Shown here piece after piece: positions 1 through 58,627 of a DNA stretch of 58,627 bases. Position 1 is the stretch's first letter; each line of letters begins with the position of its first letter. Under the pieces are notes generated by a model. The model was not told where the DNA came from. It saw nothing but the letters and a program-made list of their open reading frames with translations, and searched no databases. The position numbers were made by a program, and so were the translations under genes. Origin of the DNA: Oscillospiraceae bacterium (GTDB lineage: Bacteria > Bacillota > Clostridia > Oscillospirales > Oscillospiraceae); assembly GCA_017412765.1 (NCBI GenBank), contig JAFPWN010000071.1, positions 1-58,627 of the forward strand, given 5' to 3'.

Positions 1-40
1 CATCTATTGAAAAAAAATAATTTTTGAGGGTACAAAAATG

Positions 41-94
41 CCGCAACCCCTTGATTTCATTGGCTTTCAGCCATTGTCATCTAAATAGTTGCGG
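41..94. repeat. inverted repeat downstream of tRNA-Tyr
   Basis: The arms CCGCAAC (41-47) and GTTGCGG (88-94) face each other around an inner small hairpin (TGGCT/AGCCA). It lies just 3' of the tRNA-Tyr gene, where terminators and integrase attachment sites are often found, but I see no integrase and no U-tract. No gene is visible in 1-99. Confidence 0.3.
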
Positions 95-99
95 TATAA

Positions 100-184
100 T
101 GGTGGGAGAGGGTGGATTCGAACCACCGAAGTCACTGACAACAGATTTACAGTCTGCCCCCTTTGGCCACTCGGGAACTCTCCC
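100..184 (-). tRNA. tRNA-Tyr (GTA)
   Basis: Read on the minus strand it folds as a class II tRNA with the long variable arm expected for tyrosine. The acceptor arms are GGGAGAG (184-178) and CTCTCCC (110-104), the CCA end is encoded (102-100), the T-loop GGTTCGAATCC is present and the anticodon loop reads CTGTAAA (anticodon GTA). It lies 11 bp downstream of tRNA-Thr and is presumably co-transcribed with it. Confidence 0.97.
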
Positions 185-195
185 ATATTAAATTT

Positions 196-271
196 TGGAG
201 CTGGTAGAGGGATTCGAACCCACGACCTCGAGATTACAAATCACGCGCTCTACCAACTGAGCTATACCAGC
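196..271 (-). tRNA. tRNA-Thr (TGT)
   Basis: A 76-nt cloverleaf with acceptor arms GCTGGTA/TACCAGC, D-loop AGTTGGTAGA, anticodon loop TTTGTAA (anticodon TGT), T-loop GGTTCGAATCC and an encoded CCA. It is first in a two-tRNA unit with tRNA-Tyr. Confidence 0.97.
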
Positions 272-292
272 ATGTGCCGTTCAGCGAGGATT

Positions 293-321
293 ATAATACC
301 ACACTGCAGGGGTTTTGTCAA
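293..321 (-). promoter_or_regulatory. promoter of the tRNA-Thr/Tyr unit
   Basis: On the minus strand TTGACA (321-316) and TATTAT (298-293) are separated by exactly 17 bp, ending 21 bp before the tRNA-Thr 5' end. The -35 box overlaps the stop codon of the signal peptidase gene, so the tRNAs have their own sigma-A-type promoter. Confidence 0.75.
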
Positions 322-938
322 CCTTTATTTTCAGAATTTTTATTTTTTTCGCGGTTTGCGATTATTTCGGCTATTGCCTTTTCTTCCTCTTCCTCCGCAA
401 GCTTTTTTGCGGTTTTTACAGTGCTGACAACGTTTGATATAAGAATAAGTCCGAGCGGTATCACAAACAGCGGGAAAAAGATCAGCGGATTCGAGGCAAG
501 TCTTACGGCTGTTCCGATCAGCTTCGAGTCATAGATAACTACGCCTATAAGATTGGAGCCTACGGCTCCGTACTCGTCCATAAACTGATTGGCGTCGCCC
601 TTTGTCATAAAGAGTATATCAATACCGCTGTTATCTATATCGACGACTCTGTGCGTATTAACGCCGCCTCTGAGGGTCGGGTCAGTCGAAAAGAAAGTGA
701 TGATATCCCCTACCTTGACCTCCTCCGGCTCAACGCGCTTTACTACTATCATCGATCCCACTGGAAGCTCCGGCTCCATGCTGCCGGAAATGACTCTGAA
801 CATGGAATATCCGAAAAAGTTCGGCGCCTCGCCGGACTCTGTCGTAACAACGATAAAAAGCGCGACGACCGCGATTACGATAAGCGCTATTGATATTACG
901 TTAAGAATACCGAATACTGCTTTTTTCAGTGCGTTCAA
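318..938 (-). CDS. sipW: SipW-like signal peptidase I (first copy)
   Basis: A 206-residue membrane peptidase of the S26B (ER/SipW) type. An N-terminal membrane segment (about 10-31) is followed by the catalytic-serine box SGSMEP and the NTHRV box, in which histidine replaces the lysine of ordinary bacterial SPase I. A second hydrophobic segment (about 148-170) and a charged, Glu/Lys-rich cytosolic tail follow. By family it should cleave leaders of TasA/camelysin-like proteins, five of which lie upstream in the same direction. The start is TTG at 938 with GAGAGGAC about 8 nt before it. It is last in the 11-gene minus-strand run and a paralogue of the peptidase at 4713-5429. Confidence 0.88.
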   Translation of the reverse strand: MNALKKAVFGILNVISIALIVIAVVALFIVVTTESGEAPNFFGYSMFRVISGSMEPELPVGSMIVVKRVEPEEVKVGDIITFFSTDPTLRGGVNTHRVVDIDNSGIDILFMTKGDANQFMDEYGAVGSNLIGVVIYDSKLIGTAVRLASNPLIFFPLFVIPLGLILISNVVSTVKTAKKLAEEEEEKAIAEIIANREKNKNSENKG

Positions 939-994
939 AACTTGTCCTCTCTCAAACTTATCTCCCGCCCTTTCGGGCAGGAGATTTGATATCG

Positions 995-2932
995 TTATTT
1001 ATTACCTCTGATCCAGCCGGCGATGGTCTTTCCGAGAGACTGACTGTTCACCTTCTCGGTAAGCATGGCGTTCTCCTCGGACAGCTCCTTGACGCGCTTC
1101 ATGAGGTCTGAAACCTGCTTTTCCGCGGCAAGTCTCGCCTCGATCTCCGCTTTGGATCTTACATCCGCCTTGTTCGCAAGAGCGACCGCCTTATCCTTGA
1201 GCTTAAGCTCGGCAGCCAGACGCTTATCAAGCTCTCTTCTCGCCTCTTCAGTTCTCGCAAACTTCTCCTCGGCGTTCTTCTTTGCGTTCTGACTCTTTTC
1301 AAGCTCGCGGCGAAGCGAGGTCTCGACCTTTGCCTGCTCGGACTTCTCCGCGGCAGACTTTTTGAGGTCCTCCTTAAGCTTAATCGCCTTTTCGTCTGAT
1401 TTCTGGAGCTTGGAAGCAAGCGCCTCCTTCTCCTTTTCAGACTTCGTATGAAGCTTTTTAAGCTCGCCGAGCTCATCGGACGCAGCTTTCAGCTTCTCCG
1501 AAACGGAAGCGTTCTCGGACGTAACTGCGGACAGTTTGGTTTCAAGCGCTTCTCTCACCTCAGTCTGTTCCTTCAGACTGTTTTCAAGGTCTGATACCTG
1601 CTTTCCGGTCGTTTCGACGGTCTCCTTTAGCTGCGCCTCGGCAGTTTCCGCGCGCGCTCTCAGATCCTTCGTAGCGTTTTCAAGCTTATCGGCGGACTCC
1701 GCAAGCTCCCTTTCGGCGGTGTCGGCGCGCTTAGACGCCTCTACCGAGGACTGGATAGCGGCGTTCATCTGACCGGTGAGCAGCTGGATGCGATCCTCGA
1801 GATCGGAAATATCCTGCTCAAGCTCCTTTTTGGTGCCCTCAAGCTCTTCGACCTTCTTCTCCGCGGCGATCTGCGCCTCGGTGACCTCGTCGATATAAAC
1901 CTGTCTGACCTCAACGTAAGGGATAGTCGGATCATCTACGATCTCTTCCTTTACAGTCTTGGCAAACTTAGGCTTGATTATTCTTCTCTTCTTCGGCGGA
2001 ATTTCTTCTATATCGCGCTTGTCCGCCTCGGTAATGCTCTTGAAAATGGTGTAGTTCGTAATGAGGTTCGTGTACATCTGGAGCAGATACTCCTCGTCGA
2101 ACTCGAGAACTCTGTCCTCAACCTCGATCGAGTAGCCGACCTCATCGTAGCTCTCGAGGAATTTCCAGAGCTGATAGCACTTTCTGTACATCGGATCCTT
2201 CATTATGAGGTTAGTGCGGTTGATAGGGCTGCGAACCTGCTGACAGCCGTACATAAGCTGGCAGAAGGAGCTGGAGCGGAGATTATGCACAAGCCTTCTG
2301 ACGCGGTCGATGCGCATATAAAGCTCCATGTGATCGTTGTCGGACTCGGAGTAGCTCTGAAGATTTTTTATACTCAGCTCGAGCTTGTAGTCGATCTGCT
2401 CGTAAGCGTCGTCAATGCTCGAATTTATGGTCAGCGTGTTTTTCGTTTCGTCGCCGGTCTGCCAGAAGATAACGTCCGTACGTCTGTCGATGAACGCAAC
2501 GAGGCGCTGGATCAGATGGTAAATAAATCTGTTCTCGTATAGATCAAAGCTTTCCTTGGTGGTGACGTTCAGAACTCTTGTCGGATGCACGTCGCCATCC
2601 TCGTTCGAGGCGATATACTGAGTGTTCATGCTCAGGTGCATTACAGAATCGGCAGTGATCTTTCTTGCAAGCGCAACAGGCACGACCTCCTGCTCCGTAG
2701 TGACGAAGCGCCTCGGCTTTTCAATTATAGAGTAAATAGCGTCAAGCGAGTCCTCAATGGTCGAAAGCCATCTCTCGTCCACTATCTTGTGCATTATCTG
2801 GTGGCGCTGAGAAAGCTCGTTCTTTCCCGCCTGCACCATCTCAAAGAGATACTGGAAGTATTTATCGGTTTCAAGAGTTTTGCTGACCCGGTTGACGTAT
2901 TTTAAGTAGAGGTCATCGATAGTTTTTGCCAT
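995..2932 (-). CDS. DUF2357 (McrC-like) protein with long coiled coil
   Basis: The N-terminal 300 residues resemble the DUF2357 domain found beside McrB-like ATPases: YENRFIYHLIQRL at about 130, then SPINRTNLIMKDPMYRKCYQLW at about 235. Such proteins usually carry a McrC-type PD-(D/E)XK nuclease at the C-terminus. Here residues about 350-625 are instead an Ala/Glu/Lys-rich heptad coiled coil, and I find no D...ExK motif. The gene is 29 bp downstream of the AAA+ gene, so the pair has McrB-McrC order. Because it lies inside a SipW/TasA-like cluster, a role in surface-fibre assembly or envelope control is more likely than restriction, but that is inference. The DUF2357 assignment is by motif resemblance only. 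The ATG at 2932 has a weak AGGATGG upstream. Confidence 0.72.
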   Translation of the reverse strand: MAKTIDDLYLKYVNRVSKTLETDKYFQYLFEMVQAGKNELSQRHQIMHKIVDERWLSTIEDSLDAIYSIIEKPRRFVTTEQEVVPVALARKITADSVMHLSMNTQYIASNEDGDVHPTRVLNVTTKESFDLYENRFIYHLIQRLVAFIDRRTDVIFWQTGDETKNTLTINSSIDDAYEQIDYKLELSIKNLQSYSESDNDHMELYMRIDRVRRLVHNLRSSSFCQLMYGCQQVRSPINRTNLIMKDPMYRKCYQLWKFLESYDEVGYSIEVEDRVLEFDEEYLLQMYTNLITNYTIFKSITEADKRDIEEIPPKKRRIIKPKFAKTVKEEIVDDPTIPYVEVRQVYIDEVTEAQIAAEKKVEELEGTKKELEQDISDLEDRIQLLTGQMNAAIQSSVEASKRADTAERELAESADKLENATKDLRARAETAEAQLKETVETTGKQVSDLENSLKEQTEVREALETKLSAVTSENASVSEKLKAASDELGELKKLHTKSEKEKEALASKLQKSDEKAIKLKEDLKKSAAEKSEQAKVETSLRRELEKSQNAKKNAEEKFARTEEARRELDKRLAAELKLKDKAVALANKADVRSKAEIEARLAAEKQVSDLMKRVKELSEENAMLTEKVNSQSLGKTIAGWIRGNK

Positions 2933-2961
2933 CGTTTCACCATCCTATTGCCAAATAGATA

Positions 2962-4704
2962 TCAATAGAGGTTCTGTACGCGAGCAAGATATGCATAGGA
3001 ATCCTGCATATGAGTCTTTCCGAAGGTCTTTTCCATGTAAGCGATAAGGCCCTTGATCTCATCACGGACGAAGGAAATGTTCTGAGATTCAAACTTCTTG
3101 AACACCTTTCTTGCGAGTATGTAATCAAGACCGTCAAGCTCCGTTCCGCCGCAGGCGACGTAAACGGGGATAAAATCGTACATCTGCTTCATGATACGGT
3201 TACCGAAGCTGAGCTTGAAACGGGTCACGAGGTACTGGTTTATCTTCGCCATCTTGGTCATGGTCGCCTCGCTGATCGGATGCTCCTCCTTCGCCTTAGC
3301 GAAGAGCTCCTCAAGGTGGTCGCAGGTGATGCACACCGGCGGCGTGTCCTCGCACTCGAAGGGATCGGCGCGCTCGTTGAGCTCGATCGGCATGGCACGG
3401 TCGTAAACCTTATCGGTGATCGTAAAGGTCGAGTCGTCGTTGTTCGCGGTGCCGACAAACCAGGTGTGCGGCGAAATGAGTATCTTGCCATCTCGCATCT
3501 TCTCCGGATCTCCGGGCCACGCGGTAGGAACGAGGTCGAGAGTCCACTCATCCTTATTCGGAAGCTCGAGGACGGAGAGCATCTCCGCGAAGTAATACTC
3601 GATACGCGCAAGGTTCATCTCATCGAGGACGATAAGCGTCGGGTCCTCTCTGTAATCAGCCTCGTACAAAGCGCGGAGGAACTCCGTCTCGTTGAAGCGC
3701 TTTGAGAATTCGTTGAAGTAGCCGAGAAGCTCGGTTCTGTCGCGGAAAGACGGCTGAACGGAGATGATAGTCGAGGGATAGTTCAGGTAACGCGAGAAGG
3801 AATAAGGAAGACTCGTTTTACCGGTACCGGAGATACCCTCAAGGATAAGGAGACGGCTCGAAGCCATACCGGCAACGAATCGGCGGACGATCTCAGGCGT
3901 GTAGTAAAGGTGCATACGGCTCGCCGCATAGAGTCTGTATCCCTCGGTAAACTCCTGAAGAGTGATACTGTCATTGTAATCGGGTCTCTGAAAGTCTGCG
4001 TATTTTTCATCGACAGACTGAAGCTTCGGAAAGCGGATGGCGTACTCGTCGCCCTTGCTTCTGATGCGCTGAGCGTTTGTGATACCGGCGGTGATCGCCT
4101 CCGCGATCTTCGTTTCATTGACGCCGGCAACTGCTCCGGCAGCGCTCGCGGCTGCAACGGCGGAGGGATTTGTCGTAAGCATCGGGACCTCGGCAGCGGC
4201 TGCGATATGCGCGCCCTGAACGATGGGGATACCCTCGATAACGGGCACGCCCTTTGCCTCGCGCGGCTTTTCAGCCGGCATATCCTCGAGAGTCTTATGG
4301 AGCAGCTCGGGGTCGATCGCGCCCATGGAGCTGACCTTGATCGAGAGGATCTTATCCTTCTCGTCCATAAGCTGAAGGATCTGGCGGTTCAGTCTGCCGA
4401 TCTCCTTATAAAGCGTGACGTTGTCGTCATTCTCGGCTCTGAGCTTTCTGCGCAGAATGATAGCCCTCACTACAAGGACTATGATCGCGATAGGAATAGC
4501 TATGAGAATAACTATCAGAATAATGCTGAGAATCTGACCCGCGAGCGAGAGAGTCGAGAAATAGCTTCCGACAATGGAGGCATACTGCGGCCAGGACGTT
4601 ACGAGCAGGTGCCACAGTCCCGTTCCGAGATTAATGAAAATCGATATTATGTTGTAGAGAATCGCTGAAAGCAACTCATAAGCAAGCTTCAGAAATTCAC
4701 TCAT
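2962..4704 (-). CDS. membrane-anchored McrB-like AAA+ ATPase
   Basis: A 580-residue protein. Residues about 1-85 are hydrophobic, with a strong membrane segment at 58-84, followed by a short coiled coil (90-120) and an Ala-rich linker (160-215). The AAA+ module has Walker A GISGTGKTS (290-298), Walker B LIVLDEMN (about 357-364) and a GTANNDDS motif resembling the McrB/AAA_5 GTMNxxDRS signature. By family it would form an NTP-hydrolysing hexamer, here tethered to the membrane. It sits between a SipW-like peptidase (8-bp gap) and its likely partner, the DUF2357 coiled-coil protein. I see no DNA-binding domain like that of classical McrB. AAGGAG precedes the ATG at 4704. Confidence 0.82.
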   Translation of the reverse strand: MSEFLKLAYELLSAILYNIISIFINLGTGLWHLLVTSWPQYASIVGSYFSTLSLAGQILSIILIVILIAIPIAIIVLVVRAIILRRKLRAENDDNVTLYKEIGRLNRQILQLMDEKDKILSIKVSSMGAIDPELLHKTLEDMPAEKPREAKGVPVIEGIPIVQGAHIAAAAEVPMLTTNPSAVAAASAAGAVAGVNETKIAEAITAGITNAQRIRSKGDEYAIRFPKLQSVDEKYADFQRPDYNDSITLQEFTEGYRLYAASRMHLYYTPEIVRRFVAGMASSRLLILEGISGTGKTSLPYSFSRYLNYPSTIISVQPSFRDRTELLGYFNEFSKRFNETEFLRALYEADYREDPTLIVLDEMNLARIEYYFAEMLSVLELPNKDEWTLDLVPTAWPGDPEKMRDGKILISPHTWFVGTANNDDSTFTITDKVYDRAMPIELNERADPFECEDTPPVCITCDHLEELFAKAKEEHPISEATMTKMAKINQYLVTRFKLSFGNRIMKQMYDFIPVYVACGGTELDGLDYILARKVFKKFESQNISFVRDEIKGLIAYMEKTFGKTHMQDSYAYLARVQNLY

Positions 4705-4712
4705 AGAGCAGA

Positions 4713-5429
4713 TTACTCCTTATTCAGATCTTTTTTGGCTTCTGCGAGCTGCTTTTCAGCCTCTTCCTTGATGCGTTTAGCCTCGGCAAGAGCTGCGGCA
4801 GCCTCCTCTTTCGCGCGCTGCGCGTCCTCAAGGTCCTTGGAGAGCTTCGCGTTCTCCTCCGCGTTCTCGATGGCAACGGCCTTTTTGAGGTTTATGCTGA
4901 CGATTATCAGATGATAGACCTGATAAACAAAGAACGCGAGCATCGGGAGAACGATCACTATAAGAAAACCGATCGGACTCGAAAGGAAGCTCATAACGTT
5001 TCCGACGCCGGGCAGCCTTGTAACGTACTTTCCGACAATGTCGCCGTCGGCAATTATGTGGCTGTCCGCGATGCCGTTGTTGTTATCACCCATCGTGGTG
5101 TAGCTGCGAACTCCGTTATTGTCTGCAATCTTGGAGATTCTATGGGTGTTGAGCGTGTACTCATTATTTATTATAGTATGAAACGTGATTATATCGCCCT
5201 CGTTGAGCGTCTTGGGATCGACCGTGTGGATGATGATGAGATCGCCCTGATTGAAGGTCGGCTTCATTGAGTCGGACAAAACGCTCAGCGGCGTAAATCC
5301 GGCAATATTGGCGACGTTGTTCGTATCCCTCGTAGCAAGCGTAGTGAATGCGAAAAGTGCCGCGATAAGAATGATTGCCCAAAGAACTACACTTGCAAGG
5401 ATCGTCAGAGCATTTTTAACTTTTTCCAT
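4713..5429 (-). CDS. sipW: SipW-like signal peptidase I (second copy) with coiled-coil tail
   Basis: A 238-residue S26B-type signal peptidase: N-terminal membrane segment (about 7-30), catalytic-serine box LSDSMKPT, NTHRI histidine box, and a second membrane segment near 150-172. Unlike the first copy it ends in a roughly 55-residue Ala/Glu/Lys cytosolic coiled coil. This tail could contact the coiled coils of the neighbouring AAA+ or DUF2357 proteins, which is inference. It lies 16 bp downstream of the last TasA-like gene and 8 bp before the AAA+ gene, so all are probably co-transcribed. Family knowledge (SipW processes TasA/TapA in Bacillus) makes the upstream paralogues its likely substrates. 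Confidence 0.9.
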   Translation of the reverse strand: MEKVKNALTILASVVLWAIILIAALFAFTTLATRDTNNVANIAGFTPLSVLSDSMKPTFNQGDLIIIHTVDPKTLNEGDIITFHTIINNEYTLNTHRISKIADNNGVRSYTTMGDNNNGIADSHIIADGDIVGKYVTRLPGVGNVMSFLSSPIGFLIVIVLPMLAFFVYQVYHLIIVSINLKKAVAIENAEENAKLSKDLEDAQRAKEEAAAALAEAKRIKEEAEKQLAEAKKDLNKE

Positions 5430-5445
5430 AAATTAATCCCTCTCT

Positions 5446-6222
5446 TTATTTTTGCCTTGAACTGAAGAGCGAATTGTTCTCATCCGTACCCTCAAAGCGC
5501 AGTCGAATAGTAAAATCCGAACCCTTTAGCGAGTTGACGCACTTTTCATCGGTACCCTCGAGCCAAATCCTTACAACAACGGGTTTATCGGTATCCTGCT
5601 TTAGCGAAAACATGGCATTGTGATTATTATACACCATATTCTCGCCGGATGGAAGTCCAAATGTTTTAATTTTTCCATTTATTTCAGAATTATTGCCGAA
5701 ATCCGGGTCATAGACGTAGGTCATGCCGTCCGCGGTGAAGCTAATGCGCATCGCTTCGACCGTTCCGGGTCTGTCGCTCTCAAAGAGCGTACCTGCGGCG
5801 CCGCCCTCGCTCTGCTTCGCGTCGCTGGAGGTCAGATGCACGACCATGTCCTTCGTCGCGATAAAATGGAGCGTAAACTCGAGATATTTGCCCTCGTCGT
5901 TTCTGACGAATGTGCCGTTTTCAAGCGTATAGACAGCGCCGTCGCGCGTCGTGACAGGCTCGAGCGGAACTGAGTTCGGATCGTAGCCGAAAACCTCCTG
6001 AATATGCGCGCCGATCTCGTCAAAGCCGAGCGTTCTGACGTACTCATCGAACGTATCGTGCGCCTGAAGATCGAAGCGCATCGAAATGCCGGTCGTTACC
6101 GTAAGATTGAGGCTCGAAACGCGCGTAAAGTCAGCGATCGAGAACCACGCGAACGAAACGGCGGAGAGACTCGCAAGCGCGAGCAGAACGAGCGCGAGAG
6201 TAGTGTATATCCTCTTCCCCAT
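5446..6222 (-). CDS. TasA/camelysin-like secreted protein (paralogue 1)
   Basis: A 258-residue protein with a SipW-type leader: a hydrophobic stretch at about 6-25 ending SFAWFS. It shares two motifs with its neighbours, LEPVTT (LxPVST in the others) and a C-terminal WLEGTDEKC. The predicted mature part is a beta-rich extracellular domain; the fold is not proven from sequence. The ATG overlaps the stop of the preceding gene (TAATG), so translation is coupled. It lies immediately before the SipW-like peptidase at 4713. Likely role: surface or matrix fibre component or accessory subunit. Confidence 0.75.
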   Translation of the reverse strand: MGKRIYTTLALVLLALASLSAVSFAWFSIADFTRVSSLNLTVTTGISMRFDLQAHDTFDEYVRTLGFDEIGAHIQEVFGYDPNSVPLEPVTTRDGAVYTLENGTFVRNDEGKYLEFTLHFIATKDMVVHLTSSDAKQSEGGAAGTLFESDRPGTVEAMRISFTADGMTYVYDPDFGNNSEINGKIKTFGLPSGENMVYNNHNAMFSLKQDTDKPVVVRIWLEGTDEKCVNSLKGSDFTIRLRFEGTDENNSLFSSRQK

Positions 6223-7031
6223 TACTCAGCCTCCTCGCCGACAACGCCGTAGAAGCGAAGCGTCAAATCGAGATTTTCAAAGCTTATGTGGTCTGAGCAG
6301 TCGGGGTCGCAGCCCTCGAGCCAGAAATACACATCAACCGCATAGACCTCGCCGAGATTTATCTTTCCTATCGGCTCACTGCCCTTAACGACTCTGCTGC
6401 CCTCGCGCGTTATCGCGCAGGTCGAAAGCGGGATCGACGGATCGGGCACTACGGAATCGACCGAGCCAACGACGATACTGCCGGACTGCTGAAGCTCGCC
6501 GCCGATGTATGTATTGTAGATCTGATCGTCCTCGGCGTTGTGCGATTCACTCAGATAAAAGATACGCGCGGGGCCGTTTTCGACCTTCAAGCCGAGGCGC
6601 GAGGCGTTCAGAATATCGCCGGTCGCGTTCGTAACGACAGCGTCGGCTCCGTCAAGCCATATCTCGAGGTTCTGAATGGGGTTCTGGCTCGAAGCGGTAA
6701 GGTAGACTCTGCCGTGGTAGAGCTTGCTCTCGTCCTTTTCGAGAACGGGGTTTGCGCCCTTCATACCGTAAAACTCGACGAGATTCGGCGTCGAGACCGG
6801 CAAAAGCAGCTCGCAATCGCTCACGGGAGCGATTGAAACGCCGTTCGCGGTGGTAAATCCGCCGTTCGGCGAATTGGAAATGAGCAGGGTCGCCGCCTCG
6901 GAGAGCGCGGACGCCGTAATACGCGTCGTATCGACGACGGCGTTATTCGTAAACCACGCGTAGGTCGCGCCGGTGAAGCTCAGAAGCGCGAACAGCATCG
7001 TGATATAGCTGAAAAATGAAAGCTTTTTCAT
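6222..7031 (-). CDS. TasA/camelysin-like secreted protein (paralogue 2)
   Basis: A 269-residue protein with leader MKKLSFFSYI and a hydrophobic core ending TYAWFT, as in SipW substrates. The shared LLPVSTPN box lies at about residue 80 and WLEGCDPDC near the C-terminus. It is co-directional with, and 15 bp from, the next paralogue upstream, and its stop overlaps the next gene's start. An AGAGGGGTG element precedes the ATG. Function is inferred only from family and context. Confidence 0.75.
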   Translation of the reverse strand: MKKLSFFSYITMLFALLSFTGATYAWFTNNAVVDTTRITASALSEAATLLISNSPNGGFTTANGVSIAPVSDCELLLPVSTPNLVEFYGMKGANPVLEKDESKLYHGRVYLTASSQNPIQNLEIWLDGADAVVTNATGDILNASRLGLKVENGPARIFYLSESHNAEDDQIYNTYIGGELQQSGSIVVGSVDSVVPDPSIPLSTCAITREGSRVVKGSEPIGKINLGEVYAVDVYFWLEGCDPDCSDHISFENLDLTLRFYGVVGEEAE

Positions 7032-7046
7032 AACCGCTCACCCCTC

Positions 7047-7853
7047 TCAGACGCCGGCAAAGGCAAGCTCAAGGCTCATATCCTCGGCCTTGACGCCCTC
7101 GAGACAGTTATCGTCGCAGCCCTCGAGCCAGACGAAATACTCAATAGTGACGGTCTCGCCCGCGCCGATGGCGAAAAGCCTCGTCTGACCGGCGGTCGGC
7201 TCGTTTCTGTCGCCGCGCGAGAAGTACGGCGCGAGCGACTCCGCCGGATCGGGCGCAAAGACCGCGTAGCCGTTATCAATGCCGGATATAACTCCGGTGC
7301 CGTTTATAGTATGCTGAGCGGCGGCGCCGGAGATATCGCCAAGCTCATCGAGCGCGAAAACGCGCGTTATCGTGCCGCCGGAGGTCGTGATGCGAAGTCC
7401 GAGCCTACCGGAAGCCCACACAACGGGCGAGCCGCCGACCTCAAAGCCGTCGCGCATGAGATAAACGTCGCTGTCATCCTCGGAGCGGACGTAGACAAAG
7501 CCGTGCATCAGGCGGTTGTACGGATTTTCGACCGCGTAGAAAAGATCGGTCATACCGTTCTCGGACTGCGCCGCCGCCGCGTAAAAAACGCGCATATCGG
7601 CGGTCGAGACCGGCTCAAGAAGCGTGACTTCATCGCTCAGTACAAGGTCGCAGCTCACGGCAAACGGGCCGGACGGATTATTTGCGATAGTTATCGCCTT
7701 GCCGCCGCCGATGGTGCCGCCGATGGGCGTTACGTTCGTCGTAGCGTAGAAGGTAAACCACGCGTAGGTGCCGCCGGAGATCGCAATAAGCGCAACGAGT
7801 ACCCATACAACGGCAAAATATGCTGTTTTGCGAAGCTTATCCGAGCTTTTCAT
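7047..7853 (-). CDS. TasA/camelysin-like secreted protein (paralogue 3)
   Basis: A 268-residue protein with a charged N-terminus, a membrane segment (about 12-30) ending TYAWFT, the box LLEPVSTAD near residue 78 and WLEGCDDNC near the C-terminus. A strong AAAGGAG stands before ATG 7853. Its mature domain differs greatly from the flanking paralogues outside these motifs, so the family diverged rather than duplicated recently. Confidence 0.75.
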   Translation of the reverse strand: MKSSDKLRKTAYFAVVWVLVALIAISGGTYAWFTFYATTNVTPIGGTIGGGKAITIANNPSGPFAVSCDLVLSDEVTLLEPVSTADMRVFYAAAAQSENGMTDLFYAVENPYNRLMHGFVYVRSEDDSDVYLMRDGFEVGGSPVVWASGRLGLRITTSGGTITRVFALDELGDISGAAAQHTINGTGVISGIDNGYAVFAPDPAESLAPYFSRGDRNEPTAGQTRLFAIGAGETVTIEYFVWLEGCDDNCLEGVKAEDMSLELAFAGV

Positions 7854-7873
7854 GGCGATCTCCTTTCTAAAAA

Positions 7874-8728
7874 TTACTCCTCAAACGCGGCGGAGAACTG
7901 GATCGCTATATCCTTGAGCGTTGAGCCGGAGAGCGAGGTCGTGCAGTCCTCGTCGCAGCCCTCGAGCCAGATATAGACGTCCACCTGAACGCTCTCGCCG
8001 GGGCCTCTCTCGCCCGCGGGGAGCTTCAAAACAGGCACGGAGCCGTCTTTCAGCGTAGTTTCGCCGGTGCTGCGGTCATAGATCGCGTAGGCGGCGCTTG
8101 TCAGCGGGGTAAACTGAACGGTCGAGCCGTCGGTTTTCGTGGAGTCGAGAACGTGCCCCTCCTGCCCCTGCTCCGTATTATACTGCTTTTTCGGATTCTT
8201 CTCGTCGGAGATGGCGAAGATATATTCGCTCGCCGCGGCTTTATTCTCGCCCGGCTCGTGGATAACGAAGCCTACGCGGATGGCGGTCGAGATAGGCGCG
8301 CTCGGATTTTCGTCCTCATAGCCGATATTCGAGATATAGACCGGGCACTCAGCGCCGCGCGAACGGATGAAAAGCGAGGTTTTGAAGTAGTCGCTCGTTT
8401 CACTCGGCTGAAATTTAAAGGCAACCGAGCCTTTATCGTTATTCGTCCACTCCTCGTCCTTCTGAAAGCCGTTTCTGATGCTGTCGGTGCTGACCGGGGT
8501 CAGAAAGCCCTCGAAAGGCTCAAGCTCGACGGCGGAGCCGTACTGCCCCGCGTATTCCCTGGCTATCTCTATGCTGACTCCCGCGCCGGCGGCGAGGTGT
8601 ACGTCAGTCGTGCGGACGGAGGTATTGTAGACGTACCACGCAAAGGTCGCGCCGGTGACGGAAAAGAGCAGCGCAAGAACGGCGATAAGCGCGCCGATAA
8701 AGCTGCGTTTCAGGCTTTTCGCGTCCAA
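7874..8728 (-). CDS. TasA/camelysin-like secreted protein (paralogue 4)
   Basis: A 284-residue protein with leader segment about 10-30 ending TFAWYV, the box FLTPVSTDS near residue 75 and WLEGCDEDC near the C-terminus. The start is TTG at 8728, with AAAAAGGAGG 10 nt upstream deciding it. It is separated from paralogue 5 by a terminator and a repeat, so transcription here may depend on readthrough or on its own promoter. Confidence 0.73.
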   Translation of the reverse strand: MDAKSLKRSFIGALIAVLALLFSVTGATFAWYVYNTSVRTTDVHLAAGAGVSIEIAREYAGQYGSAVELEPFEGFLTPVSTDSIRNGFQKDEEWTNNDKGSVAFKFQPSETSDYFKTSLFIRSRGAECPVYISNIGYEDENPSAPISTAIRVGFVIHEPGENKAAASEYIFAISDEKNPKKQYNTEQGQEGHVLDSTKTDGSTVQFTPLTSAAYAIYDRSTGETTLKDGSVPVLKLPAGERGPGESVQVDVYIWLEGCDEDCTTSLSGSTLKDIAIQFSAAFEE

Positions 8729-8762
8729 GAGCTGTTTACCTCCTTTTTACAGAATGGAACAT

Positions 8763-8790
8763 AGGGGCGGGTCTCAGCGCCCGCTTTTTT
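8763..8790 (+). terminator. possible plus-oriented terminator hairpin
   Basis: GCGGG...CCCGC followed by seven T residues, reading on the plus strand although the flanking genes are on the minus strand. It may belong to the neighbouring repeat rather than to any gene. Confidence 0.3.
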
Positions 8791-8791
8791 T

Positions 8792-8892
8792 GTCATTGCG
8801 AGGCAGTGCTCACACTGCCGCGGCAATCCGTCCTCTCTCCAAAAGGGTATTACGGGTCGCCACACCAGTTTGCGAACTGGTTCGCGATGACG
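8792..8892. repeat. interspersed repeat, GTCATTGCGAGG family, copy 1
   Basis: The unit begins GTCATTGCGAGG and ends near TTCGCGATGAC, with its ends in inverted orientation. Related units are at 10204-10273 (inverted, truncated) and 10399-10493. It is non-coding and sits between two TasA-like genes. Confidence 0.7.
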
Positions 8893-8913
8893 CTCACTTA
8901 ATCCCCCATATAT

Positions 8914-8958
8914 GAAAAAACATTTCAAAAGGCGCGAGGGGTCTCGCGCCCTTTGAAA
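8914..8958 (-). terminator. terminator after TasA-like paralogue 5
   Basis: On the minus strand a 15-16 bp stem (TTTCAAAGGGCGCGAG pairing with CTCGCGCCTTTTGAAA) is followed by GTTTTTTC. This is a strong intrinsic terminator 39 bp after the stop of the 8997-10106 gene. A second small hairpin (CCCCGTG/CACGGGG, 8961-8980) lies between them. Confidence 0.85.
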
Positions 8959-8996
8959 TGCCCCGTGCCGCATCACGGGGTGTGTTTAGTTAGGGA

Positions 8997-10106
8997 TTAG
9001 GGAGTTGTAAGGGTAACTTTGTTAGTGATATCCTGTACGAATTTATTATTTGCATCCACTGTATAGATGCGGCTTGTTGCACTAAGTGCGGTTTTGGATG
9101 TATCATCAGTATAATAAGAAGTAGTGCCAAGCTTATAGTAGTTTCTACCAGCAATCACTGTTGCCTCGGCAGCAGGAGTAGTACTAAGCGGAATTTCAAT
9201 CTTAGAAGCAGTATATTCCTGTCCGATATTTGTTTGACCAGTTGCATCTGTAAGTTCACAAGTAAGGTCGAGCGCCCACTTGTCAGTTAAGTCAGCAAAC
9301 ATATCGTTTCGGCAGGTCTTATCTTCGCCCTCAAGCCAAAGACGAACGACAACCTTTATATATTTGGTTCCTTTCGCAGGAACGGAAGCAAGCGTAAGTG
9401 CAGTGTCTTTTTTTGACACTGTTGTACGGGTATTGGTGCCATTAACTGCGTTATCTGCTAAGAAATTGACCGCTCCAAGAGGCTTAACAATTGAAAAGAG
9501 AGATGTTGTTGTAGGTGCAGTGCTTGCAGTTTCACCATCTACACCCATATCGTTTACAAAAAACGCAGCACGGAATGCTTTCTCATTTTCTGTTTTAGAA
9601 GCTCCACCATAAGTAAGCTTTAGCTCTGTAACAGAAATGTTTTTCGCACTAGAAAGATCTGCATTCGTTGCTTTTATGTTGAATGCGTAATCAACGTAAC
9701 CTATAGCACCGGTAGCATTATAATTGGTCTCAAAATCACTTGTATCAGCAGGATTATATGCTTCATAAATAAGCTTTGATATAGCTTCACCGTCGGCTTG
9801 CGTATTTGAAGTCAGGTTATAGAAATATGACACACCATCAACTGTAGATACAGGTTCAAGAAGAGCGTCATACTGCTTTACATACATCGTAGTAAAAGCA
9901 TTTTCATCTGCCTTTGCTGTTGCAGTTACTTCAACAGGAGCAATAAGAAGGTTGTCGCTAACTTTAGTGCGAACTTCCATGCCAGTTGCCTTAACAGTGG
10001 TGTTACTTGCGAACCAAGCGAAGGTCGAGCTGCCGAGTGCAATCGCTGCAACGAGAACCATTGCGATAGCTCCGAAGAGCTGTGTTCTGAGTGATTTTAC
10101 GCTCAT
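8997..10106 (-). CDS. TasA/camelysin-like secreted protein (paralogue 5, probable major subunit)
   Basis: At 369 residues it is the longest member. The leader (about 8-30) ends TFAWFA. LLEPVSTVD lies near residue 80 and LWLEGEDKTC near 255, followed by an extra, Thr-rich C-terminal extension of about 100 residues with a repeated YY motif. The best Shine-Dalgarno of the cluster (AAAAAGGAGG) precedes ATG 10106 and a strong terminator follows. The coding sequence is visibly more AT-rich, with different codon choices from its neighbours, and is bracketed by repeats. This fits either high expression as the main fibre subunit or later acquisition. Both readings are inference. Confidence 0.77.
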   Translation of the reverse strand: MSVKSLRTQLFGAIAMVLVAAIALGSSTFAWFASNTTVKATGMEVRTKVSDNLLIAPVEVTATAKADENAFTTMYVKQYDALLEPVSTVDGVSYFYNLTSNTQADGEAISKLIYEAYNPADTSDFETNYNATGAIGYVDYAFNIKATNADLSSAKNISVTELKLTYGGASKTENEKAFRAAFFVNDMGVDGETASTAPTTTSLFSIVKPLGAVNFLADNAVNGTNTRTTVSKKDTALTLASVPAKGTKYIKVVVRLWLEGEDKTCRNDMFADLTDKWALDLTCELTDATGQTNIGQEYTASKIEIPLSTTPAAEATVIAGRNYYKLGTTSYYTDDTSKTALSATSRIYTVDANNKFVQDITNKVTLTTP

Positions 10107-10203
10107 TTTATTTCCTCCTTTTTGGGAAAAGATTTCGGTCTGCGCTTATTTTCTGTGCGAACAGGCAGCACTCCCACCGGGCCCGGTTAAAAGAGTGTTG
10201 TGA

Positions 10204-10273
10204 AGTCTCTCTCACCGCCGCCTTGAAGGGTATTACGGACCTCGCGGCAGTGTGCGCACTGCCTCGCAATGAC
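10204..10273. repeat. interspersed repeat, GTCATTGCGAGG family, copy 2 (inverted, partial)
   Basis: Read on the minus strand it begins GTCATTGCGAGGCAGTG, matches copy 1 through the CACTGCCGCG segment, and then diverges. Confidence 0.55.
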
Positions 10274-10398
10274 ATATTACTCTTCAACGCTTTTTTCCGG
10301 TGAGGATCCCGCCTCTTCGCACGCATTTTCAGCGCGCCGAGTTTTTATATATGTACAACGATACGATGCGGCGTATCGGATGTACCGGTGTGAAAGGC

Positions 10399-10493
10399 GT
10401 CATTGCGAGGAGCGAAGCGACGCGGCAATCCGCGAACTTACTCAATGGTTTTTACGGATTGCCACAAGTGTGCGCACCGGTTCGCAATGACAC
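10399..10493. repeat. interspersed repeat, GTCATTGCGAGG family, copy 3
   Basis: It begins GTCATTGCGAGGAGCGAAGC and ends GGTTCGCAATGAC. The ends are inverted copies of each other, and the middle (GGCAATCCG...CGGATTGCC) also pairs, so the transcript would fold into one long hairpin. Confidence 0.7.
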
Positions 10494-10505
10494 GATGTTC
10501 TGAGG

Positions 10506-11495
10506 TTACTCTGCAATATCTTCCTCAACGTCTTCCTCTGCAGTATCCTCGTAGATATTATCCTGATTATGCCGGGTCTGCCAGGTGACGTTTGAATAGG
10601 CGTCGAAGTCGGGGCTGTCCACGCCGGCGGGGTTTATCGGCTTGTCGCCCGTTACGAGCGAATCGACGATATCCTCCAGATAGTAGACTATGAGCGGCTC
10701 CCAATCGTCGTTATCGGCGGAGATGTCCATGCGGAACTGTATTCCGCCGCCGACTATCTTATCGACGCACTCGGGATCGTCGCCGTCAAGCCATATGACG
10801 ATGGTATATTTATCAACGTCGCCTATCTCAAACTGCGGCTTCGCGTAACGGAAAACGATTCTGTCGGAAACGAACGGAAGCGTGTCCGGCTCCGGCTCGC
10901 CGTCTGACGCGCGCTTCGCGTAAACGCCGAGAAGATTGGTATTTCGCCATATTGCGACGCGCGACGCATCCTCCACGCCCTTTGAGGCGCTCGTTATGAC
11001 GAGCGAGGCTATGTAATCGACAGTTTCCTTGCCGGCGTTGCGGACGTAATAGGTGTAAGCCATATAGTTGTCGCCGGAGTGGTCGCCGTCATAGTTATCG
11101 AGGTCGGGCGGAACGTCCGAGCGCGCGATATTCGTGACGTCGATGACCGGCTGAGCTGTAAGGCGCGCGGTCGGCTCAGTGAATTCAGCGTCCGCCGAGA
11201 TGGAAATTCCCTTTCGGAAAAGCTCGAGGCGGTCGAGGTTTATCGTGAAGTTGCCCGCCTTCTCCTGCATGAACGCAAAGAGGAATATGACCGTTATCAG
11301 CGCGAGCGCGGATATGATGAAGATCTTTACCTTGTCGAGCCGCAGGAACGCCATTCCGAGCCGCTTCGCCTTGCGCTCCGGCAGATAGAGAGATACGATC
11401 TCGTCATCCGAAACGTCGGTTATCCCCTCTTTATTCAGGCGGTCTTTGATTTTTTCTACACGGACGATGTCTTTATGCGAGAGTTTATCCGCCAT
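10506..11495 (-). CDS. membrane-anchored member of the TasA-like family
   Basis: A 329-residue protein. About 50 charged N-terminal residues (cytosolic) are followed by one membrane segment (about 54-73, ending LFAFMQ) and an extracellular domain carrying IWLDGDDPEC, the same motif as the WLEGxDxxC of the five secreted paralogues. The leader lacks the AWF box and has a long cytosolic part, so it is probably not cleaved. It ends in an acidic Asp/Glu tail. It could anchor the fibre or nucleate its assembly, as TapA does for TasA, which is analogy only. It is 3 bp from the PilZ gene. Confidence 0.65.
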   Translation of the reverse strand: MADKLSHKDIVRVEKIKDRLNKEGITDVSDDEIVSLYLPERKAKRLGMAFLRLDKVKIFIISALALITVIFLFAFMQEKAGNFTINLDRLELFRKGISISADAEFTEPTARLTAQPVIDVTNIARSDVPPDLDNYDGDHSGDNYMAYTYYVRNAGKETVDYIASLVITSASKGVEDASRVAIWRNTNLLGVYAKRASDGEPEPDTLPFVSDRIVFRYAKPQFEIGDVDKYTIVIWLDGDDPECVDKIVGGGIQFRMDISADNDDWEPLIVYYLEDIVDSLVTGDKPINPAGVDSPDFDAYSNVTWQTRHNQDNIYEDTAEEDVEEDIAE

Positions 11496-11498
11496 AGG

Positions 11499-12185
11499 TC
11501 ATCCCACGATCTTGTATTTTTTCTGAATGTTGGAGGTGTAAGCCGCGAGGCGATCCTGCTCGCCCTCGCCGAAGCGGAATTTGACGCCGGTGACGTAGCG
11601 GTAAATGTTGCCCTTCGGCGCCTCGCGCAGCCAGCAGACTACGCCGGTGAGATCGTTTATCGCGGCGCCCTCGGCACTGGTGCCGACGCGCGGGAGCGTG
11701 ATGTCGCACATCTCTCCGACTTCAAAGCGGCGGTTGACGAAGAGCGCGGCGCCGCCGTTCGAGATATCGAGCGTCATGCCGTCCTCCGGGTCGATGAAGC
11801 CGTCCGCATTGACGGGCCAGGTCTGCTGAATATATTTGATCGGGAGCGTGACCGTAAGACGCTTGTCGGCACGCTGAGCGAACACGCGCTGCTCGGTTAC
11901 GCGGCGGATCTTCCAGTAGCGGCGGATGCCCTCCTTGATGATATCGTCCGGATAGCCGGAGACGATGTTTTCGACGCCGCCCTGCATATAGCGGATGAGC
12001 AGCTTTTCGCCGTCGTCCAGCTCCATAGGCTTGCCCGATACCATCGGAATAGAGATAAGGAAGAAGGTGTTGTCTATCGACTTGAAGAACGTAGACACCA
12101 GATTGAACTTCGGCTCCTGACCGAAAGGAACATCGTATGCAATTTGCAGTTTTGTGCCTGATCTGAGCTTGAGTTCTCCTGCCAT
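11499..12185 (-). CDS. PilZ-domain cyclic-di-GMP receptor (YcgR-like)
   Basis: A 228-residue protein with an N-terminal YcgR-type beta domain (about 1-95) and a C-terminal PilZ domain. Both c-di-GMP contacts are visible: RxxxR at 105-109 (RADKR) and DxSxxG at 140-145 (DISNGG). I chose ATG 12185 because AAGGAG lies 9 nt upstream. An in-frame ATG at 12206 lies upstream of that site and has no ribosome site of its own. It is first in the minus-strand surface-protein cluster, 3 bp before the anchored family member, which suggests c-di-GMP controls secretion or assembly. A TATAAT (12227-12222, minus) upstream may be the -10 of the cluster promoter, but no good -35 is visible. Confidence 0.85.
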   Translation of the reverse strand: MAGELKLRSGTKLQIAYDVPFGQEPKFNLVSTFFKSIDNTFFLISIPMVSGKPMELDDGEKLLIRYMQGGVENIVSGYPDDIIKEGIRRYWKIRRVTEQRVFAQRADKRLTVTLPIKYIQQTWPVNADGFIDPEDGMTLDISNGGAALFVNRRFEVGEMCDITLPRVGTSAEGAAINDLTGVVCWLREAPKGNIYRYVTGVKFRFGEGEQDRLAAYTSNIQKKYKIVG

Positions 12186-12347
12186 TTCAAATATCTCCTT
12201 GAACATACAGCTATGGGCGCAATTATACTATTACCCTACTACATATTACCATATATTATGTAAAATTGCAATAGCAAATTTATGCAAATATACAAGCCCC
12301 CGCATTCTGAGAATGCGAGAGCCTGTTTATGTTCAATTATTCCGTTA

Positions 12348-13883
12348 TTACTTGGAAAAAACGGACTTTGTGATATCGTCACACTTTGTCATCTTCGCTT
12401 TGCCGTTCGCCGATGCGTGGAGCATAAGGCGGAAAACGTCCTCCTCAGCGGCGCCGAGGGAGGCGGCAAGCTCAGCGGCAGAGACGGGCTTGTCGGTAAG
12501 AGCCTCGAGAGCCTTGTTCTTCAGCTCGATGAGACCGCCGGCTGCCTTTTTGCCGAATTCAACGGCGGGCTGATGATAGGCGTTGATGCCGATGAGGTTT
12601 GCGTAGATGCCGACGGAGCGCTCGAAGATCGCTATGAGCTGGCCGACGTTGTACGCGTCAACGCAGGGTACGGTGAGGATCATCGTGCGCTTGCCGTGGG
12701 ATTCGAGCGCCTTCTTGGTGCCGAGCATGAAGGCGTTGAGGTAGTCGCCGGAGGTGCTGCCCTCGCCTACGACGGCGCTTGCGCCCTCGCGGTCCTTGAG
12801 TATCTGCACGAACGTGACGAATACGTTCTCCGGGCCGCCGACGAGCTGCTGAACGTAGGAGTGCTGATCGGAGGTGCCCTTGTTGCCGAGAACGGCAAGT
12901 CCCTGCTTTACGGTCCTGCCCTCGAGGTCGAGCTCCTTGCCGAGCGACTCCATGACGAGCTGCTGGAGGTACTTTGCGAACAGGTCGAGAGAGTCCTTAT
13001 AGGGAAGCACGACCATCGTCTCGCCGCCCTTGCCGCCGGAGCACTTGTACCAGCCGAGGGACATGATAGCGGCGGGGTTATTGAGGCAATCGTCGGCGCG
13101 GTTCAGCTCGTCCATATCCGCGGCGCCCTTGAGGAACGCGGCGACGTCGATGCCCTTGAGCGAGAGCGGAAGAAGTCCGACGGCGCTCATGACGCTCGTT
13201 CTGCCGCCGACCCAGTCCCACATCGGGAAGATGTCGATCCAGCCCTCGCTTTTTGCGGTGTTGTAGAGCTTCGAGCCGGTGCCGGTAACGCAGACAGCGA
13301 ATTTTGCGAAGTCAAGTCCGTTCGCGCGGTAGAAGGCCTTCGCCTCCTCCTGGCAGTTGCGGGTCTCGATGGTGCCGCCGGACTTGGAGATAACTACGGT
13401 GAGGGTCTCTTCGAGCTCGGGCTTCACGGCGCGGAATACCTTATCCATACCGTCGGGATCGGTGTTGTCGAGGAAGTAGAGCTTCATCTTGTCCTCGGGA
13501 GTCGCAAGGGCTTTATCGACAAACACGGGGCCGAGCGAGGAGCCGCCGATTCCGGCGACGATGACGTTTTTGAACTTTTTGCCGGTGCCGGAGAGGATCT
13601 TGCCGGAGTGTACCTTGTCGGTGAAGTCGGCGATCTTGGCAAGGCAGTCGTCGATCTCTGCTTTCAGCTCGGCGGTGGGCGCCTTGGAGGAGTCGCGGAG
13701 CCAGTAGTGGCCGACCATTCTTCCCTCGTCAACGTTCACGACCTCGCCGGCGTCGAGCTTCTTCATTCCCTCGAGCGCGGCGTTGATCTTCGGCTCCATC
13801 TCCTTGAGCCATGCTGCGTCGAGACCCATGCCGCCCCAGTCGAGCATAAAATCGTTTTTCGGTGCGTAGAATACGTTATTCAT
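12348..13883 (-). CDS. pgi: glucose-6-phosphate isomerase
   Basis: A 511-residue cytosolic enzyme interconverting glucose-6-phosphate and fructose-6-phosphate in glycolysis. The SIS-fold sugar-phosphate loops are clear: VAGIGGSSLGP near residue 110 and VISKSGGTIETR near 165. The ATG overlaps the stop of the upstream amylase fusion by 8 bp, so the two are coupled: glucan breakdown feeds directly into glycolysis. A weak hairpin (CGCATT/AATGCG) at about 12300-12318 follows the stop. Confidence 0.96.
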   Translation of the reverse strand: MNNVFYAPKNDFMLDWGGMGLDAAWLKEMEPKINAALEGMKKLDAGEVVNVDEGRMVGHYWLRDSSKAPTAELKAEIDDCLAKIADFTDKVHSGKILSGTGKKFKNVIVAGIGGSSLGPVFVDKALATPEDKMKLYFLDNTDPDGMDKVFRAVKPELEETLTVVISKSGGTIETRNCQEEAKAFYRANGLDFAKFAVCVTGTGSKLYNTAKSEGWIDIFPMWDWVGGRTSVMSAVGLLPLSLKGIDVAAFLKGAADMDELNRADDCLNNPAAIMSLGWYKCSGGKGGETMVVLPYKDSLDLFAKYLQQLVMESLGKELDLEGRTVKQGLAVLGNKGTSDQHSYVQQLVGGPENVFVTFVQILKDREGASAVVGEGSTSGDYLNAFMLGTKKALESHGKRTMILTVPCVDAYNVGQLIAIFERSVGIYANLIGINAYHQPAVEFGKKAAGGLIELKNKALEALTDKPVSAAELAASLGAAEEDVFRLMLHASANGKAKMTKCDDITKSVFSK

Positions 13884-16800
13884 CGATTTTGTCCCCCTTT
13901 TTAATTTTTAATATTCTGTCAATACGCTGTGCGTACTTTGTAAAATCAGACTTTTTCGCCTGCCACGACCAGTTTTTGCCGGTCGTTCCGGGCGTGTTCA
14001 TCCTTGCCTCGTCGTCAAGTCCGAAGAGGTCCTGAAGCGGGGTGATGATGACCGGAGCCTCGGAGGAATAGATCATATCGAGTATGCGAAGCGACGTCTT
14101 CTCGGGATCGTGCTTTGAGAGGTTCAGAACGACCCAGCCCTTGAGCGTGCAGGAATCGTGAGTTCCGGGGTAGATGATCTTGTCGGAGCGATAATCGTAG
14201 GGCTTCAGCACGTTGCCGTCATAGAACTGGATGACCTCGGTGCCCATAACTCCGATTCGCGCGAGCATAGAGTTTACGGCGGGGGTGATAAAGCCGAGAT
14301 CCTCAGCCATGATCTTCAGCGGGCCGAGCGCCTTTTCCGCTTTCTCGAACAGCTCCATTCCGGGGCCGTAGACCCAGTGGCCGAACTTCGCGCTCTTGCC
14401 GTGCGGAACCGCCCAATACTGCTCAAAGCCGCGGAAATGGTCGAGACGGACGTAATCGTAGAGCGCAAAGGCGCGCTTCATGCGCTTTATCCACCAATCG
14501 TAATCGGTTTCGCGTATCTTTTCCCAATTATATGTCGGGTTGCCCCAAAGCTGACCCTCCATCGAGAAGATATCGGGCGGAACTCCCGCCTCCCAGAAGG
14601 GATGATAATTCTCGTCGAGCGAGAACATCTCCGGCGCGGTCCAGACGTCGGCGGAGCCTGCGGCGACGTACATCGGGATATCGCCGATTATCATAACGCC
14701 GTTCTTCTTCGCGTAGGCACGAACTTCTCTCCACATCCTGTCAAAAATATACTGACGATAGCGGAAAAAGTCCGATCTGCGGCGAAGCTTCTCGTCATTG
14801 TAGAACGCGGGGTCGTATCTGCGGTATTTCTTCGGCCAGTCCTGCCACGCCTTATGATCGTAGCGCTCGCTGAGGGCGCAGTACATACCGTAGCCGTCGA
14901 GCCAGTAGGCGTTTTCCCTGCAGAAAGCGTCATACTCATCATCGGGGACAAAGGTCACGAACCTCGCCGCCATCTCGGCGTCGCTCAAGCCGATAAGAGC
15001 CTCGTTGCCGGCAAAGGCGCTGGCTCCGGCATAGGGTGAGCCCCACTCGTCGGGCGGGTTCAGCGGAAGGATCTGCCAGTATTTCTGATCGTGCGCCTTG
15101 AGGAAGTCGATAAACTCAAAGGCTTCTTTGCCTATCGTACCGGCGCCGTCTGAGTTCGGAAGGCTCGTTATGTGGCAGAGAACTCCCCTGCCCTCAGGCA
15201 TCGGCTCCGCGAGCATCTTCTTCGGCGTGAAGTAGAATACCGCGGCGCTTGTGCCCCAGAGGTTGAATTTCACCTTGCCGTCCTTGATCTCGGCGCGTCT
15301 GCCGCGCATAAGCTCGTGAACGCACTCGCCGTATGCCGGGATCTCGATATCGGTGTTTCTCCCCTGCTGGCGGTTAAAGAGCGCGACAACGGTCTCATCG
15401 CCCTTTGTGCGCTTGAAGCCGAGAATATCGTCAGAAATAGCGAAAGGCTCGAAATCGCCGTCAACGAGCGCGGGAACGCTCTTTCTCAGCGCGATGCAGT
15501 TGCGGACTATCTCGTTGCAGGTCTCGTCTATATCGTCCCACGGCATGGTGCCGCGGTTGTAGGGATCGGTGTAGCCCTCAAGTCCGGCGTCGTCGCCGTA
15601 GTAAACGCAGGGCACGCCGGGCATCGTCATCTGCATGACGGTGGCGACGAGAAGTCTCGCCTTTGCGAGATTGCGCTTTTCGTCGCTGAGTCTGAATTCA
15701 AACTGCTTATTGTCCGGGAGATTCGGATCGGCGTCGCCGAGAACGGTGAGTATCCTCGCCCGGTCGTGAGTTCCGAGGGAATTGAGCGTTGAGTAGAAAG
15801 CCTCTCTCGGATAATTTTCATAGAGCGTCCAAAGCTTCTCTGCGACCTCCTGCGCTGTCATCTTCCCGAGGAAGAAGTACTTTACGCAATCGCGGAACGG
15901 ATAGTTCATAACGCTGTCGAGCTCTTTGCCCATGAGATAGTTGCGCTTTTCGCCGTAAGCGATCTTATTGGAGGCGTCCTCCCAGACTTCTCCGATGACA
16001 AGCGCCTCGTCGCCCTTTTCCGCAACAGCGGCGCTCTTGATGCCCTCGATGAAGAAGTCGGGAAGCTCGTCGGCAACGTCGAGGCGCCAGCCCTTCGCGC
16101 CCTTTCTGAGCCAATGGCGAACGATGCTGTCCTCGTCGCCGTAAATAAAGTCCTGATAGCCCCTGTCGTTTTCCTCGCAGGCGGGAAGATCCTCAACGCC
16201 CCACCAGGATTCATAGCCGTTTTCATAGAAGCGGTACCAGCTCCTGTACGGGCTGGAGGCGGACTGATACGCTCCCACGGAGTCGTAGTTTCCGTAGCGG
16301 TTGAAATAGATGCTGTCGCAGCCGGTGTGGTTAAACACGCCGTCGAGAATAATCGAAATGCCGCGCTTTTCAGCCTCGGCGCACAGATGCTCAAAGTCCT
16401 CGTCCGTGCCGAGCATCGGGTCGATCTTGCGGTAATCCGCCGTATCGTAGCGGTGATTGCTGTGAGCCTCAAAGATCGGATTGAGATACAGCACGGTAAA
16501 GCCCATCTCGGCGATATAATCGAGCTTCTCCTCGATACCCTTGAGGCTGCCGCCGTAGAAGTCCCATCTCTCGATGGCGCCGTTATGGTAGCGCTTATAG
16601 CACGGCTTCTCGTCCCAGTTATCGACGATAGCTCTCGGAGTGCCGTTTTTATTGTGCTCTCTGATTGCCTTTTCGGCTCTGTCGCGCCAGTTCTCGTCGC
16701 GTTTGAAGCGGTCCGGGAATATCTGATAGACTACGCCGTTTTTGTACCAGTCCGGCACCCTGCGCTCGTCATAGACCGTCATCTGGAAGGACGGCGGATC

Positions 16801-17133
16801 GAACTCGTACCACAGGTCGCCGTCGCCTCCGGTACTGCCGAGGTGGGCGCCGTATTTCTGAGTGTGGCCGTTGCCCTCGGTGACGTTGAACGAATACCAG
16901 ACAAGCCCCGTGGTGTCCGGAGTGTAGGAAACGGTAAAGCGAAGCCCGCCATCTATCTCCGTTCTGTCCATATCAAAAAGGCGCTCGCCGATACCGTCCT
17001 GCCAGGTTCTCAGCTTGCACGAGGCGTTTTCGTCGTCAAAAACGTCGATCGCAAGGTAAACTGCCTCGCTCCTCTTTGCCGCGCCGAACGGCGCACGATA
17101 AATTAAATCACGCGAATTGTGATATGCACGCAT
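13876..17133 (-). CDS. GH13 neopullulanase-like / GH77 4-alpha-glucanotransferase fusion
   Basis: A 1085-residue fusion. Residues about 1-125 form a beta-sandwich (CBM34-like). About 125-640 are a GH13_20-type barrel with nucleophile box GWRLDVADE, acid/base GEVWED and SLGTHDRAR. About 645-1075 are a GH77 (MalQ) domain with DHFRGFEQYW (nucleophile Asp), MAEDLG and YPGTHD. One part cleaves alpha-glucans or maltodextrins and the other transfers glucan chains. There is no signal peptide, so it should act in the cytosol on imported oligosaccharides. Two-enzyme fusions of this kind fit gut Clostridia. It is first in a two-gene unit with pgi and has its own promoter. Confidence 0.93.
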   Translation of the reverse strand: MRAYHNSRDLIYRAPFGAAKRSEAVYLAIDVFDDENASCKLRTWQDGIGERLFDMDRTEIDGGLRFTVSYTPDTTGLVWYSFNVTEGNGHTQKYGAHLGSTGGDGDLWYEFDPPSFQMTVYDERRVPDWYKNGVVYQIFPDRFKRDENWRDRAEKAIREHNKNGTPRAIVDNWDEKPCYKRYHNGAIERWDFYGGSLKGIEEKLDYIAEMGFTVLYLNPIFEAHSNHRYDTADYRKIDPMLGTDEDFEHLCAEAEKRGISIILDGVFNHTGCDSIYFNRYGNYDSVGAYQSASSPYRSWYRFYENGYESWWGVEDLPACEENDRGYQDFIYGDEDSIVRHWLRKGAKGWRLDVADELPDFFIEGIKSAAVAEKGDEALVIGEVWEDASNKIAYGEKRNYLMGKELDSVMNYPFRDCVKYFFLGKMTAQEVAEKLWTLYENYPREAFYSTLNSLGTHDRARILTVLGDADPNLPDNKQFEFRLSDEKRNLAKARLLVATVMQMTMPGVPCVYYGDDAGLEGYTDPYNRGTMPWDDIDETCNEIVRNCIALRKSVPALVDGDFEPFAISDDILGFKRTKGDETVVALFNRQQGRNTDIEIPAYGECVHELMRGRRAEIKDGKVKFNLWGTSAAVFYFTPKKMLAEPMPEGRGVLCHITSLPNSDGAGTIGKEAFEFIDFLKAHDQKYWQILPLNPPDEWGSPYAGASAFAGNEALIGLSDAEMAARFVTFVPDDEYDAFCRENAYWLDGYGMYCALSERYDHKAWQDWPKKYRRYDPAFYNDEKLRRRSDFFRYRQYIFDRMWREVRAYAKKNGVMIIGDIPMYVAAGSADVWTAPEMFSLDENYHPFWEAGVPPDIFSMEGQLWGNPTYNWEKIRETDYDWWIKRMKRAFALYDYVRLDHFRGFEQYWAVPHGKSAKFGHWVYGPGMELFEKAEKALGPLKIMAEDLGFITPAVNSMLARIGVMGTEVIQFYDGNVLKPYDYRSDKIIYPGTHDSCTLKGWVVLNLSKHDPEKTSLRILDMIYSSEAPVIITPLQDLFGLDDEARMNTPGTTGKNWSWQAKKSDFTKYAQRIDRILKIKKGDKIDE

Positions 17134-17167
17134 AAAAGAACCCCTTATCTACGCATAAATTCATATT

Positions 17168-17196
17168 ATTTTATCACTACATATTGAAAAAATCAA
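17168..17196 (-). promoter_or_regulatory. promoter of the GH13-GH77/pgi unit
   Basis: On the minus strand TTGATT (17196-17191) and TAAAAT (17173-17168) are spaced 17 bp in an AT-rich stretch, ending 35 bp before the ATG. Confidence 0.65.
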
Positions 17197-17246
17197 CTCT
17201 TTTTGTATTAATTCACCACAAAATGCATTTTTCATCCCAAACTTAT

Positions 17247-17280
17247 ATAAAAAGTCCGGTACTGACGGGAAGTACCGGAC
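17247..17280 (-). terminator. terminator after the DUF2339 gene
   Basis: GTCCGGTACT pairs with AGTACCGGAC around a 7-nt loop and is followed on the minus strand by TTTTTAT. It lies 6 bp after the DUF2339 stop. Confidence 0.88.
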
Positions 17281-17285
17281 GCAAG

Positions 17286-19793
17286 TTATTGATCTGATTC
17301 GTTTTCCCTCTCGGAAAAGAGCTTGTCGAGCTTATTGTAGGCAAAGCTTATTCCGAAGCACACAAGTCCCGCTCCCGCGAGAAGCAATACGTTCAGCCCC
17401 GTACCTCCGAGGTGCGGCACGTCCATAAACGCTATCTTCAGAACGTAGACGAGCATACTGACAAGCCCGAGTATCCTGAGGCTCTTCATCTTGACGGCAA
17501 AGCCAACGCAGATGAGAGCCGCCGCGACGATTATCCCCGCGACGCTGACTGTCAGCACAGCCTCGGAATCGAGAAGAAGCTGCGTTAGATAAAACACGTT
17601 GAAATTTACCGCGCAGACGTATAGTATCGCAAGCGGAAGCGATTTATATCTTATCGCGTCGTAAATGCCGGATACCGAGAGCGAGATCAGAATCACAGTT
17701 GTAAGCGCCTCGACCGGTGCTTTTTCGTTGAACAGCGCGTAGATATAGACGATAACGTGGATAAAAACGAGCGCGATATAGGTAAATATCCACGCGCATA
17801 CCGAATCCGCGTCGGTCCTGCTCATTTTTTCCATTACCGCGATTTTGTGGAAAACGATTGCAAACGAAAATACGAGAAGCTTCCACGTCACCTCAAAATC
17901 TATCGGCACCGAAGCGATAAACGCGGCTGAGAGCGCGAGAATACCGATAGTCTTTCTGAGCTTCATCTCCTTGTCAGCAAGCGTCATCACGTATTCAACT
18001 ACGCACGGAACGATAAGCGCGGCGGAGGATATCGTCCTTTCAATTTCGGTATCAGCCCAGCCGTTTTCCATATTGAACCACAGTGCGACGGCGAACGTGA
18101 CGTAAGCGCTGAGGCGGAGATAGATGTTCTTTCTTGCAGGAAGCGCCAAAAGCAGCGCCGCAGCCAGTGCCGGAACGATACCCGCGCAGCCTGAAACGCT
18201 CTGTGAGATCAGCGAGAGCGACACCGCGGCAAAAGGCGACACAGCGAGGAGGTTCTCCGCCGCCTTTCTGTCCGCCAAAAGCACCGTTCCTACGGATATC
18301 ACAAGGCTCACAGCGGCAAGGAAAATGTCCTTTACCTCCGGCGAGGCGTTCAGATATGCGGAAAACAGGTTGGACGAAGCGGTAAGAACTCCGAACGCGG
18401 CTATAAACGACGCTGCCGAGTTCACCCACCTGCCCGTGCCGTCCCGCTCCATAAGCCGGGTGCCTTCAAGCTGCAAAACGGCGGTCAGCGCTAGAAGTCC
18501 GATACTTAGCGGCAAACCTCCGTCTCCTGCGTCAAACCCGCCGTGAACGCTCCAGAGAATGAGCACAAAGGAGACCGCTCCGAAGAGAAAACCGAAAAAC
18601 GGCAATACCCTGTTTTTTCCGCGCAGAGCCATACCGAACGCGATTATCACGGCAATTATGATCAGCATACCGATCTCTCCCGTAAGCTCCATACCCTCTC
18701 TGAGCCGGAGCGCCGAGAGAAGCACGCTGACAGCGCCGCCTGAATAGGTCACGGCATAGAATACTATTGAATCAGAGCGCGTGGAGAGAATGAAGTTTAC
18801 GGCAAACCATACGAGCAGAAGCACGCCCGCGGCTAAAAGTCCGTACAGCGACCACGCCGTATTTCCTGCGACGATCGCAACGAACGCGACTGCCGCGCCC
18901 GTTCCCGTAACGCTCGACCAGAAGCCGTTTTTTACGCCGGTCCTGCGAAGATTTACCCATCCGACCGCCTCGACCGCGACGCCGCTCAGAAGTATTGCGG
19001 CGAACTTCGCGGCGCCGGGGATATACTGCCAGTAATTTCTTATCCCGAGCGCGACCGCGAGCAGAATGAGCAGTCCGGCGACTATGCCGACGCCGTACTT
19101 TCCGATACTCGATTCACTGATTGTCGGCTTTTTCGGCTCCGGTCGAGGCTGCGGCGCCGGCTGAGGCTGCACCGGCGGTCGAACCGGCTGAGCGTACCGC
19201 GTCTGCGGCTGCCGGCGATACTGAGGCTGCGGCTGATAGCCGTAGACGCGCCTCTCAAGCTCGGCAACGCGCGCCTTCAGCTCCTCTATCTCCTGCGCAG
19301 GACTCTTGATAAGAGATTTCATTACTACTCTGTATGCCGGATGATACGCTTCTCTGTACTCATCCGAGTGTGATACCATCGGGCATCCCTGCGAAATATA
19401 GTAATCGAGGTATCCGTTCAGCTCCTCGGCGCTGAACGGGAAAATATCGGCGTTCGCTCTCAGCGCTTCGAGCTTTTCTCTGAACCGGCTCATATCGCCG
19501 CGGTGCATTTCGGCGCTTCGTATAAAAAGCTCATTAAGCGTTTCCGGCGAAAACTCCGTCGAAGCGAGATTTACTCTGACGATATCGTTGCCTATGTCCT
19601 CAAATTGCGGTACCTCCGGGTTTTTTGCAGTCTCCGACTGTTCTTTTCTTATATAATTCAGGCTCCAGTCGTAGTCAACGATGAGGTGGCCGCCGCCGAA
19701 TTCGTTCTGATAAACAAGCTTCACAGCGTCCTGCGGGCGCATAAGCGGATATTTTTCTGCGTGTGCTCTGAGAATTTTTATCAGTTCATCCAT
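17286..19793 (-). CDS. DUF2339 polytopic membrane protein with fused N-terminal domain
   Basis: An 835-residue protein starting at ATG 19793 (AAAGGGGGA upstream); a longer reading frame from 20003 overlaps the promoter and is not used. Residues 1-150 are a soluble domain with the box QDAVKLVYQNEFGGGHL; I recall similar stand-alone clostridial hypotheticals but cannot name the family. A short coiled coil (about 160-180) and a Pro/Gln/Arg-rich linker (180-220) lead into about 20 membrane segments typical of DUF2339. Function is unknown. It is transcribed alone, divergently from cotJAB. Confidence 0.78.
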   Translation of the reverse strand: MDELIKILRAHAEKYPLMRPQDAVKLVYQNEFGGGHLIVDYDWSLNYIRKEQSETAKNPEVPQFEDIGNDIVRVNLASTEFSPETLNELFIRSAEMHRGDMSRFREKLEALRANADIFPFSAEELNGYLDYYISQGCPMVSHSDEYREAYHPAYRVVMKSLIKSPAQEIEELKARVAELERRVYGYQPQPQYRRQPQTRYAQPVRPPVQPQPAPQPRPEPKKPTISESSIGKYGVGIVAGLLILLAVALGIRNYWQYIPGAAKFAAILLSGVAVEAVGWVNLRRTGVKNGFWSSVTGTGAAVAFVAIVAGNTAWSLYGLLAAGVLLLVWFAVNFILSTRSDSIVFYAVTYSGGAVSVLLSALRLREGMELTGEIGMLIIIAVIIAFGMALRGKNRVLPFFGFLFGAVSFVLILWSVHGGFDAGDGGLPLSIGLLALTAVLQLEGTRLMERDGTGRWVNSAASFIAAFGVLTASSNLFSAYLNASPEVKDIFLAAVSLVISVGTVLLADRKAAENLLAVSPFAAVSLSLISQSVSGCAGIVPALAAALLLALPARKNIYLRLSAYVTFAVALWFNMENGWADTEIERTISSAALIVPCVVEYVMTLADKEMKLRKTIGILALSAAFIASVPIDFEVTWKLLVFSFAIVFHKIAVMEKMSRTDADSVCAWIFTYIALVFIHVIVYIYALFNEKAPVEALTTVILISLSVSGIYDAIRYKSLPLAILYVCAVNFNVFYLTQLLLDSEAVLTVSVAGIIVAAALICVGFAVKMKSLRILGLVSMLVYVLKIAFMDVPHLGGTGLNVLLLAGAGLVCFGISFAYNKLDKLFSERENESDQ

Positions 19794-19820
19794 GAAAATA
19801 TCCCCCTTTCGTGTGTCTTT

Positions 19821-19850
19821 ATTATAGCCACGTCCGCAATAAAAAGTCAA
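19821..19850 (-). promoter_or_regulatory. promoter of the DUF2339 gene
   Basis: TTGACT (19850-19845) and TATAAT (19826-19821) on the minus strand with an 18-bp spacer, 28 bp before the start codon. Confidence 0.78.
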
Positions 19851-19890
19851 CGCCCGCCGTACAGACGGTATCTTAAGCGCGACGGACGGT

Positions 19891-19916
19891 ACGAAAGGAA
19901 CTTTAAAGCATAGAAT
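19891..19916 (+). promoter_or_regulatory. possible mother-cell sigma (SigE/SigK-type) promoter of cotJ
   Basis: CATAGAAT at 19909-19916 resembles the CATAnnnT -10 box of SigE/SigK promoters, and AC at 19891-19892 lies 16 bp upstream, as in SigK -35 elements. No sigma-A-like boxes are seen in front of cotJAB. In Bacillus cotJ is mother-cell expressed. The assignment is tentative. Confidence 0.4.
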
Positions 19917-19953
19917 GAAAAGGGCAAAGCCCCAGGAATAGGAGTGATAACAC

Positions 19954-20430
19954 TTGGACGAAAAGAAAGAGCCGATGAACGATAACGGCACTGACGAATG
20001 CACATGGCGCTTCGGTGAGCTGCCTGCCTGCGCTCCGCTGTCCGTTCCCTACGTTCCGGTGCAGAAGGACGATGAGCCGCGCTACTCCCCCGCCGACGCG
20101 CTGAGCCGCGGCACGCTGTTTCCCGGTCTTGAGCTGCCCTTCAAGAACACCGTAAACCGCACGAATCCCTACGCCGGCACTCCGCTCGGCGAGGTCATGG
20201 CGCTCCGCTTTATGGTAAATGAGCTCCAGCTCTATCTCGATACCCATAAGGACGACAAGGACGCCTTCAAGCTCATGAAGGACACCATAACCCTCTCAAA
20301 AGAGGCAAACAAACGCTTTACCGAGCGCTTCGGGCCGCTGTCTGTCTACGACCTTGAGGATATGGACTCCTACGAGTGGATCGAAGGCCCGTGGCCGTGG
20401 GAGTTCAATCAGAGAGGAGCGACCGCCTGA
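19954..20430 (+). CDS. cotJA-cotJB: CotJA-CotJB fusion spore-coat protein
   Basis: A 158-residue protein. Residues about 20-65 match CotJA (YVPVQK, then LSRGTLFPGLELPF). Residues about 75-158 match CotJB (MVNELQLYLDTHKDDKDAF, the RFGPLSVYD box and the C-terminal GPWPWE). In Bacillus and most Clostridia these are two genes, and here they form one frame. The start is TTG at 19954 with ATAGGAGTG upstream. The stop overlaps the cotJC start (TGATG). The product should be an inner spore-coat component made in the mother cell, assembling with CotJC. Confidence 0.85.
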   Translation: MDEKKEPMNDNGTDECTWRFGELPACAPLSVPYVPVQKDDEPRYSPADALSRGTLFPGLELPFKNTVNRTNPYAGTPLGEVMALRFMVNELQLYLDTHKDDKDAFKLMKDTITLSKEANKRFTERFGPLSVYDLEDMDSYEWIEGPWPWEFNQRGATA

Positions 20431-20621
20431 TGTTCAGCTATACTAAGAGCCTGCAATATCCCGTAAAGATCCGCAGCACGAATCCCGCGCTTGCGAAGTT
20501 TATTATCAGTCAGTACGGAGGTCCGGATGGCGAGCTTGGCGCTTCCCTGCGCTATCTGAGCCAGCGGTTTTCCATGCCGTATCCCGAGCTGAGAGGTCTC
20601 CTTACCGATATAGGTACAGAG
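20430..20621 (+). CDS. cotJC: cotJC, 5' part (codons 1-64), interrupted by a mobile element
   Basis: These 64 codons match the N-terminus of CotJC-type manganese catalase (LQYPVKI, ISQYGGPDGELGA, RYLSQRFSMPY, GLLTDIGTE). E35 in GELGA is the first metal ligand of the family. The frame then runs into the mobile element and ends in unrelated sequence at 20798. The remaining 134 codons, starting with the exact next residue, are at 25221-25625. Joining them gives a 198-residue protein of the normal family length with no residue lost, so this is a reversible interruption rather than decay. The unjoined fragment lacks the other metal ligands and cannot be active. Confidence 0.93.
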
Positions 20622-20632
20622 GGGTCAGAATG
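20605..20632. promoter_or_regulatory. left attachment site of the cotJC element
   Basis: It contains the 12-bp core TAGGTACAGAGG (20611-20622), shared exactly with the right end, followed by the inner arm GGGGTCAGAATG (20621-20632). The arm overlaps the recombinase stop codon (20627-20625). CCGA precedes the core at both ends. Confidence 0.85.
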
Positions 20633-22103
20633 GCGAAAAGGCGATCGGTTCCGGAAGGGATTTCAGCTTCACCTCGATCCTGCCGTCCTTACAGACCGTC
20701 ATGCGTTCAAGAAGCGCTCTGTAAAAGCTCTCCCTGTCCGTATCTCCGTTTACTATCTCCGTGACCTTTTCTCTCAGATTCTCGCCGCAGGACTCTGAAA
20801 TACTCCCGAGCTTCTCTCTGAGCGCCTTTATTTCACAGTCATATCGTCCCTTCATCAGGCGCATCTCTTCTTCCGTAATAGTTCCGGAAAAGAAGCTGTC
20901 GAGAACCGCCTCTTTTTTTCTGTTCAGCCTTTCTATCTCAAGCCTCAGCTTATCCGCGCTATCTTTGCCCGAATTGACCGCCTCGGAGGCAAGAATAGTC
21001 AGCTCCCGGATAAGTTCATCGTAATTTAATTCGAGAGAGGCGATCGCTTTTTTCATTATCTCCATCGCCTTATCGTCTCTTATCCCTCTGCCTATCCCGC
21101 AGCCCTTTACACCGCTTTTCACCGCCGCAGAACAGTACCAGCGCCGTACTGCGCCTTTTTTACAGCGCGGGACAAAGCTCGCTCCGCACTCTCCGCATAT
21201 TATTTTCCCCGAGAACGCATATCTGTTTGAATGACCGGACGAATATTTGCCGCGGAGATTGCGCTTTTCAAGCTCTTTCTGCACTTCATTCCACAGCTCG
21301 CGGTCGATTATAGGCTCATGGTGATTGTTGATCACAACAAGCGGCTCCTCGCCGTGGTTATACTTTTTTTCGTGAGAGAGATAATCCGGCGTTATCGTCT
21401 TTTTCTGAACGAGGTCGCCTGCGTATTTTTCGTTTTTCAGGAGCTTTATTATATACGCTCTCCTCCAGTGAGTATTTCCGGCTCGAGTTCTGAATCCTGA
21501 TTTTTCAAGCTCGCGCGAGATAGCGGATGCGCTCTTTTTCTCTACCCCGTATTTATAAAAAATCAGCCTCACGAGCTCTGCCTCGTCGGGATCTATTGTT
21601 ATTTTTCCGTTCTTCACGTCGTAACCGAGGAGCGACCTGCCGAAAACTACGCCGCGCTCCATCTGCCTCGTCTGTCCCCACTTGACGCGCGCGGAGGTCT
21701 TTCGGCTCTCCTCCTGAGCTATCGAGCCCATGATCGAAAGCCGAAGCTCCGCGTCCGGCTCAAGCGTGCTTATCCCGTCGCTCATAAAAATAACTCCCAC
21801 ACCCAGGGCTCTCAGCTCTCGGGTGTAGGAGATTGTGTCAAGTATATTGCGGGAAAAGCGGCTGACCTCCTTCGTAACGATCAGCTCGAACAAGCCCTCC
21901 CGCGCGTCCTCGATCATTCGGTTGAACTGAGCGCGATTTTTCGTGGAGGTGCCTGTGATCCCCTCGTCGGCGTAGGTGCGGTAATGCTCCCACTCCGGTT
22001 TTCTGTCGATATATTCCTTAAAGTATCTCTGCTGCGCCTCAAAAGAATTCGCTTGATCGTCCTTTTCCGTTGAAACGCGGCAGTAAACCGCAACTTTTAT
22101 CAT
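20625..22103 (-). CDS. large serine recombinase (site-specific, SpoIVCA-like)
   Basis: A 492-residue protein. The resolvase domain (about 1-145) has catalytic Ser11 in YCRVSTE and the SRFSRN arginine box. A recombinase domain (about 155-270) and a zinc ribbon (CGECGASF...WYC, about 295-325) follow, then a coiled coil near 375-400 as in large serine integrases. It should cut at both ends of the surrounding element and join the flanks. The ATG 22103 has GAGAGGTG upstream. Its 3' end reaches into the left attachment arm, 3 bp from the core. The promoter is unclear; a sporulation-specific one would be expected if excision is developmental. Confidence 0.95.
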   Translation of the reverse strand: MIKVAVYCRVSTEKDDQANSFEAQQRYFKEYIDRKPEWEHYRTYADEGITGTSTKNRAQFNRMIEDAREGLFELIVTKEVSRFSRNILDTISYTRELRALGVGVIFMSDGISTLEPDAELRLSIMGSIAQEESRKTSARVKWGQTRQMERGVVFGRSLLGYDVKNGKITIDPDEAELVRLIFYKYGVEKKSASAISRELEKSGFRTRAGNTHWRRAYIIKLLKNEKYAGDLVQKKTITPDYLSHEKKYNHGEEPLVVINNHHEPIIDRELWNEVQKELEKRNLRGKYSSGHSNRYAFSGKIICGECGASFVPRCKKGAVRRWYCSAAVKSGVKGCGIGRGIRDDKAMEIMKKAIASLELNYDELIRELTILASEAVNSGKDSADKLRLEIERLNRKKEAVLDSFFSGTITEEEMRLMKGRYDCEIKALREKLGSISESCGENLREKVTEIVNGDTDRESFYRALLERMTVCKDGRIEVKLKSLPEPIAFSPF

Positions 22104-22159
22104 ATCATCACCTCTCGAAAACTGTCATCTCTCCCTTCTTTTGTAAAAAGATTATAAAA

Positions 22160-23953
22160 TCAGACCGTGATAATAAGGTTATTCGTATTCATCGTATTAG
22201 TATAGGAAATATCCTTCGCAAGCTTCATGACAATGCGAATGCCGATATTTTTCTCCGGATGCTCGGGATCGAACGACCACTTCTGTGCCTTTTCGCAGAG
22301 GTCGAACTTCTCGCAGTCGTCGCGCATACGCAGTATGACGTTCTCACCCTTGACAAGAACGCGCACGTCGAGGTGGTGCGGCTTGTCGCCCGTAAAGCCG
22401 TGTTCGATGACGTTTCCCGCCATCTCCTCGACGCAGAGCGCAAGCCTGTTGGATTCCTTGCTGCCGAGCTTATGCTCCATGCAGAAGCCGCTGACGTCCT
22501 CCGAAAAAGCCACTACCTCATCCATCGTATTGAGCGAGCGCTCGATTCGATCCTCCTCCGGCACGCCGAAGTCGCTCTTGAGCATCATGTGCGAGGCAAG
22601 ACCGTGACGCGTCTCGTCCTTCCTGACGGCGGCGATGATAAAAAGCACGAGGCTCAGGATCGCCTGACCGCAGAAATACGAGAGCCAGATGCCCATCGCG
22701 CCGAACGCCGAGCTGAGCAGGAACGCCGCGGCAGCCGTGAAAGCGACCTCAATGCCAATGTTTACTATAGTTGAAGCGAAGATCCTCGTTATCGCCTGCA
22801 GGTAATTTGCGCACATGACGTTGAACGCGAAGAACGGCAGCGCGAAGGAGTAGCAGCGGATCGCATCGACCGTCATATTCTGAGTATTTCCTGCCTCGGG
22901 GACAAACAGCGAGGCTATGAACGGCGCGGCAAGGAATACCGCGACGGAGATAGCGGTAACTCCGATGAGGATATCCGAAAGCGCTGTTTTAACGACCTCC
23001 TCAAGACCTTTTTCATCCTGTTCTCCGACCATCATGCCGCCCATTATCGAAACTGCGCCGCCGATGCCCCAGCCGAGAGAAGTGATTGTGAACGAGAGAG
23101 TGCTCTGTGCAGAGAGCGCCGTGACGCCGGTGCTGCCGATAAGAGAGAGCACGAGAGTGTTCATAAAAATCGGAAGCAGCGTGCGGCTCAGCATACATAC
23201 GGCGCGCGGAAGTCCGCCCTTTGTAAGGTCGCGGAGCTTGTCAAAGCGGATCGCGGAGAACGAGAAGCGGAACAGACCGCTCTTTTTCGTAAAGTGAGTC
23301 AGAATGATGATGAACGCGATTATATGGCTTGCAGAGCTTGCAAGCGCCATTCCGTAGACTCCGCCGTGGAATACGTAGACGTTCAGAAGATCTCCGATAA
23401 CGTCCGTGACAGCCATGAGCGCGGAGGCGATCTGCGGTCTTTTAGTATCGCCGTCGAGCTGGAGTATCGGCGTCAGAATGACGAAGAAAACGAGTGCCGG
23501 CGCGCCGATCACGACGCCGCGCAGATAATTGACAGTCTCTCTGTGAAGATCGACGGCGTCAGCCTTTGCACCGAAAAGGCTTGCGACAGCGTCCGGAAAC
23601 AGAAGTCCGATAATCGTAATAGTAACGGAAAGAATGGCTCCGATAAAGACGGTAAGCGAGAAAACGGCGCTCGTCTCCTTTGAGTCGCCCCTGCCGATCG
23701 CGCTCGTGCACATCGCGGTGCAGCCTATCATAAGTATTCCGCTGATAATGCTGAGAATACTGAAATAAGGGAGGCAGACGCCAACCGTGGCGAGCTCTAT
23801 CTGACCGAGGCTGAAACCGGTGATAATGCCGTCAATAAGGGATGACAGCGCGCCGGAAAGCTCCGCGATCATCATCGTTATCATCGTGGTCTGGAACAGT
23901 CTGCGAATGATCGAATCATTTTTAGCCGTTTTCGATTTTATTTCAGCGCTCAT
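22160..23953 (-). CDS. MATE-family transporter fused to anti-sigma-type HATPase domain
   Basis: A 597-residue protein starting at ATG 23953 (GAGGAG 8 nt upstream; a GTG six codons earlier lacks a site). Residues about 15-440 form 12 membrane segments of the MATE/DinF type. Residues about 470-597 are a histidine-kinase-like ATPase domain of the RsbW/SpoIIAB kind: N-box LCVEEMAGNVIEHG with Glu and Asn present, RMRDDCEKFD, and a weak GIRIVMKLA G-box. A drug/Na+ efflux fold coupled to a cytosolic anti-sigma-like kinase is unusual. It lies inside the cotJC element, 14 bp after the HD gene. Substrate unknown. Confidence 0.85.
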   Translation of the reverse strand: MSAEIKSKTAKNDSIIRRLFQTTMITMMIAELSGALSSLIDGIITGFSLGQIELATVGVCLPYFSILSIISGILMIGCTAMCTSAIGRGDSKETSAVFSLTVFIGAILSVTITIIGLLFPDAVASLFGAKADAVDLHRETVNYLRGVVIGAPALVFFVILTPILQLDGDTKRPQIASALMAVTDVIGDLLNVYVFHGGVYGMALASSASHIIAFIIILTHFTKKSGLFRFSFSAIRFDKLRDLTKGGLPRAVCMLSRTLLPIFMNTLVLSLIGSTGVTALSAQSTLSFTITSLGWGIGGAVSIMGGMMVGEQDEKGLEEVVKTALSDILIGVTAISVAVFLAAPFIASLFVPEAGNTQNMTVDAIRCYSFALPFFAFNVMCANYLQAITRIFASTIVNIGIEVAFTAAAAFLLSSAFGAMGIWLSYFCGQAILSLVLFIIAAVRKDETRHGLASHMMLKSDFGVPEEDRIERSLNTMDEVVAFSEDVSGFCMEHKLGSKESNRLALCVEEMAGNVIEHGFTGDKPHHLDVRVLVKGENVILRMRDDCEKFDLCEKAQKWSFDPEHPEKNIGIRIVMKLAKDISYTNTMNTNNLIITV

Positions 23954-23967
23954 TTTTATCTCCTCTC

Positions 23968-24837
23968 TCACTCTTGCCAGGGCAGAATAACGACTTTCGA
24001 CTGAGCTATGCGGAATTCAGAACGCTTTTCACTGACGTCGCGGCAATAATCAAGGGTATGCTGTATCTTTTCCGCAAGCTCCTCGATAAGCGGGATATAC
24101 TCCGGCGACTTTGGCTTTGTCAGAAGCGCGATACTGTCCTCACGAATCTCCACCCTGCGGATGGATTCGTGCTTTCCGAACTCATGGACGCTGACGGCAT
24201 CGGTGTACTTCGAAGTATCGAATAAAAGCTCGGGATTGCGATCCGATGCTACGTCGATCTCATCGGCAAGCCTCACGATCGCGGAAAGATACGCCGTTCT
24301 TATGACTCCGTACTCACTTTCAAGATCGGGGTACTCCTTTTCATCATAAAGATCGGTCTTGCGGTGGCCGCGTGAAACCTGAATTATCGCAAAAAGCATC
24401 TCCTCGTTCGGAATATCGAACAGCGAGGCATATTTTCTTATGAACAGCCCGCTGTATTCATTGTGAAAGGCGCGCGTGACGTTTCGCGTGTCATCCAGCG
24501 AATGGGTCTGAAGATAATCTCCGAAATCTATCTCCCTGGAGAAAAGCTCATAGTCCTTTGCGTTAACGCCCATTCCTATATCGTGGAGATAGCAGCCCAT
24601 GATGATAACGTAGCACTCCGCGGCGCTCAGCTTCTCAGCCTGGCTCGTACCTACAAGCTTGTTGCAGAAATCGAGAACGTCCATGCTGTGCAGAATGGAG
24701 TGATCGGTAAAGTCCGGAAAGCGCGGAAGATATGATTCAAGCATATTCTGAAGGACAAATGCGCTTTCCTTTGTTCTCTGATGCAGCTCCGGCGATAATT
24801 TCATGAGCCTTCTTTCCAAAAGGAAGTCTTCGATCAT
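23968..24837 (-). CDS. HD-domain protein (putative metal-dependent phosphohydrolase)
   Basis: A 289-residue cytosolic protein. Residues about 40-110 carry HSILHSMDV and GCYLHDIGMG, the H...HD metal-ligand pattern of HD hydrolases. Residues 165-200 contain LSAIVRLADEIDVASDR, a third helix seen in HD/ATPase-type proteins, and the rest is alpha/beta. The substrate cannot be told. It is upstream of, and probably co-transcribed with, the MATE-HATPase gene. Its place inside the excisable element suggests a paired signalling function with that protein. Confidence 0.75.
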   Translation of the reverse strand: MIEDFLLERRLMKLSPELHQRTKESAFVLQNMLESYLPRFPDFTDHSILHSMDVLDFCNKLVGTSQAEKLSAAECYVIIMGCYLHDIGMGVNAKDYELFSREIDFGDYLQTHSLDDTRNVTRAFHNEYSGLFIRKYASLFDIPNEEMLFAIIQVSRGHRKTDLYDEKEYPDLESEYGVIRTAYLSAIVRLADEIDVASDRNPELLFDTSKYTDAVSVHEFGKHESIRRVEIREDSIALLTKPKSPEYIPLIEELAEKIQHTLDYCRDVSEKRSEFRIAQSKVVILPWQE

Positions 24838-24921
24838 TTAGCTCAGCTCTCTTTCGTGAGGATCAGTCATAAATATTTTGTATAATTATATCATATTGTT
24901 ACGAAAAATGAAATATATTAG

Positions 24922-25095
24922 TTAAATTTTATTTCTGAGCTTCTCGACGGCGTATCTGAATTGCGTATCGTTCAGGCTCCCGCTGTCCTTCAGAGAGAGC
25001 AAAACGGCCTTTTTATACTCAAAAAGGAACTCTTTTGATACATTTGCCCCGATTTTACCAGCCCCGGAAACCGCTTTATCTTCTATACGCGTCAC
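24922..25095 (-). CDS. small SHOCT-like protein (57 aa)
   Basis: A minus-strand frame starting GTG at 25095, with GGAGGGGG directly before it, and ending TAA at 24922. The C-terminal half reads KAVLLSLKDSGSLND then TQFRYAVEKLRNKI, the short helix-hairpin-helix pattern of SHOCT-like peptides found in many mobile elements. It lies between the HD gene and the right attachment site, filling an otherwise gene-free stretch. It could be an accessory factor such as a recombination directionality factor, or a nucleic-acid-binding regulator; both are guesses. The ribosome-site spacing is poor. Confidence 0.55.
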   Translation of the reverse strand: MTRIEDKAVSGAGKIGANVSKEFLFEYKKAVLLSLKDSGSLNDTQFRYAVEKLRNKI

Positions 25096-25193
25096 CCCCC
25101 TCCACAGGAGAGTTTATGCGCGCAAAACGCCGTTTTATTTCATTTTACATCTCTCATCCGGGCGGCAAGGAAAAAGAATTAAGCTCCCCTCCT

Positions 25194-25221
25194 CATTTTG
25201 ACCCCGACGTAGGTACAGAGG
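25194..25221. promoter_or_regulatory. right attachment site of the cotJC element
   Basis: The inner arm CATTTTGACCCC (25194-25205) is followed by GACG and the 12-bp core TAGGTACAGAGG (25210-25221). The arm is the inverted complement, 11 of 12, of the left inner arm at 20621-20632. Confidence 0.85.
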
Positions 25222-25625
25222 AGCTGGGACATCTTGAAATGGTCGGCAGCATAGTCCAGCAGCTCACGCGCGACATGACCGAGGAGGAGATCAAAAAAGC
25301 CGGCATGGAGGCGTATTTCGTAGACCACACCGCCGGAGTTTATCCGCAGTTTGCCTCCGGCACTCCGTGGACAGCCGCGACCTTCGCCGTCAAGGGCGAC
25401 GTGATTGCAGACCTCACCGAGGATCTCGCCGCCGAGCAGAAGGCGCGCGTGACCTACGACAACATCCTGCGCCTTTCCGACGACCCCGACGTAAACAACG
25501 TGATTCGCTTCCTGAGAGAGCGCGAGGTTGTGCACTTCCAGCGCTTCGGTGAGGCGCTGAGGCTCGCAACGGAAAAGATGGATAAAAAGAACGTCTACGC
25601 AATAAACCCGGCGTTCGATAAGTAA
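25221..25625 (+). CDS. cotJC: cotJC, 3' part (codons 65-198)
   Basis: 134 codons of manganese catalase beginning with the second metal-ligand box EELGHLEMVG, then IVQQLTRDM, a central helix pair and REREVVHFQRF with the last Glu/His pair. The box continues directly from GTE at 20621, giving the canonical GTEELGHLEM. In-frame sequence extends 5' to ATG 25035, but those residues are element sequence with no homology or ribosome site, so independent translation is unlikely. A terminator follows at once. Confidence 0.93.
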   Translation, partial: ELGHLEMVGSIVQQLTRDMTEEEIKKAGMEAYFVDHTAGVYPQFASGTPWTAATFAVKGDVIADLTEDLAAEQKARVTYDNILRLSDDPDVNNVIRFLREREVVHFQRFGEALRLATEKMDKKNVYAINPAFDK

Positions 25626-25630
25626 ACACA

Positions 25631-25663
25631 AAATCTCCTGCCGATTTTCGGCAGGAGATTTTT
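25631..25663 (+). terminator. terminator of the cotJ operon
   Basis: AAATCTCCTGCCGA pairs with TCGGCAGGAGATTT around a short TTT-type loop and is followed by T residues, 5 bp after the cotJC stop. Confidence 0.9.
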
Positions 25664-25670
25664 AAATATA

Positions 25671-25699
25671 GTGACAACTTTGAGGTCATATAGTATAAT
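25671..25699 (+). promoter_or_regulatory. promoter of the tyrosine phosphatase gene
   Basis: GTGACA (25671-25676), a 17-bp spacer and TATAAT (25694-25699). Transcription would start a few bases before repeat copy A, so the repeat makes up most of the phosphatase 5' UTR. Confidence 0.65.
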
Positions 25700-25713
25700 A
25701 GATGAAAAATATT

Positions 25714-25875
25714 CAGACTGTAGACAAAAAGGAAAAAGCGTTGGATAAAGGAGGCGGGGATCTGTGAAGGGGCCGGCCGAGAGGCCTCTTCACGTCGCAT
25801 AACCCGCCCGCAGGCGTCATATTTTGCGCTCCGAGAGCGCAAAATATGTTCGATGCGAAGACTTTGTCGACGCAT
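25714..25875 (-). repeat. 161-bp palindromic element, copy A
   Basis: Full-length copy, in opposite orientation to copies B and C. Ends are CAGACTGTAGAC and GTCGACGCAT. Inside are two long hairpins: GTGAAGGGGCC with GGCC...TTCAC (the 3' arm carries one T for C), and CATATTTTGCGCTC with GAGCGCAAAATATG. There is no TSD hairpin at this copy. It ends 20 bp before the phosphatase ATG. Confidence 0.88.
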
Positions 25876-25895
25876 AGAATTATCGGAGGTCATCT

Positions 25896-26693
25896 ATGAG
25901 CTTCTCACTCAGATCAGTTAAAAATGCGCGCGAGCTCGGCGGATACGCTGCCGCCGACGGTCGTCATATCAAAAAAGGTATTCTTCTGCGAACTGCCAAG
26001 CTCAGCGGCATCAGCGACGAGGAAACGGCGCTTCTGCGCAATACATATAAGGTCAGCGATATAATCGACTTCCGTATGCCGATGGAGATCGCCGGCTTCG
26101 AGGATCCCGTGATAAGCGGCGCAGAGTACCACAATATCGACGTTATGCAGCTGACTGACAGCGAATTTGCCGCGTTTGCAGATATTCAGAGCGACCTTAA
26201 CGATATACGGGCAATCATAGATATTATGGTGCGCTACGATCTGTTCGGCACGGCGCTTTATAAGAAATACCTCGATTGCGAAAGCGGCAAGCGCGGATTC
26301 GGTGATTTTTTCCGCATCATCCTCGCCGCGGCTCCCGACCGCGCCGTTTTATGGCACTGCACGAGCGGCAAGGACAGAACAGGGCTTGCCGCGATGCTCC
26401 TGATGACGGCGCTCGGTGTGGACGAAGAGACCGTAGTTTCCGATTATATGCTGACGAACGAGTATAACTCAGCCTCGATCGACAAAATGAAGCGGTATTT
26501 CTCCTCGCTCGGCTGGGATGAAGCCTTGACAGAAATGGGACTCGGCGTCTTTGAATCGGTCGAAGAGCGGTTCCTGCGCGAGTCGATAGCGCATCTGAAT
26601 GAAGAATACGGCTCGGTGCTCGATTATATTAACAATGGGCTTGGTATCACGGAAAAACAGATCGAAGAGCTTAAGGAGCGCTGTCTTATCTGA
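25896..26693 (+). CDS. tyrosine-protein phosphatase (Tyr_phosphatase3 type)
   Basis: A 265-residue cytosolic enzyme. The active-site loop HCTSGKDRTG (C-x5-R) is near residue 150 and the N-terminal NARELGGY box is typical of this bacterial family of dual-specificity or phosphoinositide-like phosphatases. TCGGAGGTC precedes ATG 25896. It stands alone between two inverted copies of the 161-bp element, and its stop codon lies inside a terminator hairpin. The substrate is unknown. Confidence 0.88.
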   Translation: MSFSLRSVKNARELGGYAAADGRHIKKGILLRTAKLSGISDEETALLRNTYKVSDIIDFRMPMEIAGFEDPVISGAEYHNIDVMQLTDSEFAAFADIQSDLNDIRAIIDIMVRYDLFGTALYKKYLDCESGKRGFGDFFRIILAAAPDRAVLWHCTSGKDRTGLAAMLLMTALGVDEETVVSDYMLTNEYNSASIDKMKRYFSSLGWDEALTEMGLGVFESVEERFLRESIAHLNEEYGSVLDYINNGLGITEKQIEELKERCLI

Positions 26694-26704
26694 CAGCGCT
26701 CCTT
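26673..26704 (+). terminator. terminator hairpin of the phosphatase gene, overlapping its stop
   Basis: AAGGAGCGCTGTC pairs with GACAGCGCTCCTT; the loop TTATCT and following G hold the TGA stop. The U-tract expected after it is missing because repeat copy B follows directly. Confidence 0.7.
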
Positions 26705-26705
26705 G

Positions 26706-26866
26706 ATGCGTCGACAAAGTCTCCGCATCGAACATATTTTGCGCTCTCGGAGCGCAAAATATGACGCCTGCGGGCGGTTTATGCGACGTGAAGGGGCCTC
26801 TCGGCCGGCCCCTTCACAGATCCCCGCCTCCTTTATCCAACGCTTTTTCCTTTTTGTCTACAATCT
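26706..26866 (+). repeat. 161-bp palindromic element, copy B
   Basis: Runs from ATGCGTCGAC to GTCTACAATCT. It is nearly identical to copy C and in inverted orientation to copy A. It lies between two copies of the phosphatase terminator hairpin. Confidence 0.9.
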
Positions 26867-26867
26867 G

Positions 26868-26897
26868 AGGAGCGCTGTCAGATAAGACAGCGCTCCT
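26868..26897 (-). terminator. second copy of the hairpin, downstream of the STAS-kinase gene
   Basis: Same stem as 26673-26704, but the loop reads AGATAA, the reverse complement of TTATCT, so this copy is inverted. It lies 4 bp from the STAS-kinase stop and may terminate that operon. Confidence 0.6.
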
Positions 26898-26901
26898 TGT
26901 C

Positions 26902-28083
26902 TCATTGTTCAAATGCTTTGAGCATTTTTTCAGCATGCGGGAAAACGTTTTTGCGGACTCTGTCCACGTAGACCGGATGATACTCCTTCGGAAGCCTCGG
27001 GTGTGCCATGCTGACGGTGAGATACATCATCGTCGCAAAGGGCTTGACTTTCTCGTCCATCTCCTTAGACTTCTCTTCGCTGCCCCAGTAGACTCTCGAG
27101 AATATCTTCCAGAAGCGCTCAGCCTCGGCGTAAGTAATGCCGACAAAGCATATCTCATCGGGCTTCTCGGCTCGGATATCGGCGCCGATCAGATTGTAGA
27201 CCATGTAGCTGTGTATTATATCTATGATAGGATTACCCGCGCCAGCGTCGCCGAGGTCGATAAGAATAAGCTCGCCGCCGGAGACCATAACGTTTTTGGG
27301 GTGATAATCGTTGTGTATAAAGCGGTTCATATGCGGTATCGTGTTGTAGATGCGATGCATAAGCTCGATCTCATCCGCTGTAAAATCGTCAGTGAGTGCG
27401 TCGATGGTTTCGTGCAGCTTTTTATCCGCTCTCTGCATATTTCCCTCGGGGATCTCGATTTCGTGCATTTCGCGCAGAAGCTTTGCGGACTTTTCGGCAA
27501 GCTCCGGAAGCTCTTCGGGATTCTCGCGGATTCGCTCAGCTATCGTCTTTGCCTTCAAAAGCTCGTAGATCGTGCCGTAGCTGTCTCCGCAGCGCACGGT
27601 ATCGAACGGTATCGCGCACGGAACGCCGAGAAGAAACGCCTTTTTGCTCGCTTCGCGCTCCTCCTCGATCACGTCGAGAGTAAGCCCCGTGCGGAAAACC
27701 TTTATCATCTCATCGGGAGTAAAGCGATAGACCTTGCCGTTCGCGCCCTGACCGAGCAGAGAACAGCCCTCGACCGATACCGAGCGGAGCTTTTTGTGTA
27801 TCTCGAGCATTTCTGAAAAGCCGGTGACCTCAAGTATCTCATATACCTCAGAGGATACGTTCACGAGCTTCACGCTCGCTCCCCTCAGCTTTTTGATCTT
27901 AAGAACCACGCGAAGTCCGGCTGAGGAGATGTACTCAAGCTTATCGCAGTCGAGGATCACTTCCGCGCCGGGATAATTATTCAGCTCCGTTATCGCCTCG
28001 TTTTCAAACTTGGCAGCGTTTGAGGAGTCGATATGCCCCTCAAGGAAAAGCGTAAGAACGCCGTTATCGTACCTGGAATTCAT
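26902..28083 (-). CDS. STAS domain fused to APH-like kinase (copy 1)
   Basis: A 393-residue protein. Residues 1-95 are a STAS anti-sigma-antagonist domain with the phospho-acceptor box LEYISSAGLRVV. Residues about 105-393 have an aminoglycoside-phosphotransferase/choline-kinase-like fold: GQGANGKVYRF (glycine loop), FIHNDYHPKNVM (catalytic Asp) and LILIDLGDAG (metal-binding Asp). The kinase might phosphorylate the STAS serine or a small molecule; neither is shown. It is 9 bp downstream of a paralogue, and both follow the arabinose genes on the same strand. GAGGCG precedes ATG 28083. Confidence 0.83.
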   Translation of the reverse strand: MNSRYDNGVLTLFLEGHIDSSNAAKFENEAITELNNYPGAEVILDCDKLEYISSAGLRVVLKIKKLRGASVKLVNVSSEVYEILEVTGFSEMLEIHKKLRSVSVEGCSLLGQGANGKVYRFTPDEMIKVFRTGLTLDVIEEEREASKKAFLLGVPCAIPFDTVRCGDSYGTIYELLKAKTIAERIRENPEELPELAEKSAKLLREMHEIEIPEGNMQRADKKLHETIDALTDDFTADEIELMHRIYNTIPHMNRFIHNDYHPKNVMVSGGELILIDLGDAGAGNPIIDIIHSYMVYNLIGADIRAEKPDEICFVGITYAEAERFWKIFSRVYWGSEEKSKEMDEKVKPFATMMYLTVSMAHPRLPKEYHPVYVDRVRKNVFPHAEKMLKAFEQ

Positions 28084-28092
28084 TTTTTCGCC

Positions 28093-29277
28093 TCACATCG
28101 TCTTGAATAAATATCTGATCGTCTGCTCGTTGGGTATGACAACAGCGCGCAGGAGATTATCCATAATATGCTTCGCCATCTTCAGTGAGCGCTCAGAGCC
28201 GGAGCCGACAACGAGCACTACGTTAAACGCGAAGAGAAGTCCGAGCTTCTTATAATATGCTTCAAGCTCGGAAGGATCGGTTATGCCTGTGTACTTCATA
28301 AAGAACATATTGCCCACTCTGCTTATCATCTCCGCCGGCATTCCGACGCTGCTCTCAATTATCGAGCCGGAGGTTTTCGGTGCGGAGATCATATCGCGGA
28401 AGATGGAAACAAGATCGCAGATCGCCGGACCCATCGTGACCTCGGGCATATCGATGAGAACGAGCTCGCCGTTCTGTATCATGATGTTGCCGGGGTGCAG
28501 GTCATTATGCGTAACGGTATCAGCCTCGGGAATGTCGTCGATAATGCTGTGAAGAAGGCTTATCTCCTCCGGTGTGCACCACTCCCCAAGATTATCGGCA
28601 CGCAGGTGAAACACTGACTGAATTGATGAAAAGCTTCCCTGCGGCACGTGGGTAGTGTGCAGCGTCTTCGCAAGAGCGACGTACTGGTCGACGTACTCCT
28701 CAAGCTTATCGGGGTTGTCGCGCATCGCGTGGCCGAGGGTGTCTGACTTGAGCATCTCAAAAACAACGCCGAGGCAGTCGCCGACCTTTACGGTGTCGTA
28801 AGCGATGACGGACGGAATGCCGTTCACAAACGCCGTCTTTGCAAAGCTGCGCTCTCTGTCGATATCGGCAAAGCCCATCCACGGCTTATAGACCTTTACG
28901 ATGGTATCCTCGTCAAGTCTGTAAACAGCTCCATTTCCGCCCTGACCGATCTTCTCCTTGCCCTCGACGGAGATCTCACGGAGCTTCTTTTTGATATTCA
29001 GCATCTCGGTAAAGCCGGTAACGTCAAAGATCTCGTAAACCTCGGGCGAAACATTCACAACCGTGAGCTTGTCGCCCTTCTCCTTCTTGATCTTGAGGAT
29101 CACTCGAAGTCCCGCTGAGGATATGTACTCGAGGTCGCTGCAGTCAACGTCAATATCTGCGCCGGGGTACTGCGAGATAGCGCCCATCGCCTCCGCTTCA
29201 AACTGCGCTGCGTTCGACGAGTCGATATGTCCATCAAGATAAAGTGTCAGCTTGTCATTTTCAAATCCGGTTTTCAT
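28093..29277 (-). CDS. STAS domain fused to APH-like kinase (copy 2)
   Basis: A 394-residue protein with the same layout as its neighbour: STAS domain with LEYISSAGLRVI, kinase glycine loop GQGGNGAVYRL, catalytic box VTHNDLHPGNIM and LVLIDMPEV. The DxG position differs from copy 1 (DMPE versus DLGD). It is only 15 bp after araD, so probably transcribed with the arabinose operon. AAGGAG lies 12 nt before ATG 29277. Similarity across the full length shows tandem duplication followed by divergence. Confidence 0.83.
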   Translation of the reverse strand: MKTGFENDKLTLYLDGHIDSSNAAQFEAEAMGAISQYPGADIDVDCSDLEYISSAGLRVILKIKKEKGDKLTVVNVSPEVYEIFDVTGFTEMLNIKKKLREISVEGKEKIGQGGNGAVYRLDEDTIVKVYKPWMGFADIDRERSFAKTAFVNGIPSVIAYDTVKVGDCLGVVFEMLKSDTLGHAMRDNPDKLEEYVDQYVALAKTLHTTHVPQGSFSSIQSVFHLRADNLGEWCTPEEISLLHSIIDDIPEADTVTHNDLHPGNIMIQNGELVLIDMPEVTMGPAICDLVSIFRDMISAPKTSGSIIESSVGMPAEMISRVGNMFFMKYTGITDPSELEAYYKKLGLLFAFNVVLVVGSGSERSLKMAKHIMDNLLRAVVIPNEQTIRYLFKTM

Positions 29278-29292
29278 GAAATTTGCTTCTCC

Positions 29293-29979
29293 TTAGTTTT
29301 GTCCGTAATATGCGTTCGCGCCGTGCTTGCGGAAGTAGTGCTTATCCTGCAGCTCCTGCGGCGCGGGCTCGACGTTCGGGTTAATGAGCTCAGTGCGGTA
29401 CGCCATCTTCGCGCATTCCTCGAGCACCACCGCCGCGTGGACGGCGTCGACGGGGTCCTTGCCCCAGCTAAACGGCCCGTGGTTTTTGCACAGCACCGCC
29501 GGGGTCGCCTCATAGCGCTCCGCCATATGCTCAACGATGAGCTTTCCGGTGTTGCGCTCGTAGGCCTCGTCTATCTCCTCTTTTGTGAGGCACCTCAGGC
29601 ACGGCACCGAGCCGTAGAAGTAGTCGGCGTGGGTAGTTCCGTAGCACGGAATGTCGCGCCCGGACTGCGCCCAGCTCGTTGCGTAGCTCGAGTGAGTATG
29701 CACGACGCCGCCGATGCTCGGGAAAGCCTTGTACAGCTCGACGTGGGTCGCGGTATCGGAGGAGGGCTTCCACTTGCCCTCTACCCTGTTGCCGTCGAGG
29801 TCGACGACGACCATATCCTCAGCTGTCATTCCGTCGTACTCTACGCCGGAGGGCTTTATGACTACAAGTCCGCTCTCTCTGTCTATTCCGCTGACGTTGC
29901 CCCAGGTGAAGGTCACAAGTCCGAACTTCGGAAGCAGGAGATTCGCTTCCAGAACTCTCTTTTTCAGCTCTTCAAGCAT
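29293..29979 (-). CDS. araD: L-ribulose-5-phosphate 4-epimerase
   Basis: A 228-residue class II aldolase-fold enzyme converting L-ribulose-5-phosphate to D-xylulose-5-phosphate. The zinc-binding HTHSSYAT box is near residue 95 and HMAER near 170. The start overlaps the araB stop (TAATG). It is the third step of the araA-araB-araD arabinose pathway. Confidence 0.95.
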
Positions 29980-31529
29980 TACTTAAGCACCTCCACAGCG
30001 CATTTTTCGACCTCGAGCGCTTTTTTGTACGTTTCAAGGAACTTATTGAAGCCCGCGACGTCGGCGTCTGTCGCCATAAGCGTCGAGCTTTTCGCATTAT
30101 TGAACACCTTGTTGTCGAGGTAATCCGCAAGCGTTTCTCCGTCCGCTTTTTTGACCATATACGCGGCAAGTAGCGCCATACCGTAGGGGCCGCCCTCGCC
30201 CGCGGTCTCCATCACGCTGACGGGAGCGTTCACCGCTGCGGAGAGCATTCTCTGACCAACCTCGGGCGTCTTGAAGAAGCCGCCGTGACCGTAGAGCTTG
30301 TCGATTTCGACGTTCTCCTCCTTAGCGAGGATGTCAAGCCCTATTTTCAGCGTTGCAAGTGCGCTCAGAAGATGTGTTCTCATGAAGTTTGCAACCGTCA
30401 TCTTTGCGTCGGGCGCGCGCATAAAGAGCGGTCTGCCCTCGTTGAGGTCGGTAACGCCCTCGCCGGAGAAGTAGTTGAAGCTCATAAGACCGCCGCAGTC
30501 CGCTTCGCCCTCGAGCGCGGCTTTGAAAAGCTTTGTGTAAAGCTCGCCCTTGTCTACCGGCGTACCCATCAGCGCGGAGTAGTCGGCAAAGAGATTGACC
30601 CACGCGTTAATATCCGAGGTGCAGTTGTTGCAGTGCACCATCGCCACCGGCGCGCCGTCCGGCGTTGTGACCATATCTATCTCGCGGTGAACGCCGAGGG
30701 GCTTGTCGGTGACTATCATCGCAAAATCGCTCGTTCCGGCGCTTACGTTTCCGGTGCGTACTCTGACGGAATTTGTCGCCGCCATTCCGGTACCGGCGTC
30801 GCCCTCGGGAGGCGCGACCGGGATTCCGGGCCTGAGATTTCCGCTCGGGTCGAGGAATTTCGCGCCGCTCTCCGTGAGACAGCCCGCGTTCGCGCCGGCG
30901 GGGAGCACCTTCGGGAGAATCGCTCTGAGGTCAAGTCCCGTGAGAGAATTGAACTTCTGTATCATACCCTCGTTGAAATCGCAGATTGCGCTGTCAATCG
31001 GGAACATTCCCGAAGCCTCGCCAACGCCCATAACGTGCTCGCCCGTCAGCTCATAGTGGATATATCCGGCGAGCGTTGTCAGCCGCGCGATGTCCTTTAC
31101 GTGGCTCTCGCCGTTCAGTATCGCTTGGTAAAGGTGCGCTATCGACCACCTCTGCGGGATATTGAAGCCAAAGAGTTCGGTCAGCTTCTCCGCAGCCTCG
31201 CCGGTTATGGTATTGCGCCACGTTCTGAACTCCGCAAGCTGTCTGCCCTCCTTGTCAAAGGGCAGATAGCCGTGCATCATGCCGGAGACGCCGATCGCGG
31301 CGACTTCTTCGATGGGGTGACCGACGCATTTTACAAGGTCGGCATAGGCGCGGCGCAGTCCCGCGTGTATATCCTCCATCGTGTAAGTCCAGATACCGTC
31401 AGTGAGGCGGTTTTCCCACTCGTGGGAGCCGGAGGCGACGGGGATGTGGTTTTCGTCGATAAGCACCGCCTTTATGCGGGTCGAGCCGAACTCTATTCCG
31501 AGAGTGCAGTTTTTCATTTCAGTTTCCAT
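29979..31529 (-). CDS. araB: FGGY-family sugar kinase, probable L-ribulokinase
   Basis: A 516-residue kinase with the N-terminal phosphate loop [35 protein letters not shown] and the C-terminal [12 protein letters not shown]. It phosphorylates a ketopentose, taken as L-ribulose because it sits between araA and araD. The sequence alone does not separate ribulokinase from xylulokinase-like relatives. The ATG lies 16 bp inside the 3' end of araA, with AAAGGA upstream. Confidence 0.85.
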
Positions 31530-32977
31530 ATTAAATCCTTTACTAAAAGCTCCTCCTCGAGCTTCTCCGGCGTGGTGTCCGCGCCGATGTGTACAAACTC
31601 AATATCCATAATTCTCGCCCAGTCGCGGAGCATTTCAGCGTCAACGTCGTAAGAGAGCACCGTATGATGCGCGCCGCCTGCGGTTATCCAGCACTCGACG
31701 CCCGTTGTGAGGTCGGGAAGCGCTCTCCACATAACTCTCGCTACCGGAAGATTCGGCATCGGCATAATGGGCTTCACAGCCTCGATGTCCTGAACGATGA
31801 GGCGAAGCCTGCCGCCCATATCTATAAGGCTTGCGACAACGCCCTTGCCTGCCTTGCCCTCAAATACAAGGCGCGCGGGGTCCTTTTCGTTCATGCCTAT
31901 CCCGAGGTGGTGGGTCTCGATTCTCGGCTTGTCCGCGGCAAGAGAGGGGCATACCTCGAGCATATGCGCGCCGAGAGAATACTCCTGACCATCGACGAGG
32001 TGATAGGTGTAGTCCTCCATAAAGCCGGAGGCGCCGTTGCCGCCCTCGCCCATAGCCTTCATGATGCTTGTCATGGCGCTCACCTTCCAGTCGCCCTCGC
32101 CGCCGTAGCCGTAGCCGAGGCTCATAAGGTGCTGGGAGGCAAGTCCGGGAAGCTGCTCCATTCCGTAGAGATCCTGGAAGGTGTTGGAAAACGCCCTGCA
32201 GCCCTGTCTGTCCATCATCCTCTTCATCGCTATCTCTTCCCTCGCCTGATAGCGGATAGCGGCGAGATTGTCGGTGGCGATGTCATATTTTGCGGTGTAT
32301 TCATTATATAGCTCGTCGATTTCGCTCTCTGTGACCTTAGCCATTTCGCGGACGAGGTCGCCCACAGCCCACGTGTTGACCTGCCAGCCGAGCTTTATCT
32401 GCGCCTCGACCTTGTCGCCCTCAGTGACCGCGACCTCGCGCATATTGTCGCCGAAGCGCATGACCTTCATTTCCTTTGAGGCGCACACGCCCATGCAGAC
32501 TCTCTGCCACTTTGCAAGCCTGTTCTGAACGCTCTCATCCTTCCAGTATCCCGCGATTATCTTGCGGGGCTTGCGGAGTCTCGCGCCGATGAAGCCGTGC
32601 TCGCGGTCGCCGTGCGCCGCCTGGTTGAGGTTCATGAAGTCCATATCTATTTCTTCGTTCGGTATCTCGCGGTTATACTGCGTTGCGAGGTGGCACCACG
32701 GCTTCTGAAGATCTCTGAGACCGTCGATCCACATTTTGCTCGGTGAGAACGTATGGCACCAAGTCACGATTCCGGCGCACTCGCCGCGGTAGTTTGCCTC
32801 CCTGACGACGTCCGAGATCTCCTTATTCGTCTTTGCCGTGACCTTGTAGACAAGCGGATAAGGCAGTACCTTCGTCAGCTCCCGCGCCATCTCCTCCGCT
32901 CTCGCGGCGACGGTGTCGAGCACGTCCTGCCCGTAAAGGAACTGCGAGCCGACTACAAACCAGATTTCTCTTTTCAT
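31514..32977 (-). CDS. araA: L-arabinose isomerase
   Basis: A 487-residue enzyme converting L-arabinose to L-ribulose. [16 protein letters not shown] at the start, [12 protein letters not shown] near 75-90, [11 protein letters not shown] near 290 and the metal-binding EVCPS segment agree with the family. The start is ATG 32977 (GGAGGAG upstream); twelve extra in-frame residues upstream are not used. It is first in a run araA-araB-araD-STAS kinase-STAS kinase. No araR-type operator was recognised in 32978-33066. Confidence 0.94.
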
Positions 32978-33066
32978 ATATTCACTCCTCCGGCATTTTA
33001 TTTTAATGCTCACATTTTATCACAGTTTTTCAAATTATTCCATATTAAATTATGATAATTCAAATA

Positions 33067-33095
33067 TTGCGAAAAAGGTCGTATTATGCTAAGAT
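33067..33095 (+). promoter_or_regulatory. promoter of exoA
   Basis: TTGCGA (33067-33072), a 17-bp spacer and TAAGAT (33090-33095), 31 bp before the GTG start. The araA promoter should lie in the same interval on the other strand but is not clear. Confidence 0.65.
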
Positions 33096-33125
33096 GATTA
33101 AAAATTTTCCAAAAGGAGTAAAGAC

Positions 33126-33881
33126 GTGAAACTGATTTCGTGGAACGTAAACGGACTGCGCGCGTGTCTCGGAAAGGGATTTCTCGATTTCTGCGCCGCC
33201 TCTGACGCGGACGCGATATGTCTGCAGGAAACTAAGATGAAGCCCGAGCAGGCGGAATTCGAGCTTGCCGGTTACGATAAATACTGGAACAGCGCCGACA
33301 AGGCAGGCTATTCGGGCACGGCGATCTTCGCAAAAGTCAAGCCTCTCAGCGTTGCATACGACTTCGGAGAGGATATACACAGGCACGAGGGACGCGTTAT
33401 AACGGCGGAATACGATAACTTTTACCTCGTTTGCTGCTACACTCCGAACTCGCAGGACGGCTTAAAGCGCCTCAGCTACCGTATGCAGTGGGAGGACGCG
33501 ATACGCGATTATCTTATGGCGCTCGATAAAACGAAGCCCGTCGTTTACTGCGGCGACCTCAACGTAGCCCACGAGGAGATCGACATAAAGAATCCGAAAA
33601 CAAACCGCATGAACGCCGGCTTTACCGATGATGAGCGGGCAAAGATGACCGCTCTGCTCTCCTCCGGCTTTACCGATTCCTTCCGCTATCTCTATCCCGA
33701 CAAGACCGGCGCATACTCGTGGTGGAGCTACCGCTTCAACGCGCGCGCCAACAACGCGGGCTGGCGGATCGACTACTTTATAGTTTCCGACAGGATCCGC
33801 GACAAGATAAAGTCATCCGAAATACTATCCGATGTATTCGGCAGCGATCACTGTCCCGTTATGCTCGAAATAGATCTGTAA
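33126..33881 (+). CDS. exoA: exodeoxyribonuclease III / AP endonuclease
   Basis: A 251-residue EEP-fold nuclease for base-excision repair. SWNVNGLRA at the start, CLQETKMK near 35, YCGDLNVAHEEID near 140 and the C-terminal GSDHCPVM are the catalytic boxes. It starts GTG at 33126 with AAAAGGAG 10 nt before. It is 12 bp before the malic-enzyme gene and probably co-transcribed with it. Confidence 0.96.
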   Translation: MKLISWNVNGLRACLGKGFLDFCAASDADAICLQETKMKPEQAEFELAGYDKYWNSADKAGYSGTAIFAKVKPLSVAYDFGEDIHRHEGRVITAEYDNFYLVCCYTPNSQDGLKRLSYRMQWEDAIRDYLMALDKTKPVVYCGDLNVAHEEIDIKNPKTNRMNAGFTDDERAKMTALLSSGFTDSFRYLYPDKTGAYSWWSYRFNARANNAGWRIDYFIVSDRIRDKIKSSEILSDVFGSDHCPVMLEIDL

Positions 33882-33893
33882 GGAGGAATCACG

Positions 33894-35066
33894 ATGGATT
33901 ACGCTTCCGCTTCACTCGAAAAGCACTATGAATGGAAGGGAAAGATCGAGGTCACGACCCGCGCTCCCCTCGACTCCGCCGAGGCTCTGAGCCTTGCCTA
34001 TACGCCGGGAGTTGCTCAGCCCTGTCTTGAGATCAAAAATGATATAAACAAATCCTATGAGCTGACCCGCCGCTGGAACACAGTCGCTGTCATCACCGAC
34101 GGCACGGCTGTGCTCGGACTCGGAGATATAGGTCCCGAAGCCGGTATGCCCGTCATGGAGGGAAAATGCGCGCTTTTCAAGGGCTTCGGCGGCGTTGACG
34201 CGATCCCGCTGTGCATAAGAAGCAAGGACGTGGACACGATAGTATCCACTGTTTCGATGCTCCTCGGCTCATTCGGCGGCGTCAACCTCGAGGATATCTC
34301 GGCGCCGCGCTGCTTTGAGATCGAAAACCGCCTCAAGGAGATATCCGATATCCCGATATTCCACGACGATCAGCACGGCACCGCTGTAGTCGTTGCCGCC
34401 GCCGTCATCAACGCGCTCAAGGTCACGGGAAAGAAGCTCTCCGAGCTGAAGGCGGTCTTTTCCGGCGCAGGCGCGGCTGGTACCGCGATATTCAGGTTAT
34501 TGTGGAAAATGGGCCTGAAAAACGCAGTTCTCTGCGATATTAACGGCGTCATCTGCCCCGGCAGACCCGATCTTGAAAGCGATAAATATCTCGCTGAGCT
34601 TGCCGATATGACGAAGCCCACAGTCCGAGGCGGACTGAAAGAGGCGCTCGTCGGCGCAGACCTCTTTATCGGCGTTTCCGCGCCGAATCTCGTGACTGAG
34701 GAGATGGTTAAGTCCATGGCGCAGGATCCTATCATTTTCGCTATGGCAAACCCTGTGCCAGAGATAATGCCGGACGCGGCGAAGGCCGCCGGAGCCGCCG
34801 TAGTCGGCACCGGGCGAAGCGATTATCCGAATCAGATAAACAACGTCCTCTGCTTTCCCGGAATCTTCCGCGGCGCTCTTGACGTCCGGGCGAGCGAAAT
34901 AAACGACGAGATGAAGATCGCCGCCGCGAACGCCCTCGCGGAGCTTGTCGGTGACGAGCTTGACTCAGAGCACATACTTCCGAAGGCTTTTGACCCGCGC
35001 GTCTGCGGCGCTGTCGCCACGGCAGCCGCCGAAGCCGCAAGAAAAACGGGAGTCGCAAGGATATAA
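33894..35066 (+). CDS. NAD(P)-dependent malic enzyme
   Basis: A 390-residue cytosolic enzyme that decarboxylates malate to pyruvate. AYTPGVAQPC near 30, TDGTAVLGLGDIGP near 70, FHDDQHGTAVV near 150 and the dinucleotide-binding FSGAGAAGTAI near 185 match the short bacterial form without the phosphotransacetylase tail. The RBS is AAGGAGG. A hairpin terminator, then repeat copy C, follow. Confidence 0.95.
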   Translation: MDYASASLEKHYEWKGKIEVTTRAPLDSAEALSLAYTPGVAQPCLEIKNDINKSYELTRRWNTVAVITDGTAVLGLGDIGPEAGMPVMEGKCALFKGFGGVDAIPLCIRSKDVDTIVSTVSMLLGSFGGVNLEDISAPRCFEIENRLKEISDIPIFHDDQHGTAVVVAAAVINALKVTGKKLSELKAVFSGAGAAGTAIFRLLWKMGLKNAVLCDINGVICPGRPDLESDKYLAELADMTKPTVRGGLKEALVGADLFIGVSAPNLVTEEMVKSMAQDPIIFAMANPVPEIMPDAAKAAGAAVVGTGRSDYPNQINNVLCFPGIFRGALDVRASEINDEMKIAAANALAELVGDELDSEHILPKAFDPRVCGAVATAAAEAARKTGVARI

Positions 35067-35077
35067 AGGCAAAAAAC

Positions 35078-35103
35078 GAGCCGGTTCACAATGAACCGGC
35101 TCA
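35078..35103 (+). terminator. terminator hairpin after the malic enzyme (left copy)
   Basis: GAGCCGGTTCA/TGAACCGGCTC with loop CAA. The following U-tract is absent because repeat copy C begins here. Confidence 0.7.
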
Positions 35104-35264
35104 ATGCGTCGACAAAGTCTCCGCATCGAACATATTTTGCGCTCTCTGAGCGCAAAATATGACGCCTGCGGGCGGATTATGCGACGTGAAGGGGCCTCTC
35201 GGCCGGCCCCTTCACAGATCCCCGCCTCCTTTATCCAACGCTTTTTCCTTTTTGTCTACAGTCT
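35104..35264 (+). repeat. 161-bp palindromic element, copy C
   Basis: Runs ATGCGTCGAC to GTCTACAGTCT and is nearly identical to copy B. The flanks carry an exact 26-bp direct duplication (35078-35103 and 35265-35290) consisting of the terminator hairpin. Confidence 0.92.
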
Positions 35265-35290
35265 GAGCCGGTTCACAATGAACCGGCTCA
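35265..35290. terminator. terminator hairpin after the malic enzyme (right copy)
   Basis: Exact direct copy of 35078-35103, here followed by GATTTTAC on the plus strand. It lies 4 bp from the rlmA stop on the minus strand and may serve both genes. Confidence 0.7.
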
Positions 35291-35294
35291 GATT

Positions 35295-36104
35295 TTACAC
35301 TTTTTTCAGAACAAAAACGCAGAACGCGGCTTCGGTCTCAAGCGTCTCGAGCGAAAGAAGCTTCGCCTGATCCTCCCTGCCCGTTTTGTAGTAGTATGGC
35401 GTCATCCTGAAAAGCTCGGATATGTCCTCATTCGACGTAAGCGAGAGAGCGTATCTCAGCTCGGCGCGCTCAGCAAGCGTGAAGCCCTCGGGATCGTACC
35501 GCGCCGGAGGATTCAGATATGGCTCATCGTAGACAGCCTTTTTCAGCCCGAGCAGGTGCTCCTCCATGGGAACTGCGCGGATAAGGTACCCCCCGCTTCT
35601 CATAACGCGGCGAAACTCGCTCACCGCATCCGGCGCGAAAATGCTCAGAACGATGTCGCAGCTGTTATCCTGAACGGGAAGCGAGCTGACGGAAGCCACG
35701 GCAAGCTCAAGGCCGGCTCTTCTCTTCGCCGCCTCTATGATCGCCTCTTTCGAGATATCGACACCGACTACGCTGCTCTGCGGAAGCGACGCTTTGACTG
35801 ACGCAGTGTACCACCCCTCGCCGCAGCCGGCGTCGAGGATGTGGGCGTTCGGCGAGCCGTATTTGACGCATTTATCGCAGATAAGCTGCAAAAGCGGCTC
35901 ATAATAGCCCTTTTCAAGAAAGCTTTTGCGCGAGAGTACCATTTCCCTGTCGTCGCCGTGGCGTTTTGACGACGGAGCGTTCGACATAAGAAGATTTACG
36001 TATCCCTGTCTTGCCCTGTCATATGAGTGACCGTTCTGACATCTGAGGGAGTTTCCCACGTCCCACAATACTTCTTTACATTTCGGGCAGCAAAGCTTCG
36101 GCAT
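35295..36104 (-). CDS. rlmA: 23S rRNA (guanine-N1)-methyltransferase RlmA-type
   Basis: A 269-residue SAM-dependent enzyme. The N-terminal zinc ribbon (CCPKC, then C and H in RCQNGHSYDRA) and the GYVNLLM box are characteristic of RlmA. The SAM motif LDAGCGEGWY is near residue 95. It methylates a guanine in 23S rRNA helix 35 (G745 or G748 depending on subtype, which I cannot decide). Monocistronic or paired with the hydrolase gene 18 bp upstream. Confidence 0.9.
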   Translation of the reverse strand: MPKLCCPKCKEVLWDVGNSLRCQNGHSYDRARQGYVNLLMSNAPSSKRHGDDREMVLSRKSFLEKGYYEPLLQLICDKCVKYGSPNAHILDAGCGEGWYTASVKASLPQSSVVGVDISKEAIIEAAKRRAGLELAVASVSSLPVQDNSCDIVLSIFAPDAVSEFRRVMRSGGYLIRAVPMEEHLLGLKKAVYDEPYLNPPARYDPEGFTLAERAELRYALSLTSNEDISELFRMTPYYYKTGREDQAKLLSLETLETEAAFCVFVLKKV

Positions 36105-36122
36105 TAGATCATATCCTTATTC

Positions 36123-37094
36123 TTATTTCAGCGCCTCTCTTATAAAGCTCTCGACCCCGGCAAGATATTCATCGGCGTACATGCTGTCATCGGCGTGTAT
36201 CGCTCCGTCAAAGAGGTCAAGCCGGACGTTCTCCGCGCCGTAGCGCGCGATAAGCGCCCTCTCCATGTCAAGAGTCTGCTGAGTCGGAACGGTTATATCC
36301 GCGTTTCCGACGACGAGAAGCGTTTTGAGCGACGGATTCGCCGCGGTGTTTTCCGCTATGTTCTGCACAGAGGCGGCGAGGACGTCCTCCTCCGTCCAGT
36401 CTGCGTAGTTCTTTCTCAGCCAATACTCCTCGCAGGAATTATAACCCCCGAGGTGCCCGTTTGTCCAGCTGTTTGCGATATCGCGTATCCATTTCGGCAC
36501 GCCCTGAGCGATAAACTGCTCCTCTGCCGCCCTGAGGTCATATGCTCCGTAATAGCTCACGAGTACCGCGATGTTCGCGCCCGTTTCGGTAAGCGCTTCG
36601 CGCGTTGCGAGGTGTCCGCCCGCGCTCTCGCCCCAGATAACGATTTTGTCCGCGTCAAAGCCGAATCTCTCTGCGTTGTCGGCGAGGTAATTGACAGCCG
36701 CGCTCACGTCGTCGCAGGCGGCGGGAAACGGCGATTCATCGGCAAGGCGGTAGTTCACGCTCGCGCAGGCAAAGCCGCGGTCGCGGAAATAGCGGTAATA
36801 GAACTGCGCCGGGCGCGACTGCGCGTCGTTCATGATAAAGCCGCCGCCGTGAATCATTACGAAAAGCTGCGGTCTTTCCACGCCGGACGGAACGTAGAGG
36901 TCGATATACTGCGCCTCGCTCTCGCCGTAAAAAACTCTTTCATAACTGCCGCCAGCCCAGACCTCCGAGGTATCGAGCTCGATGTGCGGCGGAAACATAT
37001 TGTGCATAAGCGTCCAGACGAGTCTGTGATTCAGCCCGAGCGTTACTGCGATCACAAGTATGACCGCGATCAGAATTATCTGCCACTCTTTCAT
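36123..37094 (-). CDS. alpha/beta hydrolase (BD-FAE/HSL-like carboxylesterase)
   Basis: A 323-residue protein starting at ATG 37094 (AAAGGA 9 nt upstream). An N-terminal membrane anchor (about 4-25) precedes the hydrolase. The oxyanion box HGGGF is near 90, the nucleophile GESAGG near 165, and the C-terminal Asp and His (DGAIHADD) complete the triad. It probably faces outside and de-esterifies acylated carbohydrates or similar esters. The stop codon of the upstream esterase is 1 bp from its start, so the two are coupled. Confidence 0.82.
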   Translation of the reverse strand: MKEWQIILIAVILVIAVTLGLNHRLVWTLMHNMFPPHIELDTSEVWAGGSYERVFYGESEAQYIDLYVPSGVERPQLFVMIHGGGFIMNDAQSRPAQFYYRYFRDRGFACASVNYRLADESPFPAACDDVSAAVNYLADNAERFGFDADKIVIWGESAGGHLATREALTETGANIAVLVSYYGAYDLRAAEEQFIAQGVPKWIRDIANSWTNGHLGGYNSCEEYWLRKNYADWTEEDVLAASVQNIAENTAANPSLKTLLVVGNADITVPTQQTLDMERALIARYGAENVRLDLFDGAIHADDSMYADEYLAGVESFIREALK

Positions 37095-37095
37095 T

Positions 37096-38364
37096 TCAGA
37101 ATATCCTTTGAAGAAGATTATAGAGCGCAAGGTGCCAGTTTCCCTGAGAGTGATAGCGCATCGGAAAAACGTCGAAATCCGTGTTCACACCGGTCGTAAG
37201 GCGGTCTTCGAGCGCAGTAAGTCCCGCGTTGTCCTGACACTGGCGCGGCAGCGCGAAGTCAAAGGCTCCGCTCGTTATATAGAGATAGTTAATAGGATAA
37301 TCACGCATTTCATCGGAGCGGATCGTCTTTTCAAAGTACTCCGCGTCAGTTCTGCTGCCGGAAAAGGTCCCGAACCACGAAAAATAGTCGAGCGAGCCGC
37401 AGAATGCCGAGTGATATGTCGTAACCGCGCCGCGCGAAAGACCGGCGAACGCTCTGTGATCGCGGCTCAGCCTGAAGCCCTCGTCGTCAATCGAATCGGC
37501 GTAGGTCGAATACTTCGATTCGACAGCCGGCATAAGGTCGTTTCGCAGCTCCTCGCGGAAGGAGTAGGTCAGCGCGTCAAGCCCGTCCATACAGTCGTCC
37601 TCAACGTAAAAGGTCGGCGTTACGATGATGAGCGGCTCTATCTCCCCTTTTGCGATGAGATTATCTACCATCGTCTTGTTCCACGAATAGGTGCTGAGCC
37701 AGTAGTTTTCATCGTCGCCGGTGCCGTGCATGAGGTATAGTATATTGTACTCTTTCGCCGCGTCGTAGCCGTAGGGCAGGTAGACGAGCGCGCGCTTTGT
37801 GACTGCGCGGCTGTCTGTCGCGTAGGCCTTAGTTTCGTAGACAAGCTCCTCAAGCGTGCCGGGCTTGTCGCACTCAGCAGAATCGAACTGCGCCGGTACT
37901 GCCCACATAGTATGCTGAGCGCGGCCGGCGGCGCCTTTATCGACAGCTGTAAAGTAACCCCAGGAGCCGAGGCAGAGCGCGAGCACGAGCGCGGCTGAAA
38001 CGCACTCAGCAAGCGGGGGCTTGTTTATTCGCTCTTTTTTCCACAGCATCAGTCCCGTTCCCGCAAGCGCGGCGGCAGTTCCTGCCGCGCCCTCGATCCA
38101 GAAGGCGAAGTTATAAGCGGTAGTTTCGGAATAATTCGTCATATTCCCGAGTACGAAGCCGAAAATCGCCGTCAGAACGTGAAGAAAAGGCATTCTGCCG
38201 CGATAAGCCGCAAGCGCGGCGAGCACGTAGAGCGCCTGAACCGCGAGCATCGTGACTGCCGCGGCAAGAGAGCCTATCACGAGATAGCCGAGCGCGAGCC
38301 ACACCGCGCAGACGGCGATCATTACAAGTGCGACGAGGTCAATTTTATCGGTTAAATTTTTCAT
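37096..38364 (-). CDS. membrane-anchored esterase (CE1/esterase-D-like)
   Basis: A 422-residue protein from ATG 38364; the longer frame would start inside the upstream terminator. Residues about 8-150 hold five membrane segments. About 170-420 are an esterase-D/feruloyl-esterase-like domain: VYLPYGYD, LMHGTGDDE, the nucleophile GLSRGA and a C-terminal His in RYHSQGNWHLAL. By fold and context (GH3, second hydrolase) it may release acyl or feruloyl groups from plant polysaccharides. The substrate is inferred. Confidence 0.8.
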   Translation of the reverse strand: MKNLTDKIDLVALVMIAVCAVWLALGYLVIGSLAAAVTMLAVQALYVLAALAAYRGRMPFLHVLTAIFGFVLGNMTNYSETTAYNFAFWIEGAAGTAAALAGTGLMLWKKERINKPPLAECVSAALVLALCLGSWGYFTAVDKGAAGRAQHTMWAVPAQFDSAECDKPGTLEELVYETKAYATDSRAVTKRALVYLPYGYDAAKEYNILYLMHGTGDDENYWLSTYSWNKTMVDNLIAKGEIEPLIIVTPTFYVEDDCMDGLDALTYSFREELRNDLMPAVESKYSTYADSIDDEGFRLSRDHRAFAGLSRGAVTTYHSAFCGSLDYFSWFGTFSGSRTDAEYFEKTIRSDEMRDYPINYLYITSGAFDFALPRQCQDNAGLTALEDRLTTGVNTDFDVFPMRYHSQGNWHLALYNLLQRIF

Positions 38365-38377
38365 TGTTCCACCCCGC

Positions 38378-38409
38378 AAAAAAGGCGGCGGAGATACCGC
38401 CGCCTTTTT
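38378..38409 (-). terminator. terminator between the small membrane protein and the esterase
   Basis: GGCGGCGG/CCGCCGCC stem with loop TATCT (minus strand) followed by TTTTTT. It separates the GH3/membrane-protein unit from the two esterase genes, at least partly. Confidence 0.88.
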
Positions 38410-38419
38410 AATCATACGA

Positions 38420-38815
38420 TCACTGCTTTTTCGTTACGCCCGTAAAGGACGCGACCAGACCGAGGATCCACGTCACGCAGGCAAACACTGCAAATACTAT
38501 GTAGCCCGTGAGGTTGGACTGGGGGTTGAGTCCGGCGTAGACGAGAGCGATCTCGTTTACCATCGGCGCGATGGAAACGCCGAGCGCAGCCATAGCGACG
38601 AGAGTGTGAACGACAACTACGATATTGGGAATTTCCTTGCCGAGCTTCAGCGCGAGGGCGAGAGCCGCAGCGCCGAGAACGGCGGCAATAACGAGAAGAA
38701 CGTAGGTCGTGCCGTTTTTGAGAAGAGCAAAATTGTAGAGGATCGCGGCTACGATGCTCAGAACGGTTGACGCGCAGACAAGCGCGAAGCCGACGATAGA
38801 AACCTTATCTTTCAT
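38420..38815 (-). CDS. small four-segment membrane protein
   Basis: A 131-residue protein with four hydrophobic stretches (about 7-28, 38-58, 66-86, 105-125) and a short KKQ tail. No recognisable family motif. It sits 17 bp after the GH3 beta-glucosidase and shares its transcript, ending at a strong terminator, so it may be an accessory membrane partner of that enzyme. Confidence 0.7.
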   Translation of the reverse strand: MKDKVSIVGFALVCASTVLSIVAAILYNFALLKNGTTYVLLVIAAVLGAAALALALKLGKEIPNIVVVVHTLVAMAALGVSIAPMVNEIALVYAGLNPQSNLTGYIVFAVFACVTWILGLVASFTGVTKKQ

Positions 38816-38832
38816 TATTCATTCCCTCCTTC

Positions 38833-41800
38833 TCAGTTTTCCTTCTGCTTTTTGCAGAGGTCTACGACGTAGAGCGCGCAGAGAGCGACTGCCGCGACGC
38901 CGAATACTACGTCAGCGGCGATAACGGTGATCTCCCACCACGGGAAGGTGCGGACGATGCGGGTATCGCTCGTGATGCCGTTCATAGTGTTGGAATTGGC
39001 GAAGGTGTAAAGATCATACTTGAGCATCTGCTTGAGCTCCTCCTGGAAGGCGGTATCCTTCTGGATCTTCTTGAGATTGTCAGCGCTCGTAGCAGAGCCG
39101 ATGACGGAGGACTCGTAAGCGGTAGAGGTAAGGCATCCGCCGCCGCCCGCGAGGGTGACGTCGCGCCAGTTCATGTACTCGGGGCCGTTGATCATATCGG
39201 TGATGACGTAGCCGGTGTAGCCCCACTCATTGCGGAGGATTTCGGTGAGAAGTCCTCTGTGCGCGCCGGCATAGACGGTGCCGAGGCGGTTGAACGCGGT
39301 CATAACGCCCTGAGCGTAGTTGCCCTCAAGGCAGCCCTGGAAGCCGCGGAGCTCGTTCTCACGGGCGCCCTGCTCGGTGATGAAGGTCGAGGTGCCGGAG
39401 CGGTTAGCCTCCTGATGGTTGAGAGCGAAGTGCTTCGGCTCCATCATAAGGCCCTTGGACTTGCCGCCCTTGCAGACAGCGACGCCGAGGATATTGGTGA
39501 GCATGGAGTCCTCGGAATAGTACTCGTGGTTGCGGGAGTTGTAGGTAGCTCTGTGGTTATTGAGGCCCGGTCCGAAGATGGAGCAGGCGTTGGACCAGAG
39601 GCTGTCCTCGCCCATAAGCTCGCCCTCGCGCTCAACGAGCTCTACGTTGAAGGTCGCTGCGACAACGGGCTCGGTCGGGAAGGTCGGCATCTGCCACATG
39701 GCGTAGGGGTTATCAGCGCCGACGTAGGTCGGCTCGTCCTTCTCGCTCTCGGACCAGTTGACGGCGTAGCCGGGGACCTGATCGGAAACGAAGCCGACAG
39801 GGCCGTCGTAAGCGGTAACGGCGTGAAGTCCGATGGAGTTGATCGGATCGAAGTTATCGCCGGATCTCTCCATGAAGTTGACCGCCTCTTCAAGAGTTAT
39901 GTTCTCAATGAGCATATCCCAGAGGGGATCGTCAAGCGCGACCGCGCCCTGATAATTGCCGTTCTCGTCGAACTGAACGAGGTCGATAAGTCTGAGGCCG
40001 TTGTTTGCGCCCCAGGTGAGACCGGAGCCGTTCTCGGTAAGCTCATAGACCTGGTTGTGGAGGTTCTTGAGCATAGCGTCGTTTGCGGTAACGCCCCAGG
40101 TGCCGTGCCAGCCCTTGGACCAGTCGGCGCGGGTGAAGTACTCAGCGGTGCCGGGAAGAAGCTTGTTGATGTCGCCGTCCTGAAGCTCGTTCTGAACGCC
40201 GACGGAATAGGTCTCGATGTCCTTGTTGGCAACGGAAACCTTCTTTGCGCGGTTCATGTCGATGACGTCGGTATCGGCAGTCTTCTCAAGGGAATCGGTA
40301 TTGCCCTGCTTGAGCGCGATGACGTTGTTGATGGCCTCGTGAGCGCCGTTGCCGATGGCAAAGTAGTAATCGCCGGCGTCGAGCACCCACGCGCCTGCGG
40401 TGCCGTCCGCCTTGACTGCGTTCTCATCGTAGGAAGCGACGTACTTTGCGTCAAATTCCACGGTGACGGTCTCGGATGCGCCGGGCTCGAGAACGCCGGT
40501 CTTGGCAAAGCCGATGAGCTGGATGGCGCTCTTCTCAAGTCCGCCTGCGGTGTACGGAGACTGTACGTAGAGCTGAACGACGTCCTTGCCGGCACTCGAG
40601 CCGGTGTTGGTGACTTTTACGACAGCCTTGCTCTCGCCGCCGATGTTGAAGTCAACGGACTGGAATTCCTGGTCAAAGGTGGTGTAGGAAAGACCGTAGC
40701 CGAACGGATAGGTCACTTCCTCAGCATAGTTCCAGTAAGCGCGGCCGCCGGTCGCGCCGGCGCCGGTAGTGGCGTTGCCCTGACCGAGAACAGCGTCCTC
40801 ATAGCGTGTCTCATAGTACTTATAGCCGACGTAGATGCCCTCGGACTCGACTATGTACCAGTTGCCCTTGTCGTTTGCCGGGTCGATGTCCTCGTTGGTG
40901 TAGAAGAAAAGTCCGAAGTTCTGCATGGCGGGTGCAGAGGTGGAATCGACAGCGTAGGTGTCGGAGATGTGACCGGAGGGATTTACCTCGCCGGCGAGAA
41001 CGTCCGCAACGCCGCGGAAGCCGTAGGCGCCGGGAAGACCCGCCCAGACGATAGCGGAGATGCCGTCGTCCTGCTTAAGATCCTCAAGCTCCATGGTAAC
41101 GTCGGCGTTGACTACGACGATGACCTTGCCGTTGGAGTTAGCCTTGGCAAGATCGATCATCGCCTTTTCGTAATCGGAAAGGCCCATCGGGCGCTCAAAG
41201 TTGTCGCCGTTCGGATCCTTCATCGTGGAAACAGCGTAGTCGGAAGCCTCGGAGGAGTCGCGGGAGAGGAAAACGATTGCCGCAGTATCCTTGGCAGCGT
41301 TCAGAGCCGCGTCGGTATAGAGGTTAGCGGGAAGCTCGCCGATGATGTAGCTGTCGGCAGTCTCGAACATCGGCCAGAACACGGGGATAAGGCTGTGTCC
41401 CGGAACCTCCTGGCCGAAGAACGCCGCCTTGCGGTAGAAGGGCTTTGCCGCGTCGGAGTTGTAGAGAGCGAGCATCTCCTCGTTTACGGAGAAGCCGAGC
41501 TCACGCATAGCGTCAACGAGGGTTATGGTCTGCTGACCGGCCTCATAGTTGACGGAAGTGGTGGAGCCGATAAGTCCGCCGAAGGTCGGGGCGATTACGT
41601 TAAGTCCCCAGAAGGTGACCTTGTCGCCGGTCTTGGAAAGGGGCAGCGCGCCGTTGTTCTTGAAAAGAACGGTACCCTCGTCGCTGATCTCGCGGGCGAG
41701 AGCCTCTTTAGCGTCGATGACCTCCTTGAGGGTCTTGAACTCGGACTCGAAATAGATACCGTCGCCGGTGGACTCGCCGGTCTTCTGGATCGTATAGCTC

Positions 41801-41931
41801 GAGGTACCGAGGAAGGAATTGATCTTGCCTGCGTTCGCTTCAGCTATCGAAGTGCCGAAAAGGAGCAGCACAAAGATAGAGGCGAGAAGAGCCGCAAGAC
41901 CGCGCTTTAAGCCTAATTTTCTGCTTTTCAT
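38833..41931 (-). CDS. GH3 beta-glucosidase, permuted domain order, membrane-anchored
   Basis: A 1032-residue protein from ATG 41931 (GGAGG 6 nt upstream). An N-terminal hydrophobic segment (about 12-32) is followed by the alpha/beta sandwich normally found second (DEGTVLFKNNGALPLS), a fibronectin-like domain near 400-520, and only then the TIM barrel (KHFALNHQEANR near 880; nucleophile Asp in YVITDM near 955). A C-terminal membrane segment (about 1000-1020) precedes KKQKEN. This reversed order is known in rumen GH3 enzymes. The two anchors suggest it is held at the outer membrane face, cleaving beta-glucosides or xylosides. Confidence 0.9.
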   Translation of the reverse strand: MKSRKLGLKRGLAALLASIFVLLLFGTSIAEANAGKINSFLGTSSYTIQKTGESTGDGIYFESEFKTLKEVIDAKEALAREISDEGTVLFKNNGALPLSKTGDKVTFWGLNVIAPTFGGLIGSTTSVNYEAGQQTITLVDAMRELGFSVNEEMLALYNSDAAKPFYRKAAFFGQEVPGHSLIPVFWPMFETADSYIIGELPANLYTDAALNAAKDTAAIVFLSRDSSEASDYAVSTMKDPNGDNFERPMGLSDYEKAMIDLAKANSNGKVIVVVNADVTMELEDLKQDDGISAIVWAGLPGAYGFRGVADVLAGEVNPSGHISDTYAVDSTSAPAMQNFGLFFYTNEDIDPANDKGNWYIVESEGIYVGYKYYETRYEDAVLGQGNATTGAGATGGRAYWNYAEEVTYPFGYGLSYTTFDQEFQSVDFNIGGESKAVVKVTNTGSSAGKDVVQLYVQSPYTAGGLEKSAIQLIGFAKTGVLEPGASETVTVEFDAKYVASYDENAVKADGTAGAWVLDAGDYYFAIGNGAHEAINNVIALKQGNTDSLEKTADTDVIDMNRAKKVSVANKDIETYSVGVQNELQDGDINKLLPGTAEYFTRADWSKGWHGTWGVTANDAMLKNLHNQVYELTENGSGLTWGANNGLRLIDLVQFDENGNYQGAVALDDPLWDMLIENITLEEAVNFMERSGDNFDPINSIGLHAVTAYDGPVGFVSDQVPGYAVNWSESEKDEPTYVGADNPYAMWQMPTFPTEPVVAATFNVELVEREGELMGEDSLWSNACSIFGPGLNNHRATYNSRNHEYYSEDSMLTNILGVAVCKGGKSKGLMMEPKHFALNHQEANRSGTSTFITEQGARENELRGFQGCLEGNYAQGVMTAFNRLGTVYAGAHRGLLTEILRNEWGYTGYVITDMINGPEYMNWRDVTLAGGGGCLTSTAYESSVIGSATSADNLKKIQKDTAFQEELKQMLKYDLYTFANSNTMNGITSDTRIVRTFPWWEITVIAADVVFGVAAVALCALYVVDLCKKQKEN

Positions 41932-42007
41932 TTCATACCTCCGTAAATATAAAGTACCGCTTGAAGATCCTCTTTTCTCCAAGTTAGCTTTGATTATAGC
42001 TTAATTG

Positions 42008-42063
42008 GTCAGCGCCGCTGACATTTTGGCACAGATTGCGTCTGCCGAGGCACAACTGACACA
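42008..42063. promoter_or_regulatory. possible operator upstream of the GH3 gene
   Basis: A perfect 15-bp palindrome GTCAGCGCCGCTGAC (42008-42022) is followed by GGCACAGAT and GGCACAACT, direct repeats 21 bp apart start to start. That is the spacing of LytTR-type sites, and a LytTR regulator is encoded next door. A TATAAT (minus) near 42001-41996 may be the -10. The sequence match to LytTR consensus is only partial. Confidence 0.35.
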
Positions 42064-42127
42064 GATTTTTGTGCAAATTAATTAAAATAGACCCGAGATT
42101 TTCTCTCAGGTCTATAATATTGACGAT

Positions 42128-43378
42128 TTATTGCTGAGGAAGAAGCATATCAAGTGAGAACTTGCCGTTTTCCGACGAAAAAGTCACTGTTCCGGCGTAT
42201 TTTTTCGCTATGCTGCGGATGCTGACCGTTCCGTAGCCGTGGCCCTCTCCCTTGTGCGAGACCGGCACGCCGTCCACGATCGTGACTTTTCCGAGGCAGG
42301 TGTTCTCCACGTGGATAACGGTCATGTTTCCCCTGCCGGTAACGCGCAGGAGTATGCTCCGCTCTCCCTCCGCCCGCTCGCCCGCCGCCTCCATCGCGTT
42401 GTCTATCGCGTTTCCGAAAAGGCTGTAAATATCTAGCGAGGCTATGTTTTTAAGTCTGTCCGCGTCAACGATGAAGTTGAACGATATGCCGTTTGCGCGG
42501 CAGTGCGGCAGCTTCTCGGTGAGAATGGCGTCAAGCGGCTCGCAGCCGGTGCGGGAAACGGTGTCGTAGCTCTCTATCGCGTTTTCAAGCTCCGCTACAG
42601 CCGCATTGCGCTCGCTCTCGCCCGCGTTCTGAAGAGCCGCAAGCTGGTGCTTCATATCGTGGTACTTCATATTGATGATCTCAAGATTAGACCTCGAGAT
42701 ATCGTACCTCTCCCTCTCGTTCTCGAGCATGGTTATAAAGAGCTTGCGCTCGTCGTTCATCTTCTCCATGCTCTGCAGGAGGTACTGTATGCCGATTATA
42801 AATATCCCGGTAACGGCAAGCGTGAGGCGGGCGTACGGATTTTTGTCAAGTCCGTTTGCGTAGCAGGCGCTCTCCGCGGCGAAGTGAGTCATAACGCAGG
42901 CGATGCTGATCGCAAGCTTGGCTGTGCCTCTGTCCTTGTCGTTCCAGTCGAACGTCCTGACAAGCGAGCTTTTTACAAAGGACCAAACGAGGCAGACGGC
43001 CGTGATCGTCAGAATATACGTCAGCACCGTCATCTCCGCGCTGAGAGAAAACTGGTATCTGAGCATAAGGCTCAGGTTCAGGCTGATATTCTGCAGAATA
43101 TCAGCCGAGGTGCATACGAAGAGCGTCTGCCGCCAGTTTGCGTCAAAAAGGAAAAGAATAAGCGCGAGCGCCGCGAACCTGATAACGGAGCTGCCGATGA
43201 TCGGTATCCCGAGCGGATCGGGAAACAGAAGGCAGAATGCGGTGTACACGGGAAGACCTGCAACGAGCCTCAGCGGAAAGCGAGATCTTTTAGGCGCAGT
43301 CCACATTAAAAGCAGCTCAACGGAGATAAGCTGGATCGTAAAATTCAGTCGGTAGGCGTCGGCAATATACTCAGTCAC
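42128..43378 (-). CDS. GHKL sensor histidine kinase (AgrC-like)
   Basis: A 416-residue kinase. Five or six membrane segments (about 15-190) are followed by a coiled linker, the phospho-acceptor region KYHDMKHQLAAL near 245 and a GHKL ATPase domain with N-box FGNAIDNAMEAA near 325 and GHGYGTVSIRSIAKKY near 385. It partners with the LytTR regulator whose stop it overlaps by 8 bp. Such pairs usually sense peptides or cell-surface states. The ligand is unknown. Confidence 0.9.
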   Translation of the reverse strand: MTEYIADAYRLNFTIQLISVELLLMWTAPKRSRFPLRLVAGLPVYTAFCLLFPDPLGIPIIGSSVIRFAALALILFLFDANWRQTLFVCTSADILQNISLNLSLMLRYQFSLSAEMTVLTYILTITAVCLVWSFVKSSLVRTFDWNDKDRGTAKLAISIACVMTHFAAESACYANGLDKNPYARLTLAVTGIFIIGIQYLLQSMEKMNDERKLFITMLENERERYDISRSNLEIINMKYHDMKHQLAALQNAGESERNAAVAELENAIESYDTVSRTGCEPLDAILTEKLPHCRANGISFNFIVDADRLKNIASLDIYSLFGNAIDNAMEAAGERAEGERSILLRVTGRGNMTVIHVENTCLGKVTIVDGVPVSHKGEGHGYGTVSIRSIAKKYAGTVTFSSENGKFSLDMLLPQQ

Positions 43379-44081
43379 GGATGACCCTCCCCCCGAGATA
43401 GCGCGTAAGCTCCTCCATAAACGAAGTCTTGAAGGAACGCGAAACCGAAAGCTCCGCGCCGCGAACAGTCACGCTGCTGCCGTTCACCGCATCGACCCAG
43501 CGGAGATTTATCAGATAAGAATTGTTCGGGCGCGCAAAGTGGTGCGCCGACAGGTAACTCTCCACGGTTTTCATCGTCACTCGCGTAGTATATTCGCCGT
43601 TTACGGTGTGAAAAACCATATAGTGCTTCTGGCTCTCGACAAAATATATATCCGATACGGCAACGCGCACAAGCCCATCCTTGACAGAGATCATGTACGA
43701 CGCTTCCTTTTCCCTGATGAGCCTCGCGGCAGTCGAGAACTTTATCTCGAAGAGCCGGTAGCTTACGGGCTTTATAAGATAGTCGAGCGCGCCGACCTCA
43801 TATCCGTCGCGCGCGAACTGAGCAAGCTGAGTAACGAAAATTATTATGACCTCCGGGTCGCGCAGGCGAAGCTGCCTTGCGATCTCCATACCGTTCATAC
43901 CGGGAAGAGCGATATCGAGAAAAACGACGTCAAAGCTCTGCTCGCCCGAAAGAAAGTCGAACCCGCCTCCGAAAACGGATACGGAAATATCGACAGCGTG
44001 CTCCCCGGAAAAGCGCTCTATGTGATTATTCAAGGTCTGCGCACAGACAGCGTCATCCTCTACGATAGCGGCTCTGATCAT
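43371..44081 (-). CDS. LytTR-family response regulator
   Basis: A 236-residue protein from ATG 44081. The receiver domain (1-120) has the acidic pair EDD, phospho-acceptor Asp in VVFLDIALPG and KPV near 105. The LytTR DNA-binding domain (about 135-232) contains FVESQKHYMVFHT and RPNNSYLINLRWV. It should bind direct repeats with 12-13 bp spacers, and a candidate lies before the adjacent GH3 gene. The promoter is shared with the small gene upstream. Confidence 0.92.
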   Translation of the reverse strand: MIRAAIVEDDAVCAQTLNNHIERFSGEHAVDISVSVFGGGFDFLSGEQSFDVVFLDIALPGMNGMEIARQLRLRDPEVIIIFVTQLAQFARDGYEVGALDYLIKPVSYRLFEIKFSTAARLIREKEASYMISVKDGLVRVAVSDIYFVESQKHYMVFHTVNGEYTTRVTMKTVESYLSAHHFARPNNSYLINLRWVDAVNGSSVTVRGAELSVSRSFKTSFMEELTRYLGGRVIRD

Positions 44082-44141
44082 TGCTTTTCCCTTCTCTTTC
44101 TCTTTTAAGCATATAATAACATAATCAGAGCAGAAAATCAA

Positions 44142-44369
44142 TTACGACGTATAATCCCGGATCGCGTCAAATAATCCGGAAGGAGTGACGGTGCAGCGGC
44201 ACATAAGGTCACGGATCGTTTCCGCCTCAGCTCTGTCTGTAAGGAACGTCACTCCCGCGTGCTCGGAATCGTTCAGCGTCACGCTGACTCCGTAGAAGCC
44301 GCGCTCTTCCGCGATCTCATAGCTCAGCTTAAGCCTGTTGCCGAGCTCGTCAAAAACTTCGATCTCCAT
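44142..44369 (-). CDS. small conserved-type protein (75 aa)
   Basis: Starts ATG 44369 with GGGGAG upstream. The sequence is a compact alpha/beta protein beginning MEIEVFDELG with GVSVTLND and a C-terminal CTVTPSGLFDAI. It resembles short clostridial DUF6514-type proteins, but I am not certain. It is first in the unit with the LytTR/GHKL pair, 60 bp ahead of the regulator. Confidence 0.6.
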   Translation of the reverse strand: MEIEVFDELGNRLKLSYEIAEERGFYGVSVTLNDSEHAGVTFLTDRAEAETIRDLMCRCTVTPSGLFDAIRDYTS

Positions 44370-44406
44370 CTTTACTCCCCTTCCGCATAGTATTCGAGGC
44401 TCAGAG

Positions 44407-44435
44407 AGTATAAGAAAATAAGCATACGATTGCAA
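44407..44435 (-). promoter_or_regulatory. promoter of the small gene/LytTR/GHKL unit
   Basis: TTGCAA (44435-44430), a 17-bp spacer and TATACT (44412-44407) on the minus strand, 37 bp before the ATG at 44369. Confidence 0.7.
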
Positions 44436-44610
44436 GAATAAAAATAAGCCGATATTATCGCCGATAATATGAAAAATCGGCATTTTTCACCCGCCTCGAG
44501 CCGTAATAATCAAGTATTCCGCACCTTTTCGCGTTTCCCCGGCGCTATGCTCCTCGCCCTGCTAAAGCGATAAAGAAAAAGAGAGATTTTATTTTTTCGA
44601 GCTATTTTTA

Positions 44611-44639
44611 TTGACTTATGCTTCATTTTCGTCTATGAT
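44611..44639 (+). promoter_or_regulatory. promoter of the partner-switching operon
   Basis: TTGACT (44611-44616), a 17-bp spacer and TATGAT (44634-44639), a good sigma-A match 39 bp before ATG 44679. AAAAGGAG follows at about 44664. Confidence 0.8.
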
Positions 44640-44678
44640 ACATGAGTAACGCTATACACACACAAAAGGAGTAAAGCA

Positions 44679-45287
44679 ATGAAATCTGATGTAATTGTCG
44701 TCAACTCAAGCGGCAAGGGCATGAGCGAGGCTCTTCAGGAGACAGAGTCTGTTTCTTCCTACAAGAAGCTTGACGCTAAAGAGAGTCTGCATCTCCGTCT
44801 GCTCAGCGAAGAGATGATGGGGCTTATGCGCGCCCTTACCGGCGAGAAGGAGGCGCTCTTCTGGATCGAGGACAACGACGGGCAGTTTGAGCTTCACCTC
44901 AAGACCATGACAATGATGAACTCCGAGAAGCGCAAGAAGCTTCTTGAGTCCTCCACCTCCGGCAAGAACTCCGCCGCGACCGGCATTCTCGGAAAGCTCA
45001 GGGACGTTTTCGAGAAGATGCTCGACGCGGACGGCGGTCCCCTCCCCGAGTTCTATGCCGACGGGCTCATGTACGACCACCTTGAGGATCCCATGGCCGT
45101 TTCCATGACGAACGCCATGACGAGCTGGTCGCTCAGAAAGTACATGGAATCCTATTCTGAGAACGAGGCTGCCGAAAAGAAGGAGTCCGACAATCTCGAG
45201 CAGTCTATCGTTACCGCGCTTGCGGACGAGGTAAAGATCTTTATCAACGGCTCTGCCGTTGAAATGATAATCTACAAGAAAAACTGA
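44679..45287 (+). CDS. HATPase-like protein of unknown function, first in a partner-switching operon
   Basis: A 202-residue cytosolic protein. LHLRLLSEEMMGLMRALTGE (about 37-56) resembles the N-box helix of RsbW-type kinases, and FWIEDNDGQFELHL the strand after it. STSGKNSAATGILGKLRD (about 92-109) sits where a G-box would be. The C-terminal KIFINGSAVEMIIYKK looks like a closing strand. I read it as a divergent or degenerate histidine-kinase-like ATPase domain. It precedes STAS, PP2C and RsbW-like genes on the same strand, 25 bp from the STAS gene. Confidence 0.65.
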   Translation: MKSDVIVVNSSGKGMSEALQETESVSSYKKLDAKESLHLRLLSEEMMGLMRALTGEKEALFWIEDNDGQFELHLKTMTMMNSEKRKKLLESSTSGKNSAATGILGKLRDVFEKMLDADGGPLPEFYADGLMYDHLEDPMAVSMTNAMTSWSLRKYMESYSENEAAEKKESDNLEQSIVTALADEVKIFINGSAVEMIIYKKN

Positions 45288-45312
45288 AATCAAATTTTGG
45301 AGGTAATTAATA

Positions 45313-45609
45313 ATGACTATCAACAAACAGCTTAACGGAACCGCTCTTACCGTCGCCCTCGAGGGCAGACTTGACACCACCACCTCTCCTCAGCTTGAGG
45401 ACGAGCTCAAGAGCTCCCTTCCCGGTCTTACCAAGCTCACCTTCGATTTCTCCAAGCTCGAGTACATCTCCTCCGCCGGACTCCGCGTTCTTCTCGGCGC
45501 GCATAAGACCATGCTCAAGCAGGGCGAAATGACCGTTACGAACGTAAACGAGATCGTCAAGGAAGTATTTGAGGTCACCGGCTTCTCCGATATTCTCAAC
45601 ATCGAGTAA
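45313..45609 (+). CDS. STAS anti-anti-sigma factor (RsbV/SpoIIAA-like)
   Basis: A 98-residue single-domain STAS protein. The phospho-acceptor serine box LEYISSAGLRVL is near residue 57. When dephosphorylated by the PP2C encoded next it should bind the anti-sigma kinase and free its partner. The RBS is GGAGG, 8 nt upstream. The stop is 1 bp before the PP2C start. Confidence 0.92.
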   Translation: MTINKQLNGTALTVALEGRLDTTTSPQLEDELKSSLPGLTKLTFDFSKLEYISSAGLRVLLGAHKTMLKQGEMTVTNVNEIVKEVFEVTGFSDILNIE

Positions 45610-45610
45610 A

Positions 45611-47164
45611 ATGGCCGAAAAAATCGAGCGCAGGCTTAGAGAAAATCCTCATACCCCGCTTGTAAGCTTTATCATCTCTCTGACCCTTTTCGTCCTCCTC
45701 GTCGCTATCTGTGCCCTTCGCGGCTTCGGCGGCATGGAGGCGACTTGGGTATTTAACTGCGGCGCCGACGTTCTCGGCGTTGCGATCTGTACGGTAATTC
45801 TGTTCAGCATATACCGCGACAAGAGAAACTCCGGCATCGTTGTGCAGCTGTTCGTTTCGATTCTCGCCGCAAACTCTATCGCGCTGTTTCTCGACGCTTT
45901 GTGCTGGCTCGTTCAGGGCATTCCCTCGATGCGGGCGTTAAACATGATCGTCAACGTGCTTTACTACTGCAACAGCCTCGTGATCGTCTTCCTCTTCTGG
46001 AGATACGTTGACACGACGCTCGGAACGGACGGCATTTTCTCCAAGTGGTGCGGAAGGATCCTGAGTTTTCTCCTGCTCCCAGCGCTTATCATGTGCTTTG
46101 TCAACCTTTTCTACCCGGTGTATTTCCTCGTAGACGAGCTTGGCAACTACAAGCGCAGCGGGACTTACGTTTTCTCGATGCTGTATCTTGCGATCGCCGT
46201 TATTGCGATAATACTTTGCCTCATAGCGTCCAATGCGCCGCGCAGGCAGAAGGCGATCGCGGCGAGCTTTATAACGATCCCGCTTCTCAATCAGATTCTC
46301 ACCGGAGCGTTCTTCGGAATATCGACGCAGTACGCAGCCGCGCTCGTTTCCGTAGTTCTCATCTACGGCGTGCTCTTCACTGACCGCGGAAAAACGCTTG
46401 CCGCCACCGAGAGCGAGCTGAACATGGCTGCGAGCATACAGCTTCACATGCTCCCGAGCATATTCCCGCCCTTCCCCGAGCGCGACGATTTCGATATCTA
46501 CGCCTCGATGAACCCCGCAAAGGAGGTCGGCGGAGATTTCTACGACTTCTTCCTCATTGACGACGATCATCTCGGTCTTGTCATGGCGGACGTCAGCGGA
46601 AAGGGCGTTCCGGCGGCTCTGTTTATGATGGCAAGCAAGATCCTTATCCAGAACTACGCTCTGCTCGGCATGAGTCCGAAGGAAGTGCTCGAATCGGCAA
46701 ATGACCGCATCTGCTCAAATAACCGCGAGGAGATGTTCGTCACAGTATGGTTCGGCTCGCTGGACCTCAGAACAGGCGTTCTGACCTGCGCCAACGCCGG
46801 ACACGAATACCCCGTTCTGAAAAACCCCGACGGCAGCTTTGAGCTGATAAAAGACAAGCACGGCTTTGTTATCGGCGGTCTCGGCGGCGTAAAATACCGC
46901 GAATATGAGCTGAATCTCAAGCCGGGAAGCAAGCTGTTTCTCTATACCGACGGTCTTCCGGAGGCGACCGATTCCGCCGGCGAGCTATTCGGCACCGACA
47001 GGATGCTCGAAGCTCTCAAGCAGGTCGAGAATGGGGAGCCTCAGGCAATTCTCGAGGGCGTTGACTCGGTCGTGAACCGCTTTGTCGGTGAAGCGCCGCA
47101 GTTTGACGACCTCACAATGCTGTGCCTTGAATACAGAGGCAAAGGAGATGTCAACGATGTCTGA
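45611..47164 (+). CDS. membrane PP2C phosphatase (SpoIIE/RsbU-like)
   Basis: A 517-residue protein from ATG 45611, one base after the STAS stop. Seven or eight membrane segments (about 18-265) precede a PP2C/SpoIIE domain (about 285-515): AKEVGGDFYDFF and MADVSGKGVPA carry metal-binding Asp residues, followed by CANAGHEYP, LYTDGLPEATD and QFDDLTMLCL. It should dephosphorylate the STAS protein in answer to an envelope or membrane signal. It overlaps the next gene by 8 bp. Confidence 0.92.
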   Translation: MAEKIERRLRENPHTPLVSFIISLTLFVLLVAICALRGFGGMEATWVFNCGADVLGVAICTVILFSIYRDKRNSGIVVQLFVSILAANSIALFLDALCWLVQGIPSMRALNMIVNVLYYCNSLVIVFLFWRYVDTTLGTDGIFSKWCGRILSFLLLPALIMCFVNLFYPVYFLVDELGNYKRSGTYVFSMLYLAIAVIAIILCLIASNAPRRQKAIAASFITIPLLNQILTGAFFGISTQYAAALVSVVLIYGVLFTDRGKTLAATESELNMAASIQLHMLPSIFPPFPERDDFDIYASMNPAKEVGGDFYDFFLIDDDHLGLVMADVSGKGVPAALFMMASKILIQNYALLGMSPKEVLESANDRICSNNREEMFVTVWFGSLDLRTGVLTCANAGHEYPVLKNPDGSFELIKDKHGFVIGGLGGVKYREYELNLKPGSKLFLYTDGLPEATDSAGELFGTDRMLEALKQVENGEPQAILEGVDSVVNRFVGEAPQFDDLTMLCLEYRGKGDVNDV

Positions 47165-47555
47165 GCTTACCTTAACAGCCACAACTGAAAATATCGCAGC
47201 CGTCACCGCGTTTGTCGATGAGGAGCTCGAAAAGCTCGACTGCTCCATGAAGGCGCAGATGCAGATCGACGTTGCGATTGACGAGCTGTTTTCAAACATC
47301 GCATTTTACGCCTACGAAAACGGCGGCGACGCGACAGTGCGTTTTGATTATGCGGACGGCGTCGTTACTCTCACCTTCATCGACTCCGGAAAGCCCTACG
47401 ACCCGACGAAGAAGGACGATCCGGACACAACGCTCTCCGCTGAGGAGCGTCAGATCGGAGGTCTCGGTATCTTCCTCGTCAAAAAAACGATGGACTCATT
47501 AGACTACCGGTATGAGGACGGCAAAAACGTTCTCACGATCAAAAAGACGATATGA
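47157..47555 (+). CDS. anti-sigma serine kinase (RsbW/SpoIIAB-like)
   Basis: A 132-residue protein from the second ATG (47157), chosen because AAAGGAG lies 9 nt before it; an ATG at 47148 touches the site. The HATPase_c_2 fold shows N-box AIDELFSNIAFYAY, FIDSGKPYDP and G-box GGLGIFLVKKTMD. It should bind and inhibit a sigma factor or another target and phosphorylate the STAS protein. No sigma gene is next to it, so the target is elsewhere or is not a sigma factor. Confidence 0.9.
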   Translation: MSELTLTATTENIAAVTAFVDEELEKLDCSMKAQMQIDVAIDELFSNIAFYAYENGGDATVRFDYADGVVTLTFIDSGKPYDPTKKDDPDTTLSAEERQIGGLGIFLVKKTMDSLDYRYEDGKNVLTIKKTI

Positions 47556-47558
47556 TTC

Positions 47559-47589
47559 AAAGCTCCTCCGAAGCCCGGAGGAGCTTTTT
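47559..47589 (+). terminator. terminator of the partner-switching operon
   Basis: AAGCTCCTCCG pairs with CGGAGGAGCTT around AAGCC and is followed by TTTTT, right after the RsbW-like stop. Confidence 0.9.
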
Positions 47590-47601
47590 GAAAGGCTGAA
47601 T

Positions 47602-48063
47602 ATGATTAAAATACTTTTTGTCTGCCTCGGCAATATATGCCGGAGCCCGATGTGCGAGCTTTATATGAAGGATATAATCAGCCGGGCGGGATTATCCGAC
47701 CGCTTTTACGTCGAATCCGCCGCGACAAGCTCCGAGGAGCTTGGAAACCCCGTCTATCCTCCGGCACAGCGCAAGCTCAATGAGCACGGGATAAGCGCTC
47801 GCGGCAAAACGGCAAGGCAGATCACGAAGTCCGACTACGATCGGTTCGACTATATAATCGGCATGGAGGAATCGAACAGGCGCAGTATGCTCCGCATATT
47901 CGGCGGCGACCCGGATGATAAAATCAGCCTGCTGCTCGATTGGACAGACCGTCCCGGCGCCGTCGCAGACCCGTGGTACACCGGCGATTTTGAGGCGACG
48001 TGGCGCGACGTCAGCGAGGGGTGCGGCGCGATTATGAGGAGGCTCGTCGATGAACGAAGCTGA
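47602..48063 (+). CDS. low-molecular-weight protein-tyrosine phosphatase
   Basis: A 153-residue enzyme with the N-terminal active site VCLGNICRSP (C-x5-R-S) and the general-acid loop VADPWYTGDF near 125, both intact. It starts ATG 47602, 13 bp after the terminator, with AAAGGCTG as a weak site. It overlaps the next gene by 14 bp. Possible targets include protein phosphotyrosine in envelope or capsule control. Confidence 0.94.
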   Translation: MIKILFVCLGNICRSPMCELYMKDIISRAGLSDRFYVESAATSSEELGNPVYPPAQRKLNEHGISARGKTARQITKSDYDRFDYIIGMEESNRRSMLRIFGGDPDDKISLLLDWTDRPGAVADPWYTGDFEATWRDVSEGCGAIMRRLVDERS

Positions 48064-48688
48064 AATATGCGGTAAGATTTGCCGGACCGAGGAAAATCTC
48101 TCCGGCGGCGCGACCGTATTCTGGGCTTACGACAGCTCTGACGACCCGGATATCATCGCGGAGCTTGTACGCGAAAGGTGCGCGCTTCTCCCCTACCGGC
48201 TCATCGCGTTTCCGGTGGACGACTGGAACGCCGATCTCTCGCCGTGGAGGGCGGACGGAGTTTTCAGGGGTCAGGACTTTGCGGGAAAGGGCGCCGAAAC
48301 TCTCGGCTGGTTAAAGCGCGCTGCGGTCGGCTGTGAGCGCCCGATGATAGCCGGCTATTCTCTCGCAGGGCTTTTTGCACTCTGGGCAAGCTGCGAAACG
48401 GAGCTGTTCAGCGGCGCCGCAAGCTGTTCCGGGTCAGTCTGGTACCCGGGCTGGAGCGATTACATCAAAACGCACAGCCCAAACGCGGAGCACGTTTATC
48501 TCAGCCTCGGCGACCGCGAGGAAAAGACCCGCAATCCCGTGATGGCGCAGGTCGGCGACAATACCCGCGCTCTCGCGGAGAAGCTCGGGATCGAGGTAGT
48601 GTGGAACGAGGGAAATCACTTCAAGGACGCGGACAAGCGCCTTGCCGCCGGCATAGCTCGGCTCATAGAGTCTTATGTATCGGCATAG
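48050..48688 (+). CDS. putative alpha/beta hydrolase (esterase-like)
   Basis: A 212-residue cytosolic protein with a nucleophile elbow AGYSLAGLFALWA near 105, a preceding Asp/Trp-rich region and a C-terminal EGNHFKDADKR that supplies the His. No oxyanion HGGG box. It may be a small esterase or peptidase-like hydrolase. It is translationally coupled to the LMW phosphatase and ends in a hairpin. Confidence 0.7.
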   Translation: MNEAEICGKICRTEENLSGGATVFWAYDSSDDPDIIAELVRERCALLPYRLIAFPVDDWNADLSPWRADGVFRGQDFAGKGAETLGWLKRAAVGCERPMIAGYSLAGLFALWASCETELFSGAASCSGSVWYPGWSDYIKTHSPNAEHVYLSLGDREEKTRNPVMAQVGDNTRALAEKLGIEVVWNEGNHFKDADKRLAAGIARLIESYVSA

Positions 48689-48702
48689 CGTTTGCTATGC
48701 CG
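48681..48702. terminator. hairpin between convergent genes, overlapping the hydrolase stop
   Basis: CGGCATAGC/GCTATGCCG with loop GTTT; the TAG stop is inside the left arm. A short ATTATCTTTA follows on the plus strand. Likely serves both convergent genes. Confidence 0.65.
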
Positions 48703-48709
48703 ATTATCT

Positions 48710-49549
48710 TTACATCGTGCCGCTGACGGTAACGGTGACGACGCCGGGATCGGTCGTCCAGGTGCCGTCGGTGTTCTGCGTAAAGGTCGCGGCGGGAACG
48801 GTTATCGCTCCTGCGGTGGTTGTCAAAATGCCCGTCGTCTCGGAATAGGTGTAGGCGGTGAATGCCGCGCCTCCGAGAGTTACCTCAAGTCCGGAAAGCG
48901 GCGGATCGAAGGTATCTGCAAGGGCTATCTGAGCCGCGGCGTCGGCTGCGCCGCCGTAGTTGCGGATATCGAAGGTGTAGGTTATCTCTGTGCAGCCGGA
49001 GAGAACGTCCGGTGTGAGAGATTTGGAGATAGTCAGCGCCGGCGCCATATCCATAGGAACCGTCGCCGCGGCGATTATAGGATCAACGATGCAGCTGCCG
49101 TTGATAGTGGCGCTGTTTGCGATGGTCGCGCCCTCGCCGAGCGGCGCGTAGGCGGTCGTTTCCGCCTCGTAGATTATCGCCACGTTGCCGTTTGCCGGAA
49201 CGGTGATGTCTGAGAACGTCACGGTGCCGTTTACGGTGACCGTCGGCGCGGCGGACGGTGTTCCGTCCACAAGATAGGTCACGCTGCCCGCAACGTAGCT
49301 CAGAGGATAGACCGTTTCGGTGCCGACTGTATAGCCGCCGAGATCGTCAACTACGGTAACGCCCGTAACGTCAACGTCGCCGGAGTTTACGAGGCTTATG
49401 AGATAGGTCACGTCGGAACCCGCCGTGTATTCCTTCGTTATCGGCGTTTTTGTCGCGGTGATGACCTCCGTGACCTCGCCCACTGTTATATTGGAGTTTA
49501 CGGTGCCGCCCGTGTAGGTGAGCGTCGCCTGATTATAAAACTGTGCCAA
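48710..49549 (-). CDS. DUF11-repeat protein without signal peptide
   Basis: A 279-residue beta-rich protein, low in Lys, rich in Thr/Val/Gly/Ala. It begins MAQFYNQATLTYTGG and has two DUF11-type units (VTYLISLVNSGDVDVTGVTV near 50; ITYTFDIRNYGG near 185). DUF11 units are usually extracellular, but no leader is present. Spore-surface location with mother-cell release would explain this, as for other leaderless coat or exosporium proteins, but that is inference. It is transcribed alone. Confidence 0.75.
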   Translation of the reverse strand: MAQFYNQATLTYTGGTVNSNITVGEVTEVITATKTPITKEYTAGSDVTYLISLVNSGDVDVTGVTVVDDLGGYTVGTETVYPLSYVAGSVTYLVDGTPSAAPTVTVNGTVTFSDITVPANGNVAIIYEAETTAYAPLGEGATIANSATINGSCIVDPIIAAATVPMDMAPALTISKSLTPDVLSGCTEITYTFDIRNYGGAADAAAQIALADTFDPPLSGLEVTLGGAAFTAYTYSETTGILTTTAGAITVPAATFTQNTDGTWTTDPGVVTVTVSGTM

Positions 49550-49610
49550 GAGTTATTCCTCCCGTTGTTTTTCAGGGCTTCGCGCCCTGCACGACATTCT
49601 ATGCCGGAGG

Positions 49611-49639
49611 TTTACTTCTTGTGCAAAATGTGCTATACT
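49611..49639 (+). promoter_or_regulatory. promoter of the DUF2974 gene
   Basis: TTTACT (49611-49616), a 17-bp spacer and TATACT (49634-49639), 33 bp before ATG 49673; GGAGGTG is the ribosome site. Confidence 0.65.
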
Positions 49640-49672
49640 GAACGTAAAGAAGATTAAATTGGAGGTGCGAAA

Positions 49673-51274
49673 ATGAATACTCTCGTAGATTATATCAAGT
49701 GGCTCGGGCGCTTTACGTTTGAGCAGTACCCGCTTCAGACGGAGGATAACCTCGTTTTCGCAATGATCTCCTATTTCGACCTCGGAGAGGTGTTCGCTCA
49801 GAACGAAAAGCCGCGTCTGTCCGACGTTCTGCCGCTCATCGACGAGGGCAGGGTGCCGGTCGAGATCACCGGCGCAGATATGGGCTACACCGATATTCTC
49901 CGCGCCGCCGCGTCATCAGCCCGCTTCGGAGGGGTCGAGATGAGCGGCTACGTTAACGAGATACGCACAGATCCGCCGCTCCAGTTCTCGGCGGTTTCTT
50001 TCAGCGCCGAAGATTTTTCCTTTATCGCCTACCGCGGAACGGACAGCACGCTTGCCGGCTGGCAGGAGGATTTTATGATCTCCTTTACCGAGACGGAGGC
50101 GCAGCACATGGCGCTCGATTACGCAGAGAGGCTGATCGACAGCTCCCGCGACTTTTACATTACCGGTCACTCGAAGGGCGGCAATCTCGCGCTCTACGTC
50201 GCGGCGCATCTTTCGGAGGAAAAGCTCGGCGCCGTAAAAACGATCTACTGTCTCGACGGGCCGGGCTTCTGCCCCGAGGTCACAGACCCCGAAACGCTCA
50301 CAAGAGCTGAGGGCAAGATAGTCCGCATAGTACCGGAATTTGACGTCGTGGGAAAGCTTTTCGAGCCGGATATTGCGGACACGCTGATAGTTAAATCAAA
50401 CGCCGACGGAGTTATCCAGCACTCGATGGCGACGTGGCTGTTTGACGGCGGCGAGCTGATGTGCGTCGATAAGCGCGACAGCTTCTCAGAGTGGCTCGGT
50501 GAAAAGCTCAACGAATGGATCCGCTCGATAAAGAGCGAGGACAGACCCGTTTTTATAAACGAGCTTTTCAGCACGCTGACAAAAAGCGGAGCGGAAAAGC
50601 TCGAAGACCTCACTCCGATGCGGTTTGAGCAGGCGATCGTTTCACTCGGCGGGGCGAGCGACGTCACGAAAAAAGCCCTCGCTTCCCTGCCCGGCCAGGC
50701 TCTCAGCGACGGCACCGTAATCGAGGTCAGCCCGGGAAAACTCCGCCAGTGGCTCGCTGAAAGTCACTTCGCCCACGCGCTGCTGATGGTCCTTTTCGGG
50801 ATTCTTCTGCTTCGCACTACGGATTCTATTCTCGAGCTGACAGCGACCTTTATTTTCGTCGCTCTCGCGGCGATCCAGCTTATTCTGACGCTGCGGCGCT
50901 TCGTCCTTAACGGATTTCGTATTGACGGGCTGCGCGAGCGCGCCGCGCTGACAACGCTTATGCTCGTCCTATGCGTCGTGCTGATAGTCAAGGAGCAGGC
51001 GATGTTCATAATGGGCAGCACGATTTTCGGAGTCGTGTTCATCTCCTTCGCCTTCGGCTGCGCCGACAAGGCTTCGCGCGAGAGCGACAAGCTGCTGAAG
51101 GTTCTCTACGTCCTTGAAACGGTCTTTTCCGCTATCTTCGGCGGCGCGGTGCTGCTTATCCCGCGCTCTGTCGTCTATCCGTTCGTCCTCGCGCTCGGTA
51201 TTCTTATGATCCTTGACGGCGCGATAAGGATCGGTTATATGGTCTATAAAAGATACAAGGCAAGCCGCTCGTGA
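49673..51274 (+). CDS. DUF2974 (Mbeg1-like lipase-fold) protein with C-terminal membrane domain
   Basis: A 533-residue protein. Residues about 1-350 match DUF2974: YRGTDSTLAGWQEDF near 122 and the nucleophile TGHSKGGNLA near 165, a lipase-3-like serine hydrolase. Residues about 360-525 contain six membrane segments resembling an HdeD/DUF308 module. It may act on lipids or acylated proteins at the inner membrane face. The stop codon lies within a terminator hairpin that is duplicated around repeat copy D. Confidence 0.83.
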   Translation: MNTLVDYIKWLGRFTFEQYPLQTEDNLVFAMISYFDLGEVFAQNEKPRLSDVLPLIDEGRVPVEITGADMGYTDILRAAASSARFGGVEMSGYVNEIRTDPPLQFSAVSFSAEDFSFIAYRGTDSTLAGWQEDFMISFTETEAQHMALDYAERLIDSSRDFYITGHSKGGNLALYVAAHLSEEKLGAVKTIYCLDGPGFCPEVTDPETLTRAEGKIVRIVPEFDVVGKLFEPDIADTLIVKSNADGVIQHSMATWLFDGGELMCVDKRDSFSEWLGEKLNEWIRSIKSEDRPVFINELFSTLTKSGAEKLEDLTPMRFEQAIVSLGGASDVTKKALASLPGQALSDGTVIEVSPGKLRQWLAESHFAHALLMVLFGILLLRTTDSILELTATFIFVALAAIQLILTLRRFVLNGFRIDGLRERAALTTLMLVLCVVLIVKEQAMFIMGSTIFGVVFISFAFGCADKASRESDKLLKVLYVLETVFSAIFGGAVLLIPRSVVYPFVLALGILMILDGAIRIGYMVYKRYKASRS

Positions 51275-51285
51275 CGGCTTGCCTT
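51257..51285 (+). terminator. terminator hairpin after DUF2974 (left copy)
   Basis: AAGGCAAGCCG/CGGCTTGCCTT, loop CTCGTGA containing the stop codon. It is followed by AGATTT rather than a U-tract. Confidence 0.65.
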
Positions 51286-51292
51286 AGATTTA

Positions 51293-51437
51293 TGCAAAAG
51301 AAAAAGTTTTAGTTGGCGGGGATCTGTGAAGGGGCCGGCCGAGAGGCCCCTTCACGTCGCATCATCCGCCCGCAGGCGTCATATTTTGCGCTCAGAGAGC
51401 GCAAAATATGTTCGATGCGGAGACTTTGTCGACGCAT
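51293..51437 (-). repeat. 161-bp palindromic element, copy D (diverged, about 145 bp)
   Basis: The right end GTCGACGCAT and both internal hairpins match the other copies. The left end (GCAAAAGAAAAAG onward) is diverged and shorter. A 25-bp direct duplication of the terminator hairpin flanks it (51261-51285 and 51438-51462). Confidence 0.85.
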
Positions 51438-51465
51438 CAAGCCGCTCGTGACGGCTTGCCTTTTT
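51438..51465 (+). terminator. terminator hairpin after DUF2974 (right copy)
   Basis: Direct copy of the left hairpin but trimmed at its 5' side, and followed by TTTTTA. The U-tract stays with this copy, so the element seems to have inserted between hairpin and U-tract with duplication of the hairpin. Confidence 0.75.
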
Positions 51466-51466
51466 A

Positions 51467-54400
51467 TTATTCACTTCTGAGCGCCGTTACCGGGTCGGAT
51501 CGCGCCGCCTTCTGCGACGGGATTATGCCGCCGATGAGCGTCAGCACGATGCTGAGAGCGACGAGAATTATCGCCGCCGGAACGGGAAGGACAGCGTTTA
51601 TATTCATCTGTCCCGTGGCATTGTGGATGATGATATTCGTCGGGATTATCAGTATCCACGTTATCACAACGCCGAAAATACCGGCGAGAGCGCCGATTAT
51701 AAAGGTCTCCGCGTTGAATACCTCGCTTATATTGCGCTTTGAAGCGCCGATCGCGCGGAGTATGCCGATCTCCTTCTTGCGCTCGAGAACGCTGATATAG
51801 GTGATAACTCCTATCATTATGCTTGAAACAACGAGCGAGATCGAAACGAACGCCACAAGAACATAGCTGACAGCGTCGATAATATCGGTAACACCGCTCA
51901 TGAGCGTATCGACGTAGTCAGTGTAGCTTATGACCTTATCGGTCTCGTTCTGTGCCTTGCGCATATCGTTATAGCCGGTCAGAATGCCCTTTACGGCAGT
52001 CTTGCCGTCAAAATCCGTCGGATATATCGTGATGGACGAGGGCTTGTTGAGATCGGCATAGCCGAGCTTGCGGAGGTTTGAGTCGTAGCTTGAGCGGTCA
52101 GTGCTCATCATGCTCGTCATGAGGCTTTTAAGCTCCTCGCCGGAGAAATTCGAGCTGAATGCCGAGGAGATCGCCTCGGGGTCGATGCTGAAATCGGAGA
52201 ACATTTCTCCGATAATGTCGGAAAATTTCTCGGTGATCGCGGCGATAATACGATTCATAAGAGAAGATATCTGACTTGTTACGGAGCCGGAGAACCTGCC
52301 GATGAGCTTATTGATCTGCGCTTCTACGCCGGAGGTATCAATGATTCCTGAAACGCCCTCCGTGATTATTCTCTGAGCCTCTTCGCTCTCAAGATAAGCG
52401 CGAAGGTCGCTTGTCACGTCGTTGATGGTCGGCGCCTCCTCGTTTTCGGCGGCGTAATTCTCATATCCCTCGACAAGATGCGCAGTTAGGTCGCTTGCAA
52501 GTCCCGTAAGATCGAGAGCACCCGCCGCCTTTTCGCTGAGGCGCTCAGCCTCCGCCCGTATAAGCTCCGAGATCTCCTCCTGCGCAAGATACTCCGAGAC
52601 AGTTCGCAGGCGCTCGGCGCTGTCAACCGGGTTTTCCGCGAGGTAATCCTCAAGCCCGGCCATTATGCGCTCAAGGCTCTCTCTGAGATCCTCGAGCGTG
52701 ACGAGATTCTCCTGCGCGTTTGCGATTGCCGCCTGCGCGTCGGCGGAGATTATGCTCCTCGCCTCCTCTGTGCCGAGGTAGGCGCGTATGGCAACAGGAA
52801 GCTCGCTCAGCTCGGTTACGCCGTCCTCGCCGGCGGAATCGGTGTAGCTCTGAATGAGGTTTTCAAAAATCGCGCTGAGCTTTTCTGGCGTGAGATCGAG
52901 CTTGATGGAGCTGAGTATCGAGGAAAAATCGTCGCTCGACACGCTCGGCATATCGAAATCGAAGTCGCTCGGGTCAATCTCCATATCGCTCATATCAAAG
53001 TCAGACGGGTCTATCTTAAAATCCTCCGGGTCGAAACTGAACGCGTCCGTAAGCGCCTGCTCGTCAACCGAAAACAGAGACTCCATATTGAACTCAGCGG
53101 ATGCGGAATAATCGTCAAACCTCTTGCCGGTGAAAATATCCACCTCTGGGTCCCGAAGCTGATCCAGGACAGCTTCGCTCCTTTCGGCTTTCTCAATAAT
53201 ATGGTACACAAGTTCCGGAGTGTAGCCTATGCCGCTCGACAGCGCAAGATTTGACGCGTCCTCGCGCGGAACGACAACGCCGACGATGGATATATCCTCC
53301 GCGCCCTCCAGAAGTGAGAGCATAAAGGTCTCATCGTCCGATCTGTCCGTCCATACTCCGTACTCCCCGTCATAGGAGCAGCGTTCTGAAGCCGAGATCA
53401 GCTTGAACGAGATACCGAGAAAATCATCGTAATCAAACTGCAGCTCCCCGATGTCCGTCTCGGGCGTGCCGCCCTCTACCGCGAGGCGCAGCATCTCATC
53501 GAGCCGCGCCGGATTCTTGAGCCCCATCGTGTAGAGCGCCATATCGGTGACTCTCGACGTGCCGGAGAGAACGAGCACGCACTCGTTGTACTTCTCCGGC
53601 CATTTGCCTGCCTTGATCTCATAGGAGGATTTGTACAGCGACTCGTCCTCCGGCATGAGATGGAAGGTGTCGGTGCTCGTAAAAGCGTTCATAAGGCTCG
53701 AGCCGTAGCCGCCGGTGGAAAATCCGAGCGCGGCGAAGCTCTTGTCGGGGTTTACCTGCCGAACCTTCCCATCGCGCAGGGTGTAGATCTGCGGCGTAAC
53801 GCCGTAATCGTACTCGATGGCGCGCACAAATGAATTTATGTCATGTCCTTCGCTCTCAAGAAAAGCCTTGAGGCTCTCGAGATCGTTCGTAGTAACTCCG
53901 GAGAGCATGGAGGTTATAGTGTGCCGCTCACGGACGGCCTTCTGCGATTTCGGCTCCTCGGTCTGATCTTCGTCAGCGTCCGTGCGCGAGGCGACCATGC
54001 CGGATATATCGAAGCTCGTGTTCGTTATCTGAATCGGGTAGCTTTGCAGCGTCTCCTCCTCGATGCTCTGAATATACATATCAACGCCGTTTGACATCGA
54101 AAGTATCATCGCAATGCCGATAATGCCGATAGAGCCGGCAAACGAGACGAGGATAGTTCGCGCAAGCTTCGTGCGCAGGTTGTTGAAGCTGAGCCTCAGC
54201 GCCGTAAAAAAGCTCATAGAGGCTTTTCCGAGGTTTCTGTGCACCGCCTGCGACTCGTCGGTATCGTCATCATATGGGTCGGTGTCGTTGCGGATAACGC
54301 CGTCGCGCAGGGTGACGATTCGCGTCGCGTACTGCTCCGCAAGCTCGGGGTTGTGCGTTACCATGACGACGAGTCTGTCCTTTGCGACCTCCTTGAGCAG

Positions 54401-54946
54401 CTCCATTACCTGCACCGAGGTATCGCTGTCGAGCGCGCCGGTAGGCTCGTCGGCAAGAAGTATATCGGGGTCGCTCACAAGCGCACGCGCTATGGCTACG
54501 CGCTGCATCTGACCGCCGGAGAGCTGATTCGGCTTCTTGTGGATGTGATCGCCGAGCCCCACGCGCTCGAGCGCCGCCTTCGCGCGGGCAGCTTTATCCT
54601 TGCTCGTCGTGCCGCCGATAGTCAGCGCAAGCTCTACGTTTTCAAGGATGGTCTGGTGCGGGATGAGGTTATAGCTCTGAAAGACGAAGCCGACTGTGTG
54701 GTTGCGGTATGAATCCCAGTCGCGGTCGGTGTATTTTTTCGTTGAAACGCCGTTTATTATGAGGTCGCCGGAATCGTATCGGTCAAGTCCGCCGATGATG
54801 TTTAGCAGGGTTGTCTTTCCCGAGCCGGAAGTCCCGAGGATAGCTACAAATTCGCTGTCTCGCAGCGAGAGAGAAACACCGTCAAGGGCACGCTGTGTGA
54901 GCGCGCCCGTCTTATACACTTTGCTGATTTTACTGATTCGCAGCAT
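51467..54946 (-). CDS. MacB-like ABC transporter (ATPase and permease fused) with very large extracytoplasmic insert
   Basis: An 1159-residue protein. The ATPase domain (1-225) has Walker A GTSGSGKTT, signature LSGGQMQR and Walker B ILLADEP. One membrane segment near 260-285 leads to about 720 extracytoplasmic residues, including an acidic, repeated DPSDFDMSD/EIDPSDFDF stretch (about 635-660) and helical, Glu-rich segments. Three membrane segments (about 1020-1150) with the FtsX/MacB motif ERKKEIGILRAIGASKRNI close it. MacB-type proteins usually transmit force across the membrane rather than import solutes. No partner gene is adjacent. ABC proteins of this family serve peptide export, antibiotic resistance or lipoprotein traffic. 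Confidence 0.92.
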   Translation of the reverse strand: MLRISKISKVYKTGALTQRALDGVSLSLRDSEFVAILGTSGSGKTTLLNIIGGLDRYDSGDLIINGVSTKKYTDRDWDSYRNHTVGFVFQSYNLIPHQTILENVELALTIGGTTSKDKAARAKAALERVGLGDHIHKKPNQLSGGQMQRVAIARALVSDPDILLADEPTGALDSDTSVQVMELLKEVAKDRLVVMVTHNPELAEQYATRIVTLRDGVIRNDTDPYDDDTDESQAVHRNLGKASMSFFTALRLSFNNLRTKLARTILVSFAGSIGIIGIAMILSMSNGVDMYIQSIEEETLQSYPIQITNTSFDISGMVASRTDADEDQTEEPKSQKAVRERHTITSMLSGVTTNDLESLKAFLESEGHDINSFVRAIEYDYGVTPQIYTLRDGKVRQVNPDKSFAALGFSTGGYGSSLMNAFTSTDTFHLMPEDESLYKSSYEIKAGKWPEKYNECVLVLSGTSRVTDMALYTMGLKNPARLDEMLRLAVEGGTPETDIGELQFDYDDFLGISFKLISASERCSYDGEYGVWTDRSDDETFMLSLLEGAEDISIVGVVVPREDASNLALSSGIGYTPELVYHIIEKAERSEAVLDQLRDPEVDIFTGKRFDDYSASAEFNMESLFSVDEQALTDAFSFDPEDFKIDPSDFDMSDMEIDPSDFDFDMPSVSSDDFSSILSSIKLDLTPEKLSAIFENLIQSYTDSAGEDGVTELSELPVAIRAYLGTEEARSIISADAQAAIANAQENLVTLEDLRESLERIMAGLEDYLAENPVDSAERLRTVSEYLAQEEISELIRAEAERLSEKAAGALDLTGLASDLTAHLVEGYENYAAENEEAPTINDVTSDLRAYLESEEAQRIITEGVSGIIDTSGVEAQINKLIGRFSGSVTSQISSLMNRIIAAITEKFSDIIGEMFSDFSIDPEAISSAFSSNFSGEELKSLMTSMMSTDRSSYDSNLRKLGYADLNKPSSITIYPTDFDGKTAVKGILTGYNDMRKAQNETDKVISYTDYVDTLMSGVTDIIDAVSYVLVAFVSISLVVSSIMIGVITYISVLERKKEIGILRAIGASKRNISEVFNAETFIIGALAGIFGVVITWILIIPTNIIIHNATGQMNINAVLPVPAAIILVALSIVLTLIGGIIPSQKAARSDPVTALRSE

Positions 54947-55038
54947 TCTTTTATCACCGATTTTATTTTACCATCATTCGTGCCATTTGCAATCATCCTG
55001 CCGAAGATATAACAGAAAATTAACAAAATAACGCCCTT

Positions 55039-55069
55039 TTGACTGTTGTAACCGCGTCCCGGATATGAT
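55039..55069 (+). promoter_or_regulatory. possible promoter of the nucleoside operon
   Basis: TTGACT (55039-55044) and TATGAT (55064-55069) with a long 19-bp spacer, 38 bp before ATG 55108. The spacing is suboptimal, so the promoter may be weak or activated. Confidence 0.45.
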
Positions 55070-55107
55070 AACATTCAGTCAAAGACTATTTTAAGGAACG
55101 AACTGCC

Positions 55108-57024
55108 ATGGATATAACCGAAGCCCGAAATGAATACGGCGCCGCTCTCAAAAAGGGCCGCGCCGAATACCGCGAAAGACTTATAAAAAATCAGAACCCC
55201 TACCCCGCCGTTCTGGAGGATGCGCTCGACGAGCTTACTCTCGCCGGAGCAATATATATCGGCACCGCGAACGTACCCATAGACCGCATAATCGGCACCG
55301 TTACGGGCGCGCGCACGAACGCTTTTTCCGCGAGCTTCTATCCCATCCTCGACGACGATACGGAGTTTGCTTCAAAGTGGATAAGCCTCGCCGCCTCGCA
55401 CCTTGAGGAGGGCATACGCGACAGCATAAGCTGCGTTGAGTACCTCGGAGACCTCTACGTTCAGGAGGGCAACAAGCGCGTGAGCGTTCTGCGGCACTTC
55501 GGCGCGCCGAACGTATCAGCAAAGATAAGGCGCGTGCTGCCGCCGGATTCCGACGAGCCGCGCATCAGGGCATACCGCGATTTTCTCGAGTTTTACGAGG
55601 TCTCCGACCTCTATCTGGTCAAATTTGAAAAGCCGGGTCAGTACGCAAAGCTCCTCGCCTGCCTCGGAAAGAAAACCGGCGAAAAGTGGACGGAGGAATT
55701 CCGGCGCAGCTTCATTTCGGCTTATTCCAAGTTTGACGAGGCTTACAACGGAAAATCGAGGACCGAGGAGGCGCTTCTGACGTGGCTTCAGGCGCACTCC
55801 TTCAGGGAGCTGACCGAGCTCTCTCTCGGTGAGCTGAAAAAGAGCGTAGACGCCCTCACGAGCGATATGGAGGCGGAGACAAAGAGCCTCGATTCCGTGC
55901 CGCCGGAGGCGAAAAAGCGTCTCATTCAGAGCATAATCAGACCCGATATGTCGCACGTTACGGTCGCGTTCATCCATCAGCGCGACCCCGTGACCTCCCG
56001 CTGGACTGAGTCGCACGACAACGGCAGAAAGTATATCGAGGAGCTGTTCGGCTCACGCGTCACCGCTCTCTCCTACTTCAACGCCGACACCTCGGAAGAG
56101 GGTGAACGGCTTATGGAAAAGGCTGTTACCGACGGCGCCGACGCCGTTTTCGTAACGAGCGCGAATCTCCTGCGCGCCGCACTCAAGGTCGCCGTAAAAT
56201 ATCCGAAGATCAAGTTTTTCGCCTGCTCGCCCGACGTTCCCTACGCCTCGGTGCGCGGCTACTATTTCCGCGGCTACGAGGGCAAGTTCATCACCGGCGC
56301 TATCGCCGGCGCGATAAGCAAGGACGGCAGGATAGGCTACGTAGCCTTTGCGCCGACTGCCGGAGAGCCGGCGATGATCAACGCCTTCGCCCTCGGCGCC
56401 GAGATGACCAATCCGAACGCTAAAATAATCCTGCGCTGGGCGGGAAACGGCGGCAGACAGATCGAGAGGCTTCTTAACGAGGGCATCTCCGTCATCTCGG
56501 GTCACGACGTGCCGAGTCTTGACAACGACTATATGAACTACGGTCATTACGGTACTTTTCTGTATAACGAGGGGCGCCATATCACCCTCGCCTCGCCCTG
56601 CTGGCTCTGGGGCACCTTCTATGAGCAGGCTGTGCGCGCGATCCTCACCGGCTCCATCGACTCCGTCAAGGGCTCGAAGGACGCCGTAAACTTCCTTCTC
56701 GGAATGGACGCCGGCGTAATAGACGTTACACTCGGAAGCTCGCTGCCCGAGGGCGTGAGATACCTTTCAGAGCACCTGAAGCGCGCCATAGCCGCAAAGG
56801 AGCTTGATATTTTCCGCCGCAGAATAATCGGTCAGGACGGAGCCGTCATCTCCGACGGCTCAAAGATATTCACCAAAGACGAGCTTATGCACATGGATAA
56901 TCTCGTGTCCTCGGTCGAGGGCGCGATACCTGAATTTTCTGAGCTTACACCACAGGCGCAGAGCCTCGTGCGCCTCATCGGAGTTCGCAAGGAAGAAGCT
57001 CCGCAGGAAATCGAGGTGCAGTAG
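55108..57024 (+). CDS. cytosolic BMP/PnrA-like binding protein with N-terminal extension
   Basis: A 638-residue protein. Residues about 290-615 match the basic-membrane-protein/PnrA family of purine-nucleoside binding proteins (VAFIHQRDPVTSRWTESHDNG, FFACSPDV, YEGKFITGAIAGA, GYVAFAP). It has neither signal peptide nor lipobox, so it stays in the cytosol. The first 270 residues are mostly helical and contain LYVQEGNKRVSVLRHFGA near 118, resembling a ParB-like fold. It may sense nucleosides for the enzymes encoded downstream. The stop lies 1 bp before the metallophosphoesterase start. Confidence 0.85.
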   Translation: MDITEARNEYGAALKKGRAEYRERLIKNQNPYPAVLEDALDELTLAGAIYIGTANVPIDRIIGTVTGARTNAFSASFYPILDDDTEFASKWISLAASHLEEGIRDSISCVEYLGDLYVQEGNKRVSVLRHFGAPNVSAKIRRVLPPDSDEPRIRAYRDFLEFYEVSDLYLVKFEKPGQYAKLLACLGKKTGEKWTEEFRRSFISAYSKFDEAYNGKSRTEEALLTWLQAHSFRELTELSLGELKKSVDALTSDMEAETKSLDSVPPEAKKRLIQSIIRPDMSHVTVAFIHQRDPVTSRWTESHDNGRKYIEELFGSRVTALSYFNADTSEEGERLMEKAVTDGADAVFVTSANLLRAALKVAVKYPKIKFFACSPDVPYASVRGYYFRGYEGKFITGAIAGAISKDGRIGYVAFAPTAGEPAMINAFALGAEMTNPNAKIILRWAGNGGRQIERLLNEGISVISGHDVPSLDNDYMNYGHYGTFLYNEGRHITLASPCWLWGTFYEQAVRAILTGSIDSVKGSKDAVNFLLGMDAGVIDVTLGSSLPEGVRYLSEHLKRAIAAKELDIFRRRIIGQDGAVISDGSKIFTKDELMHMDNLVSSVEGAIPEFSELTPQAQSLVRLIGVRKEEAPQEIEVQ

Positions 57025-57025
57025 C

Positions 57026-57724
57026 TTGAAAATACTTTGCATCTCCGATGATGAGGACCCCGCGCTCTGGGATCACTTTTCCAGATCGCGGCTCGAGGGG
57101 ATCGACCTCATAATCTCCTGCGGCGACCTCAAGCCCGAGTATCTGCGGTTTCTCGTTACGATGGCGAACGTCCCTCTCCTCTACGTTCACGGCAACCACG
57201 ATGAGAGCTACGAGTGGGACGCGCCCGAGGGCTGCGACTGCATTGACAACGCTGTCGTCCGCTATAACGGCGTCGTTATCGCCGGTCTCCCCGGCTGCCG
57301 CAAGTACCGCGACGGCAAATATCAGATCACCGAGCACAAAATGCGCGCTCTTGTGTGGCGGCTCGGCTTCGGCATACGCCGCGCGAAGGGGCTCGATATT
57401 CTCGTCACCCACGCGCCGCCGCGAGGCTGCGGCGACCTCGAGGATATTCCGCACATGGGCTTTCAGGCGTTTTATCGAATAATCGACGAGTTCTCGCCCG
57501 CGCTTCTGCTCCACGGTCACGTCCACATAACCTACGATCTGACAATACCGCGCGAGGAGCGAATCGCTGACACTCGGGTCATAAACGTCTCAAACCGCTA
57601 TGTTGTCGAAATTCCGGACAAGCCGCACCCCGCCTCCGAACACAAACGTCTCAAGTGGATTACGCGCCGCGCTCAGCCGGAGGGCGGTGACTACTTATTT
57701 GATAACAAGGAAAAAAGCCTATGA
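57026..57724 (+). CDS. metallophosphoesterase (calcineurin-like)
   Basis: A 232-residue enzyme with ISDDEDP (first metal ligands, atypical SDDED in place of SDxHG), SCGDL, HGNHDE, THAPPRGC and the final LLHGHVH. It starts TTG at 57026, one base after the previous stop, with GAGGTG as a weak site. The stop overlaps the next start (ATGA). Likely substrates are nucleotides or cyclic nucleotides given the neighbours, but this is inference. Confidence 0.88.
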   Translation: MKILCISDDEDPALWDHFSRSRLEGIDLIISCGDLKPEYLRFLVTMANVPLLYVHGNHDESYEWDAPEGCDCIDNAVVRYNGVVIAGLPGCRKYRDGKYQITEHKMRALVWRLGFGIRRAKGLDILVTHAPPRGCGDLEDIPHMGFQAFYRIIDEFSPALLLHGHVHITYDLTIPREERIADTRVINVSNRYVVEIPDKPHPASEHKRLKWITRRAQPEGGDYLFDNKEKSL

Positions 57725-58482
57725 TAACAGACTCCTTCGATACCTCGACAGAATCCATCACGCATCCCCGCGCCTTTATCGGTGAGCAGGGCAAGCTTTT
57801 CGACACCTGCATCCTCACCTTCTCGCACGAGATCATGGCCCACGCCGTTGAAGCCCTTGGCTGTGCCGAAGTAGGCTGTATCGGTTCAGTGCGCGGCAGT
57901 ACCCCGATCTATGCCTTTGAGCGCGGCGGCAGAACTTACGGGCTTTTCAACGTGTTTGTCGGCTCGACTATGGCGGCAAACTCCGTCATCGAGCTTAACT
58001 GGGCAGCGGGCGCGACGAAATTTATTATGTTCGGCTCCTGCGGCTCGCTCGTCGGTGAAAAGACGGGCGGAAAATACATCATTCCGACTAAAGCCTACCG
58101 CGACGAGGGCATGAGCTATCACTATGCCCCTCCCTCCGACTACATCGAGATAAAAAACGCTCCGAGAATAAAGGCGATCTTTGACGGGCTCGGCGCGCCG
58201 AACGTCGCGGGCGGAGTGTGGACGACCGACGCTTTCTACCGCGAGACCTACTCCGAGCGCGCAATACGCGTCAGCGAGGGCTGTATCGCCGTCGATATGG
58301 AGCTTGCGGGAGTTCAGGCGGTGTGCGATTTTCACGGCTTTGAGCTATACGCCTTTCTCACCTCCGGCGACGTTCTCGACTCGCCCGTCTACACTCCTGA
58401 GGGACTGCACGAAGCCAATCATTCGCTTGAAAAGCTGTATTTAGCGCTGAAAATAGCAGAAATAATACTAACCCCTGATTAA
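57721..58482 (+). CDS. nucleoside phosphorylase (PNP/UDP family)
   Basis: A 253-residue enzyme with phosphate and ribose contacts GSVRGS near 55, FGSCGSL near 102, the base-binding region WTTDAFYRET near 165 and VDMELAGVQAV near 185. It cleaves nucleosides to base and ribose-1-phosphate; purine versus uridine specificity cannot be settled. It overlaps the metallophosphoesterase by 4 bp. The last codons lie in the left arm of an inverted repeat. Confidence 0.9.
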   Translation: MITDSFDTSTESITHPRAFIGEQGKLFDTCILTFSHEIMAHAVEALGCAEVGCIGSVRGSTPIYAFERGGRTYGLFNVFVGSTMAANSVIELNWAAGATKFIMFGSCGSLVGEKTGGKYIIPTKAYRDEGMSYHYAPPSDYIEIKNAPRIKAIFDGLGAPNVAGGVWTTDAFYRETYSERAIRVSEGCIAVDMELAGVQAVCDFHGFELYAFLTSGDVLDSPVYTPEGLHEANHSLEKLYLALKIAEIILTPD

Positions 58483-58625
58483 AAGCTTTAACCGAGCGCG
58501 CAGATTTTTTTGCGTCATACAAGGCGTCCGGTGCAGACAATACTTTGTGTATTATCAAGCCGGATAACGAAGTATGACGCGAAAAGGGCAAGCGCGAATT
58601 GAAGATTTTGATTAGGGGTTAGTAT
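58465..58625. repeat. inverted-repeat element at the end of the window
   Basis: Outer arms ATACTAACCCCT (58465-58476) and AGGGGTTAGTAT (58614-58625) are perfect 12-bp inverted copies. Inner arms GCGTCATA (58512-58519) and TATGACGC (58573-58580) also pair. No coding region between. It could be a MITE or a large terminator-like structure. The left arm overlaps the end of the phosphorylase gene. Confidence 0.6.
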
Positions 58626-58627
58626 AA

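Follow-up and report, generated by a model that had tools for sequence, protein, structure and literature searches.

The coat gene cotJC of an Oscillospiraceae bacterium is interrupted at codon 62 by an element of 4,599 bp in the stretch of 58,627 nucleotides analyzed here (the window), and this element belongs to a widespread class, which uses several sites and several recombinase groups in cotJC. Judged by its sequence, the element is probably skin-like and excised in the mother cell.

The interrupted gene and its element

The cotJ operon and the recombination sites are arranged as follows.

19909..19916, forward strand: CATAGAAT, sigma-E-like −10 candidate upstream of the cotJ operon, with a putative promoter role
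19954..20430, forward strand: fused cotJA-cotJB ORF, the upstream gene of the cotJ operon; TTG start; Pfam CotJA at residues 30–63 and CotJB at 78–150
20430..20622, forward strand: cotJC 5′ part, codons 1–64, E35 included; PF05067 positions 1–65 (20430–20621), E 4.9e-19; stop-free
20611..20622, forward strand: attL core, the 12-bp repeat; predicted crossover GG at 20613–20614, the center of the dyad symmetry of the circle junction
20621..20632, forward strand: GGGGTCAGAATG, left half of the attP inverted repeat, 11/12 complementary to 25194–25205
25194..25205, forward strand: CATTTTGACCCC, right half of the attP inverted repeat, from sequence and dyad symmetry
25210..25221, forward strand: attR core, the 12-bp repeat; predicted crossover GG at 25212–25213
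25210..25625, forward strand: cotJC 3′ part, E65 and H68 included; PF05067 positions ~61–200 (25206–25586), E 9.1e-32; stop-free

The sequence-only reading had described cotJC as interrupted by an element that looked precisely excisable, with a 12-bp repeat at both ends whose joining preserves the frame, and this description was borne out. The two parts are the only matches to PF05067 (Mn catalase) in the genome at E ≤ 0.001, and the same profile search found no second intact cotJC in this genome as a backup. The direct repeat, TAGGTACAGAGG, lies at 20611–20622 and 25210–25221. It has no further copy in the window with one mismatch allowed, and a chance origin was rejected (0.08 expected; two copies in 1 of 100 shuffles). 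Recombination within this core restores the reading frame, giving 597 bp (198 codons plus a stop) for an uninterrupted CotJC that contains LLTDIGTEELGHLEM. We take E35, E65, and H68 of CotJC to be metal ligands. PDB 6j42 has the same residues at the three positions aligned with those of the joined protein, and the family match together with these putative ligands identifies the product as CotJC, a manganese catalase. E35 sits on the 5′ part, and E65 and H68 sit on the 3′ part, in agreement with the earlier claim that the break separates E35 from the second ligand box.

The same reading had placed the break between codons 64 and 65. Homology does reach codon 64, because the repeat is common to both ends, but the exchange is predicted at the GG of codon 62, on which the dyad symmetry of the circle junction centers. 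In the window, this junction has a dyad score of 16/25 around the GG versus a background maximum of 14, and the predicted attP is near-palindromic.

The interrupted gene is a sporulation gene presumably expressed in the mother cell, and a sigma-E-like box precedes cotJA. The block GCATAGaATG before the cotJ operon is conserved in genomes G000 and G026 and, but for one change, in G028. SpoIVA and two sigma-E/K-like genes are present in all three; the latter are whole-length and stop-free, with scores below the sigma-K cut-off.

Between the two attachment sites lie the genes and promoter candidates of the element.

20625..22103, reverse strand: large serine recombinase of the site-A group, 492 aa; Resolvase, Recombinase, and Zn ribbon domains
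22160..23971, reverse strand: cargo, MATE transporter fused to HATPase_c_2, by domain matches
23968..24837, reverse strand: cargo, HD-CE domain protein (PF24391, E 1.3e-38)
24885..24893, reverse strand: TGATATAAT, putative vegetative-type promoter with an extended −10, ahead of HD-MATE-recombinase; conserved across G000, G026, and G028
24922..25095, reverse strand: orf57, small conserved protein, candidate recombination directionality factor; GTG start; upstream of the recombinase
25111..25118, reverse strand: CATAAACT, mother-cell-sigma-like −10 candidate before orf57; CATAAAC is also found before orf57 in G026 and G028

The element carries its own site-specific recombinase, with an ORF that stops 2 bp short of the left repeat, much as the earlier reading had it when it said that a large serine recombinase gene abuts the left end. 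The three domains and S11, which is invariant in five homologues and which we take to be the catalytic serine, place the protein among the large serine recombinases. In PHROGs, the recombinase matched integrase/invertase families and the MATE part matched one family of unknown function. No PHROGs match was obtained for HD-CE or orf57, the window orf57 protein matched no Pfam family either, and no structural phage gene was recognized in the window element, which is not of the prophage type with phage genes inside. The MATE-HATPase was found at E ≤ 1e-100 in 3 of the 34 genomes of the genus, namely the three carrying the element. A defense function of the cargo was rejected, as PADLOC gave only partial matches (RT_UG24 for the HD protein, E 1e-8; PtuB for the recombinase, E 9e-4).

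Interruptions of cotJC across the order

In a sample of the order, no intact cotJC was found in 40 of the 110 genomes with a cotJC orthologue among the matches listed, a count that leaves out 11 of the 121 matching genomes, those with no listed match of at least 50% identity. Two of the genomes left out (G051 and G081) carry cotJC pieces elsewhere. As controls from the same 147 genomes, adk was partial in 1 of 135 and spoIVA was not whole in 5 of 129, the spoIVA of G041 (match from position 21) being scored as whole. The spoIVA of G037 resembles a real split; the other four (G123, G083, G052, and G140) are truncated or cut, several of them at a contig end.

The cotJC breaks fall in three main places, each beside different recombinases, and some genes are cut twice. 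A repeat giving a join was not found in 4 of 11 breaks (G059, G025, G022, and the second break of G058), all of which concern other sites or cores. The recombinases of site A form one group with a support of 99/96 in a tree of 30 chosen entries, in which the site-A entries were picked by likeness to the window recombinase and the recombinases of G059 and of the second G058 break were left out. At E ≤ 1e-100, the recombinase was present in 18 of the 40 non-intact versus 0 of the 70 intact genomes among the matches listed (Fisher, 5.7e-10). Among the best 80 recombinase-matching loci in named genomes, cotJC was broken at the same codon in 77, and none had an intact cotJC. Two apparently intact copies, G076 (51%) and L148 (from codon 13, 49%), were rejected, their alignments overrunning the break into unrelated sequence. 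A point against the skin-like reading is G065, where the recombinase occurs with a cotJC fragment that contains two stops. Carriers include the named strains Flavonifractor sp. An10, Pseudoflavonifractor capillosus An386a, and Ructibacterium gallinarum DSM 107454; in the first two, the break is at site A.

Where both sides of a site-A break were available, 20 of the 21 cases tried, L114 and L148 among them, joined in frame at the same GG by a script that sought GG pairs yielding an open frame and is therefore no blind test; inspection by eye gave an in-frame join for the remaining case (G180), where Val replaces Thr. The dyad score was no higher than its own background maximum in 5 of 20 cases (L077, L099, L105, G106, and L114).

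Two congeners, G026 and G028, have the same element genes at the same cotJC site. Compared with them, the window is 98% identical in the cotJC 5′ part, 96–99% in the 3′ part, and 88% in HD and MATE. The cotJC parts are stop-free with a dN/dS of 0.010–0.107, which indicates strong purifying selection in the three element-carrying species, and their pN/pS was no higher than that of 21 intact genes (medians 0.10 and 0.117). Synonymous divergence from G026 and G028 was uneven, with a dS of 1.1–1.3 in HD and MATE, 0.6 in cotJAB, and 0.13–0.22 in the flanking PTP gene. Because of this unevenness, some of the constraint seen in cotJC may be older than the insertion, and the low value in the PTP gene makes a separate acquisition or exchange of the element possible.

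Proposed excision in the mother cell and its alternatives

In 110 of 119 loci, the recombinase has an orf57 homologue upstream on its own strand, and in the other 9 none was detected; these loci include repeats, with 13 pairs sharing long common stretches among the 109 named orf57 loci, most of them one contig retrieved twice. Of 59 non-redundant upstream regions, 25 have the motif CATA at 15–36 nt before orf57, versus a mean of 8.6 for its other permutations. The sigma-E composite score before orf57 was also raised across elements (Fisher, 9e-5; cotJA positive control, 1e-6), with a median p of 0.38 over the 59 elements. The window orf57 promoter itself scored weakly (6.9), and the SpoIIID-like signal was thin. 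With this position and conservation, orf57 is a candidate directionality factor.

In the mechanism that we propose, a 4.6-kb non-phage gene-intervening element would have entered cotJC at the GG of the Gly62 codon through the action of its large serine recombinase. During sporulation, a mother-cell sigma factor would transcribe orf57, the putative directionality factor, and the recombinase would be made either from the same promoter or from a vegetative-type one. Recombination of attL with attR would then excise the circle and allow CotJC to be made in the mother cell, with the forespore retaining the element, so that the cargo (MATE-HATPase and HD-CE) would be kept in the germ line and lost only from the dying cell. 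We somewhat favor the wider view that Clostridia use cotJC as a dedicated site for the programmed elimination of DNA, served by at least three codon-specialized groups of serine recombinases, such that the mother cells of about one-third of one order would need one or two exact excisions; orf57, under mother-cell sigma control, would act as the directionality factor throughout the largest group, and ordinary genes would be kept as germ-line-limited DNA.

The sequence-only reading had already proposed a skin-like excision restricted to the mother cell and had named reads or related genomes as places to look for the joined gene and the circle junction. The anatomy, the congeners, the selection, the in-frame joins at the same codon in many relatives, and the promoter signal agree with that proposal; the joined gene or circle was not seen in the assemblies, and a narrow attP circle pattern gave no match among viral contigs or in any of 394 genomes. 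The phage record MT839280 was rejected as a free circle or attP, since it holds the cotJC 5′ part and is an integrated fragment. Essential genes inside elements were likewise rejected as proof of mother-cell restriction: the sole full-length RNase Z-like gene lies inside the element in 2 genomes, but the other 3 of 5 carriers have none, so the gene may be dispensable.

The open frames and strong constraint of both cotJC parts in the three element-carrying species, the enrichment of mother-cell-like promoters before orf57, and a window element with no recognized structural phage gene all argue against an ordinary integrated mobile element that inactivated a dispensable coat gene and is excised for movement, not development. 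We consider this explanation unlikely, even though relatives of the recombinase also occur on IMG/VR contigs that contain cotJC fragments (11 of 80 loci), an element in cotJC can be long (~43 kb for the site B element in G006), the uneven dS permits separate acquisitions, and mutants of the coat catalase (PMC11222575), or of cotJC-like genes (PMC11222575, PMC12122855), are said to be mild in the available portions of those papers.

Stochastic excision, a phase variation with intact cotJC in a fraction of all cells and loose developmental control, appears improbable. The vegetative-type extended −10 before HD-MATE-recombinase would suit it, as would the yin element, excised at every time point in the available portion of its description (PMC10747680), but the 394 genomes yielded no circle, by the narrow pattern, and the −10 enriched before orf57 is mother-cell-like. 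It is very doubtful that separate polypeptides from the two cotJC parts assemble without excision: both frames remain open, but the break lies directly before the motif that we take to bind the metal, the 5′ frame continues past the break as far as 20798 inside the element, the 3′ frame is listed with a TTG start that also lies in the element, and the attachment sites are conserved. An assembly artefact is scarcely credible: the window does come from a 74-contig assembly, but the structure is repeated in independent assemblies, and the adk and spoIVA controls from the same 147 genomes also speak against it.

If excision in the mother cell is true, developmental DNA excision would be common among gut spore-formers and no curiosity, and the similar elements in cotJC across the order may represent widespread programmed DNA removal in bacteria. 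The carriers among named strains make culture tests possible, and the elements yield many natural pairs of recombinases and attachment sites together with a candidate family of directionality factors. They also raise the question of why the coat catalase is so favored as a target.

Comparison with known intervening elements

The window element is not skin proper, an insertion in sigK, as its target is cotJC and the two sigma-E/K-like genes are whole. In heterocyst cyanobacteria, XisF excises the fdxN element from a nitrogen-fixation gene. With the XisF family (NF041201), the window recombinase scores 116.5 bits, far below the cut-off of 375 bits.

The systems below are compared as they appear in the available portions of the cited papers. 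For gin, in gerE of Bacillus cereus ATCC10987, sporulation-specific reconstitution has been demonstrated (PMC5595907). Like the window element, gin is a non-phage element in a sporulation gene with a serine recombinase (GirC, with the additional factor GirX), a short core (9 bp in gin), and an inverted repeat in the attachment site, the likeness of GirC and GirX to the window proteins being one of description, not of sequence comparison. It differs in its three recombinase genes and in its target, gerE instead of cotJC (PMC5595907); the cotJC elements occupy several codons in many genomes, and that of the window is known from sequence alone. The skin-Cd element in sigK of Clostridioides difficile also combines a serine recombinase with a small directionality factor, CD1234, under sigma-E and SpoIIID control (the candidate here being orf57), and its excision restores a mother-cell gene; unlike the window element, it has 19 genes and lies in a sigma-factor gene, not in that of a coat enzyme (PMC5025042).

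SP-beta in spsM, vfbin in spoVFB, vrin in spoVR, and yin in yabG are likewise elements of sporulation genes with site-specific rejoining, but they are prophages or prophage-like, with one site described for each (PMC4191935, PMC10747680, PMC6957869). The main text of PMC4191935 and PMC10747680 does not mention cotJC. The attachment site of the C. difficile prophage phi027 adjoins the CotJC-like cotG (CDR20291_1465); cotG, however, is given as an ORF of 678 bp lying downstream of attR, and developmental reconstitution is not mentioned in the available portions (PMC11222575, PMC12122855).

No description of a cotJC-splitting element was found in a literature search, and the known examples, as far as the available portions go, name one target gene and site each (sigK, spsM, gerE, spoVFB, spoVR, and yabG). 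This comparison suggests that the window element belongs to a known kind of system, the sporulation gene-intervening elements, with cotJC as its target.

The interrupted cotJC gene and its predicted crossover site

At E ≤ 0.001, only two matches to the manganese-catalase family PF05067 were found in the genome, both within the window. As the sequence-only reading had claimed for a split cotJC, they lie apart and cover complementary family positions. The two parts and the direct repeat are located as follows:

20430–20621: cotJC 5' part, PF05067 positions 1–65
25206–25586: cotJC 3' part, PF05067 positions 61–200
20611–20622 and 25210–25221: 12-bp direct repeat TAGGTACAGAGG, at the end of the first cotJC part and the start of the second

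The repeat was thereby located at both ends of the element, as claimed, with no third copy within the window even when one mismatch was allowed (0.08 expected). Joining the parts inside it gives a 198-aa CotJC, which bears out the claimed restoration of the frame. Four genes lie on the minus strand of the element: orf57 (a small conserved gene and candidate recombination directionality factor), genes for an HD-CE protein and for a MATE-HATPase_c_2 fusion, and the gene of a large serine recombinase (492 aa) that indeed abuts the left end, its stop codon being 2 bp from the left repeat. No structural phage genes were recognised among these four.

Upstream of cotJC, cotJA and cotJB form one fused ORF (19954–20430, TTG start). 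Downstream, at 26902–29277, two tandem genes share the same build, a STAS domain plus an APH-type kinase, the first assigned through its family match and the second through sequence likeness; the MATE protein of the element also has an anti-sigma-like ATPase domain. The PTP gene is flanked by a similar intergenic stretch in inverted orientation (about 25720–25893 and 26700–26885), recognised as like ORF translations, and a perfect 14-bp hairpin is present at 25818–25848, in the intergenic stretch near this gene.

With the element ends circularised in silico, the predicted junction is CATTTTGACCCC-N14-GGGGTCAGAATG, an inverted repeat (11/12) that is absent from the integrated form. The break had been placed between codons 64 and 65; the split itself was confirmed, and the centre of the inverted repeat is instead the GG of the Gly62 codon. 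Because the script sought GG pairs giving an open frame, its in-frame join at this GG in 20 of 21 two-sided cases at site A (the break place of the window) is no blind test; G180, the remaining case, could be joined by eye, a Val replacing Thr. These cases were the window, 12 recombinase loci, five fetched genomes, and then L114, L148, and G180, with L095 and G160, the same DNA, treated as one. Dyad scores at the joins were 10–22 of 25 (best over open-frame GG pairs); in 5 of 20 cases (L077, L099, L105, G106, and L114) the score was no higher than the background maximum of the same case. An unguided first test by shared repeats rejoined 7 of 11 breaks, from all sites, in frame; no shared repeat giving such a join was found for G025, G022, G059, and the second break of G058, which were positioned by eye.

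Broken cotJC genes and their recombinases

CotJC was matched in 121 of the 147 genomes sampled from the order, and the 110 having rows of at least 50% identity were classed. Among the matches listed, cotJC was intact in 70 and not intact in 40. The latter comprised 22 breaks at site A (codon about 62; this count takes in G058 and G059, read as cut a few codons beyond), five at site B (codon about 30), eight at site C (codon about 136), three at A plus C together, and two genes with stops (G065 and G057). As controls in the same 147 genomes, adk was found in 135 (1 partial) and spoIVA in 129 (5 not whole). In the window's genus, read by eye, 30 of 34 genomes had a CotJC match: 20 intact, one cut at a contig end, and nine split, with site B accounting for five of these, site A for three, and site C for one. 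Doubly cut genes were seen as three pieces (G058 and L148) or as a middle piece between two breaks (G071, G159, G119, and L136).

The window-type recombinase (E ≤ 1e-100) was detected in 19 of the 147 genomes, with 18 carriers among the 40 without intact cotJC and none among the 70 with it (Fisher 5.7e-10), G081 being unclassed. Relatives in named genomes numbered at least 552. The best 80 of these come under record titles including Flavonifractor, Pseudoflavonifractor, Intestinimonas, Roseburia, Caldicoprobacter, and Ructibacterium. Among these 80 (G026, G028, G037, and G160 contigs included), a cotJC part begins or stops at codons 52–74 in 77 loci, and none has an intact cotJC. Across the 70 loci having the 5' part, the median distance from recombinase end to break was 72 bp, with 61 loci at 200 bp or less. 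Three of the 80, L107, L118, and L145, are close site-A relatives with no cotJC fragment in the fetched stretch. In a tree of rows chosen for each site, the recombinases clustered by site: A (17 rows, 99/96), B (8 rows, 100/100), and C (5 rows, 100/100). Of 11 site-B breaks, 10 had a recombinase alongside within the fetched stretch (exception G157); at site C this held for 5 of 9 (exceptions G076, G122, G124, and G147, the first three with stretches extending to the contig end).

Another sporulation gene was also found split. In G182 (Flavonifractor sp. An10; contig C13, 22670–23881 and 70213–70494; L273, L274), spoIVA is split at about codon 402 by some 46 kb. A serine recombinase gene lies close to its 3' part, and a search for a repeat common to both ends that would yield a join found none. 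In G037 the spoIVA split falls near codon 409, and a recombinase lies close by. In L089 and L094, ordinary-looking chromosomal genes lie inside the elements, between the cotJC parts, among them the sole full-length RNase Z-like gene of each genome.

Divergence of the element and signals ahead of orf57

In the congeners G026 and G028 this site is occupied by the same set of genes, identically ordered, and the cargo MATE gene (E ≤ 1e-100) occurs in exactly these and the window genome among 34 of the genus. Identities to the window are 88% for both HD and MATE, 68–69% for the recombinase, 96–99% for the cotJC parts, and 41–44% over the aligned part of orf57. In all three genomes both cotJC parts are stop-free and under selection (dN/dS 0.010–0.107), the comparison set of 21 intact genes (20 from the genus, one from the family) having median pN/pS of 0.10 and 0.117. 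SpoIVA is present in each, as are two whole-length sigma-E/K-like genes scoring below the cut-off of the sigma-K model. Between the window and the congeners, dS was 1.1–1.3 for HD and MATE, 0.6–1.2 for the cotJC parts, 0.6 for cotJAB, and 0.13–0.22 for the flanking PTP gene; the element versions have thus diverged at least as much as their surroundings. Such unevenness speaks against simple vertical descent of the element, and its divergence is compatible with long residence and also with separate acquisition or exchange.

An orf57 homologue lies upstream of the recombinase on the same strand, often overlapping it by a few bases, in 110 of 119 loci, a count that takes in viral loci and repeat contigs. 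In the window element the two genes are separated by 2.8 kb of cargo. The window orf57 had no Pfam or PHROGs family match, and five homologues matched Pfam no better than chance. Of 72 usable upstream regions, 59 were non-redundant, with start codons chosen by script (for G028, locus L076, differing from the start suggested by alignment). CATA occurred 15–36 nt ahead of the start in 25 of the 59, while its other permutations averaged 8.6 (highest 14, in three overlapping the motif), and it was the top tetramer 22–36 nt before orf57. The sigma-E composite score reached p ≤ 0.05 in 11 of 59 (median p 0.38, Fisher 9e-5); the positive control, cotJA upstream regions, gave 14 of 59 (Fisher 1e-6). 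ACAAG, a thin SpoIIID-like signal, preceded orf57 in 7 of 59, against an average of 2.35 over all letter orders. In the window orf57 is preceded by CATAAACT, with a weak full promoter score, and in G026 and G028 by CATAAAC. A vegetative-type extended -10 ahead of HD-MATE-recombinase is conserved in the window species, G026, and G028.

Proposed excision and known systems

The most likely reading, which we consider quite probable, is that the element is excised in the mother cell by an orf57-directed recombinase while the spore keeps it. The product of orf57, made in the mother cell, would switch the recombinase toward excision; the predicted attachment sites attL and attR would recombine at GG, CotJC would be produced from the rejoined gene, the circle and its cargo would be lost when the mother cell dies, and the spore would retain the element. 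The attachment sites, frame, selection, and recombinase–site association are shown by the sequences and agree with the skin-like arrangement proposed from the sequence; the timing and cell type of excision, like the role of orf57, are presumed. Related genomes, suggested as a place to look, gave neither joined cotJC nor circle junction in the assemblies; a narrow attP pattern matched no viral contig and none of 394 genomes.

Intervening elements are already known as a kind, including skin, SP-beta, vfbin, vrin, gin, and yin in the portions consulted of PMC5595907, PMC4191935, PMC10747680, and PMC6957869. No description of a cotJC-splitting element was found in a literature search that covered subscription journals thinly; the nearest, in the consulted parts of two papers, is the C. 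difficile prophage phi027, which neighbours a CotJC-like gene. The main text of a large serine recombinase survey (PMC10083194) contains neither "catalase" nor "spore", and has "sporulation" solely in a reference title. According to the consulted part of PMC5025042, the recombinase of the C. difficile element skin-Cd is constitutive, and sigma-E and SpoIIID control the element's 72-aa factor, CD1234. The predicted promoter layout of the window element, a vegetative-type -10 versus a candidate mother-cell-like box at orf57, resembles this arrangement.
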